64,000 nucleotides of DNA from Arcobacter lacus (GTDB lineage Bacteria > Campylobacterota > Campylobacteria > Campylobacterales > Arcobacteraceae), in NCBI RefSeq assembly GCF_003063295.1, contig NZ_MUXF01000019.1, forward strand, positions 181,919 to 245,918. The letters run 5' to 3'. Position 1 is the first letter of the stretch. Each line of letters starts with the position of its first letter. This document shows, one piece after another, positions 1 to 64,000 of this stretch. A model generated the notes under the pieces. That model saw only the letters and a list, made by a program, of their open reading frames with translations, was not told where the DNA came from and did not search any database. The position numbers and the translations under genes were made by a program.

Positions 1-583
1 TACTCATAAGACTTTAAGAGGTCCAAGAGGTGGTATGATAATGACTGATGATGAAGAGATTGCTAAAAAAATAAACTCAGCTATTTTCCCAGGACTTCAA
101 GGTGGACCACTTGTTCATGTAATAGCAGCAAAAGCAGTAGCATTTAAAGAGATACTTGATCCAAAATGGAAAGATTATGCAAAACAAGTAAAAGCAAATG
201 CAAGAGTGTTAGGAGAAGTTCTAACAAAAAGAGGATATGATATAGTAAGTGGTGGAACAGATAATCACTTAGTATTAGTAAGTTTTTTAAATAAACCATT
301 TTCAGGGAAAGATGCAGATGCAGCTTTAGGAAATGCAGGGATTACAGTAAATAAAAACACAGTACCAGGAGAAACAAGAAGTCCATTTGTAACATCAGGG
401 ATTAGAATAGGATCTCCAGCATTAACAGCACGAGGGATGAAAGAAAAAGAGTTTGAATTAATAGCAAACAAAATTTGTGATGTATTAGATGATATAAACA
501 ACACTAGTTTACAAGCTAAAATTAGCAAAGAGTTAGAAGAATTAGCTAACAATTTTGTTATTTACAACAACAGTACATACTAA
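1..583 (+). CDS. glyA: Serine hydroxymethyltransferase, 3' portion (5' truncated by window)
   Basis: C-terminal part of the PLP enzyme that interconverts serine and glycine, passing a one-carbon unit to tetrahydrofolate in the cytosol. The open frame starts at base 2, before the first ATG (35). Its first residues [11 protein letters not shown] are the family's PLP-lysine motif, the lysine being codon 8-10. Downstream come [19 protein letters not shown] and the C-terminal domain ([25 protein letters not shown]), ending at TAA 583. About 194 residues of a roughly 420-residue family are present; the N-terminal half lies outside the window. The next gene starts 26 bases later with its own AGGAG, so the two could be cotranscribed. 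Identity is secure. Confidence 0.96.
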
Positions 584-609
584 ATAAATACAAGATTAGG
601 AGTATTTAC

Positions 610-1437
610 ATGACAACGTTGGATACAACTTATAAACAAATAGAAAAAGCTATAAGATATATTGATGAAAACTTCAAAGAACATCCATCAATTGATGAAA
701 TAGCAAAAAATATAGGTATGAGCAAATACCATTTTATAAGAGTATTCAAAGAGTATGTAGGTGTTACTCCTAAACAGTTTTTACACTGCGTTACTTTAAA
801 TTATGCAAAAGAGCATATAAAAGAGTCCAAATCCATTCTTGATAGTAGTTTGGATATTGGACTATCTAGCACTAGCCGACTTCATGAACTTTTTGTAAAC
901 TTGATTGGTGTTACACCAAAAGAGTGGAAAGAAAAAGGAAAAGATGTTCAAATAACTTATGGTTTTGGTCAAACTCCTTTTGGTGAAGCTTTGATAGGAT
1001 TTACTGATAAAGGTATTTGTTATTTAGGATTTATTGATAATAATAAAAAAGAGATTTTCCAAAGATTTAATGAACTTTGGGAAAATGCAAATTTAGTTTT
1101 TGATGAAAAACTTGCTTACGAATATTTGGAAAATATCTTTGTAAAAAACCAAAAATATCCACTTTTGGTAAAAGGTACAAATTTACAAATAAATGTTTGG
1201 AAAGCTCTTTTAAATCTTCCAAATGGAATAGTAGCAACTTATCAAGATATAGCAAACTATTTAGAAAAACCAAAAGCTGTACGAGCAATTGCAAGTGCTA
1301 TTGGAAAAAATCATATAGGTTATTTGATTCCTTGTCATAGAGTTATTGCAAAAAGTGGAGCAATGAGTGGTTATAGATGGGGCATTGAAAGAAAAAAAAT
1401 ATTAATAGCATACGAATCAGTAAGAGAAAATAACTAA
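610..1437 (+). CDS. AraC-type HTH fused to methylated-DNA--protein-cysteine methyltransferase (Ada/Ogt-like)
   Basis: Predicted suicide repair protein that removes alkyl groups from O6-alkylguanine. Residues about 1-105 form an AraC-family helix-turn-helix (SIDEIAKNIGMSKYHFIRVF then GVTPKQFL). Residues about 115-275 are the Ogt/MGMT domain with the acceptor cysteine in PCHRV (Cys242) and the RAIASAIGKNH recognition segment. Unlike E. coli Ada it lacks the N-terminal zinc domain that senses methylphosphotriesters, so it matches the shorter Ada-like HTH-Ogt architecture. An AGGAG sits 6 bases before the ATG. The stop abuts the ATG of a MagIII-like glycosylase (TAAATG), giving a two-gene alkylation-repair operon. 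Whether the HTH still regulates transcription or only helps DNA binding cannot be told. Confidence 0.9.
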   Translation: MTTLDTTYKQIEKAIRYIDENFKEHPSIDEIAKNIGMSKYHFIRVFKEYVGVTPKQFLHCVTLNYAKEHIKESKSILDSSLDIGLSSTSRLHELFVNLIGVTPKEWKEKGKDVQITYGFGQTPFGEALIGFTDKGICYLGFIDNNKKEIFQRFNELWENANLVFDEKLAYEYLENIFVKNQKYPLLVKGTNLQINVWKALLNLPNGIVATYQDIANYLEKPKAVRAIASAIGKNHIGYLIPCHRVIAKSGAMSGYRWGIERKKILIAYESVRENN

Positions 1438-2151
1438 ATGAATAAAGTTTTTGCAATATATCAAAGACTTTATCAAACTTATGGTGCTCAAGGTTGGTGG
1501 CCTTTTATAAACTATGAAGGTAAAAATAGTGAAAAAAAAGGAAACAACGATGGTTATCATATCTTAGATTATAGTTTTCCAAGAGATGAAAATGAAGTTT
1601 TTGAAGTATGTTTAGGCTCAATTTTGACTCAAAATACAACTTTTACTTCTGTTGTAAAATCTTTAAATAACTTAAATGAAATAGATTGCCTAAACTATAA
1701 AAAAATAAAAAACTTACCAATAGAAAAACTAAAAGAACTTATAAGACCATCAGGATATAACAATCAAAAAGCAAACTATATTTTAAATTTTATAGAGTTT
1801 TTTGAAAAACTAAATGGCAAAATTCCAACAAGAGAAGAACTTTTATCTATAAAAGGAATAGGATTTGAAACTGCTGATTCTATGCTACTTTATGCTTATA
1901 ATCAACCAGAACTTAAAGTAGATGCTTATACTAAAAGATTTTTAGTACACAATAAACTCTTAGATGAAAAAGCAAAGTACAATGATATAAAATATTTTAT
2001 GGAAGATGAACTAAAAAAAGTGATTTTTGATGAAAAACAGTTAGTCATAACTTATCAAGAATATCATGCTTTGATAGTAAATCACTCAAAATTTTACTAC
2101 TCAAAACAACCTTATGGAAATGGTTGTTTTTTAAATGAAGTTCTTTCTTAA
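1438..2151 (+). CDS. MagIII-like 3-methyladenine DNA glycosylase (HhH-GPD, endonuclease III superfamily)
   Basis: 237 residues of the HhH-GPD fold, which excises damaged bases. LGSILTQNTTFTSVVKSL, RPSGYNNQKA, the helix-hairpin-helix KGIGFETADSMLLYA and the following VDAYT (candidate catalytic Asp) line up with my memory of Helicobacter pylori MagIII (VDKYS). There is no C-terminal four-cysteine iron-sulfur loop, as in MagIII and unlike endonuclease III. It starts directly after the Ogt stop, so translation is probably coupled and both proteins would serve alkylation repair. The last 21 bases overlap the convergent RNase H-like gene. A generic endonuclease III annotation would be less exact. 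Confidence 0.85.
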   Translation: MNKVFAIYQRLYQTYGAQGWWPFINYEGKNSEKKGNNDGYHILDYSFPRDENEVFEVCLGSILTQNTTFTSVVKSLNNLNEIDCLNYKKIKNLPIEKLKELIRPSGYNNQKANYILNFIEFFEKLNGKIPTREELLSIKGIGFETADSMLLYAYNQPELKVDAYTKRFLVHNKLLDEKAKYNDIKYFMEDELKKVIFDEKQLVITYQEYHALIVNHSKFYYSKQPYGNGCFLNEVLS

Positions 2152-2610
2152 AGCACTTCTTGAAGCTTTATCTACTAAATTAAAAATAGTATCTAACTCA
2201 TCTTTTAGACTATTTTTTTTGTGTCCTTTTATCTTTATAAAATCTATATTTAACTTTTCTATCTTTTCAAAAAATAGTTTATATAACTCATAATTGTTTA
2301 TAGTTTTTCCAGTTGAACTTTTATAATCATTTGCTTCAAGTTTTTCTTTTCTATTTTGTAAACCTACTATATTTTGACAATCAGTATAAACTTCTATTTT
2401 AGTATCAGCTAATATCTCAATCTCATCTAAAGCCCAAAGTAAGGATTGAAGTTCCAACTTTGTAGAACTAGTATCATCAAATCTTTTTATTTTTATATTT
2501 TTTTTTAAATCATCAACTGATAAATCATCAAAAACTTCTAAAAAAGCTCCAAACCCTACTTTTGCTTGTGGATTTACACTTGAATCAACAAATAGTTTTA
2601 TTTTTTTCAT
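2131..2610 (-). CDS. RNase H-like fold protein
   Basis: 159 residues with the RNase H metal-binding set in the expected order: Asp9 (FVDSS), Glu53 (KLELQSL), Asp76 (YTDCQN) and Asp146 (NLVDKASR). It should therefore be a catalytically competent nuclease fold. It lacks the canonical DGACxGNPG start of RNase HI, which the gene at 29611-30417 does have, so I do not call it rnhA. The insert at residues 28-48 is unusual. It is convergent with the MagIII gene with a 21-base tail overlap. Substrate unknown; RNA:DNA hybrid cleavage is inferred from fold residues only. Confidence 0.75.
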   Translation of the reverse strand: MKKIKLFVDSSVNPQAKVGFGAFLEVFDDLSVDDLKKNIKIKRFDDTSSTKLELQSLLWALDEIEILADTKIEVYTDCQNIVGLQNRKEKLEANDYKSSTGKTINNYELYKLFFEKIEKLNIDFIKIKGHKKNSLKDELDTIFNLVDKASRSALRKNFI

Positions 2611-2651
2611 ATATTAAACTTTCTTAACTAATTTGCTGGGATTTAAATCTT

Positions 2652-3125
2652 TTATTTATAATATCTTCCTACACGATTTAAAATATCAATTCTTATTACA
2701 GCAGTTCCTTTTATCATCTTTTCTGGTAATTCTTTACCAACAAAATGAGGAGTGAATTTTGCTACTATTTGACTTAAAGCTTGATATTTCTCATCAAATT
2801 CACTAACTAAAGAAGCTTTACCTTCTACAATAACACTATTAAATTCAGTATTTACATCACAAGGATTTTCAACTCCTTCATAAAGTAAACCTATCATTTC
2901 ATCGAGTTCAAAACAAACATTTGAATTAAACTTTATGTTATCTATTTTTTTACCTTTTGGAAGACCATGCATATATATTTTATTATCAAAATATACAAAA
3001 TGCATAGGTAAAACATAAGGAAATCCATCTTCACTAATAGTTCCTAATCTTCCAACCTCAGCTTTTAAAAGCAATTCATCTATTTGCTCATTTGTCAATA
3101 AATGTGTTTTTGTTCGATGTCGCAT
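2652..3125 (-). CDS. Pyridoxamine 5'-phosphate oxidase-like flavin split-barrel protein (NimA-like)
   Basis: 157 residues of the FMN-binding split barrel. The N-terminal pattern LLLKAEVGRLGTISEDGFPY, then VLPMHFVYFDNKIYMHG and KIDNIKFNSNVCFELDE, is typical of the NimA/PNPOx-like family of small cytosolic flavin or heme-binding proteins. The C-terminus IRIDILNRVGRYY fits the family. It is not the biosynthetic PdxH, which lies at 51513-52151. The start ATG is preceded by AAAAAAGGAGATAG, a clear ribosome site. It stands alone behind argD on the same strand. Substrate not predictable. Confidence 0.8.
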   Translation of the reverse strand: MRHRTKTHLLTNEQIDELLLKAEVGRLGTISEDGFPYVLPMHFVYFDNKIYMHGLPKGKKIDNIKFNSNVCFELDEMIGLLYEGVENPCDVNTEFNSVIVEGKASLVSEFDEKYQALSQIVAKFTPHFVGKELPEKMIKGTAVIRIDILNRVGRYYK

Positions 3126-3197
3126 TTCTATCTCCTTTTTTAGTAAAAATCATCTTAAGTATAAAAGAAAATAGTACATTCCACAATCCAAAAATTG

Positions 3198-4373
3198 CTA
3201 ATTTATGGGCTTTTGTAAAGATTTTTCAAATCTTTTAAAACCTTCTTTCATCTCTTTTTTTGAAATAATTATTGGAGGTAAAAATCTGATAATATTTTTT
3301 CCTGATTTTAAAACTAAAACACCATTTTTAAGTGCAAGATTTACTATATTACTTAAATCATTTTCATTTTTTAAAACAAGTCCTTGCATAAATCCCCAAC
3401 CATTTTTTTGCAAAAAAATATCTGGATATTTATCTGTAAAATATTGTAAACAACTGTTAAAATATTTTATATTTTCACTAAGTTTTCCACTATTTGAATA
3501 TTTCTCTAAAATCTTTAGAACTTTACTACAAACTGTTGTTGAAAGATGATTTCCACCAAAAGTTGAACCGTGATCACCAAAAGTAAAAATATCTTTCAAA
3601 CTTGTCATCATAACACCTATTGGAATACCACTTGCTAAACCTTTTGCTAAAGTTACAATATCAGGTTTTATTCCAAAATATTGAGAAATTAGAAAATTCC
3701 CACTTCTATAAACTCCTGTTTGAACTTCATCTATTATTAAAAGTAACTTCTTCTCTTTTAAGATTTTTTCAAGTCTTTGCACTTGAAAAATATCTTGCAT
3801 AAAAATACCACCCTCACCTTGAATCAACTCTAACATAACACCAACAGTTGCATCATCAATCATCGAAATAGCTTCATTTATATCATTTGCATAAACAAAT
3901 CCATCAGGATATGGAGCAAAATATTTATGTTTATCTTCTTGTGCTGTTGCTTTTAAAGTTGCTATTGTTCTTCCATGAAAAGAGTTTTTAATAGTAATAA
4001 TCTTATATTTAGGTGTTTTAAATGTCACATTTCCATATTTTCTAGCAAGTTTTATAGCAGTTTCATTTGCTTCTGCTCCACTATTACAAAAAAAACATTG
4101 CATATCATAAGTGCTTAATTCAACTATTTTTTTTGCACACTCTTCTTGTGATTTTATACGATATACATTTGAAGTATGCAAAACTTTTTTTGCTTGTTTT
4201 TCTATTGTTTTTACTACTTTTTTATTTGCATAACCTAAACTATTTACTCCAACTCCTGAAGCAAAATCTATATAATCTTTTTTATTTTCATCAAATAATA
4301 CAGATTTTTTACCTTTTATAAATGCAATATCTAATCGATTATATAAAGGTAATATGAACTCATTTATTTTCAT
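3198..4373 (-). CDS. argD: Acetylornithine aminotransferase (class III PLP aminotransferase)
   Basis: 391 residues. Predicted to transfer an amino group between glutamate and N-acetylglutamate semialdehyde in arginine synthesis, and possibly to act on succinyl-diaminopimelate precursors as in other bacteria. Family marks: YIDFASGVGVNSLGYANKKV near residue 35, FFCNSGAEANETAIKLAR near 95, the PLP-phosphate Asp in LLIIDEVQTGVYRSG near 212, and the Schiff-base lysine in TLAKGLASGIPIG near 243. Length and motifs suit ArgD. The start ATG has AAAAGG 7 bases upstream, and a 10-bp hairpin lies just ahead of that (4390-4413). The upstream same-strand lipA is 166 bases away, so an own promoter is likely. 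Confidence 0.9.
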   Translation of the reverse strand: MKINEFILPLYNRLDIAFIKGKKSVLFDENKKDYIDFASGVGVNSLGYANKKVVKTIEKQAKKVLHTSNVYRIKSQEECAKKIVELSTYDMQCFFCNSGAEANETAIKLARKYGNVTFKTPKYKIITIKNSFHGRTIATLKATAQEDKHKYFAPYPDGFVYANDINEAISMIDDATVGVMLELIQGEGGIFMQDIFQVQRLEKILKEKKLLLIIDEVQTGVYRSGNFLISQYFGIKPDIVTLAKGLASGIPIGVMMTSLKDIFTFGDHGSTFGGNHLSTTVCSKVLKILEKYSNSGKLSENIKYFNSCLQYFTDKYPDIFLQKNGWGFMQGLVLKNENDLSNIVNLALKNGVLVLKSGKNIIRFLPPIIISKKEMKEGFKRFEKSLQKPIN

Positions 4374-4389
4374 ATTTTTTCCTTTTGTT

Positions 4390-4413
4390 AAATAAGCAAA
4401 AAGTTGCTTATTT
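4390..4413 (-). promoter_or_regulatory. Perfect 10-bp hairpin in the argD leader
   Basis: Arms AAATAAGCAA and TTGCTTATTT around a 4-base loop, ending 16 bases before the argD ATG and just before its AAAAGG ribosome site. Read on the argD strand no U-run follows, so it is a poor intrinsic terminator in that direction; read on the + strand a U-rich stretch does follow. It may be a leader structure affecting argD translation or a terminator for antisense transcription. Role unproven. Confidence 0.4.
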
Positions 4414-4539
4414 TTATTTATTGTTAGTTTTATATTTGAGGGATTTATATTTTGAAGTTATTTTCTATACCCCAATTTTATATCTTGAAAGTATAGAAAA
4501 ATGAAAGAGCTTTTACAATCTGTTAATTGCTAATTTAAA

Positions 4540-5415
4540 TTAAAGTGCAGATGCCATATTTAAATAATGATGTGCCATATATGAACTTCTTGCATATGGA
4601 CTTGCTTTTACAAATTCAAAACCTAAATCATAAGCTAGTTTTTCATATCTTGCAAATTGTTCAGGTTTTACAAACTCTATAACTTTTTCATAATCTCCAC
4701 TAGGAGCAAGATATTGACCAATACTTAAAAACTTACAACCAACAGCCAACAAATCTTTAAATACTTGTACCATTTCTTCTTCTGTTTCTCCAAGTCCTAC
4801 CATTAAAGCACTTTTTGTTTGTACTTTATCACCACCAAGCTCTTTTAATCTTTTTAAAACTTCTAAACTTCTTTCATAAGTTCCATTTCTTCTAATTCTA
4901 TATAAACTTGGAACTGTTTCTACATTATGTCCTATGATTGTAGCACCTGAAGCTATAACTCTTTTAAGACTCTCTTCTTTACCTTTAAAATCAGGAATTA
5001 ATATCTCAACTTTTGTTTGAGGAGATTTTTCTAAAATATCTTGTGTTACTCTAAAAAACTGTTCTGCTCCACCATCAGGTAAATCATCCCTTGCTGGACT
5101 TGTAATAACTACAAATTTAAGTCCAAGTTTTAAAACAGAAGTTGTAACTTTTTGAATTTCACTTAAATCAACTTCTGTTGGTTTTCCAGTTGTTACATTA
5201 CAATATGTACACCTTCTTGTACAGATATTTCCCAAAATCAAAAATGTTGCATTTTTATTTGCAAAACATTCACTGATATTTGGACATTTTGCCTCTTGGC
5301 AAATAGTATGAAGTCCACCCACATCTTTTAATAAATTTTCCATCTCTACTTGTGTATGTGGAGTTAGTTTTTTTCTTAACCATTCTGGTTTTTTGAATGT
5401 TATCTCTTTAGTCAT
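4540..5415 (-). CDS. lipA: Lipoyl synthase
   Basis: Radical-SAM enzyme inserting two sulfurs into protein-bound octanoyl groups to make lipoyl cofactors. Both [4Fe-4S] sites are visible: the auxiliary cluster Cys39, Cys44, Cys50 (CQEAKCPNISEC) and the SAM cluster Cys65, Cys69, Cys72 (CTRRCTYC). The C-terminal ARSSY motif holding the serine ligand is present. 291 residues is normal. It follows the octanoyltransferase by 2 bases on the same strand, so the two steps of lipoylation are coexpressed, and the pair diverges from the pyruvate dehydrogenase operon whose E2 carries the lipoyl lysines. Confidence 0.96.
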   Translation of the reverse strand: MTKEITFKKPEWLRKKLTPHTQVEMENLLKDVGGLHTICQEAKCPNISECFANKNATFLILGNICTRRCTYCNVTTGKPTEVDLSEIQKVTTSVLKLGLKFVVITSPARDDLPDGGAEQFFRVTQDILEKSPQTKVEILIPDFKGKEESLKRVIASGATIIGHNVETVPSLYRIRRNGTYERSLEVLKRLKELGGDKVQTKSALMVGLGETEEEMVQVFKDLLAVGCKFLSIGQYLAPSGDYEKVIEFVKPEQFARYEKLAYDLGFEFVKASPYARSSYMAHHYLNMASAL

Positions 5416-5417
5416 TT

Positions 5418-6131
5418 TTACGCCTTACATAATTCATTATATATATTTAATTCATCTTCGTTTAATTGTGATTCTAAAAGTTGTGCATTAAAAGTTCGTT
5501 CAAATGCTTCTTTTAGTTTATTTATTGCTTCATCAAAATCTAAATTTATAGAAAAATCTTCTAAACTAGCACCATATTTTTCATCATTTTTTATACTCTT
5601 AATTGGAATAGAACCATGTTGGAAAATTACATTTTTTGCTCTTTTTTGTGCATTCCCACCAATTTTTCTTCCGTTTACTATTATATCATAAGCTTCAAAT
5701 CCTACTTGACAAAATGGACTTTTACTTAAAACTATACTTTCAATATCTTTTGCAAAAGATACTTTTAGTCCCAAATTACTATAAAATTCAAGTATAAATG
5801 AACATATTAACTCATAAGTCTCTTTTACACTTCTATTATCTATAAAACTAGAAGGAAGTACTAAAGAGTAAGAAATATCATGACCGTGAAATAAAACTCC
5901 ACCACCTGTAATTCTTTTTGAGAAATTGTTTTTATACTCTTTTAATAGATTTTCATAGTCACTTGGACTTTGTCCCGCACCAAAAGTAATACTTTTTTCC
6001 CACGAATAAAGCCGTAATATTGGTAAACTATCATTTTTAAAAGCTTTAAATAATGATTTATCTATATTAGTGTTATCGTTTGAGCTAAGATTATGTGATA
6101 TAATCAATCTGAATTTATTGTTAAAAATCAT
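5418..6131 (-). CDS. LipM-like octanoyltransferase (lipoate-protein ligase fold)
   Basis: 237 residues of the LplA/LipB fold. KRITGGGVLFHGHDISYSL is the substrate loop, and GRKIGGNAQKR contains the conserved lysine (Lys156). Cys141 in SPFCQVGFEAYDI sits where the Bacillus LipM nucleophile lies, and FQHGSI follows as in LipM. I therefore favour transfer of octanoyl from acyl-carrier protein to apo-E2 or GcvH over ATP-dependent lipoate ligation, though LplA is the common label for such sequences. The neighbouring lipA would finish the cofactor. It diverges from aceE across 157 AT-rich bases. Confidence 0.8.
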   Translation of the reverse strand: MIFNNKFRLIISHNLSSNDNTNIDKSLFKAFKNDSLPILRLYSWEKSITFGAGQSPSDYENLLKEYKNNFSKRITGGGVLFHGHDISYSLVLPSSFIDNRSVKETYELICSFILEFYSNLGLKVSFAKDIESIVLSKSPFCQVGFEAYDIIVNGRKIGGNAQKRAKNVIFQHGSIPIKSIKNDEKYGASLEDFSINLDFDEAINKLKEAFERTFNAQLLESQLNEDELNIYNELCKA

Positions 6132-6220
6132 TTTGGCCTTAACTTATATTTTGATTTATATATTTATATAATATTTTTATTTAAGAAATATTTAAAAAAT
6201 ATCTAAACATATAAGTTTAT

Positions 6221-6226
6221 TATAAT
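6221..6226 (+). promoter_or_regulatory. Probable -10 box of the aceE-aceF-lpdA operon
   Basis: TATAAT 63 bases before the aceE ATG, inside the 157-base divergent region with the lipoate genes. There is no clear -35 box, only phased AT tracts, as usual for sigma70 promoters in Campylobacterota. The ATG is served by AAAGGAG at 6279-6285. Confidence 0.5.
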
Positions 6227-6288
6227 TTAAAATTAATTAAAATTGTTAAATTAATTTTAAGAATTAAGAATTATTTCAAAGGAGATTT

Positions 6289-8961
6289 ATGTCACTGTTA
6301 AATTTAGAAGATATCAATCCATTAGAGACACAAGAATGGATGGAAGCTTTAGAAGCAATTATTGAAGAAGAAGGAGTTGAAAGAGCTCACTTTTTATTAG
6401 AAAAATTAATTGATAAATCAAGAAGAAGTGGCGCACACTTACCATATAGTGCAACAACAGCTTATATTAATACTATTCCAACTAGCGAAGAGCCTAAAAT
6501 GCCAGCTGATATGGATTTAGAAAGAAAAATAAGATCAATTATTAGATGGAATGCTCAAATTATGGTACAAAGAGCTTCAAACAAACATTTAGAACTTGGT
6601 GGTCACATTGCATCATTTCAATCATCTGCAACACTTTATGACGTTGCTTTTAATCACTTTTTTAGAGCACCAAATGAAAAAGACGGTGGAGATTTAATAT
6701 TTTTTCAAGGACATATCTCTCCAGGTATATATGCAAGAAGTTTTTTAGAAGGAAGATTTACTGAAGATCAAATGGATAACTTCAGACAAGAAGCTTTCAA
6801 TGATGGATTATCTTCATATCCTCACCCAAAATTAATGCCTTCTTATTGGCAGTTCCCAACTGTTTCAATGGGACTTGGACCATTACAAGCAATTTATCAA
6901 GCAAGATTTTTAAAATATCTTACAAATAGAGGAATAAAAGATTGTAGTGCACAAAAAGTTTATTGTTTTATGGGAGATGGTGAGTGTGATGAGCCTGAAT
7001 CACTTGGAGCTATTGGAATGGCGGCACGTGAAGGTTTAGATAACTTAATCTTTGTTATAAACTGTAACTTACAAAGACTAGATGGTCCAGTAAGAGGAAA
7101 TGGAAAAATCATTCAAGAACTTGAAGGTGAATTTAGAGGAGCTGGATGGGAAGTTCTAAAAGTTATCTGGGGTGGACTATGGGATAGTTTACTTGAAAAA
7201 GATACATCAGGAAAACTTCTTGAACTAATGGAGCAAACAGTTGATGGTGAATACCAAAACTTTAAACAAAAAGGTGGAGCATATACAAGAGAAAATTTCT
7301 TTAATAAATTCCCTGAAACTGCAAAATTAGTTGAAAATTTAAGTGACAATGATATCTGGAAATTAAACAGAGGTGGACATGACCCTGTTAAAGTTTATGC
7401 TGCATTTAAAAGAGCAACTGAAACTAAAGGAAGACCAACTGTAATCTTAGCAAAAACGGTAAAAGGTTATGGAATGGGAAGCGCTGCTGAGGGTATGAAT
7501 ATCGCTCACCAAGTAAAAAAAGTAGATGTAAATCACTTAAAAGCGTTTAGAGATAGATTTGATTTACCAATTAGTGATGAAGCAGTTGAATCATATTCAT
7601 ATTATAAACCAGATGAAAACTCACCAGAAGTTAAATATCTAAAAGAAAAAAGAGCAGCACTTGGTGGATTTGTACCGCAAAGATTAGAGAAATTTACTAA
7701 TAAATTAGAAATTCCTGCTTTAAGTGATTTTGAAAGTATTCTTGCAGGTAGTGGTGATAGAGAAATTTCAACAACTATGGCATTTGTAAGAGTTTTAAAT
7801 GTTTTATTAAAAGATAAAAACATAGGTAAAAATATCGTTCCTATAGTACCTGATGAAGCTAGAACTTTCGGTATGGAAGGTATGTTTAGACAATTTGGAA
7901 TTTATTCAAGTGCCGGACAAAAATATATCCCACAAGATAAAGATCAAGTTGCATTCTATAAAGAAGATATCAAAGGTCAAGTTTTACAAGAAGGAATTAA
8001 TGAATTAGGAGCTATGAGTTCATGGTTGGCAGCAGCTACTTCATATTCAGTAAATGATTATCCTATGATTCCATTTTATATCTTCTATTCAATGTTTGGA
8101 TTCCAAAGAACTGGAGATTTATGTTGGGCAGCGGGTGACCAAAAAGCAAGAGGATTCTTAGTTGGTGGAACTTCAGGAAGAACAACATTAAATGGTGAAG
8201 GTTTACAACACGAAGATGGACACTCACACATTTTAGCAAACACTGTACCAAATTGTATTACATATGATCCAACTTATGGTTATGAAGTTGCAGTTATCGT
8301 AAAAGATGGTGTTGAAAGAATGTATGGTGAAAAACAAGAAGATGTCTTCTACTATATCACTACATTAAATCAAAACTATGTACAACCAGCAATGCCAGAA
8401 GGTGCAGAAGAAGGAATCATCAAAGGTATTTACAAAGTAAAAACTTTTGAAGCAAAAAATGATTTCAAAGTTAAACTTTTAGGTTCAGGTTCTATCTTCC
8501 AAGAAGCAATCAGAGCAGCAGAAATTTTATCAAGTGAATATGATATTAAAATAGATATTTATTCAGTTACTTCATACAATGAATTAACAAGAGAAGCACA
8601 AGATATTGAAAGAGAAAATCTTTTAAATTTAGATAAAGAAGCAAAAATTCCTTATATAGAAAAAGTTTTAGGAAGCAATAGTGATAATATTGTTATTAGT
8701 GCAACAGATTATATGAAATCATATTCTGAACAACTAAGACCTTATGTAAAAGGAAGTTTCAAAGCTTTAGGAACTGATGGATTTGGAAGAAGTGATAGTA
8801 GAGCAAACCTAAGAAAATTCTTTGAAGTTGATACAAACTTTATCGTTTACACAACTTTAGCAGAACTTGCAAGAAATGGTAAACTAGATAAAAAAGTTGC
8901 TCTTGAAGCTATGAAAAAATATGAAATTGATTCAAATAGAATCAATCCAAGAAACGCATAA
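6289..8961 (+). CDS. aceE: Pyruvate dehydrogenase E1 component (homodimeric type)
   Basis: 890 residues, the normal size for the single-chain alpha2-type E1. It decarboxylates pyruvate with thiamine diphosphate and passes the acetyl group to the lipoyl arm of E2. Visible marks: HIASFQSSATLYDVAFNHFF near residue 105, the ThDP/Mg motif FMGDGECDEPES near 227 running to NCNLQRLDGPVRGNGK, and DEARTFGMEGMFRQFGIYS and LNGEGLQHEDGHS in the second half. It is the first gene of aceE-aceF-lpdA, with aceF starting 10 bases after its stop. Having PDH suggests aerobic or microaerobic pyruvate oxidation rather than reliance on pyruvate:flavodoxin oxidoreductase. Confidence 0.97.
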   Translation: MSLLNLEDINPLETQEWMEALEAIIEEEGVERAHFLLEKLIDKSRRSGAHLPYSATTAYINTIPTSEEPKMPADMDLERKIRSIIRWNAQIMVQRASNKHLELGGHIASFQSSATLYDVAFNHFFRAPNEKDGGDLIFFQGHISPGIYARSFLEGRFTEDQMDNFRQEAFNDGLSSYPHPKLMPSYWQFPTVSMGLGPLQAIYQARFLKYLTNRGIKDCSAQKVYCFMGDGECDEPESLGAIGMAAREGLDNLIFVINCNLQRLDGPVRGNGKIIQELEGEFRGAGWEVLKVIWGGLWDSLLEKDTSGKLLELMEQTVDGEYQNFKQKGGAYTRENFFNKFPETAKLVENLSDNDIWKLNRGGHDPVKVYAAFKRATETKGRPTVILAKTVKGYGMGSAAEGMNIAHQVKKVDVNHLKAFRDRFDLPISDEAVESYSYYKPDENSPEVKYLKEKRAALGGFVPQRLEKFTNKLEIPALSDFESILAGSGDREISTTMAFVRVLNVLLKDKNIGKNIVPIVPDEARTFGMEGMFRQFGIYSSAGQKYIPQDKDQVAFYKEDIKGQVLQEGINELGAMSSWLAAATSYSVNDYPMIPFYIFYSMFGFQRTGDLCWAAGDQKARGFLVGGTSGRTTLNGEGLQHEDGHSHILANTVPNCITYDPTYGYEVAVIVKDGVERMYGEKQEDVFYYITTLNQNYVQPAMPEGAEEGIIKGIYKVKTFEAKNDFKVKLLGSGSIFQEAIRAAEILSSEYDIKIDIYSVTSYNELTREAQDIERENLLNLDKEAKIPYIEKVLGSNSDNIVISATDYMKSYSEQLRPYVKGSFKALGTDGFGRSDSRANLRKFFEVDTNFIVYTTLAELARNGKLDKKVALEAMKKYEIDSNRINPRNA

Positions 8962-8971
8962 GGAGTAAAAA

Positions 8972-10627
8972 ATGACAAAAGTTTATGATATTTTTATTCC
9001 TGATTTAGGTGCTGATAAAGATGTTGACTTAATCGATATTATGGTTAAAGTTGGAGATAAAGTAGAAGTTGAAGATGGACTTATAACTTTAGAAACTGAA
9101 AAAGCTTCTATGGATGTTCCTACAACTCATGCTGGAATTATCAAAGAAATTTTAGTAAAAGTTGGTGATAAAGCAAATAGTGGTGATTTAATCGCTAGAG
9201 TTGAAGCAGAAGATGACTCTAGTGTTGAAGAACCAAAAGTTGAAGTTGCAACACCTGCAAAGGTTGAAGAGCCAAAAGAAGAAGTTGTTGCTGTTCAAAC
9301 TCCAACACAATTTGTAAAAGAACAAACTATAAAATCTGTTGTTGAAGAAGTAAGAGTACCTGATTTAGGAGCAGAAAAAGATGTTGATTTAATCGATGTT
9401 ATGATTCATGTTGGTGATGTTATAGTAAAAGATTATAGTATCATCACACTTGAAACAGAAAAAGCTTCTATGGATGTTCCTGCACCATTTGGTGGAGAAG
9501 TTATTGAAATTTTTGTAGAAAAAGGACAAAAAATCAATAGTGGAGATTTAATAGCAAAAGTTATAAAAAGTGTTGTTATTGAAGATAAAGTTCCAACTCC
9601 TACATTTGCTGCAAATACAACTCCTACAAAAGTAGAAAAAGTGGCAAGTTCTACTCCTACAATCCAAGAAGTAGCAGCTATTAGTATTGAAAAAGAAGAT
9701 AGTAAAGTTTTATCTAAAAAAGCTACTAAAGTTTATGCTTCACCATCTGTAAGAAAAATAGCAAGAGAATTTGGTGTTGATTTAGGATTTGTAAAAGGAA
9801 GTGGTGAAAAAGGAAGAATCTTAAAAGATGATATTAAAGCTTATGTAAAAGAGCAGTTAAATAAACCTGCTAGTGCTTCAAATATTGGTTTTGGATTTAA
9901 CTTACCTGAATCAAAAGAGATAGACTTCTCTGTATTTGGTAACGTTGAAAGAGTTGAACTAAGTCGTGTTCAAAAAGTTTCTGGACCATTTTTACATAAA
10001 AATTATTTATCTATGCCTCACGTTACACAATTTGATGAAGCTGATATTACAGAACTTGAAGAGTTTAGAAAAGCACAAAATAGTATTGCGGTAGATTTCA
10101 AACTATCTCCTTTAGTATTTATTATAAAAGCTGTTCAAAAAGCTTTACAAATTCATCCAAAATTCAACTCAAGTTTAAGTAGTGATGGACAAGAGTTAAT
10201 TATGAAAAAATACTTTAATATCGGAGTTGCTGTTGATACACCAAATGGTTTATTAGTTCCAGTAATCAAAGATGTTGATAAAAAAGGTTTCAAAGATATT
10301 GCTATTGAATTAGCTGAACTTTCTAAAAAAGCAAGAGATGGAAAATTAACAAGTGCAGATATGAGTGGTGGATGCTTCACTATTTCTAGCCTTGGTGGAA
10401 TTGGTGGAACATACTTCACTCCAATTATAAATGCTCCAGAAGTTGCAATTTTAGGTGTTTCAAAATCTTCTATTAAACCTGTATTTGATGGTAAAGAATT
10501 TAAACCAAAATTAATTTTACCTCTAAGTTTATCTTATGATCACAAAGTAATTGATGGTGCAGATGGTGCTAGATTTACTACTACTTTATCACAACTTTTA
10601 AGTGATATTAGATTACTAAGCTTATAA
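8972..10627 (+). CDS. aceF: Dihydrolipoamide acetyltransferase, PDH E2, with two lipoyl domains
   Basis: 551 residues. Domain order: lipoyl domain 1 (residues about 3-80, lipoyl Lys44 in ETEKASMDVP), a charged linker, lipoyl domain 2 (about 120-195, lipoyl Lys164 in the same motif), a linker, the E3-binding domain (about 250-290, YASPSVRKIAREFGVDL), and the catalytic domain (about 320-551) with active-site His524 in SYDHKVIDGADG. It transfers acetyl to CoA and forms the complex core. The two lipoyl domains are near-duplicates. An AAGGAG precedes the ATG. lpdA follows after 9 bases. Confidence 0.97.
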   Translation: MTKVYDIFIPDLGADKDVDLIDIMVKVGDKVEVEDGLITLETEKASMDVPTTHAGIIKEILVKVGDKANSGDLIARVEAEDDSSVEEPKVEVATPAKVEEPKEEVVAVQTPTQFVKEQTIKSVVEEVRVPDLGAEKDVDLIDVMIHVGDVIVKDYSIITLETEKASMDVPAPFGGEVIEIFVEKGQKINSGDLIAKVIKSVVIEDKVPTPTFAANTTPTKVEKVASSTPTIQEVAAISIEKEDSKVLSKKATKVYASPSVRKIAREFGVDLGFVKGSGEKGRILKDDIKAYVKEQLNKPASASNIGFGFNLPESKEIDFSVFGNVERVELSRVQKVSGPFLHKNYLSMPHVTQFDEADITELEEFRKAQNSIAVDFKLSPLVFIIKAVQKALQIHPKFNSSLSSDGQELIMKKYFNIGVAVDTPNGLLVPVIKDVDKKGFKDIAIELAELSKKARDGKLTSADMSGGCFTISSLGGIGGTYFTPIINAPEVAILGVSKSSIKPVFDGKEFKPKLILPLSLSYDHKVIDGADGARFTTTLSQLLSDIRLLSL

Positions 10628-10636
10628 GGAGTTATT

Positions 10637-12070
10637 ATGAACGAAATAAAAACTCAAGTTTTAGTAATCGGAGCAGGTCCTGGAGGTTATTCAGCTGCTT
10701 TTAGATGTGCGGATTTAGGACTAGAAACAACTATAGTTGAGAGATACTCAACTTTAGGTGGAGTTTGTTTAAATGTTGGTTGTATTCCATCAAAAGCTTT
10801 ACTTCATGTTGCAAAAGTTGTTGAAGAAGCAAAACATATAGAAAAAGCTGGTATCTTTTATGAAGAGCCAAAAATTGACATAAAAAAAGTTGCTGAATAC
10901 AAAAGTGGAGTTGTAAAAAAACTTACTGGTGGATTAGATGCAATGGCTAAAATGAGAAAAGTAAACCATGTACAAGGTTATGCAACATTTTTAGATGAAT
11001 ATAGTGTTGAAGTTGCTTTAACAAATAGTGATGAAAAAACAAAAATCACTTTTGATTATTGTATTATTGCAGCTGGTAGCCAAAGTTCAAAAATGTCATT
11101 TATTCCACATGAAGACCCAAGAGTTTGGGATTCAACTGATGCACTTGAAGTAAAAGAAGTACCAAAAAAACTTCTTATTCTTGGTGGTGGAATTATCGGA
11201 CTTGAAATGGGTACAGTTTACTCAACTTTAGGAAGTCAAGTTGATGTTGCAATTCGAGGAGAGCAACTTATGACTGGAACTGATGCTGATATAATCAAAC
11301 TTTATACAAAAGCAAATAGCAACAGATTTAACATCATGACAAAAACTCAAACTCAAAGTATTATTCCTAAAAATGAAGGAATTTATGTAGAGTTCAAAGG
11401 TGAAAATGCACCAAAAGAAGGTATTTTATATGATGCTGTTTTAGTTGCTCTTGGAAGAAGTGCAAATGGAAATAAACTTGGACTTGAAAATACAAATGTA
11501 GAAGTAAATGAACAAGGTTTAATCAAAGTTGATAATCAATTAAGAACAAAAGTAAATCATATTTTTGCAATTGGAGATATCATCGGACAACCTATGCTTG
11601 CACACAAAGCTGTACATGAAGGTCATGTTGCTGCTGAAGTTATTGCAGGTCATAAAGTATTCTTTGAACCAAAACAAATTCCATCTATTGCATATACATT
11701 CCCTGAAATTGCATGGGCTGGTATGACTGAAACTGAAGCTAAAAAAGCAGGAATAAATTATGAAGTTTCAACTTTCCCTTGGAGTGCAAGTGGTAGAGCA
11801 TTAGCAAGTGATGTTTCTTCTACAGGTATGACAAAACTAATTTTTGATAAAGATACACATCAACTAATTGGTGGAGCACTTGTAGGAGAAAATGCTGGAG
11901 AACTTCTTGGAGAAATTTCTTTAGCACTTGAAATGGATTGTGATGCAGAAGATATTGCTCTTACAATTCACGCTCACCCTACACTTCACGAGTCTATTGG
12001 TATGGCTGCTGAGATTTTCGATGGAACAATCACAGATTTACCAAACGCAAAAGCTGTAAAGAGAAAATAA
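10637..12070 (+). CDS. lpdA: Dihydrolipoyl dehydrogenase (E3)
   Basis: 477-residue FAD disulfide oxidoreductase that reoxidises dihydrolipoamide and makes NADH. Seen: N-terminal FAD fold VIGAGPGGYSAAFRCADLG, redox disulfide in GGVCLNVGCIPSKAL (near residues 45-50), NAD fold LILGGGIIGLEMGTVYSTLG, second FAD motif HIFAIGDIIGQPMLAHKA, and the C-terminal HAHPTLHESIG His-Glu pair. It carries no N-terminal lipoyl domain, unlike some E3 proteins. It is the last gene of the PDH operon; a strong hairpin overlaps its 3' end. Confidence 0.97.
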   Translation: MNEIKTQVLVIGAGPGGYSAAFRCADLGLETTIVERYSTLGGVCLNVGCIPSKALLHVAKVVEEAKHIEKAGIFYEEPKIDIKKVAEYKSGVVKKLTGGLDAMAKMRKVNHVQGYATFLDEYSVEVALTNSDEKTKITFDYCIIAAGSQSSKMSFIPHEDPRVWDSTDALEVKEVPKKLLILGGGIIGLEMGTVYSTLGSQVDVAIRGEQLMTGTDADIIKLYTKANSNRFNIMTKTQTQSIIPKNEGIYVEFKGENAPKEGILYDAVLVALGRSANGNKLGLENTNVEVNEQGLIKVDNQLRTKVNHIFAIGDIIGQPMLAHKAVHEGHVAAEVIAGHKVFFEPKQIPSIAYTFPEIAWAGMTETEAKKAGINYEVSTFPWSASGRALASDVSSTGMTKLIFDKDTHQLIGGALVGENAGELLGEISLALEMDCDAEDIALTIHAHPTLHESIGMAAEIFDGTITDLPNAKAVKRK

Positions 12071-12082
12071 TTTCTCTTTACA
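12055..12082 (+). terminator. Terminator of the PDH operon
   Basis: Perfect 12-bp stem, arms TGTAAAGAGAAA and TTTCTCTTTACA with a 4-base ATAA loop, spanning the lpdA stop codon and followed by AATTTTAAAA. The U-run is short, but the position fits the end of the operon. Confidence 0.7.
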
Positions 12083-12171
12083 AATTTTAAAATCTACCTT
12101 TTTTTATACAAAAATCTACCCTAGTTTTATTTTATTTATTGCTAAAATAAGAAAAACAAAGGATAAACCTC

Positions 12172-12837
12172 ATGACTATTTGGCAAAACGTACCTTTTGA
12201 AGATGAAGCAGCAATAAAAGAATGGGCAAATAAAAACAATATAAAATATAGTGTTATAAAATGTTATGAAAATGAGCCTTTATATGCTGATGATTTACTT
12301 ATAGTTTTGGGTGGTTCTATGAGTGCTTATGATGATATTGATTTTATAAAAAAAGAGATAGAGTTTTTGGAAAATCATATTAAAGAAGGTAAAAAAGTTT
12401 TTGGCATTTGTTTAGGTGCACAACTTATTGCAAAAGCTTTGAAAGCAGAAGTTTATTCTTCAAAAACTAGAGAAATTGGCTGGAGAGAAATCGAGGTTTT
12501 TCCTCATATTTTGACATCAAATCTAAAACCAAAACAGATGGTATTTCATTGGCATGGTGATACTTTTGACTTACCAAAAGATACAATAAGACTTGCTTCA
12601 AATGATGCTTTTATAAATCAAGCTTTTGCTACAAAAAATGGCTTTGTAGTAGGAACACAATTTCACTTTGAGACAAATGCAGAGTCTTTAAAATCTATAC
12701 TAAAAGAAGATTCTGAGTATCTTAACTTTGATTCACCATATATTCAAAATATTGAAGAGATAAAAGAAGGTGAAAAATATATAAAAGAGACAAATACAGC
12801 TTTATTTGATTTGCTTGATGTTTGGAAAAATCTATAA
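12172..12837 (+). CDS. Class I glutamine amidotransferase domain protein (GuaA N-domain-like)
   Basis: 221 residues. The class I GATase triad is present: Cys80 in FGICLGAQLIAKAL, His165 and Glu167 in GTQFHFET. VLGGSMSAYDD at 46-55 and FHWHGDTFDLP near 125 are typical of stand-alone proteins annotated as GMP synthase-like. There is no synthetase domain, so it is not a complete GMP synthase. Activity would be glutamine or gamma-glutamyl hydrolysis, substrate unknown. It has a likely own promoter (TGCTAAAAT, about 12140-12148) and an AAAGGA ribosome site. Its stop lies next to the detached tail of the RhuM-family gene. Confidence 0.82.
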   Translation: MTIWQNVPFEDEAAIKEWANKNNIKYSVIKCYENEPLYADDLLIVLGGSMSAYDDIDFIKKEIEFLENHIKEGKKVFGICLGAQLIAKALKAEVYSSKTREIGWREIEVFPHILTSNLKPKQMVFHWHGDTFDLPKDTIRLASNDAFINQAFATKNGFVVGTQFHFETNAESLKSILKEDSEYLNFDSPYIQNIEEIKEGEKYIKETNTALFDLLDVWKNL

Positions 12838-12846
12838 AATATAGAT

Positions 12847-12948
12847 TTATTCCAATCTATTTATTATTTCATTTATTTTTAAATTCATTTTTGAAAAAGC
12901 AAACCACTTTTTGCCTAAATCTTTCAAACTTGCTCCTAGATGATACAT
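12847..12948 (-). pseudogene. Detached 3' tail of the RhuM-family gene, beyond an in-frame TAG
   Basis: Reading on in the same frame past the TAG at 12949-12951 gives 33 more codons beginning MYHLGASLKDLGKKWFAF and ending at TAA (12847-12849). Family proteins of this kind, as I recall them, carry just such a GASLKDLGKKWFAF segment after the DRFLILD motif. The tail therefore looks like genuine coding sequence cut off by one nonsense change, unless the stop is suppressed or is a sequencing error. Confidence 0.7.
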
Positions 12949-13713
12949 CTATTTTTTATCAAGTATCAAAAATCTATCATGACAATCTTTAAAAGTTTTT
13001 AGAGAGAGATTTTTATATTGTTTTTGATACTTTTCAAAATCTAGCTTTAGTTGTTTGGAAATATTGTTTGTGTAGATTATAAAGTTTATATTTGAATATT
13101 TTGAAAAAAGTGTAAAAACTGTATCATCAATATAATTATCTATCAAAATAACTTCTTTTTGTGCAAGTTTTAGTAAATCATTTATAAAAGAGTAAGAATC
13201 AAATATTTGTCCATCGAAAAAGATACCTTGATTAGTTTCTAGTTTATTATCTTTTATTTTAGATTTTACTTCATTAATTTGATTTTTTAAACTATTTACA
13301 TCATTTTCAAGATTTACAAATCTTTCATTTGTAATTTTTTCACCATTTAATACATAACCATTTTGGATATAACTCTTCAAAATAGAAGTTGCCCATTGAC
13401 GAAATTTGATAGCTTTTGATGAACTTGTTCTATAGCCAACAGCAAGGATAATATCTAAATTATAATGCTCAACATTTCTAACAATATTTCTATTTCCTTC
13501 TTTTTGAACTATTTCCAAAATGGAAACAGTTGAAAATTGATTTAACTCTTCATCTTTATAAATATTCTTTATATGTTTAGATATAGCAGGAATATTTACT
13601 CCAAAAAGCTCTGAAATTTGTTTTTGTGTAAGCCAAATAGTTTCACTATTTACTGAAACTTTGAGTTCCAACTCTCCATCATTATAAACTACTAAATTTG
13701 ATAAATCATTCAT
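12949..13713 (-). CDS. RhuM-family DNA-binding protein, prematurely stopped
   Basis: 254 residues. The N-terminal half matches the RhuM (virulence-associated) family: IWLTQKQISELFGV, ISKHIKNIYKDEEL, HYNLDIILAVGYRTSSSKAIKFRQWA. These look like a helix-turn-helix and helical region shared with phage-type Bro/KilA proteins. A coiled-coil-like stretch follows (about 130-160), then a segment ending CHDRFLILDKK that resembles half of a phospholipase D-type HKD motif. Translation stops at a TAG, but the frame continues 33 codons with the expected family C-terminus (12847-12948). The truncated product may or may not be active. Such genes are scattered and often travel horizontally. Confidence 0.75.
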   Translation of the reverse strand: MNDLSNLVVYNDGELELKVSVNSETIWLTQKQISELFGVNIPAISKHIKNIYKDEELNQFSTVSILEIVQKEGNRNIVRNVEHYNLDIILAVGYRTSSSKAIKFRQWATSILKSYIQNGYVLNGEKITNERFVNLENDVNSLKNQINEVKSKIKDNKLETNQGIFFDGQIFDSYSFINDLLKLAQKEVILIDNYIDDTVFTLFSKYSNINFIIYTNNISKQLKLDFEKYQKQYKNLSLKTFKDCHDRFLILDKK

Positions 13714-13817
13714 AATAAAACCTCAAAATAGAATTTAAAAAATTCTAACACAAAAACAAATCTTGGATAGAAAGTATTGCATATTGATATATTTTGATTT
13801 TAGAGTATTAGATAAAA

Positions 13818-13904
13818 TCATAGGTTTTATGAAAATGAGACTAATCATAATAAATAATATGTGAACAAGGAAACGAAACACATAAAAATCCATAAAACCT
13901 ATGA
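13818..13904. repeat. 14-bp inverted repeat, arms 59 bases apart
   Basis: TCATAGGTTTTATG at 13818-13831 is exactly complementary to CATAAAACCTATGA at 13891-13904. It lies in the 286-base non-coding gap between the RhuM-family gene and the TonB receptor gene, together with three smaller hairpins just to its right. No coding sequence is supported here. It could be a long-stem RNA structure or the scar of a small mobile element; I cannot decide. Confidence 0.55.
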
Positions 13905-13906
13905 AG

Positions 13907-13962
13907 TTAAGTTTATAAAAGTTCATAAACTTAATTATAAGTTTTAAGTAAAACTCATAATT
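13907..13962. repeat. Two consecutive AT-rich hairpins
   Basis: The first has perfect 10-bp arms TTAAGTTTAT / ATAAACTTAA with an 8-base loop (13907-13934). The second, overlapping by two bases, has 13-base arms with one mismatch (13933-13945 with 13950-13962). Both lie downstream of the TonB receptor gene behind its terminator. Function unknown. Confidence 0.5.
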
Positions 13963-13970
13963 AAATCTAT

Positions 13971-13992
13971 AAAGGAAGAAAAATCTTCCTTT
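13971..13992 (-). terminator. Terminator of the TonB receptor gene
   Basis: Perfect 9-bp stem AAAGGAAGA / TCTTCCTTT with a 4-base loop, 7 bases beyond the receptor stop codon on the minus strand. Confidence 0.65.
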
Positions 13993-13999
13993 ATATTTA

Positions 14000-16312
14000 T
14001 TAGAAAGTATATTTCATACCAAGAGTAAAATTTCTAGGTTTTGCATAAAGTAGATTATTTGCATCAGCTAATCCCTCATAATATTTTTCATCAAAAAGAT
14101 TATTTACATTAAGTTGAAAATCTAAACTTTTATTTACTTTATATCCTGCCATTAAATCAGTAGTTATAAAAGCATCTTGAGTAATTTGTGTTGTTCCACT
14201 TCCTGAATAAAATTTACTTTTATAATTCAATCCTGCACCAAATCTATAATCATCAATAGTATATTTAGCCCATACATTTGCAGTTGTTCTTGAGTTTGTA
14301 GTAGTAAATTTCTCACCATTTGCATCTTTAGCTTCAAAATTTACAAGTCCAAAATCTAAATTAAAATCATCTGTGATTTTTCCAGATGCACCTATTTCAA
14401 ATCCTTTGCTCACAACTCCTTTTTTTGCTACTGAGATATAATGTCCATTAGAGTTTGTTTGACCTGTACTTTCTCCTACTCCATCTTGCTCTATTCTAAA
14501 AACTGATAAATAAGTATTTAGATGTCCATCATAATACTCACCTTTGATTCCAGTTTCATAGCTTTTTCCATCTATAGGGTCTAAAAATTTATCATTTGAA
14601 TCCCAAGCAAATTGTGGTTGAAAAATACTTGTATAACTAGCATAAATAGAATGATTTTCATCTAAATCATAAACTAAACCTACATAAGGCACAAATTCAT
14701 TATCAAATTCTCTATCTAAATTATTTACATCACTTTTCCAAGATGAAACTCTAACTCCAGCAACTAATTTTAAATATTCCATTAAAGAGATTCTACTTGC
14801 TAAATAATAGGCTTTTTGTGTAGTTTCTCCCCTTGGAGAGTTATCTAGTTGTAAGTTAGGATTAACTAAACTAATATTATTAAAATCTATTGCAGGATTT
14901 GTCGTATCATCACTTATAAAACCATACTCTTTATTCTTAGATTTATTATATGAAATACCTGTAATTATCTCATGGTCTAATTTTCCTAGTTCAAAAGGGA
15001 TAGAAGTATATAAATCTAAATTATTTTCTTTATCTTTTGATTCCCAAGCACCAATAGTTGTTGAACCATTTGCTATTCCTGTTGCTTTATCAACTCCACT
15101 TCCTCCAAAATATGCACCTACCATATCCATGTTCATTTGTCTATTTGTATAAGCTATATTTAAAGAAATATCCTTATAAAGATATTGTTTAAAATCTGTA
15201 AAATATGTTGTTGTTTTATTATCCCAATATGTCCAATCAGCAGCTACATTTGTAGAACGACTAAAATTTGTTCTTGAACCATCAGTATAAAAAGCAGGTA
15301 GTCCACCCCATCTAGCACCATCTCTTTGAGTATCTTCATAACTTGCACCAAACGATAAATATGTAGTATCGGTTAAATCTATATCAACTACACCATAAAA
15401 AACATCATTTGTTTTTTCATAAAAATCTAAAAAGGATTTACTATCTTGATGTTTTGCTAGAAATCTTGCTCTTATATTTCCATCAGCATTAAGTGGTGTT
15501 TGAATATCTGTTGATATTGTATAATTATCCCAAGAACCAGCACTAGCATCAATATTTCCTTTAAATACTTTACTATTTGCATGTTTTCGTATAAAGTTCA
15601 TTCCCATTGCAGGATTTCCTGCACCTGTCATAAGTCCATTTGCACCTTTTACAATCTCAACTCTATCATAAACAATTAAATCAGGATCATCTCCTCCTGA
15701 TGATGGATATATAGAAGTTGGTATTCCATCATATAAGTAGTAATTTACATCAAACCCCCTTGCTGTTGCATCTAACCTTTCATCCCATCTATTAAGTGAA
15801 ATACCTGGAATTTTTGATAAAAATTCTTGAGTTGATGTAATATTTTGATCATCTAACTTTTGTCTTGTATAAACTAAAACTGTTTGAGGAGTTTCACGAA
15901 TAGATAAATCTAATTTCGTAGCAGTATTCATAGTTCCAGTTGTGTATGAATTTGAGTTCTCTGTTGTACTTCCTAAATAACTATCATTAACTGAAATTGG
16001 TTCTAAAACTGTACCTTGCCCTACTGCTTTTTCTTTTATTAAAATTGTTCCATCTTCTATAGTTGCTTTTAGATTTGTACCTTTTAGTATTTCATCTAAA
16101 GCATTTTCTACACCTTCAATATTTTTTATATTTGGTGCTTTTTTTCCATCAAGTAATTTTCCATCTACCATATATGGCATATTTGATTTTTTACTTATCT
16201 CTTCTATTGCTTGTTTCAATGTCAAATTTGAAACTGAAAATTGTTCTGCACTTAAACTTGTATTTAAAAGTATTGCTAATACTGGAGCAACAAGTATTGA
16301 TTTTCTTTTCAT
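14000..16312 (-). CDS. TonB-dependent outer-membrane receptor with N-terminal STN domain (siderophore type)
   Basis: 770 residues. Signal peptide 1-22 (ILLNTSLSA then EQF). An STN signalling domain covers about 23-95 (LTLKQAIEEISKKSNMPY, GVENALDEILKGTNL). The plug domain covers about 130-250 (ETPQTVLVYTRQKLDDQN, FLSKIPGISL, VEIVKGANGLMTGAGNPA). The rest is a beta-barrel ending LYAKPRNFTLGMKYTF with the expected terminal Phe. It is of the ferric-siderophore FpvA/FoxA/FecA class; ligand not predictable. STN domains normally talk to a FecR-type anti-sigma factor, yet no fecI or fecR is adjacent, so any partner is elsewhere or lost. An AAGGAG precedes the ATG, with a Fur-like palindrome 26 bases upstream. 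Confidence 0.9.
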   Translation of the reverse strand: MKRKSILVAPVLAILLNTSLSAEQFSVSNLTLKQAIEEISKKSNMPYMVDGKLLDGKKAPNIKNIEGVENALDEILKGTNLKATIEDGTILIKEKAVGQGTVLEPISVNDSYLGSTTENSNSYTTGTMNTATKLDLSIRETPQTVLVYTRQKLDDQNITSTQEFLSKIPGISLNRWDERLDATARGFDVNYYLYDGIPTSIYPSSGGDDPDLIVYDRVEIVKGANGLMTGAGNPAMGMNFIRKHANSKVFKGNIDASAGSWDNYTISTDIQTPLNADGNIRARFLAKHQDSKSFLDFYEKTNDVFYGVVDIDLTDTTYLSFGASYEDTQRDGARWGGLPAFYTDGSRTNFSRSTNVAADWTYWDNKTTTYFTDFKQYLYKDISLNIAYTNRQMNMDMVGAYFGGSGVDKATGIANGSTTIGAWESKDKENNLDLYTSIPFELGKLDHEIITGISYNKSKNKEYGFISDDTTNPAIDFNNISLVNPNLQLDNSPRGETTQKAYYLASRISLMEYLKLVAGVRVSSWKSDVNNLDREFDNEFVPYVGLVYDLDENHSIYASYTSIFQPQFAWDSNDKFLDPIDGKSYETGIKGEYYDGHLNTYLSVFRIEQDGVGESTGQTNSNGHYISVAKKGVVSKGFEIGASGKITDDFNLDFGLVNFEAKDANGEKFTTTNSRTTANVWAKYTIDDYRFGAGLNYKSKFYSGSGTTQITQDAFITTDLMAGYKVNKSLDFQLNVNNLFDEKYYEGLADANNLLYAKPRNFTLGMKYTF

Positions 16313-16337
16313 TTTTATTCTCCTTATTTATTATAAG

Positions 16338-16356
16338 AACAATTATTAAAATTGTT
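16338..16356 (-). promoter_or_regulatory. Possible Fur-type operator upstream of the TonB receptor
   Basis: A 19-bp inverted repeat, 7-base arms AACAATT / AATTGTT with 5 bases between, 26 bases before the receptor ATG. Size and AT content suit a Fur-family site and iron control would suit the gene, but the match to the GATAAT consensus is weak. Confidence 0.35.
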
Positions 16357-16581
16357 TCTTTCGACAATAAGACGTTTGAGATTAAAAAATCAGACACTTT
16401 TTTACAAGAAATTTTGAAATTTATTAAAATTCTTTCATAAAGCACCATTTTATAGTACTTTTAGAAAAGATAAATTTTATAAGATTTTTTTGAAAATTAT
16501 TTGAGATTTTAAATTATTAGCTTATAAATAGCTTAATCTAAGAAATTTAAGTTTTAATTAAGGGATGATTTTTAAGAGTTT

Positions 16582-17430
16582 TTATACTTCTATTGTATAA
16601 AAGCAAAAAAACTCTTCTTCTTTTTCTAAAGATAATATTCCTTTTTTATCCTCTATTTTTTGATTTGCATTTTCTTCATCAGCAACTCCAAACCAAGGTT
16701 CAATACAAACAAAAGGAGCATCATTTGGTTTTGACCAAATACCTAAATAAGGGAAATTATCAAATTTTACTTTTACCCTACTTTTATTTTCTATATTTTT
16801 TAAAGCAATTTGTTTGATAGTAGAGTCATTAAAAACTAAAGCATCATCTTTAAATAAATCTTTATCTAAATACAACTTACTATTTTCAAGGTTCAAATCT
16901 TCATTTTTATAAATCAAACCTTTATCATCTAAAAAGTACCTTTTTGTAGTTTTTATATTTTCAAACTCTAAAAAGTCACCAATTTGAGTATTAAAAGCAG
17001 GATGAGCACCTATAGAAAAATACATCTTTTCATCGCTTTTGTTTTTTACTTTATATGAAACTATCAAACTATTTTTATCTAGTTTATAACCAATATCTAA
17101 CTCAAAAAAGAAAGGATAAAACTCCAAACTTTTTTCATCACTTTTTAGTCTAAACTCTATAAAATCAGCTTCATTTTGCACAATCTCAAACTCTTTATCT
17201 CTAGCAATTCCATGTTGAGAAAGAGAATATTTTTTATTTTTATAAAAATAACTATCTTCTTTTAGTCTTCCAACTATTGGGAAAAGAACAGGAGAGTGTC
17301 TAGCCCAATATTTACTATTTGCTTGCCAAATATACTCGAAGTTTTCATCACATTTTTTTAGACTATTTAGTTCTGCTCCAAAAGATTTTATTTGTGCTTT
17401 TATAAAACTATTTTTTATTTCATAGTTCAA
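16582..17430 (-). CDS. Aldose 1-epimerase (mutarotase)-family protein, TTG start
   Basis: About 282 residues of the galactose mutarotase-like beta-sandwich. Seen: GAELNSLKK near the N-terminus, RHSPVLFPIVGRLKEDSYF (substrate Arg region), LSQHGIARDKEFE with the catalytic-type His, FSIGAHPAFNT with the second His, and ICIEPWFG-like CIEPWFGVADEE. Family role is anomer interconversion of hexoses or hexose 6-phosphates. The open frame extends to 17529, but that extension lies inside the beta-lactamase gene and reads as basic filler. TTG at 17430 overlaps the lactamase TGA as TTGA, has AAAGG upstream, and puts Asn-Tyr-Glu at the start, so I use it. Confidence 0.82.
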   Translation of the reverse strand: MNYEIKNSFIKAQIKSFGAELNSLKKCDENFEYIWQANSKYWARHSPVLFPIVGRLKEDSYFYKNKKYSLSQHGIARDKEFEIVQNEADFIEFRLKSDEKSLEFYPFFFELDIGYKLDKNSLIVSYKVKNKSDEKMYFSIGAHPAFNTQIGDFLEFENIKTTKRYFLDDKGLIYKNEDLNLENSKLYLDKDLFKDDALVFNDSTIKQIALKNIENKSRVKVKFDNFPYLGIWSKPNDAPFVCIEPWFGVADEENANQKIEDKKGILSLEKEEEFFCFYTIEV

Positions 17431-18188
17431 TCTATAATACCTTTTGTTTTTAAAGCTTCTAAAGTTATAGCTTTTCTTTTTGCTAAATCTTCTTTTGTTT
17501 TTGTGTCGATATTTAAAGCAAAAAACCAAACATCATTTTTTGTTTCAACATAACCAACATACCAACCATATTTTCCTTCCCAACCTGTTTTTGCTCTAAC
17601 TACATAATTTTCGCTTTTTTCATCAATCATCAACTCTTTTAAAAGATTTATATCTTCTTGTTTAAAAGATAAATTATTTGCTTGTAATTGTTTTAAAAAT
17701 CTTATCTCTTCAAAAGCTGTAATTCTCAAACTCTCATCCAACCAAAAATCAGTTACATCTTTGCCTATTGTTTTATTTCCATAATTAAGCTCTTTTAGAT
17801 ACTTTTTATATTTTTCAACTCCAATTTTTGAAGCGAACTCTTTATAACACCAAACACAAGAACTTTTGAAAGCTGATTGTAAAGTTTGGTCTTTATTCCA
17901 AGCATCAAATTCTCTTACTTTTTTATCCCAAACTATTATAGAATCTTTGTTTACAACACCTTCATTTAAAGCTATCAAAGTATTTGGTATTTTAAATGTT
18001 GAAGCAGGAGAAAACGGTGTATTTGCTCTCTTTTCATTATAAATATCTACTTTTTTTGTATTTAAAGACTCTAATACTAAAGTTCCTTCAACTTGGTATT
18101 TTTTAAATAAATTTTCAAGTTCCACATCATTTGCGAATAAATTTATTGAAAAAATTAAAATAAAAATTAGTTTTATTTTTTTATTCAT
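17427..18188 (-). CDS. bla(OXA): Class D (OXA-type) beta-lactamase
   Basis: 253 residues with signal peptide 1-19 (cleaved after LFA), hence periplasmic. The class D motifs are complete: Ser63-Thr-Phe-Lys66 (the acylated serine and the lysine that is carbamylated in the family), Ser110-Cys-Val112, Tyr136-Gly-Asn138, a WLDESLRI segment near 149-156, and Lys200-Thr-Gly202 with GWYVGYVE after it. It should hydrolyse penicillins; spectrum cannot be read from sequence. Chromosomal OXA enzymes are known in Aliarcobacter. Its stop overlaps the mutarotase TTG start. I see no integron or insertion sequence nearby, consistent with an intrinsic gene. Confidence 0.93.
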   Translation of the reverse strand: MNKKIKLIFILIFSINLFANDVELENLFKKYQVEGTLVLESLNTKKVDIYNEKRANTPFSPASTFKIPNTLIALNEGVVNKDSIIVWDKKVREFDAWNKDQTLQSAFKSSCVWCYKEFASKIGVEKYKKYLKELNYGNKTIGKDVTDFWLDESLRITAFEEIRFLKQLQANNLSFKQEDINLLKELMIDEKSENYVVRAKTGWEGKYGWYVGYVETKNDVWFFALNIDTKTKEDLAKRKAITLEALKTKGIID

Positions 18189-18238
18189 TTTATATTTCCT
18201 TATTTTTTAATTGTGGTATTTTATAAAATTTTACCTTT

Positions 18239-19546
18239 CTAAATATTTTTAGAACTTGTATTTGTTCTTCTGTTTTTTGAAGCAAACCTTCTTGGTTTCG
18301 TGCTTGAAGATGAATTTTCATTTTTTGGTTTTACTTTTCTATTTTGATTTAAATTATTAACTTTATTTCCTCTATTACTTCTATTTCCAATAGGTTCTGC
18401 TTTAATATTTGGATTTACTTTAAATCCATTTATCTCTACTTTTTTGATTTTTTGTTTAATTAACTTTTCAATTCCAAATAAATACTCATGTTCATCTACA
18501 CAAACTAAAGATATCGCAATACCATTATTTCCTGCTCGTCCAGTTCTTCCTATTCTATGAACATAATCTTCTGCAACATTTGGTAATTCAAAATTTACAA
18601 CATGAGGAAGTTGTTCGATATCAATTCCACGCGCTGCAATATCAGTTGCAACTAAAACTCTTACCTTTCCATTTTTAAAATCATCTAATGCTTTTGTTCT
18701 TGCACCTTGCGATTTATTTCCATGAATTGCTGCTGATGTAATTTTATCTTTTAGAAGTGCTTCACTTAGTTTATTTGCTCCATGTTTTGTTCTTGTAAAA
18801 ACCAAAACTTGTTGCCAACTATTTTTATTTACTAAATGCAATAAAAGTTCTTTTTTTCTATCTTTATCAACGTGATGAACAACTTGCTCAACTTTGAAAG
18901 AAGCACTATTTGCTTTTGAAACTTCTACTAAAACAGGCGATTTTAGTAAGCTATCAGCCAACTTTTTTATTTCATTTGAAAAAGTTGCTGAAAAAAGTAG
19001 ATTTTGTCTTTGTTTTGGCAAAATTGCTAAAATCTTTTTAATATCATTTATAAATCCCATATCAAGCATTCTATCTGCTTCATCCAACACTAAAAACTCT
19101 ATTTTTGATAAATCAAGACTATCTTGAGAGATTAAATCAAGCAATCTTCCAGGAGTTGCGATGATGATGTCAACACCTTTTTTTAAAAGAGCTTTTTGTG
19201 GATTTATTCCAACTCCTCCAAAAATAACTGCTGATTTAAAAGGAAGATATTTTCCATAAGTTTCAACACTTTGTGCAACTTGAGCTGTAAGTTCTCTTGT
19301 TGGAGTAAGAATCAAAGCTCTAACTTGAGTTTTTTTATCTTTTAAATTACTATCTTTTAATCTTTGTAAAAGTGGAAGTGTAAATCCAGCTGTTTTTCCA
19401 GTTCCTGTTTGGGCAGCTGCTAAAACATCTTTTTTTGATAAAACCACGGGAATTGATTTTGATTGGATTGGAGTTGGTGTTGTATAACCTTCTTCTTTAA
19501 TTGCACGAAGAATTTCTTTACATAAACCTAAGTTTGAAAATGACAT
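18239..19546 (-). CDS. rhlE: DEAD-box RNA helicase, RhlE type
   Basis: 435 residues. Helicase core about 1-370: Q motif [10 protein letters not shown], Walker [34 protein letters not shown] in [17 protein letters not shown] in [22 protein letters not shown] and [10 protein letters not shown]. The C-terminus (about 385-435) is basic and Asn/Arg/Ser rich with no folded domain, as in RhlE and unlike the DbpA protein at 54305-55669. ATP-dependent RNA unwinding in ribosome assembly or decay is the family role. It is read from a promoter about 140 bases upstream, giving a long leader. Confidence 0.92.
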
Positions 19547-19691
19547 AAGTACCTTGTTTTTTATAAACCTACAGAAGTTGTGAACTAAAGTTCCGATCTA
19601 GGTTGAATAATTTGAGTTTAGTTGAGTTGTAATTTGACTACAAAAACGAAGTCAGGCATAGACCGATGTATGCTGAAATTGTGTGATTATA
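19547..19691 (-). promoter_or_regulatory. Long leader and -10 box of the RhlE-type helicase gene
   Basis: TATAAT (19686-19691, minus strand, preceded by ATGC) is the only good promoter and lies about 140 bases before the ATG at 19546. The leader between is noticeably richer in G and C than other gaps in the window and contains short self-complementary pieces such as GAAC-TTTA-GTTC. RNA helicase genes often carry long regulated leaders, so an autoregulatory or cold-responsive leader is plausible, but no known motif is recognised. Confidence 0.45.
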
Positions 19692-19775
19692 GCATAAATA
19701 TTGGGTTAAAAGTGGTAAAAGAATTTAAAAGAAAAATTTGAACTAAAGAATAATTATTTTCTTATCTTTTATTGA

Positions 19776-19781
19776 TATAAT
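19776..19781 (+). promoter_or_regulatory. -10 box of the Septu-like operon
   Basis: TATAAT in GATATAATTTAG, 27 bases before the ATPase ATG. It would give a short leader that includes the AAGG ribosome site. It faces away from the helicase promoter. Confidence 0.5.
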
Positions 19782-19808
19782 TTAGTCAAATAATAATCAA
19801 GGTTTTTT

Positions 19809-21899
19809 ATGGAATTAGTTTATTTATGGGTTGAAGAGTATAAAAATATCAAGAATCAGGGGTTTAATTTTTCGCCTAGGTTTGAGTGTAAATATGATGG
19901 TGAGAATTTAACTATTACTGAAGATAAAGATTATGTAAGTATTTTTCCTAAAAATATTAATATTACTGCTATTGTTGGAGAGAATGGGAGTGGGAAGAGT
20001 AGCCTTTTAAATTATATCAATAGTTTAGATAGAATAAATCCAAGAGGAATTATAATATATCAAAAAGATACTCAATATTTTTGTTTTTATGAAAAAGAAA
20101 AACCAACTTTATTAAAACCAACAAATTTAGATATACATTTAATTTCAAGTTTTGATTATTCAAGCAATAATCATAAGTATTATCTGAATTATATTTCTTT
20201 ACCCATTTCTTCTTCAAAAGATAATCAATCAAAACATATAGATAATTTAGATTTTATTTATTTAGATGGTAAAGTAGTACCCTTTTCTTTAGGAGTATAT
20301 AATACAAATTATACATATAACTTACATAATAATATTTTTTTTGTACCAAGATATATTTCTAGTGTCCTTAACAATGATTATATTTTAAATAATATTTCTT
20401 CATTTCTTAGATTTAATCACTTAAGATTAATATTAAAACCTTCATCTATCTCTTCATTAAAAGCATATAACAAAGAATTAGGGATGCCTAAAAATATATC
20501 TAAAAATGATTTTTTTGATAACACTGCTAATATAAGAAATAAAATTATTGATACTCTTTCTTACATAGAAAAATTGCATCAAACACAATTTACAAGCAAT
20601 CAAAAAACTGATTTTGGTTGTTTTGATTTAAGTTTATTAATTGCATTTATAGAATTTTATCTTGTTAATACTACAAATAGTGGTAATGATTTACAGTTAT
20701 ACGATACTATGAATAATAAAATTTTTCAGTTACTAGAAAATCAGAAAAATGAGATAGAGAAAGGAATCAATGAAGTTAAACCCGATAATGTTAATAGATT
20801 TTTTATAAATAAATGGAATGAATCAAAAGGTTATATAAGTGCTTTTTTTGAAAAACTTAAAAAAATTAATGAATTACAAACATATTTAGAAAATAGTAAT
20901 TTTTCAATAGATGAAATTTTGGAAACTCTAAAATTTTATTATCTCAATTGGATTAATGAAAGTAATTTTCATAAAAATCAATACATTGATATTCCAATAA
21001 ATTCAGAGTTAAAAGAAAATATTAAAAAGATAGTAATATTTCAAAAAATATTTACTGATAAAAATATGATAATGAATCATAAAAATGGATATTTACAAGT
21101 TTTTGATTTAGATTTATATGATAGTAATACGGATATACAATATAATGAAATATCTGATGGTGAAAAGCAATTAATAAAATATTCAATAGATTTCATTTCA
21201 ATATTTAACTATTATGAAACTCGTAAGAATTTGAACATTTCTATAAGTTGTATTGGGGATGAGATAGATAATCATTTACATCCAAAATGGAAACAAGAAA
21301 TTATTTATAATTTTATAAATATGATTAAAACTTATAAAAAATATACAGGGGAAATTATACCTTTACATATAATACTAACAACTCATTCTCCTTTTATATT
21401 ATCTGACTTACCAAAAGAAAATATCATATTTTTGGATAAAGTTAATAAAAGAAGAGAAGAAAAATATTCAAAATTAGACCTCAAAGATTTGAAAAATGGA
21501 AATTGTATAAATGTAAGTAATAATATTGAGATTAAAACCTTTGGAGCAAATATTCATACTTTACTTTCAGATGGATTTTTTATGAGTGATGGGCTTATGG
21601 GTGAATTTGCGAAAAATAAAATTGAAGAGATTAAAGAGTTTTATGAGAAAGTAAAAAAAAGTAAAAATCCAAAAGAAGAGTATAAAAAAGAGTTTGAAGA
21701 TAAAATTAAAAAATTTAATCATATTCAATCTATCATTGGTGAACCATTTTTACAAACAATAATTAAAAATTATTTGGATGAACTTGAACAAATTTTTGAC
21801 AATGAAACTTATAAAAAAAACAAGATGAAAGAATTTTTAGACCAATTTGAAGCAGAAGAATTACAAAAATATTTGGATGAAAAAAATGCTAAAGCTTAA
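19809..21899 (+). CDS. ABC/SMC-type AAA ATPase of a Septu-like (PtuA-like) defence pair
   Basis: 696 residues. Walker A GENGSGKSSLLNYIN near 58-72, signature-like ISDGEKQLIKYSIDFISIF near 450, Walker B and D-loop CIGDEIDNHLHPKWKQEI near 482-500, and the switch His in LTTHSPFILSDLP near 527. This is the AAA_15/AAA_21 layout used by overcoming-lysogenization-type and PtuA ATPases. A long middle insert (about 90-440) and an acidic/basic helical C-terminus make it larger than typical PtuA as I recall it. It overlaps the HNH nuclease gene, so the two act together: inferred nucleotide-sensing ATPase controlling a nuclease in phage defence. The gene is strikingly A+T rich even for this genome, a hint of transfer. 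Retron or PARIS systems are unlikely: no reverse transcriptase or Toprim gene is adjacent. Confidence 0.8.
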   Translation: MELVYLWVEEYKNIKNQGFNFSPRFECKYDGENLTITEDKDYVSIFPKNINITAIVGENGSGKSSLLNYINSLDRINPRGIIIYQKDTQYFCFYEKEKPTLLKPTNLDIHLISSFDYSSNNHKYYLNYISLPISSSKDNQSKHIDNLDFIYLDGKVVPFSLGVYNTNYTYNLHNNIFFVPRYISSVLNNDYILNNISSFLRFNHLRLILKPSSISSLKAYNKELGMPKNISKNDFFDNTANIRNKIIDTLSYIEKLHQTQFTSNQKTDFGCFDLSLLIAFIEFYLVNTTNSGNDLQLYDTMNNKIFQLLENQKNEIEKGINEVKPDNVNRFFINKWNESKGYISAFFEKLKKINELQTYLENSNFSIDEILETLKFYYLNWINESNFHKNQYIDIPINSELKENIKKIVIFQKIFTDKNMIMNHKNGYLQVFDLDLYDSNTDIQYNEISDGEKQLIKYSIDFISIFNYYETRKNLNISISCIGDEIDNHLHPKWKQEIIYNFINMIKTYKKYTGEIIPLHIILTTHSPFILSDLPKENIIFLDKVNKRREEKYSKLDLKDLKNGNCINVSNNIEIKTFGANIHTLLSDGFFMSDGLMGEFAKNKIEEIKEFYEKVKKSKNPKEEYKKEFEDKIKKFNHIQSIIGEPFLQTIIKNYLDELEQIFDNETYKKNKMKEFLDQFEAEELQKYLDEKNAKA

Positions 21900-22878
21900 T
21901 TACTCAAATTATTTAAAAGATGTAAAAACCAATATTGATGATGAATTTATTACAAAATTGAATAAACCTAATTTTGATAAGCTTAAAGAAAATTTATCTC
22001 AAAGATTTTTGAGATTTAAAAAACAAAATTGTTTGTTTAGATATGTATTTTGGAAAATTAATACAAATGAGATTTTATTAGCTAAAGAAAATGATTTATT
22101 AGAGTTAATAAACACTATTGAAAATAGACTTGATAAATTGTCTGTTAAACATAAAGAAATCATTATCAAAAAAATAAAAAATCTTTTTAAATATAAAGAT
22201 AAATATCAAAATGCTAGTTTAACCCCATTTTTTACAGAAAATTTCAATTTTAGAACTTGTTTTTATTGTAATAAAGATTTTATTACAAACTTTGAAAAGG
22301 AGAAAAAAGATTTAGTATCTACTTTTCAACTTGACCATTTTTATGACAAAGGAACTTATCCATATTTAGCACTTAGTTTTTATAATCTTATTCCATCTTG
22401 TCCAACTTGTAACTCTTCAAAAATAAAAGGAACAAAAAATACTTTTGAACATGATTCAAAGGTAGGTAAATTTAAAATAGAAAAATGTTTAAAACCAAAT
22501 GATGAGAAATTTGACTTCCACAAAAAAGTAAAATTCAAACTACTTTTAGATGATTCTTGCAAAAACTTACATATAAAATCAAAAGATGATATAGATATAA
22601 CTTTAAAGGAACAGTTTACTGATATATATGACAAATATATCGAGATTTTTAAACTAAACGAACGATACAAAGCCCACAAAGATATAGTTTACGACATGAT
22701 ACAAAAAGCAGAGCTTTATCCTCAAAGTAGCCTCAAAGAGTTAGAAAATTTAACTGGTATTCCATTTCAGCAAATCAAAAAAGATATTTTTAATCTCATA
22801 GATGAAAATGAAGATTTATCAAAACAACCATTTTCTAAACTAATAGTTGATATGAGTAAAGAGTTGGGGATTATATAG
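21886..22878 (+). CDS. HNH endonuclease of the Septu-like pair (PtuB-like)
   Basis: About 330 residues. The HNH zinc-finger module lies near residues 120-185: CFYCNKDF (first Cys pair), FQLDHFYDKG (Asp-His), ALSFYNLIPSCPTCNSSKIKG (Asn, second Cys pair, Lys). This is the cysteine-flanked HNH arrangement of PtuB and related retron-associated nucleases. The open frame reaches back to 21847, but the ATG at 21886 has GGA 8 bases upstream and overlaps the ATPase stop by 14 bases, so I take it; 21877 is an alternative. It would cut DNA when released or activated by the ATPase (inference from the family). It converges on hipA with only 10 bases between. Confidence 0.78.
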   Translation: MLKLNYSNYLKDVKTNIDDEFITKLNKPNFDKLKENLSQRFLRFKKQNCLFRYVFWKINTNEILLAKENDLLELINTIENRLDKLSVKHKEIIIKKIKNLFKYKDKYQNASLTPFFTENFNFRTCFYCNKDFITNFEKEKKDLVSTFQLDHFYDKGTYPYLALSFYNLIPSCPTCNSSKIKGTKNTFEHDSKVGKFKIEKCLKPNDEKFDFHKKVKFKLLLDDSCKNLHIKSKDDIDITLKEQFTDIYDKYIEIFKLNERYKAHKDIVYDMIQKAELYPQSSLKELENLTGIPFQQIKKDIFNLIDENEDLSKQPFSKLIVDMSKELGII

Positions 22879-22888
22879 TTTTTTTAAA

Positions 22889-24112
22889 CTATCTTTTTCC
22901 TATCAACTGACCAAATATTTTGCCCAAATTTACAGTTTCATTTTTTGGAAGTTCCACATCTTTTGCAAGATTTGGAAACTCTAAAATTGCACTTTTTACT
23001 TCATCTACTATTTGTTTATACTCTTTGATTCCATGTTTTAATGCTAGTTTTTCAAGATGATTTATATTTGGATTTTTTCCCTCATTTAAATATGTAGTGC
23101 TGTGTTCAGTTCCCACTCCATAAGAAAAAGTTAAATCATAAGCGGGAGTTAATTTCCAACTGTTTTTTTCATCTAACATAAAAGAGAAGTTTTTGGCGTG
23201 ATCGTCACGATTATGTGTAAAAAGATTAAAAACGGCTAATCTAAAAAGTTTTTTTACTTCATTTATATCTTTTGTTAGATGAAAACATAAAGTCAATAAA
23301 TCATCGTAATCAAGTGAGGGAATTCTAAAATCACTATGAACTAATCCAGCCACACTATGAATATGCACTCTATTATCTTTTATTCTATCAAATCTTTTTA
23401 TCGCAAAATAGCTATTTTTTTTGCCTTTTAGTAACTTTGTTTCAGGTATTTCAATATTTGCTTTTTTTGCCATCAAAGAGTAAATATATTCTATTTTTCC
23501 AATATTTAATCCATCGTTTGAGTTTGGAAATTTGATTATATAGTGTTCAAAACCCTCTATTAATTTTTGGCTTCCATGAATTATGTTATTTTGTTCATTT
23601 ATTTGTGCCATTATTTTTGGTCTAGCTCCTGCACTACTTCCACCAATAGCCAATAATGTATCAAGAAGTTCATAACTAGAACCATTTAAAATATTGATTG
23701 AATAGTTTGCTAAATCATCTAAAATAATCTCTTGATTTTTAGTTTCAATCTCTTCATATATTGGCTCATAACCTAAAGCCCCTATTCCAAACTTACCAAC
23801 ATAACACAATCTATCAAGTGGTGTAATATCGTGAAAATTTATTCCTTTTGACATAAGATGTCTATCTAAAAGCAGTTTTCCCCAACCATCAGGCAAACTA
23901 TCTGCAAAAACTCCAAATAAACCATCAAAAATATTGTCATTGCAAACTTGCAACTCTTTTTTTAATGGCAAAATATAAGGAGAAATTTCAATGTCTTTTT
24001 TTATAAAACTTTCATCATATTCAAAATATATTTTTCTATTTTTTAGTGCTAATTTTCCAACAAAAAGTTTGTTATCAAAATGATTTAAAAATACATTTAC
24101 TGTTTTTATCAT
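22889..24112 (-). CDS. hipA: HipA-family serine/threonine kinase toxin
   Basis: 407 residues. HipA marks: ILPLKKELQ and LFGVFADSLPDGWGKLLLDR in the N-terminal domain; the SSAGARPKIM nucleotide loop near 155-165; YIIKFPNS; ETKLLKG then FAIKRFDR; catalytic HNRDDHAKNF near 300-308; and the metal-binding PAYDLTFSYG. In E. coli HipA phosphorylates glutamyl-tRNA synthetase and causes growth arrest. It overlaps the antitoxin gene by 4 bases (ATGA), so antitoxin is made first. It sits tail-to-tail with the Septu-like pair, forming a small defence/persistence islet. Sequence appears intact. Confidence 0.92.
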   Translation of the reverse strand: MIKTVNVFLNHFDNKLFVGKLALKNRKIYFEYDESFIKKDIEISPYILPLKKELQVCNDNIFDGLFGVFADSLPDGWGKLLLDRHLMSKGINFHDITPLDRLCYVGKFGIGALGYEPIYEEIETKNQEIILDDLANYSINILNGSSYELLDTLLAIGGSSAGARPKIMAQINEQNNIIHGSQKLIEGFEHYIIKFPNSNDGLNIGKIEYIYSLMAKKANIEIPETKLLKGKKNSYFAIKRFDRIKDNRVHIHSVAGLVHSDFRIPSLDYDDLLTLCFHLTKDINEVKKLFRLAVFNLFTHNRDDHAKNFSFMLDEKNSWKLTPAYDLTFSYGVGTEHSTTYLNEGKNPNINHLEKLALKHGIKEYKQIVDEVKSAILEFPNLAKDVELPKNETVNLGKIFGQLIGKR

Positions 24113-24417
24113 TTTATAGCTCCTCTTTTTTTGATTGGTTTTATTTTTAATAAATCTTCCATAGATTCGTATTGTTCATCTTTTTCATTTGCAATATTTT
24201 TAAAATCATCTAAACAATTTAAAACTAATGCAACTTTTAGCAAAGATTCAAAAGAGATTTCTCCACTTGATTCAAATCTTTTGATACTTCCAAAACTTAC
24301 TCCACTTTTGTTGGAAAGTCCTTCTTGTGTTAGGTTTAAAGATAATCTTTTTTGTTTGAATTTATCTTTTAAATCTTGCATTATAGATTTTGGAGTTGAG
24401 ATATTAATAGCTAACAT
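24109..24417 (-). CDS. hipB: HipB-like antitoxin (XRE-family repressor)
   Basis: 102 residues. A Cro/C1-type helix-turn-helix spans about 15-70 (KRLSLNLTQEGLSNKSGVSFGSIKRFE), with a Lys/Arg-rich C-terminus. It is the expected partner and repressor for the downstream kinase, with which it shares an ATGA overlap. An inverted repeat wrapped around a -10 box just upstream (24431-24466) is the likely autoregulatory operator. The start at 24417 is the first ATG of the frame; the ATG is preceded by AATATGTTAG with only a weak ribosome site. Confidence 0.85.
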   Translation of the reverse strand: MLAINISTPKSIMQDLKDKFKQKRLSLNLTQEGLSNKSGVSFGSIKRFESSGEISFESLLKVALVLNCLDDFKNIANEKDEQYESMEDLLKIKPIKKRGAIK

Positions 24418-24430
24418 ATTAATCCTAAAA

Positions 24431-24466
24431 TAGATATTTTACTTATTATAGCTAAAATATTATCTA
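24431..24466 (-). promoter_or_regulatory. hipBA promoter and candidate HipB operator
   Basis: On the minus strand a TATAAT (24445-24450) is flanked by TAGATAATATTTTAGC (24451-24466) and, inverted, TAGATATTTTA on the plus strand (24431-24441). The imperfect palindrome centred on the -10 box is the geometry expected for toxin-antitoxin autoregulation. Confidence 0.5.
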
Positions 24467-24566
24467 TTAATACTTTTATTCTAAAACTTTATTCTTATAA
24501 TATATTTTTTTTGGCTATACTATAAACTATCTAATCAAAAACTTACAAAGAAAGAACAAAAAATCA

Positions 24567-26192
24567 ATGAATCTATTATCAAAAAATAGCCCCGTAGAAG
24601 AATCAATTTTAAAAATGAAAGCTGTATTAAATGATGTTGGTTGTGAAGCCTCATTTTCACAAGAAAAAAATCCTTTAAAAAACTGCTTTTCAGTAAACTT
24701 AGCTTCAAATGAAGCACCAAATCATATCTATTCAAATGGAAAAGGTGTTATTTCAAAAGCTTCAATCGCAAGTGCTTATGGTGAATACATCGAAAGATTA
24801 CAAACGAACAACTTTTTTATAGATTTTCATCTTCCAAATAGAAAATATTATCCAGATGAAGTTGCTTTTGAATTTGGAGGAGATTATTTAAATAAAGAAT
24901 TAAAAAAGATTTACAATCCAAATAAGGATTTGGAAGATAAAGATTTAGTTGATTTTAACAGTGATTATATGGATAAAATAGTTGCTCTTCCTTTTATAAA
25001 TCAAACAAATAGTAAAAAAACATATATTCCAATAAATATTTTGAGTAATCTTTTTGCTAGTAATGGTTTAGCAACAGGAAATACAGCAAATGAAGCAAAA
25101 GTTCAAGCTTTAAGTGAAATAGTAGAAAGATATGTAAAATTTAAAATTATTAAAAATGGTTTTTCTCTTCCAACTTTTCCTAGTGAAGTTATTAAATCTT
25201 TTCCAAAAGTTTATGAAGATGTTCAAAGTTTAAAAAAGTTAGGTTATATAGTTGAAGTTTTAGATGCTTCTTTAGGTGGAAATTTTCCAGTAACTGCAAT
25301 ATCTTTAATAAACCCAAAAAATTCAACTCTTTTTGTCTCTTTTGGTAGTCATCCTATTTTAGAAGTTAGCTTAGAGCGAACTATGACAGAACTTATGCAA
25401 GGAAGAGATTTAACAAATCTTGATGGATTTGAGATACCAACTTTTGATATGGAATTGGTTAGCAATAATTTTAATTTAGAAGCGCATTTTATTGATTCTA
25501 ATGGAAAATTAGGATTCCAATTTTTAAATAAAATTAAAGATTTTGAATATTCTTCATGGAAATATGAAGGAAATAGTAGTGAAGAAGAGTATGAGTTTTT
25601 ATTTGATATTTTAAAATTTCAAAACAAAGATATTTATCTAAGAGAATATACATATTTAGATTTTTATTCTTGTCAAATGATAGTTCCAGATTTTTCAGAA
25701 GTTTATCCAATAGATGACATGATTTATAATAATAAAAATCAAGGTAAACTAATAAGAGATATGGTTTTAAATTTTGAAAACTATGATTTAAATGATATTT
25801 TAGATTCGATTGATAGTCTTGATGATTCTTTAAATATGCAACTTTTTTTAGGTGTGATTTTCAAAGAAAACTTTATAATGCAAGATTTTAGAGTCCAACT
25901 TTTATTACTTTTAAAAGAGTTTGATGAAGCTCTTGAAATATTAGAGTTTTCAGATAATAAATTTGGTCATTTAATAGCTCAACTAATTAGAATGGAGAAT
26001 GAAAACTTAGTTTGGGAAGATTATGAAGAAGCACTTTATAATATTTATGGAGAAGAAAAAATTCAAAAAGCATTAAATATTATTGAAGGAAAAGAGTTCT
26101 TTATCAATAGAACTTTACATCAAGATTACCATAATATGCTAAATATGTATGATAAATTGGAGACTAAAAAAATTGCATTTTATAAAAACTAA
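24567..26192 (+). CDS. ycaO: YcaO-domain protein (E. coli YcaO-like)
   Basis: 541 residues. The YcaO ATP-grasp-like domain covers about 1-400: ASAYGEYIERLQTNNF, NGLATGNTANEAKVQALSEIVERYVKFKI (the Glu/Arg ATP-binding helix), and ERTMTELMQGRDL. The C-terminal ~140 residues are helical with repeat-like character (LLLLLKEFDEALEILEF). This is the layout of E. coli YcaO, which has been linked to RimO-dependent methylthiolation of ribosomal protein S12. It is not obviously a bacteriocin or thioamide-RiPP enzyme, since no precursor peptide, cyclodehydratase partner or transporter adjoins. It starts 149 bases from hipB, divergently. The next gene has its own promoter. Confidence 0.85.
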   Translation: MNLLSKNSPVEESILKMKAVLNDVGCEASFSQEKNPLKNCFSVNLASNEAPNHIYSNGKGVISKASIASAYGEYIERLQTNNFFIDFHLPNRKYYPDEVAFEFGGDYLNKELKKIYNPNKDLEDKDLVDFNSDYMDKIVALPFINQTNSKKTYIPINILSNLFASNGLATGNTANEAKVQALSEIVERYVKFKIIKNGFSLPTFPSEVIKSFPKVYEDVQSLKKLGYIVEVLDASLGGNFPVTAISLINPKNSTLFVSFGSHPILEVSLERTMTELMQGRDLTNLDGFEIPTFDMELVSNNFNLEAHFIDSNGKLGFQFLNKIKDFEYSSWKYEGNSSEEEYEFLFDILKFQNKDIYLREYTYLDFYSCQMIVPDFSEVYPIDDMIYNNKNQGKLIRDMVLNFENYDLNDILDSIDSLDDSLNMQLFLGVIFKENFIMQDFRVQLLLLLKEFDEALEILEFSDNKFGHLIAQLIRMENENLVWEDYEEALYNIYGEEKIQKALNIIEGKEFFINRTLHQDYHNMLNMYDKLETKKIAFYKN

Positions 26193-26197
26193 TTTGC

Positions 26198-26203
26198 TAT
26201 AAT
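26198..26203 (+). promoter_or_regulatory. Extended -10 promoter of the DUF302-DUF2721 operon
   Basis: TGCTATAAT ending at 26203, 23 bases before the DUF302 ATG and immediately after the ycaO stop. It makes the following three genes a transcription unit separate from ycaO. AAAAAGGAAG supplies the ribosome site. Confidence 0.6.
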
Positions 26204-26226
26204 CAACAAAATAAAAAAGGAAGAAT

Positions 26227-26604
26227 ATGCAATATATAGAAACATCAACAAAAAGTGTTCAACAAATTGTTGATTCAATAAAAGAAATAGCTCCAAAGTA
26301 TAAATTTGGTGTTCAACATGTTCATACAATAAAAGAGACATTAAAATCAAAAGGAATTGATTTAAAAAATGATTGTCAAGTTGTTGATATCTGTAATCCT
26401 GTTGTTGCAGAAAAGTTTTTAAGTGAAGATATATCTCTTTCTTCTATTATGCCTTGTAAAATTGCTGTTTACACTCAAGATGGAGAAACATGTATCACAA
26501 TGAATTCTTTAATTCAATTAGTTGATGATATAAATCCTGATTTACTAGAAGTTGCACAAGAAACACAAGAAGAACTTTTAAAAATTATAGATGAAGTAAA
26601 ATAG
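26227..26604 (+). CDS. DUF302-family protein
   Basis: 125 residues. VQQIVDSIKEIAPKYKFGVQHVHTIKETLKSKG, QVVDICNPVVAEKFL, and SSIMPCKIAVYTQDG are the conserved blocks of DUF302, a small alpha-beta domain found in many bacteria with no settled function. No signal peptide, so cytosolic. It heads a short operon with a 34-residue membrane peptide and a DUF2721 protein. Its single Cys in IMPCKI is family-typical and may bind metal or act in redox chemistry; that is inference. Confidence 0.85.
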   Translation: MQYIETSTKSVQQIVDSIKEIAPKYKFGVQHVHTIKETLKSKGIDLKNDCQVVDICNPVVAEKFLSEDISLSSIMPCKIAVYTQDGETCITMNSLIQLVDDINPDLLEVAQETQEELLKIIDEVK

Positions 26605-26612
26605 GTTTTATT

Positions 26613-26717
26613 ATGGAAATAATTTATAAAATATTTGAAATTGGTATTGTTTTATTTTTTATTTATATGATTATTAAAGTTTTTCGTTGTAAATTCGGAA
26701 AATGTAATTTAAAATAG
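26613..26717 (+). CDS. Small single-pass membrane protein, 34 residues
   Basis: A 34-codon frame starting MEIIYKIFEIGIVLFFIYMI and ending CKFGKCNLK. Residues about 4-24 form one hydrophobic helix; the rest is basic with a CxxxxC pair. It starts 9 bases after the DUF302 stop, with an AGG at 26602-26604 for a ribosome site, and ends 11 bases before the DUF2721 gene, filling the gap exactly as a real operon gene would. No family recognised. The short length means chance cannot be excluded. Confidence 0.5.
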   Translation: MEIIYKIFEIGIVLFFIYMIIKVFRCKFGKCNLK

Positions 26718-26727
26718 AGAAAATAAT

Positions 26728-27201
26728 ATGATAAACCAAATTGATGTAAATAGCGTAAATAGTGTTTCACAACTTATTCAACTTTCTGTTGCTCCTGTTT
26801 TTTTACTTGCTGGACTTGCTGGACTTCTAAATGTTTTTACATCTAGACTTTCAAGAATTATTGATAAAATCGACAGATTAGACAAATTTGAAAAAGAGAC
26901 TGAATCTTTAAAAGATGATGTGATATTAGCTGAAAAAATAAAACAAAGAAGAAAATTTTTAACTATGAGAATGAGAAATACAAACTTAGCTATTTTATTT
27001 GGCACAAGTACAGGATTACTTATATCTTTAGTAATCTTAACTATGTTTTTAAGTGCAATTTTTGAGTTTAAAGACTCTTTATTTATAGCTATTTTATTTA
27101 TCTTAGCAATGACTTGTTTGATTATCTCTTTATTTTTATTTTTAAGAGAGATTTTTTACACAACTATTTTTATAAAAACTAGACAAAGTTTTATTCCATA
27201 A
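26728..27201 (+). CDS. DUF2721-family inner-membrane protein
   Basis: 157 residues. Three hydrophobic helices: about 17-37 (SVAPVFLLAGLAGLLNVF), 88-110 and 115-138. Between them is a charged linker containing SRLSRIIDKIDRLDKFEK and RRKFLTMRMRNTNLAI, typical of DUF2721. Function unknown. Third gene of the DUF302 unit, with AGAAAATAAT before its ATG. It converges on the chemoreceptor gene. Confidence 0.82.
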   Translation: MINQIDVNSVNSVSQLIQLSVAPVFLLAGLAGLLNVFTSRLSRIIDKIDRLDKFEKETESLKDDVILAEKIKQRRKFLTMRMRNTNLAILFGTSTGLLISLVILTMFLSAIFEFKDSLFIAILFILAMTCLIISLFLFLREIFYTTIFIKTRQSFIP

Positions 27202-27226
27202 AATATATAAATACAAATTAGAGTTA

Positions 27227-29464
27227 TTAAACCCTAATTGTATCTTTCCCATCGAACTCTTTTGCATCTGCTTGTTCGATAATTCTTTTAGATATACTGA
27301 AAGTTTCTTGAGCTACTTGATTTGCTTCTGAAGCGCTATGTGCATTTAATTGAGTTATTTGATCCAGATTATTAACTGCATCATTTATTTGAACCATTCC
27401 TGTTGATTGTTCTTTACTTGCAACTGTAACATTGCTTATTAAGTCAAGTGTCATTGAAATATTTTCATTTAATTCACTATATCCTTCTATCATATTAGAA
27501 GCTATTTCTTTACCTTCTTCTGTCTTTTTATGAGCATTTTCAACCAAAGCTTTTATTTGTCTTGCTGCTTCTGCACTTCTACTAGCTAGTGTTCGCACTT
27601 CTCCTGCAACAACTGCAAATCCTTTTCCAGCTTCACCTGCAGTTGCTGCTTCAACAGCTGCATTTAAACTTAAAATATTTGTTTGGAATGCTATTTGGTC
27701 AATTACTGTAATTGCCTCACTAATTGCTGATGTTTGCGTATTTATTTCATCCATTGATATAACTGTTTTATTTGCCAAATCTTGTCCTAAAGTAATAGAT
27801 TCTTTTACTTTATTTCCATAATCTGCCATTTTAATTGTAGTTTGATTGTTGTTTGTAATATTTGAAGTAATCTCTTCAAGTGAAGCTGCTGTTTCTTCCA
27901 ATGAAGCTGCTTGAGAATTCGCAGCAGTTGCAATTTTATTCATATTTGTACTTAAAATAGTTGCATTTTTACTTAAAATCAATCCCGATTTTTTATTTTC
28001 AATAAGAGTTTCAGTGATTACATTTCCCAAAATATTTACATCTTTTTCTAACTCTTTAATAATTCCTCCAAGATCATTTTCTGCTAATTTTGGTCTAAAA
28101 TCAAGTTTTGAATAAGAAGTTAAAACTTTTAAAATATTTGAAATATTTGTATTTAAAGTCTCTAACATCTCATTTATAATATTTTTTAACTCATTTAAAG
28201 AAGGATTATTAGTACCTTGTTCGATTTTTGCATCTAAATGCCCTTTATTGATTAAGTTTGCAACTCTTATCGTATCAGCTATCAAATCTCTATCTTTTTT
28301 GACATTTACTTTAGTTTCTTCTATATTTTTATTTATTATTTTAGACATAATTCCTAATTCATCATTTGATTTTACTTTGATTAGTTCTATATCATCTTTT
28401 TCAAAATTGATAAAAGCAAAGAAATTTTCAACTCCTTTTTTTACAGAATCAACATCTATCAAAATAGTAAAAGCAATAGTTCTAGCTAAAATCATAGTAA
28501 GTGCAATCCCAAAAGTACTTAATAAACTGAAAATTATCATATTTCTTTGAGCTTCACTTAACTCTTTTCTAATAGTTGAAATTAAGTTTTCTGATAAATG
28601 ATCTTCAACTTTTTTTAATAAGTTTATTTTTTCAGTGATTGTTTTAAACCAATAATTTGCATCTACATTAAAATCTGATTCTTTACCACTATACAATGCA
28701 ATTTTTCTCATCTTTTCAACTTCTTCTACTGAATTATCTTGCATTGTAGTTTTATAAAAATCAATTGCCTCTTTTGTACTAACTTTCATAAATGAATCTA
28801 AATAAGCATTTTGTTCTGCAACTAATGTATAAAACTTTGTTTTTAACTCTAAATCAAAAGCATTTTTTGCAAAAGTATTTGTTCCAACTGCTCTTTCAAT
28901 ACCAGCTCTCTCTTTTGAAAGTAAAAAATTCATATAAGCAACTAATTCTTGAGATACATTTGCATTTGTAGATAACTTTATAACTGTTCCAATTACATTT
29001 AAAAATAACTTATTTGTCTCTGTATAATAAGCAATAGCTACTGGAGCAGTCATAGATAAAGTATTTACACTATTTCTAACATTTGATAACTCTTCTAACT
29101 TTTTTATTCCATTATCTAAGTTTTCCATTAAATCAGGATTATAAGAACTTTTATCAAATGTTGATAAAAATGTTTTAAACTCAGAGATTTTTTCATCTGT
29201 TTTTGTTCTTTGATTTGGAAGTTCTGTTTTAAATTTTTCTCCTTTACTTCCCAAAAAACCCGCTGTCATTCCCCTTTCTTTTTGTGCTTCGTGTACTAAT
29301 GCTCCAATTTTTGTAGAAAGTTCAACTACATTATCTAAAGCTTTTAAATTTCTTGAAGCACTAAAAGAATCAACTGCTAATTTTGCGTCTAATAATATCA
29401 CCACTATTAAAGGGATCAACATTATTAGAATTAGTTTTTGTTTTATCGACAATTTTGAAAGCAT
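27227..29464 (-). CDS. Methyl-accepting chemotaxis protein with NIT sensor domain
   Basis: About 745 residues from the ATG at 29464, which has AAGGAG 6 bases upstream; the frame runs back to 29548 but that part lacks a ribosome site. A TM helix near 8-28 is followed by a periplasmic nitrate/nitrite-sensing NIT domain (about 35-295, with the diagnostic [18 protein letters not shown]). TM2 lies near 315-335, then HAMP-like segments, then the cytoplasmic signalling hairpin whose tip is [19 protein letters not shown]. It should sit in the inner membrane and report to CheA/CheW. Ligand identity, nitrate or otherwise, is inference from the domain name. Convergent with the DUF2721 gene. Confidence 0.9.
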
Positions 29465-29610
29465 CATACACTCCTTCTCTTGATTTAAATTATTATAACC
29501 TAAAAAAAGATTATTTTTATATATTAGTTGTAATATTATTTTATACATTTTAAAAAGTTTCTCCTATAGATTTTTTTTGTATACTTTCAAAAATTTTATA
29601 AAGAATAAAA

Positions 29611-30417
29611 ATGAAAATAGATAATAACTTTTTGGATTTAATTACATATAACAACTCTTTAAATGAAGAACAATTTAAAATATTTAAAATCAATTCAGAT
29701 GAAAAAGATTGGAAAAAAATCGCTTTAGAACAAGATATATCAAAAAATGATATAAATTTGCTTATGCTTTTAAGAGGTAATTTTTCTACTAGTATTCAAG
29801 AACAAATCATAAAAAACTATCATACTGTTTTAGAACACAACAACATAAAAGCCAAAGTTTATACTCCAAAAATTGAAGAAAAAACTGAAAATATAGATGA
29901 ACAAGAAGAACATATAAAAATATATTGCGATGGAGCTTGTAGTGGAAATCCTGGAAATGCTGGAAGTGGACTTGCTGTTTATTCAAATAAAAAAAATCCT
30001 GTTTTACTTTATGGTGCTTATGTTGAAAATGGAACAAACAATATAGCTGAATTAAATGCTTTATTTCAGGCTTTAACTATTGCTTCTCAAACAACAAGTG
30101 AAAATATAATCTCTATTTTTACAGATTCAAAATATGCAATAGATTGTATTACAACTTGGGCATACTCTTGGAAAAAAAATGGATGGAGTAAAAAAGGTGG
30201 TGAAATAAAAAACCTTGAACTTATCCAAGAAGCACACTATTTATATGAGAAAATAAAAAATAAAATAGAGATAATCCATGTAAAAGGTCATAGTGGAATA
30301 GAAGGAAATGAACTAGCAGATAGAATGGCTGTAAATGCTATAAAAGAGAAAAATGAAGATTTTGCTTTTTACTCTTACAATAAAATAGAAGAAGTTCTAT
30401 CACTTAAATCTTATTAA
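29611..30417 (+). CDS. rnhA: Ribonuclease HI with an extra N-terminal region
   Basis: 268 residues. The RNase HI domain starts near residue 102: YCDGACSGNPGNAGSG (Asp107), NNIAELNALFQAL (Glu147), FTDSKYAID (Asp172), WSKKGGEIKN, and VKGHSGIEGNELADRMA with the last Asp. It removes RNA from RNA:DNA hybrids such as primers and R-loops. Bacterial RNase HI is usually about 150 residues; here about 100 extra N-terminal residues (helical, ending in a Glu-rich linker) do not look like the eukaryotic hybrid-binding domain. A hairpin overlaps its 3' end. A second RNase H-fold gene lies at 2131-2610. Confidence 0.92.
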   Translation: MKIDNNFLDLITYNNSLNEEQFKIFKINSDEKDWKKIALEQDISKNDINLLMLLRGNFSTSIQEQIIKNYHTVLEHNNIKAKVYTPKIEEKTENIDEQEEHIKIYCDGACSGNPGNAGSGLAVYSNKKNPVLLYGAYVENGTNNIAELNALFQALTIASQTTSENIISIFTDSKYAIDCITTWAYSWKKNGWSKKGGEIKNLELIQEAHYLYEKIKNKIEIIHVKGHSGIEGNELADRMAVNAIKEKNEDFAFYSYNKIEEVLSLKSY

Positions 30418-30420
30418 GTG
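30401..30420 (+). terminator. Weak terminator hairpin at the end of rnhA
   Basis: 7-bp stem CACTTAA / TTAAGTG with a 6-base loop, overlapping the stop codon region and followed by GCTTTTAG. Confidence 0.4.
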
Positions 30421-30467
30421 GCTTTTAGATAATATATAAACAATTATAAAATAATCAAGGAACAGTA

Positions 30468-31436
30468 ATGATTGAAAAAAAAGGTTCAATACTATCGGTT
30501 AGAGAAGATATAAAAGTTTTTGATTGTACTATTAGAGATGGTGGATTAGTAAATAACTACCATTTTAGCGATGAATTTGTAAAAGCACATTATGAAACTT
30601 GTCTTGCAGCTGGTGTTGATTATATGGAAATTGGGAAAAATGTATCTCCAACTATTATGAGTGAAGCTGAATATGGTCCTTGGAATTTCTGTAAAGAAGA
30701 AGATATAAGAAGAATTGTTGGTGAAAATAAAACAAATATGAAAATCGCTGTTATGAGTGATATTGGAAGAAGTTTAAAAGAAGAACTTAGACCAAAAAGT
30801 GAAAGTGTAGTTGATATGATAAGAATAGCAACTTATATTCACCAAATCCCTGCAGCTATTGAACTAATAGAAGATGCTCATGCAAAAGGTTATGAAACAA
30901 CAGTAAATATCATGGCTATTTCAAAATCTTTTGATGATGAACTTGATGAAGTTTTAGAACAACTATCTAAAACAAATGTTGATGTTATTTATATAGCTGA
31001 TAGTTTTGGTTCTTTTTATCCTGAACAAATCAAAAAATTAACTGAAAAATATCTAAGTTTTGCACAAAAATCTGGTAAAAAAGTAGGTATTCATGCACAT
31101 AACAATCTTCAATTAGCTTATGCAAATACTTTAGAATCTATGATTTATGGTACAAGTTTCCTTGATGTTACAATTTCAGGATTAGGAAGAGGTGCAGGAA
31201 ACTGTCCACTTGAACTTTTAATTGGCTTTTTGAAAAATCCAAAATATAAACTAATGCCTGTTTTAAAATTTATTGAAGAGTATATCGTACCACTTGAAAA
31301 AGAACTTGATTGGGGATATAGTATTCCTTATATGATAACTGGTCAATTAAACGAACACCCAAGAGCTGCTATGAAAGCAAGAGACGAAAAAGATACTAAA
31401 TATAGAGAGTTTTATAAAAGTTTAACTATCGAATAA
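30468..31436 (+). CDS. HMGL-like (DRE-TIM) aldolase-family protein
   Basis: 322 residues. The DRE-TIM metallolyase marks are present: FDCTIRDGGLVNNYHF at the start (metal-binding Asp and catalytic Arg), IADSFGSFYPEQ, and the metal histidines in GIHAHNNLQLAYAN, with GLGRGAGNCPLE near 240. The family includes 4-hydroxy-2-oxovalerate aldolase, HMG-CoA lyase and isopropylmalate/homocitrate synthases. The short single-domain form without a regulatory domain fits an aldolase, but no catabolic operon surrounds it, so substrate is open. It has a good AAGGAACAG ribosome site and a strong terminator. Confidence 0.8.
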   Translation: MIEKKGSILSVREDIKVFDCTIRDGGLVNNYHFSDEFVKAHYETCLAAGVDYMEIGKNVSPTIMSEAEYGPWNFCKEEDIRRIVGENKTNMKIAVMSDIGRSLKEELRPKSESVVDMIRIATYIHQIPAAIELIEDAHAKGYETTVNIMAISKSFDDELDEVLEQLSKTNVDVIYIADSFGSFYPEQIKKLTEKYLSFAQKSGKKVGIHAHNNLQLAYANTLESMIYGTSFLDVTISGLGRGAGNCPLELLIGFLKNPKYKLMPVLKFIEEYIVPLEKELDWGYSIPYMITGQLNEHPRAAMKARDEKDTKYREFYKSLTIE

Positions 31437-31458
31437 AAAAGGTTTTATAACCTTTTTT
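31435..31458 (+). terminator. Intrinsic terminator after the aldolase gene
   Basis: 10-bp stem AAAAAAGGTT / AACCTTTTTT with a TTAT loop. The A-run and U-run make it work in both directions, but only the + strand gene ends here. Confidence 0.8.
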
Positions 31459-31512
31459 ATTTATTACAAATTTGCATTTGTAATCTTGCTTAATGGTGCA
31501 TTTACTCTAAAA

Positions 31513-31923
31513 CTACTTGTATCCTCTTTTTGTTTCATTTTGATAAATCATAACTCCAACCAAAATAAATACTATATTTTTTACAATATATTGCCCAACC
31601 AAAGTAAAAGCATAAGGTGCGTGTGTAAAAGACAATTCAGGAAGTATAAATAGTGGAGCAAAAGTACATAACATATGACCTAAAAAGATTATAGTTACAA
31701 GTTTTGTGTAATAACCACTTAAAAATCCTATTCCTATTGCTACTTCTAAAATAGCTAAAAGCTTGATAGATAAACTTCCATCAATTAGATGAAAAAACAT
31801 AATATCGATAGTTTTTATAGCCAAATCTTCTGCTGGACTTAGTGTTGGAAAAAACTTCAACATTCCGTACCATACAAAAATTATTCCTAAAGATAATCGC
31901 ATTAGTTTAATTGTGTTTTGCAT
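31513..31923 (-). CDS. DoxX-family membrane protein
   Basis: 136 residues with four hydrophobic helices. LGIIFVWYGMLKFFP opens the protein, AILEVAIGIGFLSGYYTKLV is the conserved second helix, then LGHMLCTFAPLF and a final helix VKNIVFILVGVMIY. This is the DoxX-like fold, often linked to quinone or redox stress in the inner membrane; exact role unknown. It reads away from the Y-family polymerase on the same strand. A Fur-like box lies 54 bases before the ATG, suggesting iron control, which the family name alone would not predict. Confidence 0.8.
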   Translation of the reverse strand: MQNTIKLMRLSLGIIFVWYGMLKFFPTLSPAEDLAIKTIDIMFFHLIDGSLSIKLLAILEVAIGIGFLSGYYTKLVTIIFLGHMLCTFAPLFILPELSFTHAPYAFTLVGQYIVKNIVFILVGVMIYQNETKRGYK

Positions 31924-31976
31924 ATTGTTTCCTTTATAAAAAAAGAATTTTAAAACAATAAATCTTTAAATAAAAT

Positions 31977-31991
31977 TAATAATGATTATCA
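31977..31991 (-). promoter_or_regulatory. Fur-box-like site upstream of doxX
   Basis: On the minus strand TGATAAT-C-ATTATTA, one mismatch from the 7-1-7 Fur core TGATAAT-N-ATTATCA. It lies between the polymerase stop and the DoxX start, 54 bases before the latter. Confidence 0.55.
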
Positions 31992-32047
31992 ACAAAAGAT
32001 AATATTTTTCTTTTGACTATTTTAACGATTAGATATTTTATTTATTT

Positions 32048-33313
32048 TTAGATTTCAAAAGCACTTTTTACTATATCAACTCCGTATTTAAGCCTTAGTT
32101 TTTGCATCTGATTTGTCAAAGCTTGTTTTTTTATCTCTTCTTCATAGTCAAAAAGATTGGCTGTAAAATCATTTGATTTTGTAAAATTAAAAACTGTAAT
32201 ATATAGTTGGATTACTCCATGAGTTTTATGGCTATCAACGACTTCAAAAAGTTTTATCATCTCAGCTTTAAAATCAACTTCATTAAACAGTCTATTTACA
32301 TTTATATAATCTCTTACTTTTATTCCATATTCATATCTTATAAGTATCGAATAAGAAAGAGGATTTACTTTTTCTTTTTTTATAATAAAAGATAAATATC
32401 TACTTAAAATCATAACTCTTCTTCTAACTTCGTTTCTATCAAAAACAACATCAAAACTTCGCCCTATTCCTAAAGATTTTCTCTCTCTTTGAATAGTTAA
32501 TTTATTATCTCTTATTCCACAAACACGATTATATAAATCTATACCACTTTTTTGCCAAGAGTAAAAAAGTTTTTGATTTTTTCTTATATCGCCTAAAGTA
32601 TTTATATTATAACCTTTGAGTTTTTCACAAAGAGCTTTTCCAATTCCTGAAAAGTTTTCTATTGGAATATCTTTTGTAAACTCTGGCATATCTTGACTAC
32701 TTACATATTTTATTCCATTTGGTTTTGCATACTCCGTCATAAGTTTAGATAGATATTTTGTAGAAGCAATACCAATTGAAATAGGTAAATCCAACTCATC
32801 TAATATTTTTTTCTTCAAAAAATGTGCAAACTCTAAAATCTCATCTTCTTTTATATATCCACTAACATCACAAAAAAATTCATCTATTGAATATTGTTCT
32901 ATCAAAGGTACTTCTTTTTCTAATAAATCTTTTAATTTATTAGATAATTCATCGTATAAAGAATAATTTGGCGGTATCATTTTGAGTTTTGGGCAAAGTC
33001 TTAAAGCTTCATTTACGCTCATTGCAGTTTTTACACCAAACTTTCTAGCTTCATAAGAACAAGTTGTGATGATTCCTCTTATTCGACCATTTTCATCTAC
33101 AAAATACTGTTTAAAACTTTTGTGTGTGTCGTTTGATAATATCTTACTTGAAAAAGCTGCTCTATTTGTAGCGATAGTTCTTTGTATTTTTTTACTTGAA
33201 AATATATCGTTGCTACTTCTTCCTCCAACAGCAACGGGAATATCAAGTAAACTCTTATTCAAAGTCCTCTCAGCAGAAACAAAAAAACAATCAATATCTA
33301 AATGTATAAACAT
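32048..33313 (-). CDS. dinB: Y-family (translesion) DNA polymerase, Pol IV/UmuC group
   Basis: 421 residues. The N-terminal catalytic motif is FIHLDIDCFFVSAERTLN (Asp residues 6 and 8, aromatic steric gate), IITTCSYEARKFGVKTAMSV follows, and the second metal site is EQYSIDEFFCDVSGY. IENFSGIGKALCEKLKGYNI is the thumb helix-hairpin-helix, and a little-finger domain ends near 400. It should copy past damaged template bases at low fidelity. Assignment to DinB rather than UmuC is by length and lack of an adjacent umuD; no LexA box is evident. The symbol is therefore tentative. Confidence 0.85.
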   Translation of the reverse strand: MFIHLDIDCFFVSAERTLNKSLLDIPVAVGGRSSNDIFSSKKIQRTIATNRAAFSSKILSNDTHKSFKQYFVDENGRIRGIITTCSYEARKFGVKTAMSVNEALRLCPKLKMIPPNYSLYDELSNKLKDLLEKEVPLIEQYSIDEFFCDVSGYIKEDEILEFAHFLKKKILDELDLPISIGIASTKYLSKLMTEYAKPNGIKYVSSQDMPEFTKDIPIENFSGIGKALCEKLKGYNINTLGDIRKNQKLFYSWQKSGIDLYNRVCGIRDNKLTIQRERKSLGIGRSFDVVFDRNEVRRRVMILSRYLSFIIKKEKVNPLSYSILIRYEYGIKVRDYINVNRLFNEVDFKAEMIKLFEVVDSHKTHGVIQLYITVFNFTKSNDFTANLFDYEEEIKKQALTNQMQKLRLKYGVDIVKSAFEI

Positions 33314-33450
33314 AAAAATATTATATAGTTTTTAAAAAAGTGAATGAAAATTTATTTCAATTTGTAATATAAAATATATTATTTTTCAAACATTATTTCA
33401 AATATAGAAGAACTTTTAAAAAGTTTATGTGATATTATTCTTAAAAAATT

Positions 33451-33471
33451 ACAAGAAATATCTATTCTTGT
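33451..33471. promoter_or_regulatory. Inverted repeat upstream of the NRAMP-like gene
   Basis: 7-base arms ACAAGAA / TTCTTGT with 7 bases between, 50 bases before the transporter ATG. A possible operator; no regulator can be named. An AT-only palindrome also lies at 33365-33381 but such sequences are common here by chance. Confidence 0.3.
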
Positions 33472-33521
33472 TTAAATCTAACACAAAACTTACGCTTACA
33501 AGTTTAATGAAAAGAGTTTAA

Positions 33522-34775
33522 ATGACTAACAAGTTAAAAAATATTTATAAAATATTTGGACCAGGAATTTTAATGGCAACTGCTGCTATTGGAGGTTCGC
33601 ACTTAGTTTCTTCGACACAATCAGGGGCTTTATATGGTTGGAGTTTGGCTATTTTTATACTTTTAGTAAATCTTTTTAAATACCCATTTTTCTTATCAAA
33701 TGTTCAATATACAATGGCAACCAAAAAAAGTTTAATAGAAGGATATGCAACATTAGGAAATGGTTGGCTTTGGCTATTTACAGTTTTAGCAATAATTGCA
33801 GCTGTTGTAAATACTGCTGCTGTATCAATGTTTGCTGCAAGTTTATTTGGCTATTTTATTCCTATAAAACTTACTATCAATCTGCTTAGTTTTATTATTA
33901 TTTTTGGATGTTTACTTATTCTTATTGCAGGGAAATATCATCTTTTAAACAATGTATCAAAGATTATTATGATAACTCTAAGTATTTCTACAATATTGGC
34001 TGTAATTATGGCAGCTACAAAAGAAGTTAGTGTTGTTGAAGATTTTATCTCTCCCTCACCTTGGACTTTAGCTAGTTTAGGATTTATAGTTATTTTAACA
34101 GGTTGGATGCCAGCACCAATAGAAATATCAAGTATTGGTTCTCTTTGGTTAAAAAGCCAAATGAAACAAGAGAGTATCAACTTTAAAAATGCTTTAATGG
34201 ACTTCAACGTAGGATATATATCAACAGCAATTTTAGCTGTATTCTTTTTAGCTCTTGGTGCTTTAGTTTTACATGGAAGTGCTTATGAATTTAAAGATGG
34301 TATAGCATTTTCTCATCAACTTGTATCTATGTACACATCTGTAATAGGTGATTGGTCAAGACCTTTGATAGCTTTTATTGCCTTTGCTTGTATGTTTGGA
34401 ACATCTATTACTGTTATTGATGGTTATGGAAGAGCTATTGCAGAAGCTTTTTCATTAATAAAACACAACAAATCAGCAAATAACAAAAGTGTGGCTATAT
34501 GGACAATAGTTATAAGTATTTTAGGTTTTTTAATAATTGTCTATTTTACAAGTTCTATGAGAGCGATGCTTGATTTTGCGATGATTTTATCTTTTACAAC
34601 AACACCAGTTTTTGCACTTTTAAATTATAAATTAGTAAAAAGTACAAAACTTCCTACTGATTTAAAAAATGGTAAATTCTTAGAAATTTTATCTATTTTA
34701 GGACTTATCTTTTTATTTGGATTTTTACTTTTATTTATCGTTTATAGATGGTTTCCTACTCTTTTAGGATTGTAA
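33522..34775 (+). CDS. NRAMP (SLC11)-related membrane transporter, non-canonical metal site
   Basis: 417 residues with about 11 hydrophobic helices in an NRAMP/LeuT-fold pattern. TM1 reads FGPGILMATAAIGGSHLVSS and TM6 reads ILTGWMPAPIEISSIGSLW. In canonical Mn/Fe carriers TM1 contains DPGN and TM6 MPH; here the TM1 Asp and Asn are absent (Gly-Gly-Ser-His in that region) and TM6 has MPA. Such divergent NRAMP relatives exist and may carry other ions or solutes, so manganese or iron uptake should not be assumed. The ATG is preceded by a poor ribosome site (AAAGAG). A bidirectional terminator follows. Confidence 0.8.
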   Translation: MTNKLKNIYKIFGPGILMATAAIGGSHLVSSTQSGALYGWSLAIFILLVNLFKYPFFLSNVQYTMATKKSLIEGYATLGNGWLWLFTVLAIIAAVVNTAAVSMFAASLFGYFIPIKLTINLLSFIIIFGCLLILIAGKYHLLNNVSKIIMITLSISTILAVIMAATKEVSVVEDFISPSPWTLASLGFIVILTGWMPAPIEISSIGSLWLKSQMKQESINFKNALMDFNVGYISTAILAVFFLALGALVLHGSAYEFKDGIAFSHQLVSMYTSVIGDWSRPLIAFIAFACMFGTSITVIDGYGRAIAEAFSLIKHNKSANNKSVAIWTIVISILGFLIIVYFTSSMRAMLDFAMILSFTTTPVFALLNYKLVKSTKLPTDLKNGKFLEILSILGLIFLFGFLLLFIVYRWFPTLLGL

Positions 34776-34786
34776 TTTATAGAAAA

Positions 34787-34810
34787 TTGTTGGGTATTTA
34801 TACCCAACAA
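34787..34810. terminator. Bidirectional terminator between the NRAMP-like and Sel1 genes
   Basis: Perfect 10-bp stem TTGTTGGGTA / TACCCAACAA with a TTTA loop between convergent genes; T-rich sequence follows on each strand. Confidence 0.8.
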
Positions 34811-34820
34811 AGTTTTACTT

Positions 34821-35228
34821 TTATTTACAAAGTTCTGGATTTTCTTCGCAAATTGCTTCAAGATTTTCTTTTGCTTCAACATGCCCTTGTGCAGCAGCTT
34901 GTTTATAGTATTTTATAGCTTTTTTAAAGTCTTGTTCAACTCCAATAGCATTTTGATACATTGTTCCAAGATTATATTGAGCTTCTGCATAACCTTGATT
35001 TGCTGATTTCTCATACCATTTTACAGCTTCTTCATACGATTGATGAACATTAGTTCCATTTGCATACATATTTCCAAAATCATTTTGAAATTTTGGATCA
35101 TTCTTTTTTGTAGCTGTTTCTTGATAATTTTTTGAATTTAGTTCATTATTATTTTCAGAAGGATATAAAAATACTATTGTGATTACTAAAATTACCAAAA
35201 CTAGCAAAGCTAAAACTATTTTTTTCAT
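34821..35228 (-). CDS. Sel1-repeat protein with N-terminal membrane anchor
   Basis: About 135 residues. Hydrophobic segment 2-23 (LALLVLVILVITIVFLY) is an uncleaved anchor or signal. Two Sel1-like repeats follow (FGNMYANGTNVHQSYEEAVKWYEKSANQGYAEAQ-type units, Ala/Gly/Tyr spacing), then CEENPELCK with two cysteines that could bridge in the periplasm. Sel1 proteins are protein-interaction scaffolds common in Campylobacterota. The frame has ATGs at 35234 and 35228; AAGGAG is 8 bases from the latter, which I prefer. Partner unknown. Confidence 0.82.
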   Translation of the reverse strand: MKKIVLALLVLVILVITIVFLYPSENNNELNSKNYQETATKKNDPKFQNDFGNMYANGTNVHQSYEEAVKWYEKSANQGYAEAQYNLGTMYQNAIGVEQDFKKAIKYYKQAAAQGHVEAKENLEAICEENPELCK

Positions 35229-35303
35229 TATCATGTCTCCTTTGTTTGATATGATTATACATTTTCATTTATAAAGATTTATCTACTATTTAAAGTTTAT
35301 TGC

Positions 35304-35309
35304 TAAAAT
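35304..35309 (+). promoter_or_regulatory. -10 box of the helicase operon, probably leaderless
   Basis: TGCTAAAAT ends at 35309 and the ATG follows at 35316, which is where transcription should begin. No ribosome-binding sequence fits between, so the first gene is likely translated from a leaderless mRNA. Confidence 0.5.
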
Positions 35310-35315
35310 TCCAAA

Positions 35316-36830
35316 ATGAAATTAACAAAAGAGCAAGAAAAAATCATAAACAGTAAAGAATTATCTTTTAAAATAAATGCAGTAGCAGGAAGTGGAAAAA
35401 CTACAACACTTCTTGAATATGCAAAAAAAAACTCAAATTTAAAGATTTTATACCTTGCTTACAATAAATCTTTGCAAGTTTCACTTCAAGAAAAACTACA
35501 AAATTATAATCTTCCATATCTGCACGTTAGCACTATTCACTCACTTGCTTATAATAGGATTCAAGCATATAACTACAATCTAACAAATGATTTGAAAAAC
35601 TACATTATTGAAAAAGTTATCACAACTTATGAGTTTCAAACAAATCAAAAAAACTATTTTCCAAGCTTGGAATATACAGCTTTAGTAAAAGATTTAATAA
35701 CTTTTTATTGCAACTCTTCTTTGATAAATCTTGATTCAAAACTTCTTGATAGTTATAAAAAACAAAGTGATTTAAGTGCAAAGATTTTAGAACTTATAGG
35801 TAAAAATGAAAAAAGAGTTTTAGCTCACCTAAAAATACTACTTTCAAGTATGAAAAATAAAGTTATTGATGCAACACATGATTTTTATCTAAAAATGTTT
35901 TATCTAAATAAAAAGGTTTCTACAAATCTAAATTATGATTTAATTTTAGTAGATGAAGCACAAGATATAAGCGATGTGATGATAGGAATTATTGAAAATC
36001 AAAATTGTAGACGAATTTATGTTGGAGACAGTTTTCAACAAATTTATAGTTTTAGATTTGCTACAAATGCTTTAAATAAAGTTGATTTACCAGCGTTTCA
36101 TCTAACAAAGAGTTTTAGATTTGGAAATAACTATGCAAAATTTCTACAATCAAGTTTAAACAATCTTTATGAGCTAAACTCAAGTAATCTTTTAAATATT
36201 TTTGGAATGGAACAAAATACAAAAATTGGAAAAGAATTTATAGATTTTTCTAAACCTTTTTGTATTATTGCTAGAACAACTTTTGGTTTGATTCAACAGT
36301 TAGTTTATTATATTCATCAAAAGAAAAAAATATATTTTGAAGGTGGATATAACTCTTATTCATTTATGAATCAAACTGTATATTCTATTTTTTATTTAAA
36401 ACAGAAAAAAAATGACAAAATCACAATAGATGAAATAAAAGATTTTGAAACAATAAATGAACTTGAAACTTTTGCAAAAGATACAAAAAATCAAGATTAT
36501 CTAAATATAATAAAGTTTATAAATGCCTATGGTGATAATATTTTTGAGATAAATAAAAAGATAAAAGAGCATTTAGTAAATGATAAAAAAGATGCAGATA
36601 TTATCTTTACAACTGCTCACAAATCAAAAGGTTTAGAGTACGAACAAGTTTTAATGGCTGATGATTTCATCTCTAAAAAAGATATTTTAAATACAAAAAA
36701 CAAACTCTCTTTTCAAAGAATAAATGAAGAGTTAAATATCTATTATGTAGCAAGTACTAGAGTAAAAAGTGCAATTTCTCTAGCAAATTTACAGTTAGAT
36801 TATAAATATAATGAAAGTGAAAATATATGA
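35316..36830 (+). CDS. Small UvrD/Rep-like superfamily 1 helicase
   Basis: 504 residues, short for the family (UvrD about 720). SF1A motifs in order: Q/Walker A EQEKIINSKELSFKINAVAGSGKTTT (residues about 5-32), LYLAYNKSLQ, VSTIHSLAY, Walker B LVDEAQDISDVM near 211, VGDSFQQIYSFRFAT near 236, KSFRFG, then TTAHKSKGLEYEQVLMADD near 433 and YVASTRVKSAI near 477. The 2B domain seems much reduced. It resembles phage- and F-box-type Dda/UvrD-like helicases that unwind DNA or strip proteins. It overlaps the next gene by ATGA and heads a four-gene operon of otherwise unknown proteins. Confidence 0.82.
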   Translation: MKLTKEQEKIINSKELSFKINAVAGSGKTTTLLEYAKKNSNLKILYLAYNKSLQVSLQEKLQNYNLPYLHVSTIHSLAYNRIQAYNYNLTNDLKNYIIEKVITTYEFQTNQKNYFPSLEYTALVKDLITFYCNSSLINLDSKLLDSYKKQSDLSAKILELIGKNEKRVLAHLKILLSSMKNKVIDATHDFYLKMFYLNKKVSTNLNYDLILVDEAQDISDVMIGIIENQNCRRIYVGDSFQQIYSFRFATNALNKVDLPAFHLTKSFRFGNNYAKFLQSSLNNLYELNSSNLLNIFGMEQNTKIGKEFIDFSKPFCIIARTTFGLIQQLVYYIHQKKKIYFEGGYNSYSFMNQTVYSIFYLKQKKNDKITIDEIKDFETINELETFAKDTKNQDYLNIIKFINAYGDNIFEINKKIKEHLVNDKKDADIIFTTAHKSKGLEYEQVLMADDFISKKDILNTKNKLSFQRINEELNIYYVASTRVKSAISLANLQLDYKYNESENI

Positions 36831-37765
36831 AAAAAATAGTAATTTTAATAAGCCTAATTTTAGTTTTTGCTCTTATTGTTTTTAGTTACAATAAAACTCA
36901 AACAAAAGATATTCAAATCTCATTTTACTCTTGGGAAAATAGCTTTGAAGAACAAAATATAAATGAAAAACTTTATATAAAAGTTTTAGATGTAAATTTT
37001 TCTACGAAATTAGAACTACTAAAAACAAATATAAAAGAAACTCCAAAAAACTTTATTCCAGTTATTTATATCACAAATGAAACTATGAAAAATGTAGATT
37101 ATTCTTTAGTTAGCAAAGTGATTTTAGAGACTTTAAAAAACTACAAATTTGATGAAATTCAAATAGATTGTGATTGGAGTTTAAGCACAAGATCAAACTA
37201 CTTTAATTTACTTGAAGATTTAAAAGAAAAATTAAATAAAACAATAAGTGCAACTATAAGACTTCATCAAATAAAATACTACACAAAAACAGGTATTCCA
37301 CCAGTTGATTATGGAGTTTTGATGTATTACAATATGTCAAGCATTGGTGATTTTAATACAAAAAACTCTATTTTAGATAATGAAATTGCAAAAAAATATC
37401 ACTACAATTTTGATGTTTATCCTCTAAAATTAAAACTTGCTCTTCCACTTTATTCTCAAGCTATTCAATTTAGAGAAGAAAAAGCTATAAGTTTATTTGA
37501 AGGAGTTGAAGAAAAAGATTTCAATAATGATTTTGAAAAACTAGAAAATAACAGATATAAAGTTCTAAATAGCCACTACTTTAAGGGAAGATATATATAC
37601 AAAGATGATATATTTCGTCTTGAAAACTCAAATGAACAAGATATAAAAATAGCACTAAAAGATTTTTTAGATTTATCAAAAAATAGATATGATGAAGTTA
37701 TTTTTTACACTTTAAAATATAAAAACAAATACGATTTAAACAATTTAATAAAAGGAAATTTATGA
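36827..37765 (+). CDS. Membrane-anchored TIM-barrel-like protein (possible glycosidase fold, DUF3142-like)
   Basis: 312 residues, no firm family. Residues 3-20 are a hydrophobic anchor with no lipobox Cys, so the rest is probably periplasmic. FIPVIYITNE, FDEIQIDCDWSLSTRSNYF, ISATIRLHQIKYY and DYGVLMYYNM look like successive beta-strands of a glycoside-hydrolase-type barrel. EIQIDCDW recalls the acidic strand of GH18 enzymes but lacks their final Glu. I recall similar EIQIDCDW proteins in Bacteroidetes next to TPR-rich partners, as here; not checked. ATGA overlaps on both sides tie it to the helicase and the large solenoid gene. Confidence 0.6.
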   Translation: MKKIVILISLILVFALIVFSYNKTQTKDIQISFYSWENSFEEQNINEKLYIKVLDVNFSTKLELLKTNIKETPKNFIPVIYITNETMKNVDYSLVSKVILETLKNYKFDEIQIDCDWSLSTRSNYFNLLEDLKEKLNKTISATIRLHQIKYYTKTGIPPVDYGVLMYYNMSSIGDFNTKNSILDNEIAKKYHYNFDVYPLKLKLALPLYSQAIQFREEKAISLFEGVEEKDFNNDFEKLENNRYKVLNSHYFKGRYIYKDDIFRLENSNEQDIKIALKDFLDLSKNRYDEVIFYTLKYKNKYDLNNLIKGNL

Positions 37766-39825
37766 TTTTAAGAGCTCTATTTTTTATATTTATATTAAAT
37801 ATAAACTTATTTTCTTGCGGATATTGGATTGATCCTTATGAAAAAGAGTTTATATTTTTAGATGATAGAAATTCCCCACTAGCAAACTATTCAAACTTAG
37901 ATGAAGCAGCCGTTTATAATACAATTATTTATGAATATGAACGAAAAAATAAAGAAGCAAATCTAAAAGAGTGGAAAGAAGAGTTAAAAAATAGATACTC
38001 TATTGAAAATATAGAAGATTTTATTTATAAAAGAAAAAATCTAAACCTTTTAAGAGATAATGAAGTTTCAGAATATATAAAATTTGTAGAAAAACAAGAA
38101 AATTGTGTAACTTATGACTATTATAAACCTGTTCCAACAGGATGCGAAGGTTATATAGATGAAGCTTTAAATAATATTGATAAAACAACTTCTCAATATT
38201 TAAAACTTAGATATTTTTATTTAGCTTTTAGACTTGCTCACTTTAAACAACAAGAGCCTTTAAAAATCTATGAAAAATATAAATATCTACTTGAAAATGA
38301 TACAAAAACTATCGTAAAAGACTGGATTCAAGGTATTTATGCAGGTGCTTTGATAAAAAATGGACAAACAGTAAAAGGTGTTTATGAGTTCTCAAAATTA
38401 CTTGATGAAAGTAAAATAAACTCACATTTAAGCTATTACAACTTTTTTCACATAAAAACAAATGAACAATGGAATGAACTTTTAGCAAAAGCCCAAAACA
38501 ATGAAGAAAAAACAAAATTTTATGCTCTTAGAAGTTTAAAACCTGAAAGTAATATTTTAGAAGAGTTAGAAAATATTAAAAAAGTAGATGTAAACTCGAA
38601 ATGGCTTGATTTTGTCCTTTTTAGGGAACTTTTAAATTATCAACTATTTTTTAATCAAAATGAAGAAACAGTAATAGAACTTCCAAAAAAATATATTGAA
38701 TTTCTAAAAACTATAAAAAGAGATGATATGTATTTAGTAAATCTTAGTCTTTCTTACTTTAATATCTTCCAAAAAAATTATGCAGAAGCTTCAAAATACA
38801 GTAAAGAGTTATTAGAAAAATATCCAGACTCACACGAAGCACAAACATTAGCATATATTTTATACTTAGAAAAACTAGAAAAAATCGATATAAAAACAGA
38901 AAATGAAATTTATACTAAAATGACAGAACTTACAAAAAAAGATCACACTTCTCAATCAATTCATGATTATACTTTTGTAATTTTAGAAAAATTATATAAA
39001 AAACAAAATGATAAATTTAATGCCTTTTTATCAAAATATATAAACTATTTAGATATGTCAGCTTTTGATTTAGAGTTGATGGAAAAATTTGAAATTTTTA
39101 TGAAATCAACTCCAGATTCAAAACTAAAAGAGTATATGCAAAAAAGTTTTTCTAAACAAGCAAAAAATGATAGTTATACTACAAAAACTAGACTTTTGAT
39201 AAATAACTTAAAATTTCAAGAAGCTTTAGAAACAAATACTGCTTTTTTAAATGAAAAAATCGAATTTAATCCTTTTAATACTTTTATAAAAGGGAACAAC
39301 AGAACAGGTAAACAAGATGTTTTAACTATAAAAGAGTTTTTAACAAAAATGATTGTTATAAAAACAGAACTTGAAAAAAATCCAAAAAGTGTAATGGATA
39401 ACTATCTTTTTGCAAATGCTTTATATAACCTAAGTTATTTTGGAAATTCAGATAGAATTACTACTGTTTATAGAAGTAACTACTCTATTGGTTCACCCCT
39501 TCTACAAAAAGAAAAGTTAGAAAAAGCAATAAAACACTACAATATCGCTTTAGAAAATTCAAAAGAAAAAGAGTTCCAAGCAAAATTGACTTATATGATT
39601 TCAAAAGTTTATCTTGCACTTGCTGATTTAAGTAATGAAAAAGATAGATGGCAATATTACGGTGAATCAAAATATAATTATGGAACAATATACGAAACAT
39701 TTTTACAAAAAAATGGAGCAAAATATTTTGATACTCTAAAACAAGATTTTGGAAATACAAAATATTATCAAGAACTAATCCAACAATGTGGGGATTTTAA
39801 AATATATCAAAAAGGAAAACAATAA
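37762..39825 (+). CDS. Large probable lipoprotein with helical (TPR-like) repeats, unknown function
   Basis: 687 residues. The N-terminus FFIFILNINLFSCGYWIDP looks like a signal peptide with lipobox LFSC (Cys19; Phe at -2 is unusual). A short Asp/Tyr-rich segment follows, then helix pairs to the end (LKLRYFYLAFRLAHFKQQEPLKIYEKY, YLVNLSLSYFNIFQKNYAEASKYSKELLEKYPDSHEAQTLAY, LEKAIKHYNIALENSKEKEFQ), a TPR-like alpha-solenoid. It would sit on the outer membrane or in the periplasm as a scaffold. It overlaps the TIM-barrel-like gene by 4 bases and the next gene starts at the next base. No catalytic motif seen. Confidence 0.65.
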   Translation: MILRALFFIFILNINLFSCGYWIDPYEKEFIFLDDRNSPLANYSNLDEAAVYNTIIYEYERKNKEANLKEWKEELKNRYSIENIEDFIYKRKNLNLLRDNEVSEYIKFVEKQENCVTYDYYKPVPTGCEGYIDEALNNIDKTTSQYLKLRYFYLAFRLAHFKQQEPLKIYEKYKYLLENDTKTIVKDWIQGIYAGALIKNGQTVKGVYEFSKLLDESKINSHLSYYNFFHIKTNEQWNELLAKAQNNEEKTKFYALRSLKPESNILEELENIKKVDVNSKWLDFVLFRELLNYQLFFNQNEETVIELPKKYIEFLKTIKRDDMYLVNLSLSYFNIFQKNYAEASKYSKELLEKYPDSHEAQTLAYILYLEKLEKIDIKTENEIYTKMTELTKKDHTSQSIHDYTFVILEKLYKKQNDKFNAFLSKYINYLDMSAFDLELMEKFEIFMKSTPDSKLKEYMQKSFSKQAKNDSYTTKTRLLINNLKFQEALETNTAFLNEKIEFNPFNTFIKGNNRTGKQDVLTIKEFLTKMIVIKTELEKNPKSVMDNYLFANALYNLSYFGNSDRITTVYRSNYSIGSPLLQKEKLEKAIKHYNIALENSKEKEFQAKLTYMISKVYLALADLSNEKDRWQYYGESKYNYGTIYETFLQKNGAKYFDTLKQDFGNTKYYQELIQQCGDFKIYQKGKQ

Positions 39826-40572
39826 ATGCAGTATTTTGGAGAGATACAAACTAAATATGAAGAGATATTTTTAACTCAAAGTTATATGTACTTCAACGAA
39901 GAAGGTGAAGAAATATCAGTAAAAGAGTTCAAAAATCTGATAAAAACAACAAAAGACAGAAAACAAAATATCATTGGAACTGTATTTTTATACAATCCGG
40001 TTGTAACTCCAATGGGATTTGATTCAAATAAATATCTATTAGAACAAGATTTTGAAGACTTTGATAAACTAATAGAACTAAAAGCTGAAAACTATATAAC
40101 TGTGTTTAAACAAGCTATGAGAGAGTCTTGTAAAGGTAAAATAGTAGAGATAAAAAATCTATTCAACTTAATAGAAAGAAATATTGATGCTTCAACTTTA
40201 CTCATAAAGTTTAATGAAGATTTAGAAAGATATAACTCAGCTCAAAATACAGAGTTTGATAGAGATATTATGTATCTTGATGCTGCAAATTTTATACCTG
40301 CTGGAAAATTTGTATTTTTTTGTTGGGGAGATAAAATAAAAGAAAAAGAGTTCCCTTATATAAATGAATATGCAAAAGCTTTATATGAAAATGCTATAAA
40401 ATTAGGTAAAAAAGTTGCTTACGTTTATAAAAAAGAGAAAACAGAACAAGGAAGTATCGAGTTCTTACAGTTCTCAAATCCTTCACAAAATCAAAAGTAT
40501 AAAGCTTCTATTTCAAGTGCTATAAAAAAATCTTTTGAACAATTTCCTCCAATTCCAACTCCTTATGAATAA
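39826..40572 (+). CDS. Conserved-looking cytosolic protein of unknown function
   Basis: 248 residues, no signal peptide or membrane helix. I do not recognise it. The order IIGTVFLYNPVVTPMGFDS, KGKIVEIKNLFNLIE, GKFVFFCWGDKIKEKEF and ALYENAIKLGKKVAYVYK loosely recalls DUF1643 proteins (NPS..., NLF..., AWG...), but I would not assign it. The C-terminus ends in a Pro-rich FPPIPTPYE. It begins one base after the solenoid gene stop (TAAATG), so its translation is coupled to a probable lipoprotein although it looks cytosolic. It ends 85 bases before the tRNA cluster. Confidence 0.7.
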   Translation: MQYFGEIQTKYEEIFLTQSYMYFNEEGEEISVKEFKNLIKTTKDRKQNIIGTVFLYNPVVTPMGFDSNKYLLEQDFEDFDKLIELKAENYITVFKQAMRESCKGKIVEIKNLFNLIERNIDASTLLIKFNEDLERYNSAQNTEFDRDIMYLDAANFIPAGKFVFFCWGDKIKEKEFPYINEYAKALYENAIKLGKKVAYVYKKEKTEQGSIEFLQFSNPSQNQKYKASISSAIKKSFEQFPPIPTPYE

Positions 40573-40633
40573 ATTTTTTAAAATTTATTCATAATTATGT
40601 TATTTCTTTAGCTAAGTTTAATTATTTTAAGTA

Positions 40634-40639
40634 TATAAT
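40634..40639 (+). promoter_or_regulatory. -10 box of the tRNA operon
   Basis: TATAAT in GTATATAATTGCGTCC, 18 bases before the first tRNA. The GCGTCC just downstream resembles a G/C-rich discriminator, as on stable-RNA promoters. Confidence 0.65.
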
Positions 40640-40657
40640 TGCGTCCACTTAAATTAT

Positions 40658-40732
40658 TGGGGTATCGCCAAGCGGTAAGGCAACGGTTTTTGGTACCGTC
40701 ACTCGAAGGTTCGAATCCTTCTACCCCATCCA
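40658..40732 (+). tRNA. tRNA-Gln(UUG), CCA encoded
   Basis: 75 bases. Acceptor arms TGGGGTA / TACCCCA pair perfectly; the anticodon arm ACGGT / ACCGT encloses TTTTGGT with anticodon TTG. The T-loop GGTTCGAATCC is standard and CCA is encoded. First of a four-tRNA operon. Confidence 0.97.
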
Positions 40733-40752
40733 ATTAGTTTAAGTTTTTTTAT

Positions 40753-40837
40753 GGTGAGGTTGGAGAGTGGTCAAATCCTGCGGACTGTAAATCCGCCGCC
40801 TACGGCTTCGAAGGTTCGAATCCTTCTCTCACCACCA
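40753..40837 (+). tRNA. tRNA-Tyr(GUA), CCA encoded
   Basis: 85 bases with the long variable arm of bacterial tRNA-Tyr. Acceptor GGTGAGG pairs with TCTCACC (one G-U). Anticodon loop ACTGTAAAT with GTA. T-loop GGTTCGAATCC, CCA encoded. Confidence 0.96.
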
Positions 40838-40854
40838 CTTTTTCAAAAGTAAAT

Positions 40855-40930
40855 GGTTCGATAGCTCAGTCGGTAGAGCAAAGGATTGAAAATCCTTGTG
40901 TCGACAGTTCGATTCTGTCTCGAACCACCA
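40855..40930 (+). tRNA. tRNA-Phe(GAA), CCA encoded
   Basis: 76 bases. Acceptor GGTTCGA / TCGAACC perfect; anticodon arm GGATT...AATCC with GAA; T-arm ACAGTTCGATTCTGT. CCA encoded. Confidence 0.97.
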
Positions 40931-40954
40931 CTTTTGATTTTTATTACACACTGT

Positions 40955-41041
40955 GCGAGTGTGGCGGAATAGGTAGACGCGCGGGACTTAAAATCCCGTT
41001 CCGGTTTCGGAGTGTGAGTTCGATTCTCACCATTCGCACCA
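40955..41041 (+). tRNA. tRNA-Leu(UAA), CCA encoded
   Basis: 87 bases with a long variable arm. Acceptor GCGAGTG pairs with CATTCGC (one G-U). Anticodon arm GGGAC / ATCCC region holds TAA. CCA encoded. A T-run (CTTTTTTATA) follows and may help end transcription of the operon. Confidence 0.96.
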
Positions 41042-41056
41042 TCTTTTTTATAAATC

Positions 41057-42955
41057 TTATTTCAAATTACTATTCAAATCAATTTTTATCGTAAACTGTG
41101 CACCAAAGTATTGTTTATCATTGTAAGTAAATTCTACATTTTCAACACCAATAGTTCCATTTAGATGTTTTGTAATAATTTCTTCTGTCATATAAAGCCC
41201 TATTCCTGTTCCTTGACTTTTATATTTTGTTGTAAAGTATGGTTCAAAGATTTTGTTTAAATTTTCTTTTATTACTCCACCAGCATTATCTTTTATAACT
41301 ATGTTTATATAATCATCATTTTTATAAGCATCTACAAAAATAAATCTCTCATTTTCTTTTTTTATAAGTTCATCTCTTGAGTTATTTAAGATGTTTATTA
41401 AAGCTTGAATAAGCTCATTTTCATAACTTTCAAATTCAATTGTTTCAATATTTTTTATGATTTTTATCTCTTTTGAATTAAATTGAGCTGATATTAAATC
41501 TAAAGTCTTTTTAAATACTTCTAGCAAATTTACTTTTGATTTTTCTTTATTTGGTATAAAAAAGTTTCTAAAATCATCTATTGTTTCTGAAAGATATTGT
41601 GCTGAATGATTTATCCTATCTGAAGCTTCAAAGAAAAATTCATCAGTTAAAACACCCATTTGTTTTTGTAAAACCATACCACTTGTTGCAGTAGTAATTA
41701 TAGATAAAGGTTGTCTCCATTGGTGTGCAATATTTCCTATCATTTCTCCCATTGCTGCCATTTTTGATTGTTGATATAAAATTGCTTGTTTATTATCTAA
41801 CTCTTTTTTATATTCTTTTAATTTATTTTCTAAAAAAATTGAAACATATCTTGAAACTATCAATAAAAATACAATTAAAACTATTCCAACAATAATGATA
41901 TTTGCTACATATTTTTCATAACTTTTATCCAATTTTTCTTTAACTTCAAGAATTTCTTGCTTTAAATCATCTTCATAAAAACCAGTTCCAATAAGCCAAT
42001 TCCAATCATTCATACCTTGAACAAAACTTATTTTTTCCATTTGAGATTCTGAGTTAGGTTTATTTTGGATATAAGAGTAAAAACCATTGCCATTTTTAGC
42101 AATTTCTATCATATCAGGAACGATATTTTCATTTTTACCTATGGCTAGATTTTCAGTATAGCTTTTACCTATATACTCTTTTCTTATATGACTTAAATAT
42201 ATTCCATCATAATTAATAACAAAAATATATCCAGCTTTTCCAAATCTAATCATACTTATATATTCTAAAGCTTTTTTTTGAATTGTTTTTTCAAAATCAT
42301 CAAAATATTCTCCAGTTCCAATAGCTATATTTAAAGGTTCAAAATATTTATAAAAAGATATTTTACGTCCTATTTCACCATTTGTATTTGGTTTATACCA
42401 ATAATATTCATCAAATCTTTCTGTTTTATCTTTTATTGTATTTACAATACTTTGAAAAAGTTTATAACCTCTTGCATCTGTATAATTTATAAAATTTTTA
42501 CCTTCAATACTTTTATCAACAGGATGAGACAATTTATTTCCATAAGTATCATCCATGAAAAAGTAACCTCTTCCATCATTAAATCTTATCTTATCAAAAG
42601 CGACTTTTATAAGTTCAAATATCTCTTTTTTAGTTTTTGTATCTTTATAATTTTCATAAATACTTGAAGCAATTGCATGAGCTTCATAAACCCTATTTTT
42701 TACGTTTTGTTTTAACTCTTCTTCTGTATTTTTTTGAAGTCTTTTTGTAAATTCATATACTTTTGTTACTTCTTCTTTTATTATTTCTTTATTTTTTAAA
42801 ATATATTTTTCTTCTATCTCTTTTTTTTCTTTAGTAAAAGTTTTTTTATTTTCAAAATACAAAAATAAAATTATAAATATAGAAAAAACTACAACAAAAA
42901 CTGAGGGCATAAACTTTATAATCTTTAAAAACTGTTCTTCTTTTGACATTTTCAT
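41057..42955 (-). CDS. Sensor histidine kinase with double Cache sensor domain
   Basis: 632 residues. TM1 about 15-35. A periplasmic double Cache covers about 75-345; two copies of the pattern occur: RGYFFMDDTYGNKLSHP with IAIGTGEYFDDFE, then AGYIFVINYDGIYLSH with NWLIGTGFYEDDLK. TM2 about 352-372. The HisKA dimerisation helix carries the phospho-His in GEMIGNIAHQWRQPLS. HATPase blocks are ALINILNNSRDEL, VIKDNAGGV and GTGIGLYMTEEII. No adjacent response regulator, so the partner is elsewhere. Cache domains of this class often bind small organic acids or amines; ligand not predictable. Confidence 0.92.
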   Translation of the reverse strand: MKMSKEEQFLKIIKFMPSVFVVVFSIFIILFLYFENKKTFTKEKKEIEEKYILKNKEIIKEEVTKVYEFTKRLQKNTEEELKQNVKNRVYEAHAIASSIYENYKDTKTKKEIFELIKVAFDKIRFNDGRGYFFMDDTYGNKLSHPVDKSIEGKNFINYTDARGYKLFQSIVNTIKDKTERFDEYYWYKPNTNGEIGRKISFYKYFEPLNIAIGTGEYFDDFEKTIQKKALEYISMIRFGKAGYIFVINYDGIYLSHIRKEYIGKSYTENLAIGKNENIVPDMIEIAKNGNGFYSYIQNKPNSESQMEKISFVQGMNDWNWLIGTGFYEDDLKQEILEVKEKLDKSYEKYVANIIIVGIVLIVFLLIVSRYVSIFLENKLKEYKKELDNKQAILYQQSKMAAMGEMIGNIAHQWRQPLSIITTATSGMVLQKQMGVLTDEFFFEASDRINHSAQYLSETIDDFRNFFIPNKEKSKVNLLEVFKKTLDLISAQFNSKEIKIIKNIETIEFESYENELIQALINILNNSRDELIKKENERFIFVDAYKNDDYINIVIKDNAGGVIKENLNKIFEPYFTTKYKSQGTGIGLYMTEEIITKHLNGTIGVENVEFTYNDKQYFGAQFTIKIDLNSNLK

Positions 42956-43059
42956 TTTGTAACTTTATAAACCAATTGTGAAATATTAAAAATTATTATA
43001 TCAATTTTATTGTTAATTAAATTTTTTTATCAAAAAATAAATATTAAAAATTAGTTTGA

Positions 43060-43065
43060 TATAAT
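43060..43065 (+). promoter_or_regulatory. -10 box of the FMN reductase gene
   Basis: TATAAT in TTGATATAATCAATCG, 31 bases before the ATG, with TTTTAAGGAAA as ribosome site. Confidence 0.5.
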
Positions 43066-43096
43066 CAATCGCTGAAAAAAAATTTTAAGGAAATTT

Positions 43097-43606
43097 ATGT
43101 CAAAAATAGGAATATTAGTAGCAAGTTCAAATAATAATCAAAAATTAGCTCTTAAATTAAAAGAGTTAGCACAAAGTCAAAATTGTGAAGCTGAAGTAAT
43201 AAATTTAGTAGATTACAACTTACCTTTATATAGCACTATTGAAGAAGAAAAAAATGGTATCCCAGAATCTGCTTTGGATTTAGCTACAAAAATTATTGAT
43301 TTAAAAGCTTTTATTATAGTTGCACCAGAATACAATGGAGTTATGCCACCAGTTTTAAATAATGCTATGTCTTGGACTTCAAGAGCAACAAAAAACTGGA
43401 GAGATGCTTTTAATGAAAAAATTGTAGGATTAGCAACACACAGTGGTGGTGGTGGAGTAAAAGGACTTCAAGCAATGAGAATTATGTTCCAACACTTAGG
43501 AGCAAATATCTTAGCAAGAGAAATTTTAACTACTTATGATAAACCACTAAATGAAGAGTCAGCAATAGCTATGATAAACTCTTTAGTAAAACTATCAAGA
43601 GCTTAG
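43097..43606 (+). CDS. NADPH-dependent FMN reductase-family flavoprotein
   Basis: 169 residues, flavodoxin-like fold. GILVASSNNNQKLALKL at the start is the FMN phosphate loop, APEYNGVMPPVLNNAMSWTSR is the family signature near 77-97, and LATHSGGGGVKGLQAMR follows. It should reduce FMN or quinones with NAD(P)H in the cytosol. It is monocistronic, ending in a terminator hairpin. Confidence 0.9.
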   Translation: MSKIGILVASSNNNQKLALKLKELAQSQNCEAEVINLVDYNLPLYSTIEEEKNGIPESALDLATKIIDLKAFIIVAPEYNGVMPPVLNNAMSWTSRATKNWRDAFNEKIVGLATHSGGGGVKGLQAMRIMFQHLGANILAREILTTYDKPLNEESAIAMINSLVKLSRA

Positions 43607-43620
43607 GAATTTTTCCTAAG
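43602..43620 (+). terminator. Terminator of the FMN reductase gene
   Basis: Perfect 8-bp stem CTTAGGAA / TTCCTAAG with a 3-base loop overlapping the stop codon, followed by TTTTGT. Confidence 0.75.
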
Positions 43621-43662
43621 TTTTGTAACTCAACTGTTATAAATTTATGCTAAAATTTTTCT

Positions 43663-45039
43663 ATGAAAGAAAAAGTATATGTACTAGATACAAATATCAT
43701 TTTACAAAACCTTCAAAATCTCTACAAAATATCAGACAATAAAACCAACCATATTGTTATCCCTGAAACTGTACTTCTTGAATTAGAGGATAAAAAAAAG
43801 TTAAGTAATGAGCTAGGGTACTATTCAAGAGAGTTTGCAAGACTATTAGCTAAAATGAAAATCAAAGAAGTTGATTATAAATCAGACTTTAAAGTTGTAA
43901 AACTTTATAATGATGAGTTAAATCTTGATATTATCTCAAAAGATAAATATGAAACTGAGATTGAACAAGTTCATCTTTCTGAATCAAATGATAAAAGAAT
44001 AATTGAAGTAGCTTCAATAGCTCAAGAGTATTATAAAGGCTGTCAAACTATCTTTTTATCTTTAGATGTTTATGCAAGAACATTTGCTATTTTTAAAAAT
44101 ATAAAAGCTGAAACCTTACACGATGATAAATCAACAGTTCCAACATTTAATTTTGTAAAAAATATAAATTTAGATTCTTCACTTTTTAATAGTTTAGAAA
44201 ATAAAGACATTACTTTGATTGATGAAGATTATGAAATGCAAAATTTTTCTTATTCATTTGAAAGTAGTGATGGAAATATTGAATATGCAATAGTAACAAA
44301 TGGCAAAATAGATACTTTAAAAGAAAATGATTTTAAAGCATTAAATATAAAACCAGTAAACATAAAACAAAAACTATTTGCAAAAGCGATTTTATCAAAT
44401 ATGTACGATTTACTTGTAATTGATGCAAAAGCTGGAAGTGGAAAAACTTTAATGTCTATTGTTTGTTCTATGAGATTAATTGATTTAGGAATTTATGACA
44501 AAATAGTTTATGTAAGAAACTCAATAGAATCACTTGATAAAGGTGCAGAAGTTGGTTTTTTAGCAGGAAATGAAGAGAAATTTAGAATTTATAATATGGC
44601 TTTATATGATACTTTAGAGTTTATTGCAAAAAAACATCTAAAAAAGAGTGAAAACAGAGAAAATCAAGAGTCAATAAACTCAAAAATAGATGAACTAAAA
44701 TCAAGATATTTTATAGAAACACTTTGGCCAGGAGAAGCAAGAGGACGAACTTTAAGTGGTGCGATTGTTATTATGGATGAGTGGCAAAATAGTAGTGAAA
44801 AAACTACACAACTAATCTTATCAAGACTTGATGAAAGTTGTATGGCAATAGTTATTGGTTCAAACAGGCAAATAGATAATTTATACCTAAATAAATATAA
44901 TAATGGACTAACAACTTTATTAAAACAAACAAATGAAGCACATAGTGAAATTAAAATGTTTGCAATAGAACTTGAAAAAGCAGTTCGAGGAAAATTTGCT
45001 CAGTTTACTGAAAGAATATTCGAGAATAGAAAGGATTAA
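43663..45039 (+). CDS. PIN domain-PhoH-like ATPase
   Basis: 458 residues. N-terminal PIN-type RNase domain about 1-150 (YVLDTNIILQNLQN, LEDKKK, LSLDVYARTFA). The C-terminal PhoH ATPase is about 225-455: Walker A DAKAGSGKTLMSI near 258, PGEARGRTLSGAIVIMDEWQNS near 366 (usual PhoH Walker B is DEAQN; here Ala is Trp), and VIGSNRQID. PhoH2-type proteins couple an RNase to an RNA-unwinding motor. Probably leaderless: TGCTAAAAT ends 7 bases before the ATG and no ribosome site is visible. Confidence 0.88.
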   Translation: MKEKVYVLDTNIILQNLQNLYKISDNKTNHIVIPETVLLELEDKKKLSNELGYYSREFARLLAKMKIKEVDYKSDFKVVKLYNDELNLDIISKDKYETEIEQVHLSESNDKRIIEVASIAQEYYKGCQTIFLSLDVYARTFAIFKNIKAETLHDDKSTVPTFNFVKNINLDSSLFNSLENKDITLIDEDYEMQNFSYSFESSDGNIEYAIVTNGKIDTLKENDFKALNIKPVNIKQKLFAKAILSNMYDLLVIDAKAGSGKTLMSIVCSMRLIDLGIYDKIVYVRNSIESLDKGAEVGFLAGNEEKFRIYNMALYDTLEFIAKKHLKKSENRENQESINSKIDELKSRYFIETLWPGEARGRTLSGAIVIMDEWQNSSEKTTQLILSRLDESCMAIVIGSNRQIDNLYLNKYNNGLTTLLKQTNEAHSEIKMFAIELEKAVRGKFAQFTERIFENRKD

Positions 45040-45069
45040 TTAATCTTTTTTATTCTTATTTTTATAAGG

Positions 45070-45342
45070 CTAATGATCTTTTTCTTCATGCTCATCTATC
45101 ATAGCTCTAATTTTTTCATACATTATTTCTGCATCTTCATTCGAGATTTTATCTTCTTCAATAAGTTTTAGAATTTGACTTAATTCTTCTAAAAAGGCTT
45201 CTACATCTTTTTTTGCATCAATAATCTCATTTGATTCATTTCCATTTTCAATCTCTTCATTTAATTCAGTTAAAAAAGCTTGAGATTCAGGTAACATCAC
45301 CTCAAAAATTATACTTTCTAATTTTAATTTTATATTATCCAT
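45070..45342 (-). CDS. Small acidic protein, unknown
   Basis: 90 residues, strongly acidic (many Glu/Asp), predicted mostly helical: LKLESIIFEVMLPESQAFLTELNEE and VEAFLEELSQILKLIEEDK. No membrane segment, no Cys. I recognise no family. A clear AAGGG ribosome site precedes its ATG, which supports a real gene. It stands alone between the convergent PhoH gene and the HisI-RibA gene. Confidence 0.7.
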   Translation of the reverse strand: MDNIKLKLESIIFEVMLPESQAFLTELNEEIENGNESNEIIDAKKDVEAFLEELSQILKLIEEDKISNEDAEIMYEKIRAMIDEHEEKDH

Positions 45343-45485
45343 TTTTTTTCCCTTATTTTTTAATTAATATCATTACTAATATTTTTTTCGAATTTTTTCT
45401 TTATGTTAAACAAATTTTGACTATGTTAGGCTTTTTGTTCTTTTTCATAAATATGTTCTTCTTTTAACATAATATTATTCTTTAT

Positions 45486-46388
45486 TTAAAGTAAATGTCC
45501 CAGTTCATTTTTTTTTGTTTTTAAATAATTTTCGTTAAATTTATTTGTTTTTGTGATTGAAGGAATCCTTTCAACAATCTCTATTCCACTATTTTCAAAA
45601 AAGTTAATTTTTCTTGGATTATTTGTAATAAGTTTCATTTTTTTTAGTCCTAAATCTTTTAAGATATATTCAACTGCACTGTAATCTCTCTCATCTTCTT
45701 TAAAACCTAATTTTAGATTTGATTCAACTGTGTTATACCCTTGGTCTTGAAGATTATAAGCATTTACTTTATTTACTAAACCTATATTTCTTCCTTCTTG
45801 TCTATGGTAAATAACTAAACCACCTTCTTTTGAAATAAGTTCTAATGCTAAATTTAACTGATTGTTGCAATCACATTTTAAACTTCCAATACTATCTCCT
45901 GTCAAACACTCACTATGAACTCTAACAAGTGGTATCTCAATATCTTTAAAATTTTTACTCATAATTGCAAGATGTTCTTGGCAACCATCTTTATAAGCTT
46001 TTATTAAAAATTTTCCATATTTTGAAGGAAGATTCGCAATTTCAGAAGAAATAATTGTTTTTTCATTTTTTTTGTTTAAATATGATCTAAAAAAACAAGA
46101 TTTTGCTCCAGTATGACAAGCTGTTTTGCCAACTTGTTCTACAATTACTAAAAGTGTATCTTCATCACAATCAACTCTTAAATCAATTAGTTTTTGAATA
46201 TGACCACTCTCTTCACCTTTTTTCCAAATTCTATTTTTACTTCTTGAAAAGTAGTGAACAATTTTTGTTTCAATAGTCAAATCAAAAGATTCTTTATTCA
46301 TATAGCCCAACATTAATATTTCATTTGTTCCATATTCTTGGGCAATAACTGGAACTAATCCATTTGATTTTTTAAAATTAATATTCAT
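45486..46388 (-). CDS. Fusion of phosphoribosyl-AMP cyclohydrolase (HisI) and GTP cyclohydrolase II (RibA)
   Basis: 300 residues, two complete enzymes. Residues about 1-108 are HisI: YFSRSKNRIWKKGEESGH, LRVDCDEDTLL (metal Asp/Cys) and GKTACHTGAKSCFFR (metal Cys). It opens the purine ring of phosphoribosyl-AMP in histidine synthesis. Residues about 112-300 are RibA: VRVHSECLTGDSIGSLKCDC (three zinc Cys), HRQEGRNIGLVNKVNAYNLQ, LGFKEDERDY, ITNNPRKINF and a final ELGHLL. It makes the first riboflavin intermediate from GTP. RibA is more often separate or fused to RibB, and HisI separate or fused to HisE; I do not recall this pairing. No frameshift or stop separates the halves. Confidence 0.93.
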   Translation of the reverse strand: MNINFKKSNGLVPVIAQEYGTNEILMLGYMNKESFDLTIETKIVHYFSRSKNRIWKKGEESGHIQKLIDLRVDCDEDTLLVIVEQVGKTACHTGAKSCFFRSYLNKKNEKTIISSEIANLPSKYGKFLIKAYKDGCQEHLAIMSKNFKDIEIPLVRVHSECLTGDSIGSLKCDCNNQLNLALELISKEGGLVIYHRQEGRNIGLVNKVNAYNLQDQGYNTVESNLKLGFKEDERDYSAVEYILKDLGLKKMKLITNNPRKINFFENSGIEIVERIPSITKTNKFNENYLKTKKNELGHLL

Positions 46389-46448
46389 AATTTACTCTTT
46401 TTTATTTTTATAATTTAATTGTATTTTTGGAATCTTAGCAAACAATAA

Positions 46449-46473
46449 TTAAATGCAACTTAGTTGCATTTAA
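46449..46473. promoter_or_regulatory. 25-nt perfect palindrome between hisI-ribA and pyrC
   Basis: Arms TTAAATGCAACT / AGTTGCATTTAA around one central T, in the 127-base divergent gap. Twelve perfectly matched base pairs, and G+C content higher than its surroundings, argue against chance. It lies upstream of the pyrC -10 candidate (TAAAAT, about 46486-46491) and could control either gene. No known operator recognised. Confidence 0.6.
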
Positions 46474-46515
46474 AAACTCTTTAGTTAAAATGTTCAAATA
46501 AAAAAGGAATTTGTT

Positions 46516-47529
46516 ATGGAAAGATTTATTATAAACTCTGCTTTAGATATGCATCTTCATTTAAGAGATGATGAGATGTTAAAACTTGTAGCTCCTAAAA
46601 CATCAAAAGATTTTGCAGGAGCACTTGTAATGCCAAATCTTGTTCCTCCAATTACTACAAAAGAAGCTCTTTTATCATATAAAAAAAGAATAAAAGAAGC
46701 TTGTAAAGATGATGATTTTAATCCTTATCTTACGATATTTTTTCAAGTAGATTATACATATTCATTTTTAGAAGATATAAAAGATGAGATAATTGCAGTA
46801 AAACTCTATCCTTTTGGTGTTACAACAAATTCCCAAACTGGTGTATCTTCAATGGATGTTGAAATTTTAAGACCAACTCTTGAAGCAATGAGTAAATTAG
46901 GCATACCTTTGTGTGTTCATGGAGAAACAAAAGGTTTTGTAATGGATAGAGAAAAAGAGTTTTTACCTATTTATGAATCTTTGGCAATAAATTTTCCAAA
47001 TCTTAAAATAATTATGGAACATATCTCAACTAAAGAAGCTGTATCTTTACTAGATAAATATGAAAACTTATATGCGACAGTTACTATTCATCATCTTCTT
47101 TTAACCCTTGATGATGTTGTTGGTGGAAGATTAAATCCACATTTATTTTGTAAACCAATAGTTAAAAGATATGAAGATAGAGATGCTTTATTAAAAGTTG
47201 TATTAGAAACTCATCCTAAAATAATGTTTGGTTCAGATTCTGCACCACATCCAAAAAATAATAAAGAAGCAGCAGATGGTGCAGCAGGTATTTTTTCTTC
47301 AGCAATAGCACTGCAAGTTTTAACAGAATTATTTGAAAAGCATAAAAAATTAGATAATCTAAATAATTTTGTAAGTTTAAATGCACAAAGAATTTATAAT
47401 TTAATGCCTATAAAAAAAGAAGTTAACTTAATCAAAAAAGATTTTATAGTTCCAGAGATTTATAGTAATGAAACTGAACAAGTAGTTCCAATGTTTGCTG
47501 GTAAAACTTTACTTTGGAGTATTGAATAA
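46516..47529 (+). CDS. pyrC: Dihydroorotase
   Basis: 337 residues of the short (type II, E. coli-like) dihydroorotase, closing carbamoyl-aspartate to dihydroorotate in pyrimidine synthesis. Seen: metal histidines in LDMHLHLRDDEM, GALVMPNLVPPIT, the carbamylated lysine in AVKLYPFGVTTNSQTG (near 95), VHGET, IMEHISTKEAV, TIHHLLLTLDD, and the catalytic Asp in MFGSDSAPHP. AAAAAAGGAATTTG is the ribosome site. It diverges from the HisI-RibA fusion. Confidence 0.95.
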   Translation: MERFIINSALDMHLHLRDDEMLKLVAPKTSKDFAGALVMPNLVPPITTKEALLSYKKRIKEACKDDDFNPYLTIFFQVDYTYSFLEDIKDEIIAVKLYPFGVTTNSQTGVSSMDVEILRPTLEAMSKLGIPLCVHGETKGFVMDREKEFLPIYESLAINFPNLKIIMEHISTKEAVSLLDKYENLYATVTIHHLLLTLDDVVGGRLNPHLFCKPIVKRYEDRDALLKVVLETHPKIMFGSDSAPHPKNNKEAADGAAGIFSSAIALQVLTELFEKHKKLDNLNNFVSLNAQRIYNLMPIKKEVNLIKKDFIVPEIYSNETEQVVPMFAGKTLLWSIE

Positions 47530-47560
47530 ATAATTTTAATTTAAATATAAAGGAAAAACA

Positions 47561-47947
47561 ATGATAAAAAACCCTAAAGATATTTTAGAACAATGGATGC
47601 AATCGGTTAATAATGGTAATGTTGAAAAACTTCTTAGTTTATACGATAAAGATGCTGTTTTAATTCCAACATTTTCAAATAGATTACTAAATACACCTGA
47701 TAAGTTAAAAAATTATTTTGAAAAACTTGGTAGTCGAGAAGAGCTTAGTATTGCCTTGCATGAAAAAACTCTTATTATACAAAACCTGCAAAATAGTATT
47801 TCTATTTTAAGTGGTATTTACAATTGGCGTTTTGCAGTTGATGGTGAATTATTAAATTTTGAAGCTAGATTTAGTTATGTAATAGACCTTTCAAAACCAA
47901 ATCCAATTTTACATCATCATTCATCACAAATTCCACGTACATTATAA
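47561..47947 (+). CDS. SnoaL/CaMKII-association-like (NTF2-fold) protein
   Basis: 128 residues. ILEQWMQSVNNGNVEKLLSLYDKDAVLIPTFS is the opening helix pair of the NTF2-like alpha-beta cone, followed by strands (GIYNWRFAVDGELLNFEARFSYVI) and a final HHHSSQIP typical of the CaMKII-association/DUF4440 group. Small cytosolic pocket protein, ligand unknown. AAAGGAAAAAC before the ATG. It follows pyrC by 31 bases and may be cotranscribed. The HD gene downstream has its own promoter. Confidence 0.78.
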   Translation: MIKNPKDILEQWMQSVNNGNVEKLLSLYDKDAVLIPTFSNRLLNTPDKLKNYFEKLGSREELSIALHEKTLIIQNLQNSISILSGIYNWRFAVDGELLNFEARFSYVIDLSKPNPILHHHSSQIPRTL

Positions 47948-47970
47948 TTTTAATCCTATTTAATTCATAG

Positions 47971-47998
47971 TATAATTGAGTTTAATAAAATTAAAGGA
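47971..47998 (+). promoter_or_regulatory. Promoter and ribosome site of the HD phosphohydrolase gene
   Basis: TATAAT at 47971-47976 (in CATAGTATAATTGAG) and AAAGGA at 47993-47998. The ribosome site is correctly placed for a start at 48005 (ATA) and 72 bases too far for the first ATG at 48071. Confidence 0.6.
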
Positions 47999-48004
47999 TT
48001 AAAA

Positions 48005-49681
48005 ATACAAAATAGATTAATAAATGATACTATTTACAATCATATAGAATATACAAAACTTGAAGAAAAAATGCTTCAAACAAAAATTGTAAATAGATTA
48101 CAATTCATAACACAAAATGCTTTAGCATATTTTTCATATCCCTCAATTACAACTAAAAGATTTATTCATAGTTTAGGAACTATGCACTTAAGCTCATTTA
48201 TGTTTAAAAATGCTTTATTAAATGCAGATAAAAAAACTAAAAACAATTTTTTATCTATATCAAAAAAAGCTATTTTAAAAATAATACAAGAAGAAAATCT
48301 AAATATTAATATCGAAGAGTTAGAATACTTTGACAATAAAGCTTTATATCAATTTACAATTCCAACAAAATCAAAATCTCAAAGAGCAACTTACACTCTT
48401 TTATTACAAACAATAAGAATAGTTGCTTTACTTCATGATGTTGGGCATTTACCTTTTTCACATCAAGTTGAATATGCTTTAAAAAAAGTCTATGACAAAA
48501 TAAAAATAAAAGAAGAAAAGCAAGAAATTCTTTTGCAAAAAGAACTTGTTTTTAAAGAAAATTATGAAGAAATAACTAAAAATTGTAAAGATGTATTACA
48601 TGAAGCTATTGGAGAGAATCTTTTAAAACTTTTATTTGATTATGAATTGGATGAACTAATTTTTAAAACGCAAGAGAAAGAATATTTAAAATTAATCAAA
48701 AAATTATCACTTTTGATTTTAGAAGAGATAACTTATGAAGATTTTGATTTTAAAGTTTTACATGAGTTTATAAATAGCACAGTTGATGCAGATAGGCTTG
48801 ATTATATAAATCGTGATATGTTAGCAAGTGGTTATATAACTGGACCAAATGACCATATTCGTATTACAAAACAAGCTGTTTTAGTTCAAAAAGAAGATAA
48901 GTTTTATTTGAGTTTTTTTGATATGAGTTTAATTGATATTGAGCATATGTTAGAAATGAGATTTAATCTTTATAAAAAAGTAATCTTTAATCATGGAATA
49001 GCAAAAACTGACTCTTTACTTGAAAACGTTGTTCAATATTTAGCAACAAAATATTTTGAAGATGAAAAAGATGAAGAAAAACTATCAAACTCTATTTCTA
49101 TGCTTTGGAATTTTAAAAATCAAAATAAACAAAAAGAGCTTGATACAATCTCTATGCTTGATGAAAATTGGCTCATATCTTTATTTAAAAATAGATATTT
49201 TGACATAAAAAGTAAAGAAACACTAACAAAAGAAGATATGAAATATTTATACTGCTTTGAAGAAGTATTATTTGGAAAACAAAGATTTAGAAGTCCTTGG
49301 AAAAATCTAAATGAGTTTTATAAAGTATTAGATTTTTCTACTGTTGAAAGATATAAATTTAGAGAAAGTTTTGGATACATCACGCAAAATAGACTTAATA
49401 AACTTCAAAATGCGTTAGATGACTTTATAAAAAAATATGAAGATGAAGATCTCTTTTTTGCTTATCAAATAGTTTCTTTTAGTTTGGGTATTTCAAAAGA
49501 TTTTTATTTATATGATGGAGATGAACTTATAAATATAGATGAGATTTCAACTTTAAGAAAAAGATTAAAACACTCTATGAGAAATACTGTTCCTTTTTAT
49601 ATTTATTCAAATAAAAAAGTTTTATCAGCAAAAATGAAAATGGATTTAAAACTTATGTTATTTAATATTTTTGAAGATTAA
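48005..49681 (+). CDS. HD-domain phosphohydrolase (dGTPase/SAMHD1-like), probable ATA start
   Basis: 558 residues from an ATA, or 536 from the first ATG at 48071. HD residues: RFIHSLGTMHLSS (first His), VALLHDVGHLPFSH (His-Asp), and VDADRLDYINRDML (last Asp). The fold hydrolyses dNTPs or other nucleotides. Residues read upstream of the ATG (NRLINDTIYNHIEYTKLEEKM) match the family's usual start, which I recall as INDPIYGxIExxxxxxxLI, and AAAGGA lies 6 bases before the ATA, while the ATG at 48071 has no ribosome site. I therefore extend the gene to 48005. A sequencing error turning ATG into ATA is the alternative. Confidence 0.8.
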   Translation: MQNRLINDTIYNHIEYTKLEEKMLQTKIVNRLQFITQNALAYFSYPSITTKRFIHSLGTMHLSSFMFKNALLNADKKTKNNFLSISKKAILKIIQEENLNINIEELEYFDNKALYQFTIPTKSKSQRATYTLLLQTIRIVALLHDVGHLPFSHQVEYALKKVYDKIKIKEEKQEILLQKELVFKENYEEITKNCKDVLHEAIGENLLKLLFDYELDELIFKTQEKEYLKLIKKLSLLILEEITYEDFDFKVLHEFINSTVDADRLDYINRDMLASGYITGPNDHIRITKQAVLVQKEDKFYLSFFDMSLIDIEHMLEMRFNLYKKVIFNHGIAKTDSLLENVVQYLATKYFEDEKDEEKLSNSISMLWNFKNQNKQKELDTISMLDENWLISLFKNRYFDIKSKETLTKEDMKYLYCFEEVLFGKQRFRSPWKNLNEFYKVLDFSTVERYKFRESFGYITQNRLNKLQNALDDFIKKYEDEDLFFAYQIVSFSLGISKDFYLYDGDELINIDEISTLRKRLKHSMRNTVPFYIYSNKKVLSAKMKMDLKLMLFNIFED

Positions 49682-49689
49682 TTATAAAC

Positions 49690-51474
49690 TTAAGAGAATT
49701 CTCTTAGGCTTATACTGTCGTTTAAACCGTCAATTGAAGCTATTGGCTCTTTTATATAATAACCTTGAACATAATCGATACCTAATTCTCTAACCTTATT
49801 TAAAATATCTTTATTTGATACAAATTCTGCAATAGTTTTTACTTTTTGCCCTTTTGCAAAATTAACAAGCATTGAGACAATATTTTGACTACTTGTATTT
49901 ATTAAAATATCTTTTATCAAAGAACCATCAATCTTTATATAATCAACATTTAATTTTGCTAAATACTCAAAATTTGAATATCCTGAACCAAAGTCATCAA
50001 TTGCTATTTTACAACCATATTCTCTAATAATTACGAAAAATTCATTTATTTTCCTAAAACTATCTATACCTTCACTTTCCACTATTTCAAATACGACTCT
50101 ATGCCCTATTTTATATTTTTTTAGTAACTCAATTATAAAAGATGAAATATACTCACTTTTTATATCTTCAAAAGTTAAATTTATAGAAAACTCAAAATCT
50201 TTATCTTTAAAATACTCAAAAGTTTTTTCAATCATTGTTTTTGTAAGTTGTAAATATTGCTTTGATTTTTTTGATATATCTAAAAAATAATATGGAGAAA
50301 TTACATTATTTCCATCAATCAATCTTACAAGAGCTTCGTATTTTTCAATTTTATTTGTTTTTAAATTGTAAATTGCCTGAAAATATGGAACTATTTTATC
50401 TTCATCTAATGCTTTTTTAATTTTTAAAGTCCAAAAAATATTTTTTTCATAATCTTTTTCTAACTCTAAATCTCTATCATAAATAATAGTATTTTTATTT
50501 GTTTTAGAATATCTTTTAATAATATTTACAGTTTCTAATAAATTTTCTTTGGGTTCAAAAGAGAAAACATAACTAAGTTGAATATATAACTCTCTTCCTT
50601 TTATTGAAATAGAAACTTTACCTATTGTTTTTGATATATATTCTATATTTTTTAAAAATTTATCTTTATCTTCATTTTCAGCAATAATACAAAAAACATC
50701 AGAATGATCTCTATAAATTGCATAATTTTCTTTATCTATTAAAAGTTCTTCTATTTTTCTAGCTACAATTTTTAAAACGCTGTCACCTGTTTTATAACCA
50801 AAAAAATCATTTACATCACTAAAACTAACAATATCTAACATAGCTATACAAGGATTTATATATTTTGAAACATCTTCTATTAACTTGTATCTATTTCCAA
50901 TATGTGTTAAAGAGTCAAATCTCAAATTTCTTTTTAATTCTTCAGTTTTTAGTACTAAGTCTGTTATTTCATGACGAATAGCGATATATTCGATAACTTC
51001 ATCTTTTTCATTTAATATAGGACGAATATTGATATTTACCCAGTAAAAATCTCCATTCTTTTTTCTGTTTTTTAAAACACCATACCAAACTTTTTTACTT
51101 TTTATAGTTTCCCATAACTCTCTAAAAATTTCATCTTCCTCTTCTCCTCTTACGATAGAATGAGGTTTTCCTATAACTTCTTCTTTTGTATATAAAGAGA
51201 CATCGCAAAATCTTTCATTTACGTATGTAATATTCCCTTTTAAATCAGCTGTTGAAATAATGTTACTATCTTTTGTAGCTTCATTATATTGTTTTAAAAT
51301 ATGGTTTTCTTTTTTTATATTTTTAAACTCTTTTAGTTTAAAAATAAGAAAAATAATAAGAAGGAGGAGTAAAAATAATAATAAATATTCAATATTTGTA
51401 AAACTCAAATAATTTGCTCCTAATATTTTATATAATAGAATACAATTATATAATAATTTTTTTAAATCTTTCAT
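49690..51474 (-). CDS. PAS-GGDEF(degenerate)-EAL membrane protein, probable c-di-GMP phosphodiesterase
   Basis: 594 residues. TM helix about 27-46. PAS about 62-172 (DLKGNITYVNERFCDVSLYT). GGDEF-like domain about 180-325, where the active-site motif reads HSDVF in RDHSDVFCII, so cyclase activity is unlikely. EAL domain about 340-585: EALVRL, NLTFED, EIVESEGI, AIDDFGSGYSN, DYIKIDGSLI, TIAEFV and VQGYYI, all metal and catalytic positions kept. It should degrade c-di-GMP, with the GGDEF half perhaps binding GTP. The gene ends 9 bases from the convergent HD gene. Confidence 0.9.
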   Translation of the reverse strand: MKDLKKLLYNCILLYKILGANYLSFTNIEYLLLFLLLLLIIFLIFKLKEFKNIKKENHILKQYNEATKDSNIISTADLKGNITYVNERFCDVSLYTKEEVIGKPHSIVRGEEEDEIFRELWETIKSKKVWYGVLKNRKKNGDFYWVNINIRPILNEKDEVIEYIAIRHEITDLVLKTEELKRNLRFDSLTHIGNRYKLIEDVSKYINPCIAMLDIVSFSDVNDFFGYKTGDSVLKIVARKIEELLIDKENYAIYRDHSDVFCIIAENEDKDKFLKNIEYISKTIGKVSISIKGRELYIQLSYVFSFEPKENLLETVNIIKRYSKTNKNTIIYDRDLELEKDYEKNIFWTLKIKKALDEDKIVPYFQAIYNLKTNKIEKYEALVRLIDGNNVISPYYFLDISKKSKQYLQLTKTMIEKTFEYFKDKDFEFSINLTFEDIKSEYISSFIIELLKKYKIGHRVVFEIVESEGIDSFRKINEFFVIIREYGCKIAIDDFGSGYSNFEYLAKLNVDYIKIDGSLIKDILINTSSQNIVSMLVNFAKGQKVKTIAEFVSNKDILNKVRELGIDYVQGYYIKEPIASIDGLNDSISLREFS

Positions 51475-51512
51475 AGTTATTAAAAAAATAACTAAATTTT
51501 AAAGGATAAATT

Positions 51513-52151
51513 TTGGATTTAACTAATTTAAGAGCAAAATATACGACAAAAGGTTTAGATATAAAAGATTTAGATCAAAATCCTTTTAAACAGTTTGAAA
51601 TTTGGTTTAATGAAGCAATTCAAGCAAAATTAACAGAACCAAATGCTTTTAGTTTATCTACAGTTGGAACTGATATGATGCCAAGTATTAGAACTGTTTT
51701 ATTAAAAATTTTCGATGAAAAAGGATTTGTTTTTTTTACAAATTATAAAAGTACTAAAGCAAAACAAATAGAAGAAAATCCTAAAGCTGCTGCACTTTTT
51801 CCTTGGCTTGATTTAGAAAGACAAGTAAAAATAGAAGGAAATATTGAAAAAATCTCAACAACAGAATCGTTAAAATATTTTCTTTCTCGTCCAAAAGGTA
51901 GTCAAATTGGAGCTTGGGTTTCTCATCAAAGTCAAGTTATAAGTTCAAGAAGTTTGTTAGAACAAAAGTTTGATGAAATAAAAAGAAAGTTTGTAAAAGG
52001 TGAAGTTCCATTTCCTGATTTTTGGGGAGGATATATCATCAAACCTACAAAAATAGAGTTTTGGCAAGGTGGACAAGATAGACTTCACGATAGATTTTTA
52101 TATGAACTTAAAGAAAATGGAGATTGGTCAATATCAAGATTAGCTCCATAA
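51513..52151 (+). CDS. pdxH: Pyridoxamine 5'-phosphate oxidase, TTG start
   Basis: 212 residues, the normal length. It oxidises pyridoxamine or pyridoxine 5'-phosphate to PLP with FMN. Seen: LRAKYTTKGL at the start, SIRTVLLKIFDEKGFVFFTNYKSTKAKQ, PWLDLERQVKIEG, SRPKGSQIGAWVSHQSQ, and the signature FWGGYIIKPTKIEFWQGGQDRLHDR. The start is TTG at 51513, with AAAGGATAAATT before it; no in-frame ATG lies nearby. It diverges from the EAL gene and converges on the GGDEF gene, 5 bases apart. Confidence 0.94.
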   Translation: MDLTNLRAKYTTKGLDIKDLDQNPFKQFEIWFNEAIQAKLTEPNAFSLSTVGTDMMPSIRTVLLKIFDEKGFVFFTNYKSTKAKQIEENPKAAALFPWLDLERQVKIEGNIEKISTTESLKYFLSRPKGSQIGAWVSHQSQVISSRSLLEQKFDEIKRKFVKGEVPFPDFWGGYIIKPTKIEFWQGGQDRLHDRFLYELKENGDWSISRLAP

Positions 52152-52156
52152 AACTT

Positions 52157-54271
52157 TTAGAAAAATTCTATTGCATTTTTCCCTTGTTTTTTAGCCGAAT
52201 ACATAGCTGTATCAGCTTGTTTTATAATATCTTTCACACTAACACTTGCATCACTAAATAGAGTTATTCCAATACTTGGTGTTGATATATTTACATGTCC
52301 TTCGATATGTGTAATTGCATTTAGTGTCTCTTTTATTTTTTCAGCAAGACTAGTTATATTCTTTTTAGCATCAATACTATTATTTCCAATATTATCTAGT
52401 AAAACGATAAATTCATCTCCACCTATTCTTGAAACAGTATCTTCATCTCTAATTACTTGTTTTATTTTTTTAGCAACAGTAATCAATAAAATATCACCAA
52501 TATCATGTCCTAAAGTATCATTAACTGCTTTAAAATTATCTAAATCAATAAAAATTAATCCACCAAAAATTTTATGTCTTACTGTTTTTGTAATTGCGTG
52601 TTCTATTCTATCAGTCAATAATAATCTATTTGGTAAACCAGTAAGATTATCGTGAGTTGCTTGATATTCTAATATCTTTTCTTTATCTTTTTGCTCACTA
52701 TTATCCATATACTGACCCAAATAATTTGTTATTTTGTCATCTTGATTTTTTATTACTGTAATTGTAGCTTTTAAAGCAATTATCTCGTCATTAGACTTTT
52801 TATTATAAACATCTCCACTCCAACTACCATTTATTTTTAGGTTATTCCATAGATTTTCAACAAAATCTTTATCTTGATGTGCAGTTTTAAAAATTCTTGG
52901 ATTTTGTCCAACTATTTCTTCTTTTGAATAACCCATTATTTTACAAAATGCTTGGTTTACTTTTACGATGTTATTGTAAACATCTGTAATAATCATAGGT
53001 GCTGAAGAGTCAAAAGCATAAGAAGAAAGTCTTAATTCAGCTTCTTGTTTTAATCTTATATCTTCGTATTCTATTTTTTCTAAACAATGAGTAATATCAC
53101 TTACAAGTTTATCAAATAAAATTTCTACTTCTTGATCGAAAAATTCCAATTCTTTTGAATAGATTATTAAAACACCAACTACTTCATTAAATTTTTTAAT
53201 AGGAAATGTTGCCATTGAATTAATATTTAATTTTTCAGCATCTTTATAAAATACCGAAATATTTTTTTCTTTGAAATTATTTACTATAATATTCGATTCA
53301 TACTTCATAGTTTTTGAAACTAAATTATCTTGAGAAAAATCTTCGTATTTATCAGCTTGAGAGATAACTATATCTTTTAATTCACCATTTTTAGCAACAA
53401 TCATTTTCGAAGAGAAATCATATATAAAACAAAATCTTAAATGTTCGTTTTCACTTAAAAGTTCACATATATTCGAATAAAGTCTCTCTTTATCAAATGT
53501 TTTCATCAAAAATTTATTTGTTGCATTTAAAATTTCATAAATTTGTTTATGTTTTTGAATTTTATCAAATGATTTTTGCTCATTATAAATAATATTTTTT
53601 AATACAAAAAATAAAGATATTAAAGTGAAAAAGCAAAAGAATAGATAAATGAAACTTAAATTTCTTTCGATAATAACATCTCTATCAAAGATAGCAACTT
53701 CTTTTTCTAATTGTCCTAACATATCAGTAAAAATTTTTGATATACCCTCTATGCTTTGATTTGTATTCAAAAAATGGTTCATTTTTGATAAATCTACTCT
53801 AAAATCATTAGATAATTTTGCAAATTTAATCAAAAACATAGAATCAACAGCCATTTTTGTTGTTTGTTCAAAACATTTTTCTATCTCTTCTGGAGTTGCT
53901 TTTAAATAATTAATTTTTTCTCTTAAAGCAACTAAATCTTCAATTTCCAACTTATATTTTTTTAATTCATTTTTAGTTTGTCTATATTTTTCTAGAGATA
54001 ATAGAGATTTTTTTGATATTTCTTGTTGTTCTAATAGTTCATTTTTTAGAGTTTTTGTAGATAAATATTTAAAAGATAATTGTTGTTCTTTTTCCAAAGA
54101 TGAAACAAATTCCTCTACCGTTTTTATGTAATTTAAATTATTATGATTTGATTCAACTTCATTTGCCATTTCTATTTTTTCAAGAACTAAAATTGAACTA
54201 AAATATAATATACCTAATACAGGTAAGGTAAAAATCATTACAATTTTTAGAAATAATTTGTTTCTAAACAA
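52157..54271 (-). CDS. Membrane diguanylate cyclase with GAF and PAS domains
   Basis: 704 residues. TM1 about 7-30; a helical periplasmic domain about 35-200 (coiled-coil-like, Lys/Glu rich); TM2 about 207-228. GAF-like domain about 245-395 (SMATFPIKKFNEVVGVLIIYS). PAS about 405-520 (APMIITDVYNNIVKVNQAFCKIMGYSKEEI). GGDEF about 535-702 with an intact RIGGDEF and an I-site RDED five residues ahead, so product inhibition is expected. It should make c-di-GMP in response to a periplasmic or cytosolic cue. No EAL domain. Confidence 0.91.
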   Translation of the reverse strand: MFRNKLFLKIVMIFTLPVLGILYFSSILVLEKIEMANEVESNHNNLNYIKTVEEFVSSLEKEQQLSFKYLSTKTLKNELLEQQEISKKSLLSLEKYRQTKNELKKYKLEIEDLVALREKINYLKATPEEIEKCFEQTTKMAVDSMFLIKFAKLSNDFRVDLSKMNHFLNTNQSIEGISKIFTDMLGQLEKEVAIFDRDVIIERNLSFIYLFFCFFTLISLFFVLKNIIYNEQKSFDKIQKHKQIYEILNATNKFLMKTFDKERLYSNICELLSENEHLRFCFIYDFSSKMIVAKNGELKDIVISQADKYEDFSQDNLVSKTMKYESNIIVNNFKEKNISVFYKDAEKLNINSMATFPIKKFNEVVGVLIIYSKELEFFDQEVEILFDKLVSDITHCLEKIEYEDIRLKQEAELRLSSYAFDSSAPMIITDVYNNIVKVNQAFCKIMGYSKEEIVGQNPRIFKTAHQDKDFVENLWNNLKINGSWSGDVYNKKSNDEIIALKATITVIKNQDDKITNYLGQYMDNSEQKDKEKILEYQATHDNLTGLPNRLLLTDRIEHAITKTVRHKIFGGLIFIDLDNFKAVNDTLGHDIGDILLITVAKKIKQVIRDEDTVSRIGGDEFIVLLDNIGNNSIDAKKNITSLAEKIKETLNAITHIEGHVNISTPSIGITLFSDASVSVKDIIKQADTAMYSAKKQGKNAIEFF

Positions 54272-54304
54272 TCTAAGTTATCCTTAATATTTCTATTTTT
54301 TTAT

Positions 54305-55669
54305 TTATTTTTCTAATATACTATAATATTTTCCCTTAATTTTCATAGATTTTGATGTTGAAAAAATATTACTAATTTTATCTTTCTTTATTGTAACATA
54401 AGAACAAAAATCCATTGTATCGATTTTTCCTATATCTTCACTTTTTAAATTCATTTCTGAAATGAGTGCTCCTAAAATATCGCCTTTTCTTACTTTCTGC
54501 TTCTTACCACCATTGATAAAAATTGTTCTAAAATCAGAATTTATTTCGAAAGATAAATCATCTTTTATCTCTTTTGAATCTTCAATTATAATATTATTAA
54601 ATTTATTTTTTATAACTTCTAATTTATCTATTTCTTCTTTAGTAAATAAAGAGATTGCTAAACCACCTTTGCCTGCTCTTGCTGTTCTTCCTATTCTATG
54701 AGTATGTATTTTTTCATCCAAACTTAAGTCATAGTTGATAACTAAATCAACATCATCAATATGAAGTCCTCTTGAAGCAACATCTGTTGCTATAAGTATT
54801 GGATATGATTTATTTGAAAATAAAACCATTGTTTCATCTCTTTGTTTTTGTTCTAAATCAGAATGTAAAGTTAAAATATCAAGCCCTAAATCATATAAAT
54901 CATCAGCCAAATCTTCACAAGTGATTTTCATATTACAAAAAATTAAAATTGTTTTTGCTTGATTTTCAGATATAAGTGCAGGAATAAGTGATACTTTTTC
55001 ACTCGGAGTAACTTCATAAAATTTTTGATTTATAAAAATCTCCTTTTCATCAGAAATTTCTTTATAAATTGGATTTTTTAAAATATTTGAAGCAAAAGTT
55101 TCTATATTTTTTTCATAAGTTGCTGAAAAAAGCATAGTTTGTCTATTTTTAGGTAAATTCTCAATTATTTCCATAATATCATCATAAAATCCCATATCAA
55201 GCATCTTATCAGCTTCATCTAAAACAAAAGTATTAATATTTTCTAAATTTATATTTTTCTCTTTTATATGTTTTAAAACTCTTCCTGGTGTAGCCACAAC
55301 AATATGAGCACTATGTTGCAAAGAGACAACTTGAGGTTTGAAAGGAACTCCACCACATAAGGTTAAAACTTTTACATTATGAATATGTCTAGATAATTTT
55401 CTTAAATTTTGTGCTATTTGATTTGCTAACTCTCTTGTTGGAGCTAAAATCAATGCTTGAATTTTAAACTCTTTTGCTTTTAATTTGTTTACTATTGGTA
55501 AGCAAAATGCAACCGTTTTTCCTGAACCAGTTTTTGCTTTTGCTATTAAATCTTTATCTTGTAAAGCATCTGGAATAGTTTTTTCTTGAATTGGAGTTAA
55601 AGTTTTGTATTCTAAAGAGTCTAAATTTTGTAAAAACTCTTTAGAAAGGTTTAGTTCTGAAAACTGCAT
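54305..55669 (-). CDS. dbpA: DEAD-box RNA helicase, DbpA type
   Basis: 454 residues. Core motifs: Q motif LTPIQEKTIP, Walker A AKAKTGSGKTVAF, PTRELANQI, TPGRVLKHI, VLDEADKMLDMGF, LFSATYEKNI, ATDVASRGLHID and HRIGRTARAG. The C-terminal domain about 380-454 (TIFINGGKKQKVRKGDILGALISE, IGKIDTMDFCSYVTI, KIKGKYY) is the DbpA RNA-binding domain that targets 23S rRNA. Role: late 50S ribosome assembly. It starts 2 bases after the dedA stop on the same strand, so the pair forms an operon. Confidence 0.92.
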   Translation of the reverse strand: MQFSELNLSKEFLQNLDSLEYKTLTPIQEKTIPDALQDKDLIAKAKTGSGKTVAFCLPIVNKLKAKEFKIQALILAPTRELANQIAQNLRKLSRHIHNVKVLTLCGGVPFKPQVVSLQHSAHIVVATPGRVLKHIKEKNINLENINTFVLDEADKMLDMGFYDDIMEIIENLPKNRQTMLFSATYEKNIETFASNILKNPIYKEISDEKEIFINQKFYEVTPSEKVSLIPALISENQAKTILIFCNMKITCEDLADDLYDLGLDILTLHSDLEQKQRDETMVLFSNKSYPILIATDVASRGLHIDDVDLVINYDLSLDEKIHTHRIGRTARAGKGGLAISLFTKEEIDKLEVIKNKFNNIIIEDSKEIKDDLSFEINSDFRTIFINGGKKQKVRKGDILGALISEMNLKSEDIGKIDTMDFCSYVTIKKDKISNIFSTSKSMKIKGKYYSILEK

Positions 55670-55671
55670 AA

Positions 55672-56205
55672 TTATTTTCTATTTTTATTTGTAAATATAA
55701 CTATCAAAATAATAGCTGTTACAGCTACAAGTCCAACATATTTAAAATCTTCACTCAAACTTAAAAGGAACTTTCCAGCAGTAAAACTTACATATCCTAT
55801 AACGCAAGCCCAAATAGTAGATGCAATTGCATTAAAAATAGTAAATTTGATAACAGAATATTTTGTAATACCAATAGCTAAAGGAACTAAAGTTTTTACT
55901 CCATAAATAAATTTTTGTATAAAAATAACAAAAGAACCATACTTTTTCATTATTATATGAGTTAAAGCAACTTTTCTTCCATATTTTTTCATTATATCTT
56001 TTGCATAAGTTTTATTTTTTCTAGCTAAAAAAAATAAAAACTGGCTACCAACAAAATTTGATACAGATGCAACTGCAACACAAACATAAATATTTAAATC
56101 TCCTGCATAAGACAATGCTCCTGCTATTGCAAGTCCTACAAATCCTCCACCAAATGTATATAAAAATAGTGCTAAATATCCCCAGTCTTGGATAAATTGT
56201 TCCAT
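55672..56205 (-). CDS. DedA-family inner-membrane protein
   Basis: 177 residues with hydrophobic helices and the DedA core: GYLALFLYTFGGGFVGLAIAGALSY, ASVSNFVGSQFLFFLARK, the amphipathic KYGSFVIFIQKFIYGVKTLVPLAIGI (in many DedA proteins an F-x-R-x(3)-R pattern; here Lys/Lys), and two C-terminal helices. DedA proteins are proposed lipid scramblases or flippases needed for envelope stress tolerance. First gene of dedA-dbpA. It diverges from the DUF4197 gene. Confidence 0.87.
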   Translation of the reverse strand: MEQFIQDWGYLALFLYTFGGGFVGLAIAGALSYAGDLNIYVCVAVASVSNFVGSQFLFFLARKNKTYAKDIMKKYGRKVALTHIIMKKYGSFVIFIQKFIYGVKTLVPLAIGITKYSVIKFTIFNAIASTIWACVIGYVSFTAGKFLLSLSEDFKYVGLVAVTAIILIVIFTNKNRK

Positions 56206-56302
56206 AAAATTGTTCCTAATTTTTTTGATTTTTTTAATAAATAGATTCTATTCTATCCAAAAGTTAATTAAAAGCGTAAGAAAGCATTTTTACAATTTTT
56301 TG

Positions 56303-56308
56303 TATAAT
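56303..56308 (+). promoter_or_regulatory. -10 box of the DUF4197 gene
   Basis: TATAAT in TTTGTATAATGAATT, 30 bases before the ATG at 56339. It lies inside the longer open frame that begins at 56210, which argues against that frame's upstream start. Confidence 0.5.
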
Positions 56309-56338
56309 GAATTTTCAAATAAAATATTAGGAAAAATT

Positions 56339-57157
56339 ATGAAAAAATCGATTATTGTTTCAGCTTTAGTTTTAGGAACAACTTTTTCTTTTGCTTTAGA
56401 TTTAGGAAGCATTGCAAAAAGTGTGATGGAAAATGTTGCAGATAGTAAAACTACTACTTCAAATACAACAACTTCTTCTACAAACTCTAATTTAGATAAT
56501 ACAACAATATCTAGTGCATTAAAAGAAGCTTTAAAAAATGGAGTATCTTATGCAACAACAGAACTAGGAAAAGATAATGGTTACTTAAATAATAAAAATG
56601 TAAAAATTCCTTTACCTGATAATATAAAAGCAGCAGAAACTATCATAAGAAAAGCTGGTGGAGACAAAATGGCTGATGATCTAATAAACTCTATGAATAA
56701 TGCAGCAACAAAAGCAGCTCCAAAAACGGCTGAAATTTTTGTAGATGCTATTGATAAAATGAGTTTAACAGATGCTCAAAAAGTATTAAATGGTGGAGAT
56801 ACAGCAGCAACAGAATATTTTAAAACAAATACAACTTCATCTTTAAAAGAAGCAATTAAACCAATCATTCAAGAAACAATGAAAGAAAATCAAGTAGCAG
56901 GTTACTATGATACTTTAAACAACTATTATCAATCAAGTGCAAAAGGTTTAGTTGATAATAGTTCAATCACAAACTTAGCTAAAAATTTTGGAGTTGATTC
57001 TTATATTCCAGGAAATTCAAATCAGAGTTTAGATGATTATGTTACATCTAAAGCAATAGACGGATTATTTACAATAATTGCACAAAAAGAAGCAGCAATT
57101 AGAAAAAATCCACTAGAACAAACATCAACAATACTAAAAGAAGTATTTGGAAAATAG
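56339..57157 (+). CDS. DUF4197-family secreted protein
   Basis: About 272 residues. Signal peptide MKKSIIVSALVLGTTFSFA, so periplasmic. A Thr/Ser/Asn-rich linker (about 35-55) is followed by the DUF4197 domain: ISSALKEALKNGVSYATTELGKDNGYLNN, VKIPLPDNIKAAETIIRKAGGDKMADDLINSMNNAATKAAPKT, DGLFTIIAQKEAAIRKNP. Function unknown. The frame is open from 56210, but AGGA before the ATG at 56339, the signal peptide and a -10 box in between fix the start here. A hairpin follows its stop. Confidence 0.86.
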   Translation: MKKSIIVSALVLGTTFSFALDLGSIAKSVMENVADSKTTTSNTTTSSTNSNLDNTTISSALKEALKNGVSYATTELGKDNGYLNNKNVKIPLPDNIKAAETIIRKAGGDKMADDLINSMNNAATKAAPKTAEIFVDAIDKMSLTDAQKVLNGGDTAATEYFKTNTTSSLKEAIKPIIQETMKENQVAGYYDTLNNYYQSSAKGLVDNSSITNLAKNFGVDSYIPGNSNQSLDDYVTSKAIDGLFTIIAQKEAAIRKNPLEQTSTILKEVFGK

Positions 57158-57160
57158 TTT

Positions 57161-57184
57161 AAACTAAGAGAAAACTCTTAGTTT
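57161..57184. terminator. Hairpin between convergent DUF4197 and unknown genes
   Basis: Perfect 10-bp stem AAACTAAGAG / CTCTTAGTTT with an AAAA loop, between two converging genes and covering the stop of the minus-strand one. U-runs are weak on both sides. Confidence 0.6.
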
Positions 57185-57762
57185 GAAGACATTGCAAAAT
57201 AACTATTCATTGCATTATTTTTTACTAAACTTAAATTTTCTATATTTGGTACATTACTATCATTTTTTTCAAAACGGTAAACATAATCTTTTTTAAAATT
57301 TTTTAATAACTTTTCATAAAGTTCGGATTTTTTATCTACTATAAAAACTTCTTTACTAATTTCATATACATATATTACATTTAAAAAATATTTATCATCA
57401 ACTTTGTATGTCAAAAATTCATAATGAGAAAACTCTTCTTTTTCTAGCAAGTCAAATTTTTTTGCTTTTATATTGTCCTTTAATAAACTTATAAAAAAAC
57501 TCAAAGCTTGTCCGTTCCAAGATACATCAATATCTGTATGAACATATTCTAAATATATTTCATTTGCACTTAGAGTGTATGCATCTATTATATAAGGATC
57601 ATGTCGTGTTTTTGTATCAATATTTGAAAGTGTATATTTAAAAGTGTTGTCGCTATCTATCTTGAATTTTAAGTCATTTTCTTCAAGGCTAACATAAGGT
57701 CGAGATAATTTTGTAATTGTTTTAAAAATCATCTTTAAGCCCTCAAATATAGCTCCAACCAT
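57178..57762 (-). CDS. Protein of unknown function
   Basis: 194 residues. I recognise no family. No signal peptide; mixed alpha-beta with strands rich in Tyr/Phe (YVSLEENDLKFKI, FLNVIYVYEISKEVFIV). There are two possible starts, ATG 57762 (AAAGG 7 bases upstream) and ATG 57732 (GAGGG 7 bases upstream); both are well placed. It stands alone, converging on the DUF4197 gene and lying downstream of htpG on the same strand behind the htpG terminator. Confidence 0.65.
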   Translation of the reverse strand: MVGAIFEGLKMIFKTITKLSRPYVSLEENDLKFKIDSDNTFKYTLSNIDTKTRHDPYIIDAYTLSANEIYLEYVHTDIDVSWNGQALSFFISLLKDNIKAKKFDLLEKEEFSHYEFLTYKVDDKYFLNVIYVYEISKEVFIVDKKSELYEKLLKNFKKDYVYRFEKNDSNVPNIENLSLVKNNAMNSYFAMSSN

Positions 57763-57853
57763 TTGTTAACCTTTAAATTATATTTTAGTTATTTTATTTA
57801 AGTATAACTTTATCATATTATAAGTTTTTATTCAAGGGAATTTTAATAAGAAG

Positions 57854-57889
57854 AAACTATTTGCAACGCAAAATGCGTGCAAATAGTTT
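57854..57889 (-). terminator. Strong terminator of htpG
   Basis: Outer 12-bp stem AAACTATTTGCA / TGCAAATAGTTT continued by CGCA / TGCG inside, 5 bases beyond the htpG stop on the minus strand, followed by TTCTTCTTATT. Confidence 0.85.
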
Positions 57890-57894
57890 TTATA

Positions 57895-59805
57895 TTATAA
57901 AGCTTTAGCAGTAATTCTTGATAACCTTTGAGCAAAAGCTACAGTATCAGTGATTTCTATACCTTCACTTAGTTTTGCTTGGTCTAGTAAAATCCAAGAA
58001 ACATCTTCGATTGTTGCTTCATCTACACAACCATTTAGTTTTTTTACGATTTCATGTTCTGGGTTGATTTCTAAGATTGGAGCACTTTCTGGCATAGCTT
58101 GTCCCATTTGTCTAAACATATGAGCCATTGCTGCCATTTGAGCATCTGCTGCATCTTTTACTACGCAAGATGGAGATTCACTTAATCTTGAAGTAACTTT
58201 TACATCTTTTACTGCATCACCTAATTTATCTTTAATTTTTGAAAGAATATCTTGGAATTTTTCTTCAACTTCTTTTTTTTCTTCTTCGCTTTGTTCTACT
58301 TTTGGAGGTTCAATTGCTGTAATATCTTTAAATTCCCACTCTTTAAACGCACCAATTGCAGGAGTGATAATCTCATCTATCTCTTTATCATCTAAGATTA
58401 AAACTTCAATATCATTTTTCTTATATGACTCTAAAAGAGGAGAGTTTCTTAATACTTTTTCATTTTCACCAACGATATAATAAATAGCTTTTTGTTCACT
58501 ATTTGCTCTTTCTTTGTATGCTTCTAACGAAGTCATTTTTCCAATTTCAGTTTTTGTTGATTTGTATCTTAAAAGTTCTAAAATCGCCTCTTTATTTGTA
58601 TAATCTTGGTAAACACCCTCTTTTAAAGGTCTTATATATTGAGCTACAAATTCAGCATATTTTTCTTCATCTTTTGATAATTTTTTGATTTCACTTAAAA
58701 TCTTTTTAACACTTGATTGTTTGATATTTGCTAAGATTCTATTTTCTTGTAAAATCTCTCTACTTACATTTAAAGGTAAATCTTCACTATCAATAATACC
58801 TCTAACAAATCTTAAATATATTGGTAATAACTCTTTTTCATCATCAGTAATAAATACTCTTTTAACATATAGTTTAACACCACTTTGGAAATCTGCTCTA
58901 TACATATCCATAGGTGCAATTTTTGGGATATAAAATAGAGTTGTATATTCGTTTACACCTTCTGTTTTTGTATGAATTGTAAGCATCGGATCTGAACTAT
59001 CGTGAGAAATTGATTTATAAAAATCATTATAATCTTGCTCTTTTAATTTTGCTTTTGGTTGCATCCAAAGTGCTGTTGCAGCATTTATTTGTTCATGTTT
59101 TCTTTCAGTTTTTTTCTCTGCTTTTTTACCAGCTTTTTCATCTTCTTCACTTAAAGGTTCACTTACTTCTTCATCATAATTTAAGAAAATTGGATAAGCT
59201 ATATGATTTGAATATTTTTCTACAATATTTTTGATTCTATATTTTGAAGCAAATTCTTCTGCTTCTTCATCTTTTAATTGAATATAAATAACTGTACCAT
59301 TTGTTTCTTTTGTACAAGGAGCTAAATCAAACTCTCCTGTTCCATCCGAACTCCACTTATAAGCTTGTTCCTCTCCAGCTTTTTTAGAGATAACATCTAC
59401 TTTATTTGCTACCATAAATACTGAATAAAACCCTACTCCAAATTGACCAATAAGATTTGAATCTTTTTTTGCATCACCTGTTAAAGCTTCAACAAATGAT
59501 TTTGTTCCAGATTTTGCAATAGTACCAATAGAAGCTATCAAATCAGCTTCATTCATACCAATACCATTATCTATAATACTTAAAGATTTATCTTTTTCAT
59601 CAAAAGAGATATTTATCTCACCTTTAAAATCTGCAAATTTTTCTTTTAAATTTTCATCAGTTAGTCTTAAATAGTTTAATTTATCGATTGCATCACTTGC
59701 ATTTGATACAAGTTCTCTTATAAAAATCTCTTTATTTGAATATAAAGAGTGTGTCATTAAATGTAATAGTTGTCCTACTTCTGTCTGAAATTGATGTTTT
59801 GCCAT
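57895..59805 (-). CDS. htpG: Chaperone HtpG (Hsp90)
   Basis: 636 residues, normal for bacterial Hsp90. N-terminal GHKL ATPase: LVSNASDAIDKLNYL, IDNGIGMNEADL, GTIAKSGTKSF, and GQFGVGFYSVFMVANKV. Middle-domain catalytic Arg region: LNVSREILQENRIL. It lacks the C-terminal MEEVD of eukaryotic Hsp90. ATP-dependent folding helper in the cytosol. AGGAGAAAC precedes the ATG. A CIRCE element 86 bases upstream points to HrcA repression, and a strong terminator ends the single-gene unit. Confidence 0.96.
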   Translation of the reverse strand: MAKHQFQTEVGQLLHLMTHSLYSNKEIFIRELVSNASDAIDKLNYLRLTDENLKEKFADFKGEINISFDEKDKSLSIIDNGIGMNEADLIASIGTIAKSGTKSFVEALTGDAKKDSNLIGQFGVGFYSVFMVANKVDVISKKAGEEQAYKWSSDGTGEFDLAPCTKETNGTVIYIQLKDEEAEEFASKYRIKNIVEKYSNHIAYPIFLNYDEEVSEPLSEEDEKAGKKAEKKTERKHEQINAATALWMQPKAKLKEQDYNDFYKSISHDSSDPMLTIHTKTEGVNEYTTLFYIPKIAPMDMYRADFQSGVKLYVKRVFITDDEKELLPIYLRFVRGIIDSEDLPLNVSREILQENRILANIKQSSVKKILSEIKKLSKDEEKYAEFVAQYIRPLKEGVYQDYTNKEAILELLRYKSTKTEIGKMTSLEAYKERANSEQKAIYYIVGENEKVLRNSPLLESYKKNDIEVLILDDKEIDEIITPAIGAFKEWEFKDITAIEPPKVEQSEEEKKEVEEKFQDILSKIKDKLGDAVKDVKVTSRLSESPSCVVKDAADAQMAAMAHMFRQMGQAMPESAPILEINPEHEIVKKLNGCVDEATIEDVSWILLDQAKLSEGIEITDTVAFAQRLSRITAKAL

Positions 59806-59890
59806 CTTATAGTTTCTCCTATAATTTATTTAATTTTGAAAGGTAATTTTATCGCAACTTTATAAAAGTTAGCTAAAGTTTTATATATTT

Positions 59891-59917
59891 TTAGCACTTT
59901 TATATAATGAGTGCTAA
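59891..59917. promoter_or_regulatory. CIRCE element (HrcA operator) between htpG and katG
   Basis: TTAGCACTT, 9 bases, GAGTGCTAA: the CIRCE consensus (TTAGCACTC-N9-GAGTGCTAA) with one mismatch. It is 86 bases from htpG and 110 from katG. Upstream location, chaperone target and an AT-rich -10 candidate between it and htpG suggest it controls htpG through HrcA. Confidence 0.88.
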
Positions 59918-59927
59918 AAATATATAT

Positions 59928-59950
59928 TAGGATAATTTTTATCCTATAAT
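59928..59950 (+). promoter_or_regulatory. katG promoter with overlapping operator-like palindrome
   Basis: Perfect 8-bp inverted repeat TAGGATAA / TTATCCTA with 3 bases between (59928-59946, 19 bp in all) running into TATAAT at 59945-59950. A repressor bound here would block the -10 box. Size, symmetry and the catalase-peroxidase target suit a Fur-family regulator such as PerR, but the regulator is inferred. Confidence 0.6.
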
Positions 59951-60014
59951 AAATTATATTTATATATTATTAAGCTTTTTAATGTCATATTGTCTCGTTA
60001 AATTTATTAAATAG

Positions 60015-62208
<2,194 letters not shown>

Positions 62209-62210
<2 letters not shown>

Positions 62211-62238
62211 AATATAGCAGTTTTTACTGCTGTATTTT
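62209..62238 (+). terminator. Terminator of katG
   Basis: 13-bp stem (one G-U) with arms starting AAAATATAGCAGT and a 4-base T loop, directly on the stop codon, followed by GTAATTTTC. Confidence 0.75.
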
Positions 62239-62332
62239 GTAATTTTCAAGCCTCAAAACTTACACTATCTTTTAATTTCTCTATATTAAAAAATTAAAAA
62301 AAATTTTTAAAGAAACACTTTAATAGTCAAAA

Positions 62333-62350
62333 AATTATCCTTGGATAATT
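62333..62350. promoter_or_regulatory. Palindrome upstream of the REC-GGDEF gene
   Basis: Perfect 8-bp arms AATTATCC / GGATAATT with 2 bases between, 55 bases before the TTG start. It shares the TTATCC/GGATAA half-sites of the katG palindrome in the opposite order. A candidate operator, regulator unknown. Confidence 0.4.
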
Positions 62351-62357
62351 AATAGAA

Positions 62358-62377
62358 AGATAAGATAAGATAAGATC
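62358..62377 (+). repeat. Pentanucleotide tandem repeat (AGATA)n in a leader
   Basis: AGATAAGATAAGATAAGATC: just under four copies of a 5-base unit, 28 bases before the TTG start of the REC-GGDEF gene and between its upstream palindrome and its ribosome site. It is non-coding here, so length change would alter spacing rather than frame. Confidence 0.6.
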
Positions 62378-62404
62378 TTAACTTCATTTTGCAAGGGAAA
62401 TATA

Positions 62405-63316
62405 TTGGAACATAAAAAACCTACGATTCTTATTGTCGATGATATGACAACGAATTTATTATTATTATCAGATTTATTAAAGGATGATTGTAATATCAAA
62501 ATATCAAAAAGTGGAACAAAAGCACTTGAAATATTAAATGCTCCAAATGATATAGATCTTGTACTTTTAGACATAGAAATGCCAGATATAAATGGTTATG
62601 AAGTATGTAAAGAATTAAAAAATAATAATAAAACAAAAAATTTACCTATAGTTTTTATTACAGCTAAAAATAGTGAAGAAGACGAAGAGTTTGCATTAAA
62701 TCTAGGTGCAATTGATTATATTACAAAACCTTTTAGTAAAGCTATTCTAAAACTAAGACTAAAAAATCACCTTGAACTCAAGCTAAAAACTGATTTGCTA
62801 GAACAACTATCAATGTATGATGGTTTAACAAACATAAGAAATCGAAGATTTTTTGATGAAGCTTTTGAAACAACTTTTTTAGAAATAAAAAGAGAAAATA
62901 AAAATCTAGCTGTTATGATGATAGACATAGACTTTTTCAAACCTTATAATGATAATTATGGACATGGAAAAGGTGATGAAGCTTTAAAAAAAGTAGCATT
63001 TGCTTTACAATCAACTATTAAAAGGCCTACTGATTTAGTCGCACGTTATGGTGGAGAAGAGTTCGTAATACTTTTAAAAGATATTGATAAACCTGGTTTA
63101 GAAACTGTTGCAAAAAATCTTTTAGAAGCAGTAAGGGATTTAAAGATAACTCATGATTTTTCAAAAGTAGCAAATTTTATAACTGTTAGTATTGGTATTT
63201 CTTATTACAATACAAATAAAGATATTACCAAATTAGAACTTTTGATGAAATCTGATGAAACTTTATATAAAGTAAAAAATAGTGGTAGAAATAACTTTTC
63301 TATATTAGATATTTAG
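62405..63316 (+). CDS. Response regulator diguanylate cyclase (REC-GGDEF), TTG start
   Basis: 303 residues. Receiver domain about 7-122: acidic pair ILIVDDMTTN, phospho-acceptor Asp56 in LVLLDIEMPD, Thr/Lys in FITAKN and YITKPFS. GGDEF domain about 140-300 with intact RYGGEEF and an I-site RPTD five residues before it. Phosphorylation should switch on c-di-GMP synthesis. The start is TTG at 62405 (GCAAGGGAAATATA before it), which puts the receiver at the usual distance. The gene downstream, 4 bases away, encodes a Cache sensor that may be the partner kinase. Confidence 0.92.
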   Translation: MEHKKPTILIVDDMTTNLLLLSDLLKDDCNIKISKSGTKALEILNAPNDIDLVLLDIEMPDINGYEVCKELKNNNKTKNLPIVFITAKNSEEDEEFALNLGAIDYITKPFSKAILKLRLKNHLELKLKTDLLEQLSMYDGLTNIRNRRFFDEAFETTFLEIKRENKNLAVMMIDIDFFKPYNDNYGHGKGDEALKKVAFALQSTIKRPTDLVARYGGEEFVILLKDIDKPGLETVAKNLLEAVRDLKITHDFSKVANFITVSIGISYYNTNKDITKLELLMKSDETLYKVKNSGRNNFSILDI

Positions 63317-63320
63317 AACT

Positions 63321-64000
63321 ATGAATAACGTTTATTTGAAATATAAATTTTTAGGATTAATAGTATTTTTATTTATCTGTTCATTTAGTGTTTTATTTTA
63401 TGTTTTTTATGATTTTCAAAAACAAAAATTAAATAATGCAAAAAGAGAACAAATAGCTAAAATAGAGAATTTTTTTCACAAAACAATTGAAAAAAATCTA
63501 AAAAATTATTCTTATGAACTTAGTAGCAAACTATTAGATAATCCAGATATTATCTTAGCACTAAAAGAACAAAATAAAAACAAATTAGAACAATTAACTA
63601 TTGAAAAATATAGCATACTTCTAACTAAAGATCCATATATAACTCAAATGAACTTCTTTTCAAAAGATGGTACAAACTTACTTCGTTTACAAAAATTAGA
63701 TTTATCAGGAGATAATATTTTACAATCAAGACCGATGTTAAAAAAAGTATTTGATACAAAAGAGACTTTTTTTGGTTTTGAAAAAGGACTAACGGGTTTA
63801 TCATATAGAGTTATACTTCCTTTATTTGATGAAAAAAATGACTTTGTAGGTGCTTTTGAAATTGGTATTTCTGTAAGAAAAATAATGTATTCAATCACCT
63901 TTTTCAATAATATTCAAGGTGTTTTTTATGAAACAAATCTTGACAAATTTATAACTTCTGACTCTTCTATTAACCCTAAATTTTTAGAGTATTTAAAAAA
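63321..64000 (+). CDS. Cache-type membrane sensor, 5' part (runs off the window)
   Basis: At least 226 residues, no stop before the window end. MNNVYLKYKFLGLIVFLFIC opens with a TM helix (about 11-29). An extracytoplasmic helix follows (about 35-70), then Cache-like strands: ITQMNFFSKDGTNLLRLQKL, TFFGFEKGLTGLSYRVILPLF and DFVGAFEIGISVRKIMYS. This is the double-Cache sensor pattern. The output domain lies beyond 64000; histidine kinase, chemoreceptor or GGDEF are all possible, with kinase most likely since a receiver protein is 4 bases upstream. Its cotranscription with that gene is nearly certain. Confidence 0.85.
   Translation, partial: MNNVYLKYKFLGLIVFLFICSFSVLFYVFYDFQKQKLNNAKREQIAKIENFFHKTIEKNLKNYSYELSSKLLDNPDIILALKEQNKNKLEQLTIEKYSILLTKDPYITQMNFFSKDGTNLLRLQKLDLSGDNILQSRPMLKKVFDTKETFFGFEKGLTGLSYRVILPLFDEKNDFVGAFEIGISVRKIMYSITFFNNIQGVFYETNLDKFITSDSSINPKFLEYLK

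Follow-up and report, generated by a model that had tools for sequence, protein, structure and literature searches.

Within a 64,000-nucleotide stretch of the Arcobacter lacus genome (contig NZ_MUXF01000019.1, positions 181,919 to 245,918; referred to here as the window), a single gene encodes a predicted protein that joins phosphoribosyl-AMP cyclohydrolase (HisI), an enzyme of histidine synthesis, to GTP cyclohydrolase II (RibA), an enzyme of riboflavin synthesis. The locus raises the question of why two enzymes from unrelated pathways should be made as one chain. We analyzed the domains of the protein, the other copies of its halves in the genome, the promoter region and the occurrence of the fusion in relatives. 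The features of the locus are listed in Table 1.

Table 1. Features of the hisI-ribA locus (positions are those of the window; aa, amino-acid residues).
Feature	Position	Strand	Remarks
hisI-ribA fusion gene	45486..46388	-	300 aa; ATG at 46388, stop at 45486, no internal stops
HisI (PRA-CH) half, about aa 1-104	46077..46388	-	Metal residues D73, C74, D75, D77, C91, H92 and C98
Linker, about aa 105-112	46053..46076	-	Short and variable; unconstrained (dN/dS about 0.9); low pLDDT
RibA (GTP cyclohydrolase II) half, about aa 113-300	45489..46052	-	Zinc ligands C161, C172 and C174
Palindrome TTAAATGCAACTTAGTTGCATTTAA, candidate Zur box	46449..46473		Between divergent genes; 60 bp to hisI-ribA start, 42 bp to pyrC2 start
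pyrC2, second dihydroorotase	46516..47529	+	72% identical to the genome's other pyrC; metal-ligand motifs present
NTF2/SnoaL-like protein	47561..47947	+	Recurs in the cluster of relatives
90-aa protein, downstream of hisI-ribA	45070..45342	-	Recurs in the cluster of relatives

The PRA-CH domain is complete (residues 26-100, covering positions 1-74 of 74 in the Pfam model with 115.8 bits) and is followed by GTP_cyclohydro2 (residues 118-276, positions 6-165 of 165, 194.8 bits). In NCBIfam the HisI half passes PRK00051 (HisI) with 152.2 bits against a cut-off of 126, and the RibA half passes TIGR00505 (ribA) with 237.9 bits against a cut-off of 205.85. The seven metal residues of the HisI half and the three zinc-ligand cysteines of the RibA half are invariant across 16 aligned fusions, and the zinc-site pattern C-x10-C-x-C is intact. 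Pfam, NCBIfam and the alignment confirm the original prediction of one uninterrupted frame with full HisI and RibA domains and all metal ligands; its coordinates were also correct, the strand, which it did not give, being the minus strand. Among solved structures, the HisI half is closest to HisI 1zps and HisIE 6j22 and the RibA half to RibA 4rl4 and 2bz0. Both halves are predicted to be catalytically active. Alignment to the stand-alone RibA1 places the start of the RibA part near residue 110, so that the joint consists of only a few residues. In a structure predicted from an alignment rich in HisI and poor in RibA sequences, the HisI half is modeled with confidence, the RibA half partly so and the linker with low pLDDT; our conclusions do not draw on this model. 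The median dN/dS is 0.087 for the HisI half, 0.131 for the RibA half and about 0.9 for the eight-residue linker, values that indicate strong purifying selection on both halves and not on the linker. A sequencing frame error, the objection raised with the original prediction, is excluded, as is a chance frame, because 16 of 104 genomes of the family keep both domains in one frame with each half at a dN/dS of about 0.1, compared with about 0.9 for the linker.

The genome also contains a stand-alone ribA beside gidB, with 69% identity to the RibA half, and, elsewhere, hisIE, with 53% identity to the HisI half. A search for separate hisI and ribA genes, as proposed originally, was thus positive, and the fused protein is therefore a second copy. 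With the other pyrC, the genome holds housekeeping zinc-enzyme paralogues (hisIE, ribA and pyrC) for both halves of the fusion and for the divergent pyrC2. An alignment comparison of HisI2 (the second HisI) with HisIE and of RibA2 with RibA1 revealed no loss of a metal ligand that separates the groups; apart from the alignment ends, only a few group-specific residues were found (V12, V44, L184 and K226). Replacement by enzymes made zinc-independent through lost ligands is not seen, the HisI, RibA and PyrC copies all keeping their metal ligands.

The promoter region common to hisI-ribA and pyrC2 contains the palindrome AAATGCAACTTAGTTGCATTT, which is found elsewhere in the genome ahead of the znuA/Fur-family gene, znuCB and TonB receptor genes. 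The sequence TTAAATGCAACTTAGTTGCATTTAA had no match in 100 shuffles of the window. Its 12-base core, TGCAACNNNGTTGCA, was searched in the 2.2 Mb genome with the reversed core as a control. At zero mismatches the core occurs at five sites, compared with none for the control, and these precede the znuA/Fur-family gene, znuCB, a TonB receptor gene (two sites) and hisI-ribA/pyrC2. With up to two mismatches, two sites lie between znuA and the divergent gene for a 124-residue Fur-family regulator, and further sites are located ahead of znuCB, two TonB receptor genes and, downstream of hisIE, a gene for a small Cys-rich protein. Paired but weaker sites stand ahead of an HGSNAT-like gene. Across the 104 family genomes the exact core occurs 260 times (summed from the table of sites) versus once for the control, and it is found in most genera of the family, a few having none. 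A promoter scan gave sites no more frequently than in shuffles, and its lone terminator-like match was the palindrome at 46449-46473 itself. The palindrome behaves like the operator of a regulator tied to zinc uptake, a candidate operator that hisI-ribA has in common with the znu genes.

The small Cys-rich protein encoded downstream of hisIE (L028:4234-4563) is DUF2116-like, and several relatives have a homologue after hisI-ribA. At L026:3273-3741, a TonB receptor gene and a divergent gene for a CsoR-like repressor are separated by paired palindromes; a cation-efflux-like gene follows the repressor gene, placing uptake and efflux back to back.

The Fur-family regulator encoded beside znuA scores below all NCBIfam cut-offs and is only generically Fur-family, so that the link to zinc is drawn from context; from its genomic context we call it Zur-like, and it would sense zinc and bind the palindrome. 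No published Zur box from the Campylobacterota was found for comparison. Such a generic assignment would also suit an operator for a regulator of another metal (iron, manganese or nickel), with the enzymes as back-ups for that stress, and NicO/DUF1007 transporters do occur in some clusters. We regard this as improbable, however, since znuA with its encoded His-rich stretch, znuCB and the set of HisI, RibA, PyrC, QueD, DksA and DUF1826 match described Zur regulons (PMC2770081, PMC6103462).

The full-length fusion is present in 16 of the 104 family genomes, including that of the window, with 73-91% identity to the window copy, and spans six genera (g1, g2, g3, g9, g17 and g19). A palindrome with no more than one mismatch in its core heads the transcription unit in all 16. 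Eight of the fusions are divergent from pyrC2 (the window, G030, G012, G031, G032, G029, G018 and G090; pyrC2 of G031 is recognized in frame only in part), five directly follow znuC-znuB in znuCB or znuABC operons (G067, G084, G063, G058 and G034; in G084 a znuA homologue comes first) and three have the palindrome and other neighbors (G068, G061 and G064). DksA-like, QueD-like, DUF1826 and DUF2116 proteins are recurrent companions of the fusion, and several of these are described Zur-regulon partners (PMC2770081). The search of relatives proposed originally showed recurrence within the family, and all full-length matches among 397 genomes of the phylum were confined to the Arcobacteraceae. In a pattern-based scan of contigs, only three of the best 80 HisI loci were fused, all of them from the Campylobacterota, a depth at which rare fusions elsewhere could escape. 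No fusion was found in phages or viral contigs, and among plasmids it occurred only in a record from A. faecis; a Rhodococcus plasmid match covering 98% of the query proved to be RibBA. Within the databases searched, the fusion is found in no group besides the Arcobacteraceae.

Two distinct groups are evident among the family's HisI sequences: 22 HisI2, with 79-100% identity to the window protein, and HisIE, with at most 66%. HisI2 is fused in 16 genomes and stands alone in six (G006, G002, G085, G091, G099 and G035); the two forms are intermixed in the HisI tree, where well-supported branches require at least two changes. The RibA tree places all 16 fused RibA in one supported group of 20 sequences (99/88), which also contains the unfused RibA2 of G054, G062 and G093, nested among them, and a long-branched sequence from another family (G393). 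The simplest account would be one old fusion within the Arcobacteraceae, after which several lineages repeatedly lost one of the halves. A decayed RibA piece follows HisI2 in G006 (residues 223-295, 40% identity), as does a shorter one in G002 (residues 140-163, 67%); these remnants, at L064:3881-4003 and L065:4267-4338, mark the loss of one half of a fusion. In five of the six genomes with an unfused HisI2, an extra ribA with its own palindrome is located elsewhere, and palindrome-controlled extra ribA genes derive from several RibA lineages; HisI and RibA back-ups therefore recur in the regulon whether fused or not. Many family genomes contain such an extra ribA behind a palindrome (L198-L206, L208-L211 and L214-L216). 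In G091 (L067:1500-4373) the same palindrome precedes an unfused HisI2, after which come genes for an SbtA-like bicarbonate transporter, a PII protein, a DUF1007 protein and a probable NicO transporter; bicarbonate uptake may here offset the loss of zinc carbonic anhydrase.

These arrangements bear on the first of the functions originally suggested, coordination of purine-derived flux, in which the joined ring-opening cyclohydrolases would balance the use of GTP and phosphoribosyl-AMP between riboflavin and histidine independently of zinc. The substrates of both enzymes are indeed purine-derived, and 16 genomes conserve the fusion. However, the genome already has housekeeping hisIE and ribA, which makes the fused protein a second copy; its recurrent neighbors are zinc-uptake and zinc-regulon genes, and a palindrome-controlled ribA sits at a separate locus in five of the six genomes with an unfused HisI2. 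The proposal is not supported and we consider it very unlikely: the palindrome, the znu genes, PyrC2 and the DksA-like, QueD-like and DUF1826 proteins all point to a zinc-starvation regulon instead.

HisI-RibA is, with high probability, a fused pair of back-up isozymes for zinc starvation within a Zur-like regulon. This interpretation draws on features of the sequences themselves, namely intact domains, duplicate housekeeping genes, a common palindrome, linkage to znu genes, purifying selection and an old fusion from which halves were lost later. When zinc is plentiful, the zinc-loaded repressor would occupy the palindrome and prevent expression of hisI-ribA and pyrC2. As zinc falls, it would leave the operator, and the second HisI, RibA and dihydroorotase would be made alongside ZnuABC, sustaining histidine, riboflavin and pyrimidine synthesis while the housekeeping zinc enzymes HisIE, RibA1 and PyrC1 lack metal. 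Because no metal ligand has been lost, the second enzymes could work at low zinc in one of several ways: by being more numerous, by binding more tightly or by using another metal. Membership of a low-zinc regulon probably also explains the fusion of enzymes from two unrelated pathways: the halves would have merged into one gene as members of one regulon, and a single promoter would then give equal co-expression of both.

Whether the joint itself has a function is a separate matter. Co-regulated neighboring back-up genes could have become one frame with no benefit beyond co-expression, a neutral origin that was also suggested originally and is compatible with zinc regulation, disputing only a role for the fusion as such. 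The short, unconstrained linker with its dN/dS of about 0.9, the separate loss of halves in several lineages (with RibA remnants in G006 and G002), which fits a dispensable joint, and the unfused arrangements with which related genomes manage all favor a neutral joint; the persistence of the fused frame in 16 genomes of six genera, under strong selection on both halves, argues against it, and we give it an even chance. It is doubtful that the fusion itself serves zinc economy, with two metal sites on one chain sharing, handing over or replacing zinc (or taking Fe, Mn or Co) and so sustaining two pathways at lower zinc than separate enzymes could.

Zur-linked paralogues of HisI, PyrC, QueD and DksA have been described in beta- and gamma-proteobacteria (PMC2770081), and Zur-linked hisI2 of Pseudomonas protegens, pyrC2 of Pseudomonas and ribA of Vibrio cholerae are known as separate genes (PMC6103462, PMC8248653). 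The Arcobacter locus resembles these systems in having the same enzyme copies behind a Zur operator (here a candidate) and similar DksA, QueD and DUF1826 companions (PMC2770081, PMC6103462, PMC8248653). It differs in that HisI and RibA, separate genes in Pseudomonas and V. cholerae, form one protein, and in contrast to the Zur-linked PyrC of PMC2770081 its PyrC2 has retained the metal-ligand motifs. The Zur-linked HisI described there likewise keeps its zinc ligands, and the authors of that study proposed use of a different metal or just an increased number of copies (PMC2770081). Two familiar fusions are related in architecture. HisIE (PRA-CH and PRA-PH), present in the same genome, also has a second enzyme joined C-terminally to a HisI domain, but it combines two steps of one pathway, whereas HisI-RibA combines two pathways. 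In RibBA (DHBP synthase and GTP cyclohydrolase II), RibA is again the C-terminal half, but RibB, its partner at the N-terminus, belongs to the same pathway, unlike HisI.

The original prediction knew of no description of a HisI-RibA fusion, and we likewise found none in the open-access papers searched, which included few subscription journals; one paper that names both enzymes lists them in separate oomycete proteins. Relative to those papers the union of HisI and RibA in one protein is new; separate Zur-linked HisI, RibA and PyrC paralogues were already known. If the low-zinc interpretation is correct, the reason for a gene fusion would lie in common stress regulation rather than in a common pathway, both enzymes being needed at low zinc, and the Arcobacteraceae would gain a candidate Zur operator and regulon. 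The fused, split and half-lost versions would then constitute a natural set for testing the effect of the fusion.

In A. faecis (Aliarcobacter faecis) the gene set and znuABC are carried on plasmid pAFAEC between genes for a Tn3-family transposase and a recombinase, and this zinc cassette may be mobile. RefSeq annotates only a 189-residue ribA (WP_026806296.1) inside the 300-residue fused frame of this plasmid (L166:9001-9903; NZ_CP053838.1), a label that hides the HisI half and calls for caution in annotation.
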